From positions 1 through 26,457 of the IMG/VR virus record IMGVR_UViG_3300024273_001401: 26,457 bases of DNA. One strand, given 5' to 3'. Position numbers and translations under genes: made by a program. The number at the start of each line of letters is the position of its first letter. Position 1 is the stretch's first letter. This DNA comes from a virus. The notes beneath the pieces were generated by a model, which worked only from the letters and a program-made list of their open reading frames with translations, was not told the origin of the DNA and did no database searches. Shown here in pieces: positions 1 through 26,457 of this stretch.

Positions 1-261
1 AACTAAAATGTTACTGTTCCCATCTGTGCAGGTAACTAAAAACTCGTTTTTATCCTGCCTTTTTAGCTCCCAATTTTGGAAAGCTTCTTTCTTAAATTTG
101 GCTTCTATCTGATAGCTTCCAACTATATCTAAAAACCAATAACAATCTAGCTGTTCTAAAACTGCTCGCACTCCGGAGGTGTATGTTACACGTAAAAAGC
201 TGTTACGGTAGTATTGGTCTGTTCCGCTGTAATCACTAAATAATTCGTTTGCTGTCTTCAT
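1..261 (-). CDS. DUF6876-like small protein, 3' end cut by the window
   Basis: The minus-strand frame opens with ATG at 261-259 and stays open to the window edge, giving the first 87 residues. It starts MKTANELFSDYSGTDQYYR and contains TYTSGVRAVLEQLDCYWFLD followed by VGSYQ. The pattern 'YT-GV-...-CYW-LD-I-SYQ' is what I associate with DUF6876, a family of small proteins in Bacteroidota phages and conjugative elements with no assigned function. The stop codon lies outside the window. It is the last visible gene of a minus-strand series, 12 bases after the stop of its upstream neighbour. Family assignment is from memory of the motif; no catalytic residues are recognisable. Confidence 0.75.
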   Translation of the reverse strand, partial: MKTANELFSDYSGTDQYYRNSFLRVTYTSGVRAVLEQLDCYWFLDIVGSYQIEAKFKKEAFQNWELKRQDKNEFLVTCTDGNSNILV

Positions 262-273
262 AATTCCTAAAAT

Positions 274-471
274 TTAAATGTTATAATTGTGTGGTTGTGT
301 AAAAAAGTATATGATGCCGAAAAAGATCGAAGCGGTAAAACATTTACCTACAACTTCCCATGTGTTTTCGTATAAATTGTGTCCGAATGCTAAACTTGCT
401 ATTCCTATTCCTAAAGAAAATAACGCGAGCGCTCCGGTGGCTATATTTATATATTTTCGTAAAATTTCCAT
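274..471 (-). CDS. Small membrane protein with two predicted TM helices
   Basis: The 65-residue product begins MEILRKYINIATGALALF and has two hydrophobic stretches, about residues 8-29 and 46-57. They are separated by a short polar loop containing HNLYENTWE. The frame is open further upstream, but the ATG at 471-469 is preferred because it lies just downstream of the stop of the preceding gene (482) and places the first helix near the N-terminus. Function is not recognised. Small double-TM proteins in phage early regions can be membrane-located host-takeover or superinfection factors, but nothing here points to a specific job. Confidence 0.6.
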   Translation of the reverse strand: MEILRKYINIATGALALFSLGIGIASLAFGHNLYENTWEVVGKCFTASIFFGIIYFFTQPHNYNI

Positions 472-481
472 GTTGTTAGTT

Positions 482-703
482 TTAAAATTCGTTTTCGTCT
501 GTAGTGTCCCATTCAAGGAACAAAACAGTTCCTTTTTTTACGTGTATATAGTCCGTTGTGCCATTATAGCCTTCAAGCTCGTATCTTTTGTTGTACCTGC
601 AAAAATCACCTCTTAAAAAGCAGTATTTAGCCGTGGCTGTGCGTTTTACTAAAGTGCCTTTTTTGATGTCTTCAACTCTGGCGGTGGTGGCTGTGTCTTT
701 CAT
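482..703 (-). CDS. Small hypothetical protein downstream of the hammerhead ribozyme
   Basis: This 73-residue protein begins MKDTATTARVEDIKKGTLVKR. The middle and end (RGDFCRYNKRYELEGYN, then YIHVKKGTVLFLEWD) look like a small beta-rich fold. I have seen comparable short proteins with a 'V-KKG--VKR' start and an 'R-KKY-----Y------I--KKGT-L' end in Bacteroidota phages, but I know of no function. The leader is short and A-rich. A hammerhead ribozyme at 769-720 lies immediately upstream, so self-cleavage would give this gene an mRNA whose 5' end is about 22 bases before the ATG. The gene is real by spacing: stop-to-start gaps on either side are small and all neighbours share the strand. Confidence 0.65.
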   Translation of the reverse strand: MKDTATTARVEDIKKGTLVKRTATAKYCFLRGDFCRYNKRYELEGYNGTTDYIHVKKGTVLFLEWDTTDENEF

Positions 704-719
704 GATGTTTGTTTTTATT

Positions 720-769
720 GGTTAAGACTCCCGGAGGAGTTTCGGTCATTTAGACCTCGTCAGTTAACC
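720..769 (-). ncRNA. Hammerhead ribozyme (type I arrangement) in an mRNA leader
   Basis: Read on the minus strand from 769 to 720, all hammerhead core elements are present in order. Stem I is GGTTAA (769-764) pairing with TTAACC (725-720). The core CTGACGA (763-757) matches CUGANGA. Stem II is GGTC-TAAAT-GACC (756-744). GAAA is at 743-740. Stem III is ACTCC-TCCG-GGAGT (740-727), where A740 is also the last A of GAAA. C726 is the unpaired residue before the expected cleavage point between 726 and 725. The element fills nearly the whole gap between the stop at 771 and the ATG at 703, so it would cut the polycistronic transcript between these two genes. Stem I is short (6 bp) and I see no obvious internal loop for the usual loop-loop contact, so its activity is uncertain. 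Hammerheads are known in phages and prophages. Confidence 0.87.
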
Positions 770-770
770 T

Positions 771-1019
771 TTAGTATATATATAAATACATTATACCTTT
801 TTTGCTTATTACGTAGCTGTTGAAGGCTGTAAATAATGCTAGTACGTCAGTTGCACCATAAAAAACGTCTTCACGTTCATAGGTGTTAAAAATTAAAATT
901 CCTGCACCGTCTTTTTTCCATCTTACATTTCCGCAGGTGTAACTTGAAGAGCTTTCAATTATATATATCATTGCCTGCATTCTGATTTCTGTCGTTGTCA
1001 TTGTTTCTGTCGTTTTCAT
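771..1019 (-). CDS. Small hypothetical protein upstream of the ribozyme
   Basis: The 82-residue product starts MKTTETMTTTEIRMQAMIYI and ends with a hydrophobic tyrosine-rich tail (KKGIMYLYIY). A short beta-rich middle includes SSSYTCGNVRWKKDGAG. The Thr-rich opening (TTET-TTTEI) resembles that of its neighbours (KDTATTA, ETLTTTTA), as is common for small Bacteroidota phage proteins with similar leader codons. An internal ATG (MTTTEI) six codons in is an alternative start. No family is recognised. It is the second gene in the minus-strand series after the ArdA-like gene, and its stop codon directly abuts the hammerhead ribozyme. Confidence 0.55.
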   Translation of the reverse strand: MKTTETMTTTEIRMQAMIYIIESSSSYTCGNVRWKKDGAGILIFNTYEREDVFYGATDVLALFTAFNSYVISKKGIMYLYIY

Positions 1020-1059
1020 AATTTGTATGTGTTATAGGGTTGTTTTTTTGATCGGGTTT

Positions 1060-1635
1060 TTATCTCTCCATTAACCAACTAATTAACTCGGCTTCGTTTA
1101 TATAGTCAATAGGATCTTTTACACTCTCTAGGTTTCCGTAACCGTTAAATTTTATGTAGTCATGTGACCAATTCACGTAACCAAATTGTACAGCTCTGGC
1201 GGCTTCCATCGGAGCGTTAGAAAAAAACATATTAAAAAATTCATCATCGAAACAATAAATTTCGTCGTCGCCTCTTCTGTTTTCGTCGCAAAACTCTCTC
1301 CATAGGTTTAGCTTCTCGCTGTCATCTAAATTTTCGAAGTCTATTTCGATATACTTATATATCTGTTCGAAGTTGCACCCGGATTCAGAATAAAACTCTT
1401 CTGGGAATCCTTCGAAATCTGTTATCATTATCTCTTCTCTTATACTTCCGTAATCATCAAGCGGGCTAATTTTGTCACACTTTTTAAAATGCTCGCTTAT
1501 ATATTCGTTTAGTTCGTCGGCATCTGAAAAGTCGTTCAGCTCTACCCAATGACCAAATTCAAATTGGCTTCCATCGTTATAACTCGCATAATCAGTTAAA
1601 AAAATCTTTGCTGTTGTTGTGGTTAAAGTTTCCAT
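1060..1635 (-). CDS. ardA: ArdA-like antirestriction protein
   Basis: The 191-residue, strongly acidic protein contains KIFLTDYASYNDG near residue 10, then FGHWVEL, a helix-like DADELNEYISEHF, and ITDFEGFPEEF. This is the order seen in ArdA (PF07275): 'I-V-DLAAYN-G---G-W--L', then the 'I-D-EGFP' segment. ArdA proteins mimic B-form DNA through surface acid residues and block type I restriction enzymes. The C-terminal part has FSNAPMEAARAVQFG and FNGYGNLES, an extension that recurs on ArdA-like proteins of Bacteroidota mobile elements as far as I recall. It is the first gene of the minus-strand series, consistent with early expression on entry. Upstream lies an AT-rich inverted repeat (1695-1725). 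Confidence 0.8.
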   Translation of the reverse strand: METLTTTTAKIFLTDYASYNDGSQFEFGHWVELNDFSDADELNEYISEHFKKCDKISPLDDYGSIREEIMITDFEGFPEEFYSESGCNFEQIYKYIEIDFENLDDSEKLNLWREFCDENRRGDDEIYCFDDEFFNMFFSNAPMEAARAVQFGYVNWSHDYIKFNGYGNLESVKDPIDYINEAELISWLMER

Positions 1636-1780
1636 GTTGTTAAATGTTAAATTGTTAAAATGTAGTAGCGCTTCACTACTTATATGCGTAAAACTTACTA
1701 TTAATATTGATATTAAGAATAGTAAAGAGTCAATTTAACTATCTTATTTGCTTATAATGGTATAAGAATAATTTATAATA
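1636..1780. promoter_or_regulatory. Control region of the minus-strand operon
   Basis: The segment separates ardA from the noncoding region. It holds an inverted repeat, TTACTATT (1695-1702) and AATAGTAA (1718-1725), around the AT-rich core AATATTGATATT. The 18 bases 1699-1716 recur exactly at 23909-23926, upstream of the portal gene. No perfect TAnnTTTG element could be placed on the minus strand here, so the start of ardA transcription is not defined. The inverted repeat is a good candidate for an operator or a phage-specific promoter, by inference only. Confidence 0.4.
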
Positions 1781-2380
1781 ATGCGGAAAGATTAGGAATT
1801 TCAGCTGATGACAAACGAACAAAACAAGACAAGACCGGGACAGCAAAGGAATCTGTAGGGAAGTAAAACCTTACTTTTGAATTTTACAAATGTTAAAATT
1901 ATCTTAAAATAGGGCTTGAAGTAGTGGCGCTAATTAGTAGGAAATTGGGTGTATTGGCGCTATAAATGAATAAAAAAAGACTGGGGTTTTGTTTGTTTGG
2001 GAAGTTTGGAGGGAGGGAGTCCAGAGTCCAAATTGGAAGGATATAGAAAGAAGCGGAGTAACTCGGAGTCCTGCTGTAAACAATAAGAACAATAGCAGGA
2101 ACAGCGGTAAAAATATAGATCGCTGTTCTGTAGGTTGCGCAATTGGTCACCACGTCGGGAAATCTAGAGGGGTAAAGCTTGCGAAGTCTAGCAATAGCAC
2201 AGTATTTTTACATTAGTTTTACTTTATCTAATAACGAAACAGTTTGCTTCCTGCTGATGGAAGGAGAGCAGGACACAGGACAGAACCAGAACTTGTCTAC
2301 CTGCTGAGCATATAAGCAGAAATTAAGGCTGAAAACAGCTTAAAAAGCTAAAGTAGTATATAAAAATTGCCACGTCCTGC
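1780..2380 (+). ncRNA. Candidate large structured noncoding RNA or structured DNA region
   Basis: No convincing gene is present; the open frames in it have no phage-like composition or start context. The stretch is visibly more GC- and G-rich than the flanks and is dense in hairpins. Examples are AAGTAA/TTACTT (1861-1876), AGTTTGGA/TCCAAATT (2003-2034), CCTGCT/AGCAGG (2070-2099), AACAGCG/CGCTGTT (2100-2127), a second CCTGCT/AGCAGG (2250-2272), CTGCT/AGCAG (2301-2319) and AGGCTG/CAGCTT (2326-2341). Three share nearly the same stem with different loops. Large ornate RNAs of phages (the GOLLD and ROOL classes) are one possibility, a replication origin another. Strand is assumed plus because the hairpins are purine-rich on that strand. 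No class could be matched by eye. Confidence 0.4.
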
Positions 2381-2817
2381 ACAGAAAAAGGCAAAAAAAA
2401 TATTCAAACCGAACCAAAAACGACCCCCATACCTCAAAAACGTAGGATTTCCCTTTCACTCGCCGCAACGCATATATATGTATACCCCCCAACCCTACCA
2501 TCATACACAATTTTTTTTTTTTCTTACTGTAAACAGCCTGATATTCAAGTTACAAACTGTTAAAAGGCTTGGTGTTAATTTTCGTTAATTTATTTTGAAG
2601 AATAATTTGGAGCATTAGCAATCTTTTCGTTATATTTCTATTATGTTAATAACTTTTCGATTTGTTTCGATTGAAATTAGGTTTAAAAAAGCGTGATAAT
2701 TGTACGTACAAAGAAACTCAAAGTTTTTATATACCTTTTTTTAGGGTTAAAAAGCTTGTTAAGCACTGGTTTTATTGAATATAGCCGTTTGTTGTCGTTT
2801 CGAAAAGGACATTGGTG

Positions 2818-2832
2818 GGGTATTTGATACCC
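2818..2832. repeat. Perfect inverted repeat, operator-like
   Basis: GGGTAT and ATACCC (6 bp each) flank a three-base centre TTG. No T-run follows, so it is not a convincing terminator. Symmetry of this size fits a dimeric repressor site, or a hairpin within the noncoding region. Confidence 0.35.
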
Positions 2833-2946
2833 TAAAATAAGGTACTTTTAAGGGGTTTTTAGGGTTTTTTGGTAGTTTTGTAAAAATGCCCATAATTTGT
2901 TTTTGGTGATTCCTAATTTTCACAAGAGAAGTTTTCACCAGGCATA

Positions 2947-3002
2947 ACTAATAGTAATTAGTAATGAATTCGTAATGAATTAGTAATAGTAAAGAGTAAT
3001 AA
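2947..3002. repeat. Iteron-like cluster of GTAAT repeats
   Basis: Within about 55 bases the pentamer GTAAT occurs five times, plus a GTAAA variant. A repeated 10-mer GTAATGAATT occurs at about 2961-2970 and 2972-2981. The 13 bases AATAGTAAAGAGT at 2985-2997 also occur at 1718-1730, so the noncoding region is bracketed by the same sequence. Such a cluster could bind the RepL-like initiator or a regulator; no function can be shown from sequence alone. Confidence 0.35.
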
Positions 3003-3035
3003 GTGGACTAATGTATAACTAATAAATAATTAAGA

Positions 3036-3293
3036 ATGGAGAGATTTGATTTAGAACAATCATTTAAAGACTGTTTGAAAAAAAGAGGTTATCCTGTGGA
3101 TTTTAAAGGGGAAATCTTAGAAGATTTAAAAGCTTTGTATTACGCCGGAACTTCTGACGTTTTACAAGAGTTGACAATTATTATTGCTTATCAAGGCAAA
3201 GAATGTGGCAGAGCAATTTTAAAAGACATAGACGTTCAGTTGTCAAATTACTTTAAGGAACAGAAGAAGAAGAAAAAGAAGAAGAAGAAGTGA
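3036..3293 (+). CDS. Small phage protein with a polylysine C-terminus (paralogue of the next gene)
   Basis: The 85-residue protein begins MERFDLEQSFKDCLKKRG. It aligns by eye with the next gene product: 'F--C-KKRG------GEILEDLK--YYAG---VLQEL' here against 'F--YMKSNG------RLFREIK-AFFNG---LLNLM' there. The shape (F---Y-K--G, then E-K-AF--G) is shared by many small proteins of unknown function in Bacteroidota phages. The last ten codons (AAG/AAA) encode an unbroken lysine run ending at the TGA, which may bind nucleic acid or have grown by repeat slippage. The ATG at 3036 follows an AT-rich leader typical of Bacteroidota. It opens the plus-strand early operon. Confidence 0.65.
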   Translation: MERFDLEQSFKDCLKKRGYPVDFKGEILEDLKALYYAGTSDVLQELTIIIAYQGKECGRAILKDIDVQLSNYFKEQKKKKKKKKK

Positions 3294-3323
3294 ATCATTA
3301 TTAATTATGTTAAAACCAACAAT

Positions 3324-3620
3324 ATGAATAGTAGCGAAAAATTAAATATAGACTATCAATTTAGCCTCTACATGAAATCAAATGGACTTGTTCAAAGTGA
3401 ACTACCACCTCGTTTATTTAGAGAGATTAAAAGAGCTTTTTTTAATGGTGCGGGACAGTTATTGAATTTAATGAAAAATGACCTTCCTGAGATACCTATT
3501 GAGCAAGCCTCTGTTAAATTGCACTTCATGGAGTATCAAATTGAAAACTACAATGACCAAGAAAAAATACGTGATAAAATGTTTGAACTTATGCTAAAGC
3601 GTAGAGATAATTTAAACTGA
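3324..3620 (+). CDS. Small phage protein, paralogue of the preceding gene
   Basis: The 98-residue product begins MNSSEKLNIDYQFSLYMKSNG and continues through PPRLFREIKRAFFNGAGQLL. It is predicted mostly helical, with a charged C-terminus (KMFELMLKRRDNLN). It matches the family shape 'Y-K--GL-----P---RE-K-AF--G' frequently found in early regions of Bacteroidota phages; function is not known to me. The similarity to the gene just upstream suggests a tandem duplication. It is followed after five bases by the next gene on the same strand. Confidence 0.65.
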   Translation: MNSSEKLNIDYQFSLYMKSNGLVQSELPPRLFREIKRAFFNGAGQLLNLMKNDLPEIPIEQASVKLHFMEYQIENYNDQEKIRDKMFELMLKRRDNLN

Positions 3621-3625
3621 TAATT

Positions 3626-3847
3626 ATGAGTACAGCAGATAAAGTAGAATCACTCAAAGCATTGGCTACTGCTTATAGAGTGGCGCAATTATTCAGGTTT
3701 TGTTCTAAGGAAAATGAAGTGCCGTTTATCGCAGATAATTTCAATTTCAACGACGAGTATCTCCTAGGAATTGCTTGCGAACAATACCAAGGGTTAAGTA
3801 CAGAGAACATAGTAAAAATACTCATTGAAACAATTGAGGAATTATGA
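3626..3847 (+). CDS. Small hypothetical protein
   Basis: This 73-residue, probably helical protein begins MSTADKVESLKALATAYRVAQ and ends ENIVKILIETIEEL. No family is recognised. It is tightly placed: five bases after the previous stop, and its own stop overlaps the start of the next gene in an ATGA junction (3844-3847). That indicates translational coupling and supports it as a true gene. Confidence 0.55.
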   Translation: MSTADKVESLKALATAYRVAQLFRFCSKENEVPFIADNFNFNDEYLLGIACEQYQGLSTENIVKILIETIEEL

Positions 3848-4230
3848 CAAAACAGGAAGCGATAAAACTAGCCTATGGACTATACTTTTATAAGCACAAC
3901 AAGCAAATAGATGAAAACGGTTGGATTGACGTATCTGTATTTAAAGAAATGGGCGACTATGGGGAAGTTTTTTTACGTGGCAGAAATGAGTTTGATGATA
4001 ATGGACTTTGCCGCCCCATGTCACTCAACGGTATAGAACACAATAACGGTTGGGTTAAAATCGAAAGTGCCGAAGACTTACCTAAAAGAAACGGCGTTTA
4101 TTTAACTATTAGAGGCAATGGTTTAATGATTAAAGAACAGTTTTATGTCAATTACCCAAAACCTTGGCTAGACCTGTTAAAAATAACGCATTGGTTGCCT
4201 ATCAAAAGGCAATTGAAGCCTATTTACTAA
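3844..4230 (+). CDS. DUF551-like phage protein
   Basis: The 128-residue protein begins MTKQEAIKLAYGLYFYKHN. In its C-terminal half it contains GWVKIESAEDLPKRNGVYL followed by KITHWLPI. The pairing 'W-KIES-EDLP----VY' with 'I-THW-P' is the hallmark of DUF551-type proteins, small phage and prophage proteins of unknown function that end in this tryptophan-containing strand. The N-terminal part (KLAYG-YF-K, DENGWIDV) is typical of Bacteroidota phage members that carry an extra helical head. It overlaps its upstream neighbour by four bases. Its stop is followed by a 124-base promoter-bearing gap. Confidence 0.65.
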   Translation: MTKQEAIKLAYGLYFYKHNKQIDENGWIDVSVFKEMGDYGEVFLRGRNEFDDNGLCRPMSLNGIEHNNGWVKIESAEDLPKRNGVYLTIRGNGLMIKEQFYVNYPKPWLDLLKITHWLPIKRQLKPIY

Positions 4231-4295
4231 GTAGACAATAACAGCAAAAAACAGAGTAAGTATAAAAGCTTTTAAATAATACTATTAATATTATA

Positions 4296-4324
4296 TTGAT
4301 ATTAGATTAATATTTATATATTTG
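4296..4324 (+). promoter_or_regulatory. Bacteroidota-type promoter
   Basis: TTG (4296-4298) and TATATTTG (4317-4324) are separated by 18 bases. This fits the TTG-N17-23-TAnnTTTG arrangement used by the primary sigma factor of Bacteroidota, with a predicted start near 4331. The motif ACTATTAATATT lies just upstream (4281-4292). The promoter would drive the gene starting at 4355 and the genes after it. Confidence 0.65.
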
Positions 4325-4354
4325 TTATAGGGATTATTTAAAACGAAACTTACT

Positions 4355-4657
4355 ATGGCTGAAATCACAAAAGAGGTTTTTATCGGTGCTATGAACGCAT
4401 TAAGAAGCCAATACTACATTGATTACGAAAATTCACAGATACTAGAAAGTATTTTTCCAGATAGCGACATTTCAAGCTACGACAACTCCATTTTAATAGG
4501 TACTATTATACGTTTACTTCGGGTTCATTTTCCTGTTGTGGATGGCAATTGTCCTTTGGAAAATTTCTGCTATGATGGAAACTTTAACCAAGGCGAAAAA
4601 GACGAAACGCTATTCGCAGATGCACTATGGAATGAACTCACCAAACAAAAGAAATAG
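4355..4657 (+). CDS. Hypothetical protein
   Basis: The 100-residue protein begins MAEITKEVFIGAMNALRSQY and ends FADALWNELTKQKK. It is acidic and probably helical, with segments SQILESIFPDSD and ILIGTIIRLLRVHFP. I do not recognise a family. It is preceded by a well-formed promoter, and the next gene starts two bases after its stop, so it heads a small transcription unit. Confidence 0.55.
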   Translation: MAEITKEVFIGAMNALRSQYYIDYENSQILESIFPDSDISSYDNSILIGTIIRLLRVHFPVVDGNCPLENFCYDGNFNQGEKDETLFADALWNELTKQKK

Positions 4658-4658
4658 T

Positions 4659-4886
4659 ATGGTTGAAAGAGTTAACTGTAGCCAATGTATTCATTTTATA
4701 CCTCCTGTTCAAGAACAAGGAAATATAGTTGGAAAAGTAACCCAAAAAGCGCAATGTGACTTAGGGTCAAGAGTTACTTTTCGAAAGCCTACAACCAATT
4801 GGTATCTTGATTATGGTGGTTATTTTCGGTATTGTAGTGAATACGAATTGAAAAGAGGAAAAAACCCTCTTTATTTAATTATATAA
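4659..4886 (+). CDS. Small cysteine-containing, possibly zinc-binding protein
   Basis: The 75-residue product uses the ATG at 4659, one base after the previous TAG. A longer frame reaching back to 4536 would run inside the upstream gene and is not preferred. It begins MVERVNCSQCIHF and has later cysteines in KAQCDLGSR and YFRYCSEYE. The C-x2-C...C...C spacing is suggestive of a structural metal site, and 'NC--C-HF' openings are common in small phage proteins of unknown role. It is followed by a 304-base noncoding segment. Confidence 0.55.
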   Translation: MVERVNCSQCIHFIPPVQEQGNIVGKVTQKAQCDLGSRVTFRKPTTNWYLDYGGYFRYCSEYELKRGKNPLYLII

Positions 4887-5099
4887 TTATCAAAACCCTT
4901 GGGGGCTGCTTAATTCCATTAGCGAACGACCTCCAACGGAAATAATCGGGTCTAGTAATGCTCGTTACTCATATACGTCGTTTATTAATTATTATTTACG
5001 ATAAACTCAATCTGAGGGTTTAACCTACACAGATGAAGGGATTTTGATATTTGAAAATGGTTGGGTTTTTTCCGTGGTGGGTTGTCCCCAACCAAAAGG
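4887..5099 (+). ncRNA. Candidate structured RNA between coding regions
   Basis: No gene is seen here. The segment folds locally. AACGAC (4925-4930) can pair with GTCGTT (4977-4982), enclosing a hairpin AGTAAT-GCTC-GTTACT (4954-4969) and a GACC/GGTC pairing (4929-4932/4949-4952) that competes with the enclosing stem at 4929-4930. Further on, TGGTTGGG (5058-5065) can pair with CCCAACCA (5087-5094), with an alternative hairpin GGTTG-TCCC-CAACC (5080-5093). Mutually exclusive stems of this kind would suit a regulatory leader of the gene at 5191. I could not match any known class, and chance pairings are possible in a short segment. Confidence 0.35.
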
Positions 5100-5157
5100 T
5101 GTCAGAGAGTGCGGTTCTCAATTCGAAGTAACAGGTTCGAGTCCTGTTCTGACCACA
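5100..5157 (+). pseudogene. tRNA-like 3' half: T arm plus acceptor strand
   Basis: A canonical T arm is present: stem ACAGG (5131-5135) with CCTGT (5143-5147) around the loop TTCGAGT. A seven-base acceptor strand TCTGACC (5148-5154) and A at the discriminator position follow. Six of the seven can pair with TGTCAGA at 5100-5106. Only 24 bases lie between, too few for normal D and anticodon arms, and no anticodon stem can be drawn. It is therefore a tRNA remnant, a reduced tRNA-like element, or the tRNA-derived part of an integration site. No integrase gene is visible in the window. Confidence 0.4.
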
Positions 5158-5190
5158 AATGTGTAATTGCTGTTATAAAAATTTTAAATT

Positions 5191-5541
5191 ATGAGTTCAA
5201 TATTGTTAAGAAAGCTGACTAAAAAATCAATCTTAAAATTCGGAAAATTTAAAGATTATACAGTAGGACATTTATTTGGAATGAAAAAACAAATGGAGTT
5301 AACATCAATTTATTTCAATTTAAGCACAATTACGTATACTGATGATATTCTTGATGAATTGGGAATTACAGAAGAATACAGGATTGAAAAACCATCAAAA
5401 AACGTAGAATTATATGAAGATTTTATGATGATGAAATACGGTAAAAAACAAAAGTCAAGCAAAGAATCAAAACAAATAAAAACGAGAAATTTACTTTTCA
5501 AAAAAGGTCTTTTGCAGTCAATTAATCACGGACACCGCTAA
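5191..5541 (+). CDS. Hypothetical phage protein (KFGK-K-TV type)
   Basis: The 116-residue basic protein begins MSSILLRKLTKKSILKFGKF and continues KDYTVGHLFGM and IYFNLSTITYTDDILDELGI. The pattern 'K-LKFGK-K--TV--------L----YFN-S-I-F-D-IL-ELGI-----I-KP' recurs in short proteins of Bacteroidota phages. I know no demonstrated function; its start resembles the small C-terminal domain of some exonuclease-like proteins (KFGK-KG---). The tail is rich in lysine. It follows the structured noncoding segment, and its stop lies two bases before the nuclease-like gene. Confidence 0.6.
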   Translation: MSSILLRKLTKKSILKFGKFKDYTVGHLFGMKKQMELTSIYFNLSTITYTDDILDELGITEEYRIEKPSKNVELYEDFMMMKYGKKQKSSKESKQIKTRNLLFKKGLLQSINHGHR

Positions 5542-5543
5542 CT

Positions 5544-6065
5544 ATGAAAATAGTATTAAACGATAGGGAATTTAAGTTTGTTGAAATGTTAGCCAGAGGC
5601 AGGCATTTTTTAAAAGACATTGTTAACCCTGACAGAGACTTACAAGCTTGGAACAACACCCAATATGAAAGTGATGTACTAGGCGTAATGGGCGAATATG
5701 CAGTTTCAAAGATTTTAAAAATACCAATTGATACCGAGGTAAATTTAAGTGGTGATGGCGGAGTAACAGACTTATGGCTTGGCGATTGGTCTATTCAAGT
5801 TAAAGCCACAAAATACAATAGCGGCAAACTTGTTTTTAATACAATACAAGAAATGAAAGCTTTGATAGATGTTTTAACTATTTGTGATATTGCTACCAAA
5901 AGCGTCAATATAGTTGGCTACATAAGCAACAAAGATTTGAGGGCAAAAATGTATGAAACAGACTTAGGATTTGGCAAAAGATATTGTGTAAATCAAGACG
6001 ATTTAAAAGATATTTCTTGGCTTACTTTTTATTATTTGGAATGGAAAAATATAAAACAACTATGA
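5544..6065 (+). CDS. PD-(D/E)XK nuclease-like protein
   Basis: The 173-residue protein shows a likely nuclease core: GVMGEYAVSKIL with Glu51 in the first helix, GGVTDLWLG with Asp76, then WSIQVKATKY with Gln85-Val-Lys87. The E...D...(Q/E)xK spacing is that of the PD-(D/E)XK superfamily, here with Gln in place of the second acid, which is tolerated in many members. The C-terminal half (VNIVGYISNKDL, GFGKRYCVNQDDL) resembles phage restriction-endonuclease-like proteins. It may act in recombination or host DNA degradation, with RuvC encoded directly after it. The stop overlaps the ruvC start in an ATGA junction, so the two are likely coupled. Confidence 0.65.
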   Translation: MKIVLNDREFKFVEMLARGRHFLKDIVNPDRDLQAWNNTQYESDVLGVMGEYAVSKILKIPIDTEVNLSGDGGVTDLWLGDWSIQVKATKYNSGKLVFNTIQEMKALIDVLTICDIATKSVNIVGYISNKDLRAKMYETDLGFGKRYCVNQDDLKDISWLTFYYLEWKNIKQL

Positions 6066-6499
6066 AAATATTAGCCTTAGATATAGCCACGAAAACGGGT
6101 TGGTGTACTGAAACAGCATACGGCACATGGGATTTAAAACCCAATCGTGGTGAGAGCGAAGGTATGCGAGTAGTGAGATTTAAGTCCAAAGTGCGTGAAA
6201 TGATTGCAATGGAAGGGATTGGTTTAGTTTCTTATGAAAGGGTTGCGGGAATGCACAAGGCTAGTATTATAGTTGCCTCTGAAATGGTGGGTGTATTGAA
6301 AGATTTGTGCATCGAACTTGGCATGGAACTCGCTTCCTACAGCGCAACAGAAATTAAAAAAGCCGCAACAGGCAAAGGAAACGCAGGAAAGCCGCTTATG
6401 ATTGCGAAAGCTTTTGAACTGGGTTACAGTCCAGAAGACGACAATGCTGCTGATGCCATCCACTTATATCTGCTAACCAAAAAAGACTTACAAATATGA
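6062..6499 (+). CDS. ruvC: RuvC-like Holliday junction resolvase
   Basis: The 145-residue product begins MKILALDIATKTGW, the first RuvC strand with catalytic Asp7. It continues with VSYERVAGMH (Glu59), a middle TGKGNAGKPLM segment, and PEDDNAADAIHLY with Asp127 and Asp131. These four acids in this order are the RuvC/RNase H-fold metal site. The length is near that of short phage resolvases. The start ATG at 6062 overlaps the TGA of the nuclease-like gene; a longer frame upstream would lie inside that gene and is rejected. Likely role: resolving branched DNA before packaging. Confidence 0.85.
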   Translation: MKILALDIATKTGWCTETAYGTWDLKPNRGESEGMRVVRFKSKVREMIAMEGIGLVSYERVAGMHKASIIVASEMVGVLKDLCIELGMELASYSATEIKKAATGKGNAGKPLMIAKAFELGYSPEDDNAADAIHLYLLTKKDLQI

Positions 6500-6768
6500 G
6501 CAACAAACCAAGCAAAGCAGAAGTGATTACGCATTTTAGGAACGCAAAAGAAGTACGCTGTCTTACTACAGGTAAAGTGGTGGATATTGTTCAAGCTTCG
6601 GAGTTGTTTTACGCCAAAGGAATTTACACTATCGGAAAAACAAATGTTGTTTTATGGGACAGGAAATATGCCGACATCGTAAAAAAAAAAGAATCTACCC
6701 AATGCAATTGTGAAGAGTGTAATTGTAATGTTCGCAAAAAATTAATTAAACGAAAACCAAGTTTATAG
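6496..6768 (+). CDS. Small hypothetical protein with a Cys-rich tail
   Basis: The 90-residue protein begins MSNKPSKAEVITHFRNAKEVR. A central beta-like part includes VRCLTTGKVVDI and YTIGKTNVVLW. Near the C-terminus it has CNCEECNCN, five closely spaced cysteines that could bind a metal, followed by a basic tail KKLIKRKPSL. Proteins of the form 'HF-NAKEV-CL-TG--VDI' occur in Bacteroidota phages without assigned function. Start and end are coupled to neighbours: a four-base overlap with ruvC and a two-base gap to groES. Confidence 0.6.
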   Translation: MSNKPSKAEVITHFRNAKEVRCLTTGKVVDIVQASELFYAKGIYTIGKTNVVLWDRKYADIVKKKESTQCNCEECNCNVRKKLIKRKPSL

Positions 6769-6770
6769 CT

Positions 6771-7031
6771 ATGAAAATACGACTTCTAAAAGATCGGGTG
6801 CTAGTGAAACCTAACCCAACAGAAAAAAGCAATATTTTCGGTATAATTTTACCCGAAAGTCAACAAGATAGAGATAAAGGCGTAGTGGTTGCCATCGGAG
6901 AAAGAGTCTCTGAAATTAAAGTTGGAGATACTATTCGCAAATTCAAAGCTGTACAAGGAATACCCTACAGCGAAGAAGGTGTTGATTATTTGATTTTAAG
7001 CGAGTCTAACGATATAGAACTGATATTATGA
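6771..7031 (+). CDS. groES: GroES-family co-chaperonin (Cpn10)
   Basis: The 86-residue product begins MKIRLLKDRVLVKPNPTEKS, followed by the mobile-loop region NIFGIILPES, then KGVVVAIGE, IKVGDTIRK and YLILSESND. This is the Cpn10 order: 'L-DRVLVKP', a loop that binds the GroEL apical domain, 'G-VVA-G', 'VK-GD', and 'YL-L-E-DI'. Length is slightly under that of bacterial GroES. Phage co-chaperonins such as T4 gp31 help the host chaperonin fold capsid protein; that role is inferred here. A second protein with GroES-like features is encoded at 20787-21389. Confidence 0.88.
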   Translation: MKIRLLKDRVLVKPNPTEKSNIFGIILPESQQDRDKGVVVAIGERVSEIKVGDTIRKFKAVQGIPYSEEGVDYLILSESNDIELIL

Positions 7032-7285
7032 CAATAGAACTCACCCTACAAATTTTTATGCTGCCGGACGACCTCGCTGAGCTGCAAGAAATGGACGAAA
7101 AGTTTGAAATTGACGAAGCAGATTGCCATTTAAAGCAACATACTTTTTATTCAATTGACACGCTATATCCTACCTCAGAATTACATTGCATGATTGTCTC
7201 AGGAGGAATGGAATATCAGGTTAATGCAACTTATGAAGAGGTGAAATCTTTGATAAAAGACCAACTGATTTTTAGGTGGAATTAA
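7028..7285 (+). CDS. Small acidic hypothetical protein
   Basis: The 85-residue protein begins MTIELTLQIFMLPDDLAELQE and is rich in acidic residues (EMDEKFEIDEAD). A C-terminal beta-alpha end includes MIVSGGMEYQVNATYEEV. The pattern 'F-IDT-YP-----C-I-SGG-EY-----YE-V' suggests a compact mixed fold. I recognise no family. Its start overlaps the groES stop by four bases. Confidence 0.55.
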   Translation: MTIELTLQIFMLPDDLAELQEMDEKFEIDEADCHLKQHTFYSIDTLYPTSELHCMIVSGGMEYQVNATYEEVKSLIKDQLIFRWN

Positions 7286-7297
7286 ATAAGAAAAACT

Positions 7298-7510
7298 ATG
7301 AAATTTTCAAAAACAGATTTATTTGTCCTTATAGCAGCTTTAGAACATTTAGGAGAAAAAGAAAAAAAAATACAGCTAAACGAAAAAGGAATAAGACGAT
7401 TAGCTCTTATTCGCTGTAAAATTACCGCAGAATTAGTGCCTGTTAGTGTGAAAGGCATAATAGAGTCAATAACTAAAAGAATGTTGTCAGAAATTGACTA
7501 TCAGGAATGA
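7298..7510 (+). CDS. Small basic hypothetical protein
   Basis: The 70-residue, helical, lysine-rich protein begins MKFSKTDLFVLIAALEHLGE and ends ITKRMLSEIDYQE. No family is recognised. Its TGA (7508-7510) overlaps an ATG at 7507, but that ATG leads only to a ten-codon frame ending in TAA unless a shift occurs at the adjacent run of ten A. This matters for how the following repL-like frame is expressed. Confidence 0.55.
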   Translation: MKFSKTDLFVLIAALEHLGEKEKKIQLNEKGIRRLALIRCKITAELVPVSVKGIIESITKRMLSEIDYQE

Positions 7511-8039
7511 AAAAAAAAAGGAAACCCTTAACTATCTAATTAAAGACGTTCCAAAAAGTCTAGCCGCCAATTTGGAACTGTTAAGGCATACCTCTATAAA
7601 AATTCCAACAGACCACACTAAACGATATTACGGTTCTTTAGTACTTTTAATGCGACTCTCTAGGTCGGAACGTATATTTCTCGATTTCATTACCGAAGAA
7701 ATGGACGAAAAAAATTATATCACCAACTCAATTCAAATCAGAACCAAGTTTAATGCTATTTTTATCCGAGCAGGACAAAAAGCTTTCTCCGACAAGACTA
7801 TACACCGATGCTTTGCAGGCTTATTAACGGCTGAATTAGTGCTGAAATCTAAAGGACGAGGATTATATCAAGTCAATCCATTATTTTACTTTAGAGGAAC
7901 TGAAATTGAGCGTAAAAAAGTAATGAGGGAACGGTTAGAAGAGCTAAACCGAGTCCCTATTAACAAGTATCGTCAAAAAATAATCATTCAAAAAACTGTC
8001 GCTTCGTCACAGAAGCCGATAACTGATTCAACTGCTTAA
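7494..8039 (+). CDS. repL: RepL-like replication initiator, start uncertain
   Basis: The frame encodes a winged-helix protein resembling RepL (PF05732). Key segments are RLSRSERIFLDFITEEMDEK, NSIQIRTKFNAIFI, GQKAFSDKTIHRCF, and RGLYQVNPLFYF. RepL proteins start replication of plasmids and are also found in phages able to live as plasmids, including crAss-like phages as far as I recall. There is no in-frame ATG before about residue 53. The earliest start is TTG at 7494, overlapping the previous gene by 17 bases. Alternatively, ribosomes starting at ATG 7507 enter this frame after a -1 slip, or transcript slippage, on A10 (7510-7519). The last 56 bases overlap the convergent gene on the minus strand. 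Confidence 0.7.
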   Translation: MTIRNEKKKETLNYLIKDVPKSLAANLELLRHTSIKIPTDHTKRYYGSLVLLMRLSRSERIFLDFITEEMDEKNYITNSIQIRTKFNAIFIRAGQKAFSDKTIHRCFAGLLTAELVLKSKGRGLYQVNPLFYFRGTEIERKKVMRERLEELNRVPINKYRQKIIIQKTVASSQKPITDSTA

Positions 8040-8565
8040 TCATTTCAAATTTTTTCTTGTCAAAAGGGTCTGCTGATTTTAATGCTAAAGGATTTTCTCG
8101 GTACGTTTCAGGAATCTTTTTTTCGCCAAACAAACATTTATAAAATTCCGTTACAACAAACCTTCCTGACGCAGACAACGTGTATAGGTTTTTACTTTTA
8201 TTCCTTCCCAGATTAAATATTTTAACATATCCGGTATCTAAAATATTTTGTATTCGTCCATAGGTGTAACTTCTAAGAATCACACTATAATCTGCTTGTG
8301 TAAAAAATTGTTTTGGAGCTAAAAACAAGATTATTTCTAATAATTTAAATGATATACCAAATCTTGCTTGGACATACTGCCTTACCACCATTAAGTTCTC
8401 TAAAGCATCATAACCCAAGACCATTTCTGCATAAAATTTCTGCTTTTCGTACTTTATCTTCTTTGTCTTATCCCAATTTTTAGTTTTAAGGTCGATGTTC
8501 CTGCGGTTCAATTCTTTAATCGCTCCTTTCGGAATAAGACTTTTTCTTGGTTCTCTTTTTTGCAT
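7984..8565 (-). CDS. Winged-helix (MarR-like) DNA-binding protein
   Basis: Using the ATG at 8565 the protein has 193 residues, starting MQKREPRKSLIPKGAIKELN. A frame extending to 8622 would add a hydrophobic head that lies over the promoter and is not preferred. The middle shows a winged-helix pattern: ISFKLLEIILFLAP, FFTQADYSVILRSYTYGRIQ, LDTGYVKIFNLGR, then KSKNLYTLSASGRFVV. This fits a MarR-type domain in which 'LY-LS--G' closes the wing. It probably regulates the divergent fibre operon or repL, from which it is read convergently. Its 3' end overlaps the end of repL. Target genes are inferred from position only. Confidence 0.65.
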   Translation of the reverse strand: MQKREPRKSLIPKGAIKELNRRNIDLKTKNWDKTKKIKYEKQKFYAEMVLGYDALENLMVVRQYVQARFGISFKLLEIILFLAPKQFFTQADYSVILRSYTYGRIQNILDTGYVKIFNLGRNKSKNLYTLSASGRFVVTEFYKCLFGEKKIPETYRENPLALKSADPFDKKKFEMIKQLNQLSASVTKRQFFE

Positions 8566-8602
8566 AATCCATATTTTAATAGTAAATAGTATTCTATAGG
8601 TA

Positions 8603-8610
8603 CAAATATA
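8603..8610 (-). promoter_or_regulatory. Predicted -7 element for the winged-helix gene
   Basis: On the minus strand these bases read TATATTTG, a perfect TAnnTTTG, placing the predicted start near 8596, about 30 bases before the ATG at 8565. A TTG at the normal upstream spacing is missing, so activation by another factor is possible. Confidence 0.45.
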
Positions 8611-8642
8611 AATATATAGCAACTAATATAGGTAAAAACTAT

Positions 8643-8650
8643 TATCTTTG
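8643..8650 (+). promoter_or_regulatory. Predicted -7 element for the tail-fibre operon
   Basis: TATCTTTG matches TAnnTTTG and lies 27 bases before the ATG at 8678, giving a short leader that ends in ACTATTAG. There is no clear TTG upstream. The element lies in the divergent gap between the winged-helix gene and the fibre cluster, so one regulator could control both. Confidence 0.45.
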
Positions 8651-8677
8651 TGTTTAATATAGTAATATACTATTAGC

Positions 8678-9793
8678 ATGGCAAGGATTAGTAAAAAAGA
8701 GATTTACCCAATTGACCTACAAGTCACAATGGACGATTTTTTGATAGGGACTGACTCTGTTGATGATTCAACAAAAAGCTATCCTATTGAAAATTTAGCA
8801 GCCTTGTTTTTGGAGAATGCCATAGAGACCATTGCTAATATCGACCAAAATAACCAATTTAAATTTATTTACCATTCTTTTAATATTGGTGGAATAAGCC
8901 AAGATATTTCTACTATTGAATTAAGAGAAGCAGCAATCTTGCAAGGAATAGATTCTTTTTTACTTACTAACAATTTAACAGTACTTGAAACAGAACTTAT
9001 TGTTTTCAACTTCATGATTACAGAGCGTGATACGATGTTTGCCCATGAGCGTAAATATCTTGCTCCAAACACAATAACCAAGGGAACTTACGCTCCTTTG
9101 TCAGGAACAATTTCTGCGGATGAACTTGAAGTAGTTTACGTGGAGAATAACATTCGAAAGGCAAGTCCCGAGGATATAGCTCAGAATATTGGAAATGTTA
9201 TTTACGAATTAGGTGATTTGACAGGTCTTAGTTATCTGAATTATATCAATAATGTTTACAATCCTAATTTTCCTAACGGTTATGACTTAACTGATAATAG
9301 CAAGGTTTATTATTTCAAGTGGGTAGATGACGGCACGACTTTCATGTATTTCTTTAACGAACCGATTTCGCTGAACGGTTATGTCGTTTACGGATATAGC
9401 GGAAATTATCCATTTGGAACTAATGATTTAGTACTGTATTACAACAGTAACGTATCGCAGCAAATACCCTTTCGTGTTACAAAAACTTCTGAACTCACTA
9501 ATGACGGAGACGATGGAGTTAATGCTTTTGCAAGCGAGGCAGACTTAGCGTTTTTTACGGCAAATCTTCCTCAACAGTTTGTGAAAAATGAAGTTCCGAG
9601 CGGAATTATAGATGGTGTTAATGCTACCTATATCGCCGCTATTGCTTTTTTACCTGAAACCGTGGAGGTGTTTTTAAATGGATTAAAATTAAAGGTTATA
9701 ACAGATTATAATACGTCGGGAAACGATACCATACAGCTAGTATTTTCGCCTTTAACAGGCGAAATCTTAACTATCAATTATATAAAATTATAA
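8678..9793 (+). CDS. Tail fibre or appendage protein with N-terminal anchor
   Basis: The 371-residue protein begins MARISKKEIYPIDLQVTMDD and FLIGTDSVDDSTKSYPIEN. The same arrangement (YPID--V---D--IG-D-----T--Y) opens the 920-residue fibre at 17961, so it is probably a shared virion-attachment module. The C-terminal 70 residues (KNEVPSGIIDGVNATY, VEVFLNGLKL, SPLTGEIL) match the C-terminus of the next gene product (KETPTGAINGANATF, EELYLNGLQ, APLTGEKI). The middle, with many tyrosines and asparagines, is likely beta-structured. It heads the fibre operon; the next gene begins four bases after its stop. Confidence 0.65.
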   Translation: MARISKKEIYPIDLQVTMDDFLIGTDSVDDSTKSYPIENLAALFLENAIETIANIDQNNQFKFIYHSFNIGGISQDISTIELREAAILQGIDSFLLTNNLTVLETELIVFNFMITERDTMFAHERKYLAPNTITKGTYAPLSGTISADELEVVYVENNIRKASPEDIAQNIGNVIYELGDLTGLSYLNYINNVYNPNFPNGYDLTDNSKVYYFKWVDDGTTFMYFFNEPISLNGYVVYGYSGNYPFGTNDLVLYYNSNVSQQIPFRVTKTSELTNDGDDGVNAFASEADLAFFTANLPQQFVKNEVPSGIIDGVNATYIAAIAFLPETVEVFLNGLKLKVITDYNTSGNDTIQLVFSPLTGEILTINYIKL

Positions 9794-9797
9794 AGCT

Positions 9798-10628
9798 ATG
9801 CCAACACAAATTGTAACCAGACAGATTGCCGACCAAGCAATTACCAATGCTAAAATCATTGCAGGAGCAGGTATTGAAACTTCAAAACTTGCTGATGGAG
9901 CAAACTTCATTAAAAGAGACGGGTCGATTGCTATGACAGGAAACCTTGATGCAGGGTCTCAGAAAATTGTTAATCTACAAACTCCTTCTCTTACAGGTGA
10001 CGCAGCTAACAAAGGCTATGTGGACACTCAAATCACGGGTATAACAAGTTTGTTTACCGCCAAAGGTACGGTAAGAGTTGCTACAACAGTCAACGGAACA
10101 TTAGCTACTGCTTATGCCAACACCTCTACAGTTGACGGAATCGCTTTGGTAACAGGAGATAGAATCTTACTGAAAGACCAAACTGCTCCTGCTGAAAATG
10201 GTCTATATACGGTTAATATTTCAGGCGCACCTACTAGGGCGTTGGATATGGATATTTGGGATGAAGTTCCCGGTTCATGGGTTACTGTTCAAGAAGGAAC
10301 AGCTAATGCAGATACAGCATGGTTGTCTACGGCAGATAGCGGCGGAACATTAGACACTACTGATATTACTTGGATTAATCCAATATCGGGAGCGGGACTT
10401 ACTGCTTCAAACTTTGTTTACAAAGAAACTCCAACCGGAGCAATTAACGGAGCAAATGCGACTTTCACTTTAGCAAATACGCCAATTGCAGGAACGGAAG
10501 AGTTGTATTTAAACGGGTTACAACAAATCGTTGGCGGTGGTGAGGATTATACTATTTCAGGTGCTACTATAACAATGTTAATTGCTCCATTAACAGGAGA
10601 AAAAATCAGAGCTTCATACCAAAAATAA
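9798..10628 (+). CDS. Tail fibre protein with repeat-type modules
   Basis: The 276-residue protein starts MPTQIVTRQIADQAITNAKI, followed by IAMTGNLDAGSQKIVNLQTP and DAANKGYVDTQI. This 'MTGNLD-G--KI-NL--P---D-ANK-YVD' pattern is very common in phage tail fibres. Next comes the module VNGTLATAYANTSTVDGIAL with GDRILLKDQTAPAENGLYTV and AWLSTADSGGTLDTTDITW, another widespread fibre domain. The C-terminal 70 residues repeat the module found at the end of the preceding protein. It likely forms part of a distal appendage that contacts the host surface. Confidence 0.75.
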   Translation: MPTQIVTRQIADQAITNAKIIAGAGIETSKLADGANFIKRDGSIAMTGNLDAGSQKIVNLQTPSLTGDAANKGYVDTQITGITSLFTAKGTVRVATTVNGTLATAYANTSTVDGIALVTGDRILLKDQTAPAENGLYTVNISGAPTRALDMDIWDEVPGSWVTVQEGTANADTAWLSTADSGGTLDTTDITWINPISGAGLTASNFVYKETPTGAINGANATFTLANTPIAGTEELYLNGLQQIVGGGEDYTISGATITMLIAPLTGEKIRASYQK

Positions 10629-10636
10629 TATAAGCT

Positions 10637-10996
10637 ATGCCTAAAATATCTATTGAACAGATAAACGTATCAGGAACTCCAAGCTCTTCGACTTATTTAC
10701 GAGGTGATAAAACTTGGGCAACTGCTGCGAGTGGCGGCACATTTTTAAAAGATGAATTTTCATATACTGCGTCGCAGACTTTTACCACTACCAATCCATA
10801 TAGCGGAGTGCTATTGATAACGGTTAATGGAAGAGAATTATTCTCGACGCAATATACTACGCCTAGTAGTACTACAATTACAATTTCTGACACTTTGCAA
10901 GCAGGTGATGTAGTAATGGTAACGTATAATTTGATCGGTGATATTTTGGGCGATATAGTAACGGCTTTAAACACAATTAACGGACAGATAATTTAA
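10637..10996 (+). CDS. Short fibre-associated protein with C-terminal module
   Basis: The 119-residue protein begins MPKISIEQINVSGTPSSSTY followed by LRGDKTWATAASGG. 'GTPS-ST-LRGD-TWA' is a linker motif frequent in phage fibres. The rest (FSYTASQTFTTTNPYSG, LLITVNGRELF, LQAGDVVMVTYNLI) appears to be a diverged copy of the C-terminal module of the two preceding proteins: a strand with 'V-NG', then 'L-aGD-V-V-Y'. Its TAA overlaps the ATG of the next gene by one base (TAATG), so translation of the two is coupled. Confidence 0.6.
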   Translation: MPKISIEQINVSGTPSSSTYLRGDKTWATAASGGTFLKDEFSYTASQTFTTTNPYSGVLLITVNGRELFSTQYTTPSSTTITISDTLQAGDVVMVTYNLIGDILGDIVTALNTINGQII

Positions 10997-12726
10997 TGGG
11001 AACAATAGCGGAAAAGTTAACGTATTTAGGAGGTACTAAAAGTGCTATTAGAGATGCTATTGTGGCGAAAGGCGTTGCTGTACCCGTTGAAACAACTTTT
11101 AGGAATTACGCTACTAAGATAGCAGATATTAGTGGTGGTGGTGGTAGTGCCTTAGAATGGACTGAGGCTTATTGGCAAAATATTTATGACAACTCCTATT
11201 CAAGACCCGTAGATTGGTTGGACATTATAACTCCGCATCCGCTAGTTCAAGGCGACCAAAAATTTGTTGGATTACACGCTGTTTACAATCATAGTAGTAA
11301 TTTCTGCGCTTTATTATGCACTACTTCTACAGGACAATACAGAGTAAATTGGGGAGACGGAACGACTTCTGACCACAACTCCGGCACAACAGCTTATAAA
11401 ATACTTACTTATTCAGATTTTAGTGGCACAGATACTAGTCGTGGGTATAGACAAGCAATTATTACAATTGTTCCATTAACAGGAAACCTTTTGACGGTAG
11501 ACCTGTATCAAAAACACAATCAATCAGGACTTGTTTCGGGATATTCATCAGGTTGGTTGGACATAAGGATAGCAGGTAATTTTATTGCAGGATTAGTATT
11601 GGGAAATAATTCTACAAATATTAAGAATGCTATGATTGAGCAATTTGAGTTTGTAGGCACAAACGTATTGACGACTTGTGATGCGATGTTTTCAAATTGT
11701 CAAAGTTTATTAAAGATAATTGCTTTGTATATACCGCCATCAGGCAGTATTTCTTTTTTTTCTATGTTTTCTAATTGCTATAATCTACAAACTATTCCTT
11801 TACTAAATACAGTAAATGCAAGTTCTATGACCAATATGTTTAATAATTGCTACATTCTACAAACCATTCCTTTACTAGACACAGCAATTGTTACTACTAT
11901 GAATAGTATGTTTTATAAGTGCCGTAGTATGGAAACTATTCCTTTACTAAACACAGTAAGTGTTACTAATATGAGCTATATGTTTGCTGATTGCCATAAA
12001 CTACAAACTATTCCTTTACTAAACACAGTAAGTGTAAATAATATGACCAATATGTTTAATAATTGCTACATTCTACAAACCATTCCTTTACTAAACACAG
12101 CAATTGTTACTGCTATGGGCAGTATGTTTTATAATTGCTATAGTATGGAAACTATTCCTTTACTAGACACAGCAATTGTTACTAATATGGGCTATGCATT
12201 TGCTAATTTAATCAAACTACAAACTATTCCTTTACTAAACACAGTAAGTGTTATTAATATGTATGCTGCGTTTAGTAATTGCTATAATCTACAAACTATT
12301 CCTTTACTAAACACAGCAATTGTTACTGACATGACCTATGTGTTTTATAATTGCTACAGTCTACAAAACATTCCTTTACTAAACACAGCAAGCGTAACTT
12401 CTCTACCCTATATGTTTGCTAATTGCAACAATTTACAAACTATTCCTAATATGCAATTAACAAACACAACTAGTAGTACAAGTTTTATTAATGTATTTTT
12501 AGGCTGTAACTCGTTATCGGCTGTGCCAATTGACGGAATAAAAAACGACATTTCTTTTGCAGACTGTAAATTAGGGCAGGTTGAATTAGTTGATATATTT
12601 AATAGGCTACCTACGCCTTATACGGGAAAATTTATTACAATAACAGGAAATTTTGGAGCATCATTACTAACGACGGCAGAGAGAGAAATAGTAACCGTGA
12701 CTAAAGGTGGGTCAATAATCGGATAA
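10996..12726 (+). CDS. BspA-like leucine-rich repeat (DUF285) adhesin-type fibre protein
   Basis: The 576-residue protein begins MGTIAEKLTYLGGTKSAIRD; 'T-A-KLTYL-GTK-AI-DAIVAKG' is a common phage fibre N-terminus. After a Gly-rich linker and a beta domain (about 60-220) come nine close copies of a 24-residue repeat of the form IPLLNTxxVTxMxxMFxNCxxLQT. They are BspA-type leucine-rich repeats of the DUF285 class, a solenoid known from bacterial surface proteins. A degenerate tenth unit and a C-terminal cap follow. The repeats are also nearly identical as DNA. Probable function is receptor recognition, with copy number open to change by recombination. Confidence 0.8.
   Translation: MGTIAEKLTYLGGTKSAIRDAIVAKGVAVPVETTFRNYATKIADISGGGGSALEWTEAYWQNIYDNSYSRPVDWLDIITPHPLVQGDQKFVGLHAVYNHSSNFCALLCTTSTGQYRVNWGDGTTSDHNSGTTAYKILTYSDFSGTDTSRGYRQAIITIVPLTGNLLTVDLYQKHNQSGLVSGYSSGWLDIRIAGNFIAGLVLGNNSTNIKNAMIEQFEFVGTNVLTTCDAMFSNCQSLLKIIALYIPPSGSISFFSMFSNCYNLQTIPLLNTVNASSMTNMFNNCYILQTIPLLDTAIVTTMNSMFYKCRSMETIPLLNTVSVTNMSYMFADCHKLQTIPLLNTVSVNNMTNMFNNCYILQTIPLLNTAIVTAMGSMFYNCYSMETIPLLDTAIVTNMGYAFANLIKLQTIPLLNTVSVINMYAAFSNCYNLQTIPLLNTAIVTDMTYVFYNCYSLQNIPLLNTASVTSLPYMFANCNNLQTIPNMQLTNTTSSTSFINVFLGCNSLSAVPIDGIKNDISFADCKLGQVELVDIFNRLPTPYTGKFITITGNFGASLLTTAEREIVTVTKGGSIIG
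11788..12445 (+). repeat. Tandem 72-base repeats coding for the leucine-rich units
   Basis: About nine direct repeats of 72 bases share blocks such as CTACAAACTATTCCTTTACT, with variation centred on the codons after AACACAG. Two groups alternate (GCAATTGTTACT and GTAAGTGTTA types). Nucleotide identity is clearly higher than protein function alone requires, suggesting recent duplication or gene conversion. Confidence 0.8.
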
Positions 12727-12730
12727 TATT

Positions 12731-12901
12731 ATGATATATCAAGAACACACGTTTATAGACATTTTTGCAGAAGAGGGCAAGGAATTATGGAATGGAGAAA
12801 TAGTAACTAATAGAATTTCTGCTCCGCTAGGAACGGATTTGTCTATTTGGACAGAACGAGATATAGTAATTGAAACAACAGAAAGCGATGATTTCAACTA
12901 A
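12731..12901 (+). CDS. Very small protein between two fibre genes
   Basis: A 56-residue frame begins with ATG four bases after the preceding stop and ends in TAA at 12901. It starts MIYQEHTFIDIFAEEGKELW, includes APLGTDLSIWTERD, and is acidic. Without it, a 160-base hole would remain in an otherwise gap-free operon. The start of the next gene overlaps its end by 14 bases. Function is not recognised; a small chaperone or fibre-attachment role is possible but unsupported. Confidence 0.55.
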   Translation: MIYQEHTFIDIFAEEGKELWNGEIVTNRISAPLGTDLSIWTERDIVIETTESDDFN

Positions 12902-13814
12902 GAAAATAACCAAAGGAGAGCTTCCGGCATTAACCACTACGGATATTGCTGATAGCACTAATAAGCGATATATAACTGACGCAGAGCAAACCGTATTGCA
13001 GAATACTTCGAACACTAATACAGGAGATAATGCTGCTAACACTTTGTATAGTGGATTAGTGACGAATGCTACACATACAGGTGATGCGACAGGTTCAACT
13101 GCCTTAACAGTTGTTAGAATTAATGGAACGCAACTTTCTACTCTTGGTACAGGTCTGTTGAAAAATACGACCGGTACAGGAGTTCCGAGTATTGCGGTCT
13201 CTACAGATATTACAGGAACGTTAAGTGCAGGCTCAATTGCTAACGATAAATTAGCAAACGGTGCTGTTGCTAATTTAACAGGTACGAATAGCGGGGATAA
13301 TGCTGCCAATACCAATTATGCAAATGATTATCGTGCTGCCAATTTTGTAGCAGGAACTAATTATCAAGTGCCATTGGTGTCGGGAACTACTATCAAAACA
13401 GTTAACTCCACTACATTATTAGGTTCTGGAAACGTTGCGGTAGCTACTACAACGCAAGGAACTAAAGCTGATAATGCTTTGCCCGCAGCTTCTTTTACAG
13501 ATGTTGCGGTTAATGGAAAGTTATTGACAGGATATGTTTCAGGTTCGGGAACTGTAGCAGCTACCGACTCGATTTTGCAAGGAATAAATAAGTTGAATGG
13601 AAACGTCGCTTTAAAAGCGAATACTAACTCGCCAACTTTCACAGGAACTGTTGTGCTTCCTGCTGCGCAAATAATAAATGGGATTACATTATCGACAGCA
13701 CAAGGAGTAGCTAAGTTTTTAGCAGGAGACGGAAATTATAAACAACCTATTCCTTCTGGAACGGCTGCGCCAACAAGTCCTGCTATAGGAGATTTATGGA
13801 TTGACACTAATTAA
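12888..13814 (+). CDS. Tail fibre or appendage protein, low-complexity repeats
   Basis: With the ATG at 12888 the protein has 308 residues (a TTG 18 bases upstream is less likely). It starts MISTKKITKGELPALTTTDI and is rich in Thr, Asn, Ala and Gly. It has repeated elements NTNTGDNAANT and TNSGDNAANTNY, a TLSAGSIANDKLANGAV segment, and ALKANTNSPTFTGTV. It ends SGTAAPTSPAIGDLWIDTN. These are standard phage fibre and phage-associated repeat motifs (SPTFTG, and a 'GD-WIDT' end). It lies between the leucine-rich repeat protein and the propeller-like protein, and likely forms a fibre shaft. Confidence 0.7.
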   Translation: MISTKKITKGELPALTTTDIADSTNKRYITDAEQTVLQNTSNTNTGDNAANTLYSGLVTNATHTGDATGSTALTVVRINGTQLSTLGTGLLKNTTGTGVPSIAVSTDITGTLSAGSIANDKLANGAVANLTGTNSGDNAANTNYANDYRAANFVAGTNYQVPLVSGTTIKTVNSTTLLGSGNVAVATTTQGTKADNALPAASFTDVAVNGKLLTGYVSGSGTVAATDSILQGINKLNGNVALKANTNSPTFTGTVVLPAAQIINGITLSTAQGVAKFLAGDGNYKQPIPSGTAAPTSPAIGDLWIDTN

Positions 13815-13850
13815 TTTACGACAAGATTTAATTTTACAAAAGGATAAGAA

Positions 13851-15866
13851 ATGGCTACTTTACCAAAAATATTTCCGAATTCATTTATTTCTCAGACAGG
13901 TACGTGGTCTCCCACTACCCCGTCCACTATAAGCAACGGGGTTCTTACTCCGTCGGGAAGTTTAATGGTGTCAGGAACAAATGATTCGAGTACAATACGT
14001 TTTGGATTAACTGATATGCCGTCGGACTTTGTAAGAATGAACACTTTAAATTTCAGCCTAAGATATAGTGTTTCAAGTCTTGTTGACGATACGGAACAAT
14101 TACAATTTCTCTTAACGGCTAGTGATTTAGTAACTTGGATTGCAGGTGCGAGCGTGTTTGTTGTAACACATACGACTTCCGTAGGTCTCACTAATATCTT
14201 AAACGTTTCGTTTCTCAACCCAAGCTCTTCTCTTGATAAACAAGTGTGGGATGGTGCTGTACTTCATGTAATAACTACACACACGAAGAACAAGGGAGCA
14301 GATAATTCTTTTTGGTCAATTGACGAGATAGAACTTAATGGTACTTATGATACCTCTCCTACCGTAGTTTTAAATTCTCCTGCTAATAACGCTCAGGAGG
14401 TTGCGCTTATACCGACCTTTAATTTTACAGGAACAGATTTAGACAATGATACTATTGAATATCAAATACAGGTTGCTACAACGAATACTTTTAATAGTGA
14501 TGTACTCGCTTTTAATCCTCCTACTTACATTGCGTCAATTCAGTCAATTTTAAATGATGCAACAGTTAATTCATCGGGGTTATTTGTGGCTATTGGTAGA
14601 GGTACAAATGCAACTTATTCTCCTATATATGCTACTTCAACAGATGGGTCTACTTGGACTACGCCTGCAAACATGAATGGCTCGACTGTTCATGCTAATA
14701 TGCAATGTTTAGCAGTTAATTCATCGGGTTTATTTGTGGCGCTTGGTGTGGATGTAAATAATTATGCTGTATATGCTACTTCTACAAACGGTTCAAATTG
14801 GACTACTCCTGCACTTATGAATGGTTCGGTAGTTTGGACTCCTACTTCTATAACAGTTAATTCATCGGGGTTGTTCGTGGCTATTGGTCAGGTCGCTTTA
14901 AATTATCCTCAATACACTACTTCAACAGATGGGTCTACTTGGACTAGTCCTGCAAATATGAACGGCTCGACTGTTTATGCAAATATGAATTGCGTAACAG
15001 TTAATTCATCGGGGTTGTTCGTGGCTGTTGGTAGAGATACAAATACTTATCCTACATACGCCACTTCAACAGATGGCTCTACTTGGACGACTCCTGCGTT
15101 AATGAATGGGTCGAATGTATTCGCTTATCTGACTAAGGTAACAGTTAATTCATCAGGATTATTTGTGGCTGTTGGTCGTAACAATTCCAATTTTCCTTTA
15201 TACGCTACTTCTACAAACGGTTCAAATTGGACTACTCCTGCACTTATGAATGGTTCGACTGTTGTTGTTCAAATATATGCATTAGCAGTTAGTCCATTGG
15301 GTTTATTTGTGGCTCTTGGTAATAATGCAACTAATCGTGGTGTATACGCCACTTCAACAAATGGTTCAAATTGGACTACACCTAGGCATATTGATTATAC
15401 GACATATTATTTAGCAGTTACGGCTATAACAGTTAATTCATCGGGGTTATTTGTGGCTATTGGTACAGGTGGCGGACAGGTAGCTGCTATAAGCACTCCT
15501 TATTTATCAGCTTTAATTGACGCAAAATCAGATTATGACGTAGGTTTCACGGCAGGACATCCGTTTGCTTCGGGGGTTCAGAAATCTTATACGTCACAAA
15601 TAACATTGCTTAACGACACTACTTACTATTGGCGTGTACGTGGAATCGACTTGCTTGGTAGTAATATATACGGAGCATGGTCAACTGTAAGAAGTTTTCA
15701 ATCACTAGTAGGCGTTATTGTGTATGTAGGTATATTAAAAAGATGGAATGGCTCTACTTGGAGTAAAGCAAAATTAATGCGTTGGAACGGCTCGGCTTGG
15801 GTAGCGCCAAAGCTCAAAAGATGGGACGGCTCAGCATGGAAATACACAGATATAACAGGGATATAA
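13851..15866 (+). CDS. Receptor-binding-type fibre with propeller-like repeats nested in an FN3-like domain
   Basis: The 671-residue protein has an N-terminal beta domain (about 1-165), then FN3-like strands (SPANNAQEVALIPTFNFTG, IEYQIQVATT). Next come six full repeats of about 48 residues plus a seventh partial one, each with VNSSGLFVAxG, then YATSTDGSTWTTP and MNGS. The FN3-like domain then resumes with YYWRVRGIDLLGSN and GAWSTVRSF. The repeats resemble BNR/sialidase-type propeller blades (STDG-TW). The end has three copies of a 'RWNGS-W' motif, typical of phage fibre tips. I infer a globular binding head inserted in an Ig-like stalk domain. It is the last gene of the fibre operon. Confidence 0.75.
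   Translation: MATLPKIFPNSFISQTGTWSPTTPSTISNGVLTPSGSLMVSGTNDSSTIRFGLTDMPSDFVRMNTLNFSLRYSVSSLVDDTEQLQFLLTASDLVTWIAGASVFVVTHTTSVGLTNILNVSFLNPSSSLDKQVWDGAVLHVITTHTKNKGADNSFWSIDEIELNGTYDTSPTVVLNSPANNAQEVALIPTFNFTGTDLDNDTIEYQIQVATTNTFNSDVLAFNPPTYIASIQSILNDATVNSSGLFVAIGRGTNATYSPIYATSTDGSTWTTPANMNGSTVHANMQCLAVNSSGLFVALGVDVNNYAVYATSTNGSNWTTPALMNGSVVWTPTSITVNSSGLFVAIGQVALNYPQYTTSTDGSTWTSPANMNGSTVYANMNCVTVNSSGLFVAVGRDTNTYPTYATSTDGSTWTTPALMNGSNVFAYLTKVTVNSSGLFVAVGRNNSNFPLYATSTNGSNWTTPALMNGSTVVVQIYALAVSPLGLFVALGNNATNRGVYATSTNGSNWTTPRHIDYTTYYLAVTAITVNSSGLFVAIGTGGGQVAAISTPYLSALIDAKSDYDVGFTAGHPFASGVQKSYTSQITLLNDTTYYWRVRGIDLLGSNIYGAWSTVRSFQSLVGVIVYVGILKRWNGSTWSKAKLMRWNGSAWVAPKLKRWDGSAWKYTDITGI
14560..15475 (+). 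repeat. Direct repeats of about 144 bases coding for propeller-like units
   Basis: Seven copies of a block beginning ACAGTTAATTCATCGGGGTT recur at intervals of roughly 135-150 bases, with near-identical stretches such as GCTACTTCAACAGATGG. The sixth copy is the most diverged (AGTCCATTGGG in place of AATTCATCGGG). Confidence 0.75.
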
Positions 15867-15876
15867 AAAACAGGTT

Positions 15877-16344
15877 ATGGAAGATTTTTTTAATTCAACA
15901 TTTTGGACAGTATTAGCGGGGGTTCTTGCTGTTCCAATAGCGTGGTATTTTGGAGGAAAAAGCAAATCCGTAGCAGAAGCTAAAAAAATTGATTCGGAAG
16001 CGAACAAGATTGACTCTGAAACAAAAAAAAACAATAGCGATGCTGTAGGTACTATGCAAACGGTATACAATGATTTCTTAATGCATTATCAAAAAACGAT
16101 GGAGCAAGTAATCGATGAATTGCAAATTGTGAAAAATCATAATACTTCCTTGCAAATACAACTTGATAAGTTAGAATCGGTCTATCAAAAAGAAGTTGTT
16201 ACTAATGCAAATTGGGAAAAACTTCATAACGAAATGTCGGAACGTTATATGGATTTAAACAAAGAACATGAAATACTTAAAGCCTTGTACTCCGCTTTAA
16301 AGAAAGATTTAGATAATTATAAAAAATCACAAAATGGACAGTAA
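15877..16344 (+). CDS. Membrane-anchored coiled-coil protein of the lysis region
   Basis: The 155-residue protein has one N-terminal membrane segment (FWTVLAGVLAVPIAWYF, about residues 9-25), then repeats of KKIDSEANKIDSETKKN, then a long predicted coiled coil to the end. It lies directly after the fibre genes and ahead of the peptidase, a usual place for a holin or a membrane partner of the lysis system. A single N-terminal helix with a long cytoplasmic or periplasmic coil does not match a classic holin, so the role stays open. Its last 11 bases overlap the next gene. Confidence 0.55.
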   Translation: MEDFFNSTFWTVLAGVLAVPIAWYFGGKSKSVAEAKKIDSEANKIDSETKKNNSDAVGTMQTVYNDFLMHYQKTMEQVIDELQIVKNHNTSLQIQLDKLESVYQKEVVTNANWEKLHNEMSERYMDLNKEHEILKALYSALKKDLDNYKKSQNGQ

Positions 16345-16783
16345 TCAATTAAATATAACCCTTAAACTAACCGTATTGTTAGAGCTGACAAAAGGCAAGA
16401 CAAATATGATTGAAGTGGGTAATGCATTAGTTGAATTAGGCACGGACAAATTAGCTTTAGCAGGGTTTTGGATTATGTCTTTAGAAAAGGATGAAATGTT
16501 TTACTCTCCAAATTTCAGGAAAAATTTAGGGTACGAAAACGAAATTGACTTTCCTTCTGTTTTGTTAAGTTATGAACAAGCAATGCTACCAGATTCTTTG
16601 CATAAATCTAAAATTATTCTAAACGATATGATTGATAATAAAAGCAAAAGTCTTTATAAAAATTTAGTACGCTACAAGATGAAAAACGGTCAGGAAAAAG
16701 ATGTTTTATGTCTTGGTAAATTTATCTATGATAAAAACGATAAGGCAATCATTCTATGTGGGTCACACCACTTAATTTATTGA
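16334..16783 (+). CDS. PAS-domain-like protein
   Basis: The 149-residue protein begins [20 protein letters not shown]. From about residue 42 it shows [45 protein letters not shown], then [20 protein letters not shown] and [11 protein letters not shown]. This is the PAS (PAS_3-like) order: 'G-W------FYS--F---LGY', an aspartate 'P-D' segment, 'YR-K-G----V---G', and a final strand 'I-G--H-I'. No kinase, cyclase or DNA-binding domain is attached. PAS folds sense ligands or mediate pairing, so the protein may be a stand-alone sensor or adaptor. It sits between the membrane/coiled-coil gene and the endolysin gene, with a four-base gap to the latter. Confidence 0.65.
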
Positions 16784-16787
16784 TAAA

Positions 16788-17252
16788 ATGATTACAACTG
16801 AAAACGCAATTAAAACTTATGGATTCCCAAGTAAGAGTCCTGACTATCTAACGACGATCAAATTGCCGTTCCCAATGTTTCTTTCATGGGATAAGGACGT
16901 TTCGATTGAGAGAATGACCTGTCATAAATTAGTCGCTGATAAGTTCACGGCAATATTCAATGATATTCTTACTCACTATGGAGCGGAGAAGATTCATGAA
17001 CTAGGTATTGACCGTTATGGAGGCTGTTTTAATTTTAGAAAAATGAGAGGTGGTTCAGATTATTCAAGACATTCTTGGGGTATCGCCATTGACTTAGACC
17101 CAGAGAGAAATCTTTTAAAAGAAACGTCAAAAACGGCAAGATTCGCAAGACCCGAATATAAGGAAATGATTGATATTTTCTATAAACATGGGTTTGAGTC
17201 GTTGGGCAGAGAAAAAAATTATGATTGGATGCACTTTCAAATAAAAAAATAA
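16788..17252 (+). CDS. M15-family peptidase, probable endolysin
   Basis: The 154-residue protein holds the M15 (VanY/L-Ala-D-Glu peptidase) signature: [16 protein letters not shown] with zinc ligands His95 and Asp102, and YDWMHFQ near the end with Asp146 and His149. Enzymes of this family cut peptide cross-links of peptidoglycan; phage members such as the T5 endolysin release progeny. There is no signal peptide or membrane segment, so it would need a holin or another export route. Position in a run with membrane proteins on both sides supports the lysis role. It is short compared with two-domain endolysins and has no separate wall-binding domain. Confidence 0.85.
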
Positions 17253-17256
17253 AACT

Positions 17257-17907
17257 ATGCAAATCAACCTAGCAAATATCAATTGGAAACAAATTGGCTT
17301 ATACAGTATAATAGTGATTTTACTTTTTTTTCTATCCGCTAAATGCGAAAGTGAACGAGTACAGATTGCAAATGTGAATGCTTTAAATACTGAGTTAGCT
17401 ACTTACAAATTAAAAAATGGACAATTGGTAATTAGTAAAGATATTCTTGTTTATACCAACAAAGAACTTCGAGAAAAAGTATTAAACAAAGACGCAATCT
17501 TAAAAGAATTGGCTAAAAAAACTGCTGTAATAAAAACTGTTACTCGCTATGTAAATAAAATTAGAGTAGATACTGTAAAAGAAAAATACATAGAGACGAT
17601 TCCTTGCTTGTTTGAACGAACAGGCAGTATCGAAAGTGAGGATTACTCGCTCAATTATAAGAGTAATCAGGATGGATTACAAATTTCAGATTTGGCAATT
17701 GACAATAACGTGTCGATAATTACAGGAACGACACGCAAATGGTTTTTAGGCAAAGAGACGCAGACTATAAGCGTCACGAATACGAACAAATTAGTCAGTA
17801 CCGAGTCTTTAGAACATTTTGAAATCAAGCGGGAAAAGCGTTGGTGGGATAATAACCTATTTAAAATTGGACTTGGATTTGCAGCGGGAGTTTTAATTGC
17901 TAAGTAA
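17257..17907 (+). CDS. Spanin-like membrane protein (DUF6808-like)
   Basis: The 216-residue protein has an N-terminal membrane helix (IGLYSIIVILLFFLSAK, about 13-29), then a coiled-coil part (NALNTELATYKLKNGQLV). A beta-like region (TRYVNKIRVDTVKEKYIET) follows, and a C-terminal hydrophobic segment after WWDNNLFKIGLGFAAGVLI. Bacteroidota phages often encode such a protein, which I associate with DUF6808, right after the endolysin; by position and topology it would act like an Rz-type spanin linking the membranes. The second C-terminal helix sets it apart from classical i-spanins. It ends the lysis cassette, followed by a 53-base AT-rich gap. Confidence 0.6.
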   Translation: MQINLANINWKQIGLYSIIVILLFFLSAKCESERVQIANVNALNTELATYKLKNGQLVISKDILVYTNKELREKVLNKDAILKELAKKTAVIKTVTRYVNKIRVDTVKEKYIETIPCLFERTGSIESEDYSLNYKSNQDGLQISDLAIDNNVSIITGTTRKWFLGKETQTISVTNTNKLVSTESLEHFEIKREKRWWDNNLFKIGLGFAAGVLIAK

Positions 17908-17923
17908 AATTTTTTTCAATTCA

Positions 17924-17940
17924 ATATTAACTATTAATAT
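17924..17940 (+). promoter_or_regulatory. AT-rich motif before the large fibre gene
   Basis: ATATTAACTATTAATA (17924-17939) recurs exactly at 20760-20775, in each case about 20-35 bases upstream of a start codon. No TAnnTTTG is present, so this may be a phage-specific promoter or a regulator site rather than a host-type promoter. Confidence 0.45.
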
Positions 17941-17960
17941 AATATTAATAAATACATATC

Positions 17961-20723
17961 ATGGCAAGAATAAAGACATATCCTATAGACACGGAAGTAT
18001 CAGAAAACGACATAGTTATTGGTTCTGATGGTGAAAATAGCTCTGCAACTCGAAATTACAGGATGAAAGCCATTAAAGATTATATTGTAAATGGATTGCC
18101 TCAAAACAATTTAAGCTTACAGGATGTTATAACTGTCAATAAAAGAGGTGATGAAGTTGAGTTTATATATTCATTAACAGATGGGGTAAGACTTAGAGGT
18201 GGTTATACATATATACAGGACTATCATGCTGATACAATAGACACAACTAAGTACTATGTCTATGGTGATTTTGAAACCGCAGATGGTGAAATTAAAAGAG
18301 ATATTATAAGGTTAAATGCAGATAATTCATTAGACACAACTTTTGTAACAGGGACAGGAACAAATCAGGGGTCTTATCCTTATTCGGGTAGTCAGTTCTA
18401 TGTAGATGCTAATGGCAAGATTTATATAAGCGGAAGTTTTACATCTTTCAATGGTGTTCCGGCTAATAGAATAATCTCACTAAACAATGACGGCTCTGTT
18501 AATACTGATTTTGTTTATGGCTCTGGCTTTAATAATTTCACATTAGCGAATACACCGAATAAAGCAAACACCCATATATATATAACGGGATTGTTTACTA
18601 CTTACAACGGACTTTCCTCTATTAGATTTGCTAAGATTGCATTGGACGGTACACTTGATGTGACCTTTGCGTTAGGCTCTAGTTTTAATAATACTACAGT
18701 CGGAGTTTATGTAGAAAATGACGAATCTATATTTGTTACAGGATATTTTACCACTTACAAAGGTGTTTCAGCAAACAAACTAGCTAAGATTCTCCCTAAT
18801 GGGGACAGAGACGTTACATTTCAAGTAGGTTCGGGTTTTAATACAGGAAACGACCAACCCAACAAGTTATTTAGAAATTCAGATGGAATATTAATAGCTT
18901 ATGGCTACTTTACTGCATATAACGGTACGCCTAGTAATAGAATTATAGCTTTAAATGACGATGGGACTATAAACAATACTTACGATTTCGGAACAGGTTT
19001 TTCAGACGTAGTTATCAATATTGTTGAAAAGCCTACAGGTGGTTATTACATATTCACATCTGGTACATTATACAACGGACAATCTATTACTAATCTTATA
19101 GAGGTTGACGCTGCTTTTCAATTTGTACGAAGCCTTTCTAATATTATTTACCTAGTTGGAGACTCTATTGCGCAAAAAGGCTTAGTCTTTTCTACTGATG
19201 AAGACGGGCAATATTTTACCCCTATGGACTTAACTGCTACTTACGGAAGAGTAGCTAATAAATTAACATTTAGTAAAACTACAGGGACAGCCGAATACCT
19301 TATTGGAGATTTAGAAGAAATACAACCGGACGAGCTAATGCCTAGGAGGTTGATTGAAGAACTAATAATTCCGCAAGTCAATACAGATTGGGACTCTGTA
19401 TCAGGTTTAAGCGAATTATTAAACAAGCCTGATATTATAGCCTCTATTACAGGAACAGCAGTTGACAATACCGACCCTTTAAACCCTATAGTTAATTCTA
19501 CAGATACAACAGGTTTCGTTCCTTATGTAGGCGCAGTACTCGATGTAGACTTAGGACTTCATAAAATAACATTGGGACTGCTCGTTGAAAATGCAGGTGT
19601 AAACAAAAACGAACATTTACTAGGTAGCACTTTCGCAGGCAACCCTGTGCTAATTACACAGCCTTATTGGTGGAATACAAATGTTAGTCAATACTATTCG
19701 GACACGTCTTACGGTTTTGGAGCGCAAGCGCTTTCACAAAATAAAGCACCGGGTTGTATAGCTATAGGTGGGAATGCGTTATGGTTCAATACAGGTTATA
19801 ACTCTACAGGAATAGGTAGTCAAGCTTTAGCGAATAACAAAGGTAACTATGTTACAGGAATAGGCTATTTAGCAGCTAATGAAAATGAAGGAGCTAACAC
19901 AATAGGGGTTGGTAGATGGGCTGCACGTTCTAACCTAGGTGATAATTCTACAGGAGTAGGTCTCGACGCTATAAGTCAAAATACGGAAAAAGATACTAAT
20001 GGCTATGGTGTAAGGGTATTAAATTTTAATCTTGGAGAAGATTCTAATGCTTTTGGTTATGAATCAGCCATTAGAAATATAGGATTAAGAGCGTCAGGGT
20101 TTGGTCATTCAACTTTAAATTCAAATCAAGGTAATAATAATACTGCGCTTGGACATTTAGCGCACGACTTTCAGGACAATATAGCGGGAATTAAAACATT
20201 TGATGGAACTGCTGCAAATGGAGGAACGTATAGAATAACTATTCCTACACATGGCTTTGGAACTACAGGTACTTGGGTAAATCTAAGGTTTAATCAAGGA
20301 ACAGCGCCTTTAGGTAGTTTACTTGATAACTCATTGCACCAAATGAAAATAATTGATGTGAATACTTTGTCATTTGTGGAAGTACAACAAGGTTCTATAT
20401 ATCACGGTAATTATATTTATTTAGACACTAACGGTACAGGACACACCTTTACACCTCAGTTTGTGTACTCAAATACTACTGTTTTAGGTGCTAACAGTCA
20501 ACCGACAAAATCAAACCAAGTAGTGCTTGGAGACTCCCTTGTAACAGAGGTGTTTACTTATGGTAAAATTGAAGCATCGGGATTTACAGTATCAGCTTTA
20601 AATACTGCTCCTGCAAGCGCAACAGACGTTGGAAATTTAGGCGAAATTCGAGTAACTGCTACAGCAATTTATGTTTGTATTGCAACAAATACTTGGGTAA
20701 GAAGTGTTTTAGCCACTTGGTAA
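17961..20723 (+). CDS. Large tail fibre with Delta-60-like and YadA-head-like repeats
   Basis: The 920-residue protein opens MARIKTYPIDTEVSENDIVI, matching the anchor of the fibre at 8678. From about residue 80 to 430 it has repeats such as YISGSFTSFNGVPANRI, SLNNDGSVNTDFVYGSGFN and YITGLFTTYNG. These fit Delta-60 repeats (DUF5122-type, PF17164-like) that build a beta-propeller. A linker follows (GLSELLNKPDI, GFVPYVGAV). About residues 575-735 carry YadA-head-like repeats (FGAQALSQNKAPGCIAIGGN, TGIGSQALANNKGN, NTALGHLAHD). A widely shared fibre end follows: SALNTAPASATDVGNLGEIR and YVCIATNTWVRS. It is encoded on its own between the lysis and packaging genes. Confidence 0.78.
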   Translation: MARIKTYPIDTEVSENDIVIGSDGENSSATRNYRMKAIKDYIVNGLPQNNLSLQDVITVNKRGDEVEFIYSLTDGVRLRGGYTYIQDYHADTIDTTKYYVYGDFETADGEIKRDIIRLNADNSLDTTFVTGTGTNQGSYPYSGSQFYVDANGKIYISGSFTSFNGVPANRIISLNNDGSVNTDFVYGSGFNNFTLANTPNKANTHIYITGLFTTYNGLSSIRFAKIALDGTLDVTFALGSSFNNTTVGVYVENDESIFVTGYFTTYKGVSANKLAKILPNGDRDVTFQVGSGFNTGNDQPNKLFRNSDGILIAYGYFTAYNGTPSNRIIALNDDGTINNTYDFGTGFSDVVINIVEKPTGGYYIFTSGTLYNGQSITNLIEVDAAFQFVRSLSNIIYLVGDSIAQKGLVFSTDEDGQYFTPMDLTATYGRVANKLTFSKTTGTAEYLIGDLEEIQPDELMPRRLIEELIIPQVNTDWDSVSGLSELLNKPDIIASITGTAVDNTDPLNPIVNSTDTTGFVPYVGAVLDVDLGLHKITLGLLVENAGVNKNEHLLGSTFAGNPVLITQPYWWNTNVSQYYSDTSYGFGAQALSQNKAPGCIAIGGNALWFNTGYNSTGIGSQALANNKGNYVTGIGYLAANENEGANTIGVGRWAARSNLGDNSTGVGLDAISQNTEKDTNGYGVRVLNFNLGEDSNAFGYESAIRNIGLRASGFGHSTLNSNQGNNNTALGHLAHDFQDNIAGIKTFDGTAANGGTYRITIPTHGFGTTGTWVNLRFNQGTAPLGSLLDNSLHQMKIIDVNTLSFVEVQQGSIYHGNYIYLDTNGTGHTFTPQFVYSNTTVLGANSQPTKSNQVVLGDSLVTEVFTYGKIEASGFTVSALNTAPASATDVGNLGEIRVTATAIYVCIATNTWVRSVLATW

Positions 20724-20733
20724 AAATTTATAT

Positions 20734-20758
20734 GAACAGGACTTAGCACGTCCTGTTC
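20734..20758 (+). terminator. Strong hairpin after the large fibre gene
   Basis: GAACAGGAC (20734-20742) and GTCCTGTTC (20750-20758) form a perfect 9-bp stem with a seven-base loop. There is no T-run behind it, so it is either a terminator of unusual type or an mRNA-processing or stabilising hairpin. The next promoter-like motif starts two bases later. Confidence 0.5.
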
Positions 20759-20759
20759 G

Positions 20760-20775
20760 ATATTAACTATTAATA
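20760..20775 (+). promoter_or_regulatory. Second copy of the 16-base AT-rich motif
   Basis: ATATTAACTATTAATA is identical to 17924-17939 and ends 11 bases before the ATG at 20787. Placed right after a strong hairpin, it probably begins the packaging/head transcription unit. Confidence 0.45.
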
Positions 20776-20786
20776 ACAATATTTAT

Positions 20787-21389
20787 ATGGTAGCAATACA
20801 TGATTTTATTATAGAAGTGAAACAAGCCTTTAATGAGACTTTTAAAACCGAGGGTGGTTTAGAACTCTACGCCGACAAGAGGTTTTTAGGTCATAAACTA
20901 TCTAACAGAATTGCAAAAGTAGTCGAGTGTCCTGCATTAAGAAGCAGCATCATTAAGCCTAATTACGAGGTATTAATTGACCCGACAATATTCTACAGCC
21001 AAGCTTATGAAAAGACAGGGCAGCAAGAAAATCAATATGTATTAGATAAGGAAAAAGGACATTATAAAATCAGTCCAAGTATGATTGTTCTCTACCGTGA
21101 AACTCCTGAAAGCGACTGGGTTGGTTTTGAGCAAAATTTATTAGTTGAATTCTATAAAGAACCCATAGAGCCAAAGACAAGTTTAATTATCACAGAAGTT
21201 GTAGAACCGGAATACATACAAGGGATTGCAAAAGTGACTTATCCGAACGAAGAGTTAGTTGAGTTTGGAGTTCTAACAGGAGACACAATACATATTAAAA
21301 ACAATTTTGGAGTTGCATTTTATCTCGATGGCAAGGAATTCTTTTGGATTCGCAACAGGGATATTTTAGCTACTACAAACAAAAACTAG
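20787..21389 (+). CDS. Protein with two GroES-like halves, head/packaging region
   Basis: The 200-residue protein begins MVAIHDFIIEVKQAFNETFK. The first half (GGLELYADKRFLG, RIAKVVECP, IIKPNYEVLIDPTIFY, KISPSMIVLYRE) and second half (FEQNLLVEFYKEPIEPKTS, LIITEVVEPEYIQGIAKVTY, VLTGDTIHIK, GKEFFWIRNRDILA) each follow the Cpn10 strand order 'F-V---------L-----------G-V--------V--GD------------------DI-A'. This suggests a tandem GroES-like fold. It lies upstream of the terminase genes in the order I recall for crAss-like phages. A role in head assembly or as a co-chaperone is inference; similarity to true GroES is weak. Confidence 0.5.
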   Translation: MVAIHDFIIEVKQAFNETFKTEGGLELYADKRFLGHKLSNRIAKVVECPALRSSIIKPNYEVLIDPTIFYSQAYEKTGQQENQYVLDKEKGHYKISPSMIVLYRETPESDWVGFEQNLLVEFYKEPIEPKTSLIITEVVEPEYIQGIAKVTYPNEELVEFGVLTGDTIHIKNNFGVAFYLDGKEFFWIRNRDILATTNKN

Positions 21390-21394
21390 AAATT

Positions 21395-21679
21395 ATGGGA
21401 AACGAGCGCAAAACGTATTACAAGGAAAATGTACCTCTATTAATTGAGAAATTGAAAACGTCAGTAACTCAAACCTTAGAAGTAATTGATAGAGAAATCG
21501 ACGAGGATTTAAGCGGAGATAAGTTTGTGAATGTTCTTAAAGCAAAAAGACAAGCCGCAGAAGACGTGGTTTGGGCATTAAAACGAATTGACGAATTAGA
21601 AAATGAATTGAACGGCACAGAGGATGAAGTAGAGCAAGCAGTTTCTACTAATCCTGCCAAAAGATATGCGAAACCATGA
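21395..21679 (+). CDS. Small helical protein upstream of terminase, possible small terminase or packaging factor
   Basis: Using the ATG at 21395, five bases after the preceding stop, the protein has 94 residues and starts MGNERKTYYKENVPLLIEKL. A longer frame from 21344 lies inside the previous gene and is rejected. It is helical and acidic, with SVTQTLEVIDREIDEDLSGD and KRQAAEDVVWALKRIDELEN. Crassvirales genomes, as I recall, carry a similar small helical protein just before the large terminase. Its last four bases overlap the terminase start (ATGA). A small-subunit role is suggested by position only; no helix-turn-helix is evident. Confidence 0.55.
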   Translation: MGNERKTYYKENVPLLIEKLKTSVTQTLEVIDREIDEDLSGDKFVNVLKAKRQAAEDVVWALKRIDELENELNGTEDEVEQAVSTNPAKRYAKP

Positions 21680-23901
21680 TATTCTACCTAGGCGATAAAG
21701 TAAAAAATCAAGTTCACGAAAAAGTGCGCACAACAGGGAACAAACATAAATCCTGGTCTTATGGGTATAACGAAAAAATTGACACAGTAATCATATCAAA
21801 AGATGGCACGCTTGGCGAAATCTACTGCATCGAAGGAGTGAATATTGGATTACCTCAAAAACCGCAAAGCAAAGACATAATCAATTACGGCAAAAAACCA
21901 AAGGATCAAAAATGGGAACTAGAGCAACTTCCTGTAGGACTAAACGAGCTAACACAAAATGAGAAGCGATTCGAAGATTTTATTGCTCAACAATTCAAAA
22001 ATAGACACGAAGGAATTTGGATTTATCTGAACGGAAAAGCAGTTTATATAACAGGTACATATTGGTTTTTTATTCAATGCTATAACGAAGAAAAGATACC
22101 GCCTAAACTCAGGATTATCCAGAGCGAGCTTATGATTTTTTGGGAAGCTTGTAAGGCTGATTATAGAAGTTATGGTATGCAATATGTAAAAAACAGACGT
22201 TTTGGAGCGTCTGCACTTGGCAACGGAGAAATCCTAGAATCAGGAACAATTAACGAGGACAAAATACTCGGTATGATAAGTAAAAAAGGAGACGATGCTC
22301 GTAAGATATTCAATAGGTTAATTAAAGCCTTTAAACGTCTCCCTTGTTACTTTAAACCTGTATGGGACGGTACGTCCACTCCGAAAAAAGAATTAATACT
22401 TTCTGAACCGACTAAAAAACGACGAGCAGGTGAATTAAAAAAAGAATCTGACGGACTAGACACCGTAATCGGTTGGCATACAACTGAATTAAATGCGATG
22501 GATGGAGAAAAAATATATCGTTCATTATTGGATGAGGCAGGTAAATATCCAAAAGACGTTCCGTTTGATAGATATTGGAGTATTGTCAAAACGTCTCACC
22601 GTTTGGGAGCAATAATAGTTGGGAAAAGTTTTGTGGTTTCAACTGTGAATGCTAAAAAGAATGGTGGGGCGGAATTTGAAAAAGTATTTATAGACTCCGA
22701 CGTTTCGAAAAGGAATTTAAATAACCAAACAGGCAGCGGATTGTATAGCTTATTTATTCCTGCAAAATATGGGTTGGAAGGATTTTATGATGAATATGGG
22801 TTTAGTATAGTGGACGACCCAGAAGTCCCGTTTAAAATGGAAAATGGGCAGTACATGAAATTCGGTGCGGTTAACTTCCTTAAAAATGAATTAGAAGCTT
22901 TAATTAATGACCCTGAAAAATACAATGAACATTTAAGACAGTTTCCTAATACACTCAGAGACGCATTTAGAGACGAAGCTACAGACTGCTCTTTCAATTT
23001 AATGAAACTCATGGAGCAGATTGATTATAATGAATTTGAACTTGAAGACAGCGATTATGGAAATAACGAAGTGGAAAGAGGGAATTTTTCTTGGGTAGAT
23101 GGAATACAAGATGGAATAGTCAAATGGAATCCTGACCCGCAAGCAGGTAGATTTTGGATAGTAAAGAATTGCCATCCTCCTGTTGAAATGCGAAACCTTA
23201 AAGAAAAGAAATTAATTAATGGAGTTCTGGCTTGGTCTCCCATGAATGAAGATATAGGATGCTTTGGAGTTGACCCGTATAACCGTTCTAAAACAGTTGA
23301 TAGCCGTGGTTCTAAAGGCTCAATCCATTTATCTACAAAGTATAACGCTGCTGCTTTCCCAAACGATGCTTTTATACTTGAATATATTGATAGACCTGCA
23401 ACAGTAGAGTTATTTTTCGAAGATGTTTTAATGGCAATGGTATACTTCTCGATGCCAATGCTTTGCGAGCTTTCTAACGAACGATTTTTAGCAATGATTA
23501 AAGATAGGGGTTATCGACATTTCAGTATGAATAATCCTTTTAAAAGCTACAAGGATTTAAGTCCGACAGAAAAAGAATTTGGCGGCGCTCCGGCACAGGA
23601 CACTAAAATCGGAGAAGCGCAATTTTACACAATTGAATCATACATACAAGACCATGTAGGAATTGCGAGAGACGACTCTAAAAGGTCAGAAGGAAAAATA
23701 GGGTTTATGCCATTTAGTAGAACATTAGTTCAATGGAAGGAAGTTGACCCAAATAACAGAACAAAATTTGACGCTTATATTAGTTCTAGTCTTTCCAGAG
23801 TAGGCAATCGCAAGAAAATGAGAGTGGTTGAAGAAAGCAAGCCATTTATAATCCCGTTTAAAAGATACAATAACGACGGGAACGTTTCAAAGGCTTATTG
23901 A
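21676..23901 (+). CDS. terL: Terminase large subunit
   Basis: The 741-residue protein has an ATPase part with MQYVKNRRFGASALGNGE at about 168-185 in the Walker A position and YRSLLDEAGKYP (Asp286, Glu287) as Walker B plus catalytic acid. The nuclease part starts near GCFGVDPYNRSKTVDS (Asp533), followed by PMLCELSNERFLAMI and further acids near the C-terminus. The enzyme drives DNA into the prohead and cuts the concatemer. The P-loop lacks the classic GK(S/T), an arrangement (R-R-x-G-x-S) also seen in crAss-like terminases as I recall. The context (small helical gene before, portal after) supports the call. Confidence 0.87.
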   Translation: MIFYLGDKVKNQVHEKVRTTGNKHKSWSYGYNEKIDTVIISKDGTLGEIYCIEGVNIGLPQKPQSKDIINYGKKPKDQKWELEQLPVGLNELTQNEKRFEDFIAQQFKNRHEGIWIYLNGKAVYITGTYWFFIQCYNEEKIPPKLRIIQSELMIFWEACKADYRSYGMQYVKNRRFGASALGNGEILESGTINEDKILGMISKKGDDARKIFNRLIKAFKRLPCYFKPVWDGTSTPKKELILSEPTKKRRAGELKKESDGLDTVIGWHTTELNAMDGEKIYRSLLDEAGKYPKDVPFDRYWSIVKTSHRLGAIIVGKSFVVSTVNAKKNGGAEFEKVFIDSDVSKRNLNNQTGSGLYSLFIPAKYGLEGFYDEYGFSIVDDPEVPFKMENGQYMKFGAVNFLKNELEALINDPEKYNEHLRQFPNTLRDAFRDEATDCSFNLMKLMEQIDYNEFELEDSDYGNNEVERGNFSWVDGIQDGIVKWNPDPQAGRFWIVKNCHPPVEMRNLKEKKLINGVLAWSPMNEDIGCFGVDPYNRSKTVDSRGSKGSIHLSTKYNAAAFPNDAFILEYIDRPATVELFFEDVLMAMVYFSMPMLCELSNERFLAMIKDRGYRHFSMNNPFKSYKDLSPTEKEFGGAPAQDTKIGEAQFYTIESYIQDHVGIARDDSKRSEGKIGFMPFSRTLVQWKEVDPNNRTKFDAYISSSLSRVGNRKKMRVVEESKPFIIPFKRYNNDGNVSKAY

Positions 23902-23908
23902 TAGTAAG

Positions 23909-23941
23909 TATTAATATTGATATTAATAATAACTATATTTG
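23909..23941 (+). promoter_or_regulatory. AT-rich motif and -7 element before the portal gene
   Basis: TATTAATATTGATATTAA (23909-23926) is identical to 1699-1716 upstream of ardA. TATATTTG (23934-23941) matches TAnnTTTG and would start transcription near 23948, 24 bases before the portal ATG. The only TTG upstream (23917-23919) lies 14 bases away, shorter than usual. Confidence 0.5.
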
Positions 23942-23971
23942 TAATATAATTTCATTATAAAATTTCGTCCT

Positions 23972-26377
23972 ATGACACTAATTAAATCAGTAACAGGAAA
24001 TCCTGACCCATTTGCTCCTTTTGCATTAAAAAAGGAAGATGAATACGGATTAAAAATCGCAAAGATAATTGAGTCCGAGTGGTTTAATAACGCAATCTTA
24101 GGGGGTGATAACTGTCAGTTTTTAGACCGTAGAAATTATGTTAGAAACAAACGCTTATTTGTTCGTGGAGAACAAGACACTCAACAATATAAAAACCACC
24201 AATCTACAGATGGAAGTCTGGAATATTTAAACTTGGATTGGACGAATATTAATATCGCTGAGAAGTTTTGTCGTATAGTTTCAAATGACATTTCCGACGA
24301 AAACTACAGGTTAGATATACGCTCTGTCGATGCTATTACTTTAAGAGCCAAAGAGAAAAAGAAAAGTGAATATCGTAAAAACATGAATACGAAAGATTTA
24401 CTTCTAAGCGCAAAAAAACATCTTGGAATTGACTTACTGCCCGGCGGATTTACTCCCGAAGACGAAGAGGAAATGCGATTGTACATGGAGATAAAAGAGC
24501 GTCCTAAGATTGAGATAGCCGAGGAAGTTTTAATCAATTACGTTAAGAAAACAAATGATTGGAATTTTATTGAAAAACAAAAAAATATTGACTTAGTAGA
24601 TTTAGGGTTGGCAGGAATGCGAGTTTATACCGATAAAAACGATGGGGTAAAAATCGCTTATGTTGACCCCGAAAATTATATACATAGTTCTGTTACTCGC
24701 AATGACTTTGCTGACAAATATTATGAAGGTGTTGTAGAAACTATCACCCTATCAGATTTACGAAGAGAAAGTGGTTTTTCAGAATTTGAACTGAGACAAA
24801 TTGCAGCAACTTATGCTCCGTCAAATAAATCGCCAAATCTAAATTATTCAACCTGTCCGATTGATATTATTATCGACCATAAGGTTGACGTGTTGCGTTT
24901 TGCTTGGAAGACTTCTAAAACGATAGTTTTTAAACAAAAAAAACGCAATGGAGAAGTTGTAAAAGTTAGTCGTAAAGACGAAAATTTTGTTGCCCCTGAA
25001 CGTAAAGACGTAGGTATTTCTACTAAAAATTTAGATACTTGGTTCGAGGGTAACTATGTTATAGGTGCAAATGCGATTTACGACTACCATGAATGTGAAA
25101 ACCTTGCCCGTGACATCATGAACAAAGCAATGTCTCCTTTTGTATTTATGGCAACTAATATCTACGAAAACAGACCGCAATCCTTTCTTTCTAACATAGA
25201 GCCGATAGCAAATCAAATGCAGAATATAGCATTAAAACTGCAAAATTTCTTAGCTCAACTAAAAGGCGATATTACAGAAATTGACTTAGACGCACTCGCA
25301 GAACTAGATGATGGTAAAGGCGGTGCTAAAAAACAAGTATGGGAGACTGCTCTGAATTTATTAGCTGTTAAAAACGTTGTTTTCAAAAAGCGTATTGACA
25401 TGGGTGAATTAGGAGTTAAAGAAGCAAAAGCCGTGACGGTATACCCTTCCGGTACAGGCGGGCATATAACAGCATTATTAAATGCTTGGGGATTTCAATA
25501 CAATCTAATTAGAGATTTAACAGGTATTAATCCTGCTAGAGACGGTTCGTTAAGACAAGACGCTCTCTTAGGAGTTAATCAAATGGCGCAATTAGCAAGT
25601 AACACAGCAACAAAACATATTGTGCAAACTGCTGTAGAACTGAACAGAAAAGCCTGTGAACTTATCTCAACAAGAATTAACGGCGTTTTTAAATACTCGG
25701 AAGCAGAACATATAAAAGAAATTTATAGCAACGTAGTAGGACAAATTATGCTCGATTCATTACTTGTTTTGGAAGACAGGCACTTACATGAATTTGGTTT
25801 CTTATTTGAAATGCAGCCTACAGAGACAGAGTTTCAGGAGTTTAAAGAAGATTTAGGGATAGCATTACAGGAAGGCAGTATTGATGTAGAAATTAAAATA
25901 GAAGCTTCTCGACTTGTAAAAATCAATCCAAAGTTAGCGACAGAGTATTTAATGTACTATAGACGTAAAAAAATCAAACAGAGCCAAGAGCAACAGATGA
26001 TGTTGGCACAGAATAAAAGTCAGAATGATGCCCAAGCAGCTCAATCTAAAATCCAAGCAGAATTAGAAGCATACAGTCAAAAAAAACAAATAGACCTCAA
26101 ATACATGGAGCAACTATCCCAGATAGAAATAATGAAGGAGAGTAGGTTGCAAGAATTACGAATGCCAATTAACGATAAAGAGTTTCAACAAGACGTTTAT
26201 CTCAAACAAATTGGAGAGCAGAGTAATTACGGAATGAACAAATTTAAAGAAGATAGAAAAGACGACAGGACAAAAATGCAAGCGGGTCAGCAATCAAAAT
26301 TAATTGACCAAAGGACTAAAGATACAGAGCCGATAGATTTTGAGGACGACTTCGACTTAGACGATATGTTTGAATAA
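23972..26377 (+). CDS. Portal protein, crAss-like type
   Basis: The 801-residue protein begins MTLIKSVTGNPDPFAPFALK. It shows NYVRNKRLFVRGEQDTQQYK and YLNLDWTNINIAEKFCRIVS, a charged helical insert (KKHLGIDLLPGGFTPEDEEE), and LGLAGMRVYTDKNDGVKIAY with VDPENYIHS. Later come GWGF-type stem segments such as NAWGFQYNLIRDLTGINPAR and a long Gln/Lys/Glu-rich coiled coil (about 655-790). It ends with an acidic tail DFEDDFDLDDMFE. The portal is the dodecameric channel through which DNA enters and leaves the head. Segments such as 'DLGLAG-RVYTD---G-KI-YVDPEN' match what I recall of Crassvirales portals, which also have this size. It is followed by a terminator. Confidence 0.83.
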   Translation: MTLIKSVTGNPDPFAPFALKKEDEYGLKIAKIIESEWFNNAILGGDNCQFLDRRNYVRNKRLFVRGEQDTQQYKNHQSTDGSLEYLNLDWTNINIAEKFCRIVSNDISDENYRLDIRSVDAITLRAKEKKKSEYRKNMNTKDLLLSAKKHLGIDLLPGGFTPEDEEEMRLYMEIKERPKIEIAEEVLINYVKKTNDWNFIEKQKNIDLVDLGLAGMRVYTDKNDGVKIAYVDPENYIHSSVTRNDFADKYYEGVVETITLSDLRRESGFSEFELRQIAATYAPSNKSPNLNYSTCPIDIIIDHKVDVLRFAWKTSKTIVFKQKKRNGEVVKVSRKDENFVAPERKDVGISTKNLDTWFEGNYVIGANAIYDYHECENLARDIMNKAMSPFVFMATNIYENRPQSFLSNIEPIANQMQNIALKLQNFLAQLKGDITEIDLDALAELDDGKGGAKKQVWETALNLLAVKNVVFKKRIDMGELGVKEAKAVTVYPSGTGGHITALLNAWGFQYNLIRDLTGINPARDGSLRQDALLGVNQMAQLASNTATKHIVQTAVELNRKACELISTRINGVFKYSEAEHIKEIYSNVVGQIMLDSLLVLEDRHLHEFGFLFEMQPTETEFQEFKEDLGIALQEGSIDVEIKIEASRLVKINPKLATEYLMYYRRKKIKQSQEQQMMLAQNKSQNDAQAAQSKIQAELEAYSQKKQIDLKYMEQLSQIEIMKESRLQELRMPINDKEFQQDVYLKQIGEQSNYGMNKFKEDRKDDRTKMQAGQQSKLIDQRTKDTEPIDFEDDFDLDDMFE

Positions 26378-26384
26378 GCACTTT

Positions 26385-26408
26385 AACCCTTGTAAACAAG
26401 GGTTTTTT
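26385..26408 (+). terminator. Intrinsic terminator after the portal gene
   Basis: AACCCTTG (26385-26392), loop TAAA, and CAAGGGTT (26397-26404) form a perfect 8-bp stem that runs into six T (26403-26408). It lies eight bases after the portal stop, so the terminase-portal transcript ends here. The motif ACTATTAATATT follows at 26426-26437, probably opening the next operon. Confidence 0.85.
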
Positions 26409-26457
26409 GCTATTATATACCTACCACTATTAATATTTACTATTATTGTTTGCTATT

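Follow-up and report, generated by a model that had tools for sequence, protein, structure and literature searches.

A compact type I hammerhead ribozyme between two cistrons of a phage gene string, and its many relatives in viral contigs

Background

The literature acknowledges that the role of hammerhead ribozymes in bacteria and phages is still open (PMC6155905). The question is raised again by 50 bases on the minus strand, at positions 720-769, of a viral sequence of 26,457 nucleotides (IMG/VR record IMGVR_UViG_3300024273_001401; the whole stretch is called the window here), which an earlier note read as a hammerhead that cuts a phage mRNA between two genes. Is this element a genuine hammerhead, how widespread is its design, and what might a phage gain from it?

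Results and discussion

A hammerhead in the gap between two small genes

The element is a compact type I hammerhead ribozyme with a complete core, and all its parts follow one another in order on the minus strand, as the earlier note had claimed. Read from 769 to 720, it begins with the 5' strand of stem I, GGUUAA (764-769), whose partner UUAACC lies at the far end (720-725). Between the two strands come the catalytic core CUGACGA (757-763), intact in relatives; stem II, GGUC/GACC (756-753 paired with 747-744), closed by a UAAAU loop of the UNANU type (744-756 in all) and supported by sequence, fold and relatives; the core GAAA (740-743); and stem III, (A)CUCC/GGAG(U) (740-736 paired with 731-727), closed by the loop UCCG (727-740 in all) and supported by sequence, fold and covariation in relatives. 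Every stem pair is formed. As in other type I hammerheads, CUGANGA precedes GAAA, three stems are present with the strand ends at stem I, the A15.1-U16.1 pair is found (A740-U727), and position 17 is H and not G (C726). By homology to known hammerheads, cleavage is predicted between C17 (726) and 725, and UUAACC would form the first part of the released leader. The minimum free energy fold of positions 690-800 is exactly the hammerhead structure (z -2.35).

Stem I has no outer extension, and it is flanked by an unpaired A directly on its 5' side (770) and a counterpart directly on its 3' side (719). This A/A cap and the UNANU loop are conserved in the group described below; judging from sequence, the A after stem I and the loop may represent a pared-down form of the tertiary contact that usually joins loops I and II.

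The 50 bases fit the intercistronic gap closely, another point on which the earlier note holds. The stop codon of the upstream cistron (771-1019, minus strand; 82 aa, no family) ends 1 nt before the ribozyme, and an A-rich leader of 16 nt (704-719) follows it, placing the predicted cut 22 nt from the ATG at 703 of the downstream cistron (482-703, minus strand; 73 aa, no family). The leftward string begins with an ArdA antirestriction gene (1060-1635, minus strand), an assignment that the earlier note had made and that is confirmed by Pfam PF07275 (E 2.4e-9, 38.4 bits against a cut-off of 27) and by PHROG 2059 (anti-restriction). At its end, the string is clipped by the contig end within a gene of the DUF6876 family (window 1-261, minus strand; Pfam PF21781, E 1e-23). 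Promoter and terminator scans gave no excess over shuffled sequences, and the flavobacterial -33/-7 motif was not found upstream of ardA. Protein searches of viral contigs with both flanking genes (82 aa and 73 aa) returned no relatives.

Detection by covariance model and by Rfam

A covariance model built from 30 diverse metagenomic relatives, with the window left out, gives the element 72.7 bits (E 1e-19), and the runner-up match in the window reaches 9.7 bits. The Rfam hammerhead models, which the earlier note had proposed as a check, do not recognize it: the entire window has no match at E<=1, and a scan of the small region gave sub-threshold matches only, of which the best was RAGATH-1-hammerhead (RF03152; 21.6 bits against a cut-off of 56.3). 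Hammerhead_HH9 (RF02275) reached 17.4 bits against a cut-off of 52, with its outer stem unpaired. The same holds for the relatives: one of 50 group copies, from 16 loci, reaches an Rfam cut-off, and six further loci have no group copy above it. Under far looser stem criteria, 400 first-order Markov copies yielded four hammerhead-like matches, about 0.01 per window. A chance origin of the element is excluded.

A large group of uniform design

Three pattern scans of viral contigs gathered a group of at least 234 sequences, the window included, that contain at least 316 type I, at least 12 type III and at least two type II hammerheads; the reversed sequences of the same set, used as a control, contain none. 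The type I copies are very uniform. Among the matches listed, the 279 distinct copies have a stem I of 6 bp, preceded by A in 96% and followed by A in 94%, a stem II mostly of 4 bp with a pentaloop, and a variable stem III that measures 10-59 nt together with its loop. Position 17 in the relatives is C in 86% and A in 13% of the matches listed. Because the search patterns partly set these features (one fixed part of the stem I conservation, another part of that of loop II), each was measured only where it had been left free; in the loop-free set, loop II positions 1, 3 and 5 are U in 89/89, A in 82/89 and U in 81/89 of the matches listed. At three loci (L142:2597-2683, L154:3864-3950 and L223:3970-4056), an extra hairpin stands in place of the stem II loop.

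Among the matches listed, 201 distinct places were picked by core and loop sequence alone. Stem II forms in 194 of these 201, and stem III together with a stem I of exactly 6 bp in 198; a longer stem I occurs in none. The covariance model, applied to the relatives' loci, found 149 copies in 100 loci, and the core is intact in all 30 model-found relatives that the core pattern had not selected. The group is large, compact and almost wholly missed by standard RNA family models.

Covariation among relatives and in cultured phages

Covariation in relatives, the other check proposed in the earlier note, is strong. Among the 30 diverse copies, 12 of 15 pairs change on both sides. The 100% of paired cells in that alignment is partly circular because the sequences had been chosen as hammerheads; the unbiased test is provided by the 201 places picked by sequence.

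Cultured phages give closer comparisons. In the Flavobacterium elemo phages, whose flanks are near-identical, stem II is GGUU/AACC in elemo A and GACU/AGUC in elemo E, a difference of two compensated pairs. The intercistronic hammerhead of elemo D and F (L258 and L257) has GACU/AACC, with two mismatches; some natural copies may therefore be weak. From its sequence, this allele is possibly a mosaic of the A and E alleles recombined through loop II. All 68 elemo records contain the hammerhead stretch. Cellulophaga phages phi18:3 and phi19:3 have the leader and the downstream gene in common; their stem III sequences are unrelated, yet both pair.

The elemo phages also carry a type III hammerhead (L235:10206-10260 in elemo A, MT497074.1), which stops 15 nt short of the rightward string's first gene and whose core, CTGAAGAGTCACAGAATGACGAAAC, is identical across four elemo lineages (A, D, E and F). 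Two hammerhead types are thus present in these phages. Similar type III hammerheads lie directly before type I copies in other phage contigs (L032:6077-6131 and L038:12616-12669).

Placement in strings of small genes

The position of the ribozyme relative to genes is as regular as its fold. Among the matches listed, the distance to the next ATG has a median of about 17-18 nt (242 relatives for the value of 17 nt), and a start codon follows within 40 nt in 88% of copies versus 26% at random places. The upstream stop codon adjoins the ribozyme or falls within it, and in about half of the copies listed the stem I strand or CUGANGA contains the end of the upstream reading frame; the UAA of GGUUAA and the UGA of CUGA are examples of such embedded stops.

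Several copies often share a string. At locus L071, five ribozymes within 1.7 kb separate single genes or short blocks; the spacing between copies has a median of 580 nt among the matches listed, and a whole record can contain as many as nine, clustered and all on the same strand. Among the loci listed, none combines copies from the two strands. Downstream of the ribozymes lie small genes, most of which have no known family; 294 such proteins among the matches listed fall into 218 clusters, and the ribozyme therefore tracks the position rather than the gene. Family scans of 92 downstream proteins left almost all of them unknown and revealed no shared function. ArdA was considered as a constant neighbour and rejected, an ArdA relative being present at only a handful of loci.

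Phage relatives

The window belongs to a phage of flavobacteria. Its terminase (58% identity) and portal proteins place it near Cellulophaga phages phi18:3, phi19:3, phi13:2 and phi46:3 (Pachyviridae), and next nearest to the Flavobacterium elemo phages. The hammerhead occupies the same kind of intercistronic gap in cultured phi18:3 and phi19:3 and in the elemo phages, and in phi18:3 its gene string includes ArdA. In phi13:2 and phi46:3 the downstream gene and most of its leader are retained but the ribozyme is missing, so that gene can do without it. Two contigs, of 65 and 51 kb, have the terminases closest to that of the window, and the covariance model matches neither.

Elsewhere in the window, a 576-aa protein (10996-12726) contains many degenerate repeats around LQTIPLLNT, and a 671-aa protein (13851-15866) with repeats of the type VNSSGLFVAIG...YATSTDGSTWTTPA is perhaps a tail fibre or adhesin.

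An unannotated gap of Agrobacterium phage OLIVR1 (Schitoviridae; L240:3960-4009) contains a compact hammerhead of 60.3 bits; the group is therefore not confined to flavobacterial phages. Only three contigs from metagenome-assembled genomes (MAGs) matched, and as these are possibly misbinned phage, no host claim is drawn from them. Two short contigs, one of a Streptomycetaceae MAG (L237) with four compact hammerheads and one of a beta proteobacterium MAG (L236) with two, are possibly phage contigs misbinned into bacterial genomes.

Proposed function and alternatives

The element in the window is probably an active compact type I hammerhead that cuts a leftward polycistronic phage mRNA between two cistrons. 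As in the earlier note, the element is best read as a cutter of polycistronic mRNA, and we infer both the cleavage, by analogy with known hammerheads, and co-transcription from ardA. The upstream product of a cut between 726 and 725 would be the ardA/82-aa mRNA, which would keep the ribozyme body (including stems II and III) at its 3' end and terminate in a 2',3'-cyclic phosphate. The downstream product would carry the 73-aa cistron and begin with a 5'-hydroxyl and an A-rich leader of 22 nt. Strings of small, fast-changing phage genes could in this way become separate mRNAs without any protein, and the presumed benefit would be that each cistron has its own mRNA stability and translation. Such cleavage may tune expression or stability, as the earlier note suggested; sequence alone does not say in which direction expression would change.

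An active ribozyme might instead chiefly lower expression, acting as a built-in brake that uncouples downstream translation and feeds 5'-hydroxyl mRNA to decay. In Bacillus, the mRNA that the glmS ribozyme leaves with a 5'-hydroxyl end after cleavage is subsequently degraded, and the frequent overlap of the stop codon with stem I or the core is also consistent with a brake, so that translation could compete with folding. However, the ribozymes precede many unrelated genes (the 218 clusters noted above), and the leader has a narrow length that suits initiation; we consider this reading possible but doubtful. It is unlikely that the ribozyme chiefly protects phage RNA, whether through a structured 3' end, through unusual ends (2',3'-cyclic phosphate and 5'-hydroxyl) that resist host nucleases or RNA-directed defences, or by permitting ligation or circularization. 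The location of the copies in clusters of small genes of unknown function would fit protection, as would the near-exclusive occurrence of type I among the core-pattern copies listed, since the body of a type I ribozyme remains attached to the upstream mRNA at its 3' end; but the type I excess may come from the sampling patterns, and spliced or circular products have been sought and not found (Perreault et al. 2011, PMC3088659).

Other observations could point to a selfish or recombination-promoting module, in which the conserved core between genes marks exchange junctions and cleavage is incidental. Homology between the Cellulophaga phages stops at or near the ribozyme, stem I is identical in 31% of pairs within a phage versus 2% between phages (among the matches listed), and the elemo D/F allele resembles a recombinant through loop II. 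Recombination alone, however, requires neither covarying stems nor an intact core, and copies on both strands of a locus are absent from the loci listed, which makes such a module distinctly improbable. That the element is a decayed or chance hammerhead-like structure, and inactive, is very improbable indeed: the failure of Rfam to recognize it is offset by the exclusion of chance, by the invariant core in relatives and by a window copy in which no pair is lost.

Cleavage of the phage mRNA between cistrons thus remains the preferred reading for the window. Extended to the group, it would mean that many phages of flavobacteria and other bacteria have a dedicated, protein-free mRNA maturation, in which a compact hammerhead at the gene junction incorporates the stop codon of one gene, folds and cuts once the ribosome has left, and gives every small gene a separate mRNA; this wider proposal is tentative and may well prove wrong. 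Because annotation with Rfam overlooks nearly all of this large and uniform group, its extent is probably underestimated. The cultured phage siblings already offer intact, compensated and mismatched alleles, as well as relatives in which one and the same gene is or is not preceded by the ribozyme, and these natural variants make function testable in infected cells with nothing new to build.

Comparison with known hammerheads

The earlier note regarded the placement between cistrons beside ardA as undescribed, which does not stand. In A. tumefaciens, a triple hammerhead flanks ardA and shows activity both in vitro and on transcription in E. coli, and hammerheads lie upstream of ardA in Legionella; in prophages, clustered hammerheads surround single genes, and processing to single-gene mRNAs was proposed, with cleavage demonstrated for three arrays in vitro and for one in E. 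coli (Perreault et al. 2011, PMC3088659). Intercistronic placement and the idea of mRNA processing were therefore already known. The earlier note is thus right about the hammerhead, its position between cistrons and the ArdA neighbour but not about novelty, and it missed the size and uniformity of the group.

Four things seem to be new: the compact subclass, how large it is, the stop codons embedded in it, and the natural test alleles that cultured phages supply. None of the four was found in the literature searched, most subscription journals lying outside it. The window hammerhead is of the kind described by Perreault et al. (2011), lying between genes of a phage string and on the same strand, and the prophage arrays share with its group the arrangement of several ribozymes around single genes or short blocks with ardA nearby. 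As that study describes them, those arrays mix types I-III and lie in prophages, whereas the group has one compact type I design in free phages, with stop codons that fall within the ribozyme and a leader that is short and fixed.

Among the known families, type I hammerheads (Rfam RF00163, Hammerhead_1) share with the window element the core, the three stems, the strand order and the opening at stem I, but the group differs by its stem I of exactly 6 bp with an A/A end and without the outer stem I that bears the usual tertiary contact. Hammerhead_HH9 has a similar size and a 6-bp inner stem I but, unlike the window element, an internal loop and an outer stem I. The extra 5' hairpin of RAGATH-1-hammerhead, the family with the top Rfam score, is not clearly formed in the window. 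The HHphage element of haloviruses HF1 and HF2 (Perreault et al. 2011, PMC3088659) resembles the window element in position, as it belongs to an early phage gene string and precedes a start codon by 13 nt, but it is a variant hammerhead of an archaeal virus, reported in one copy.
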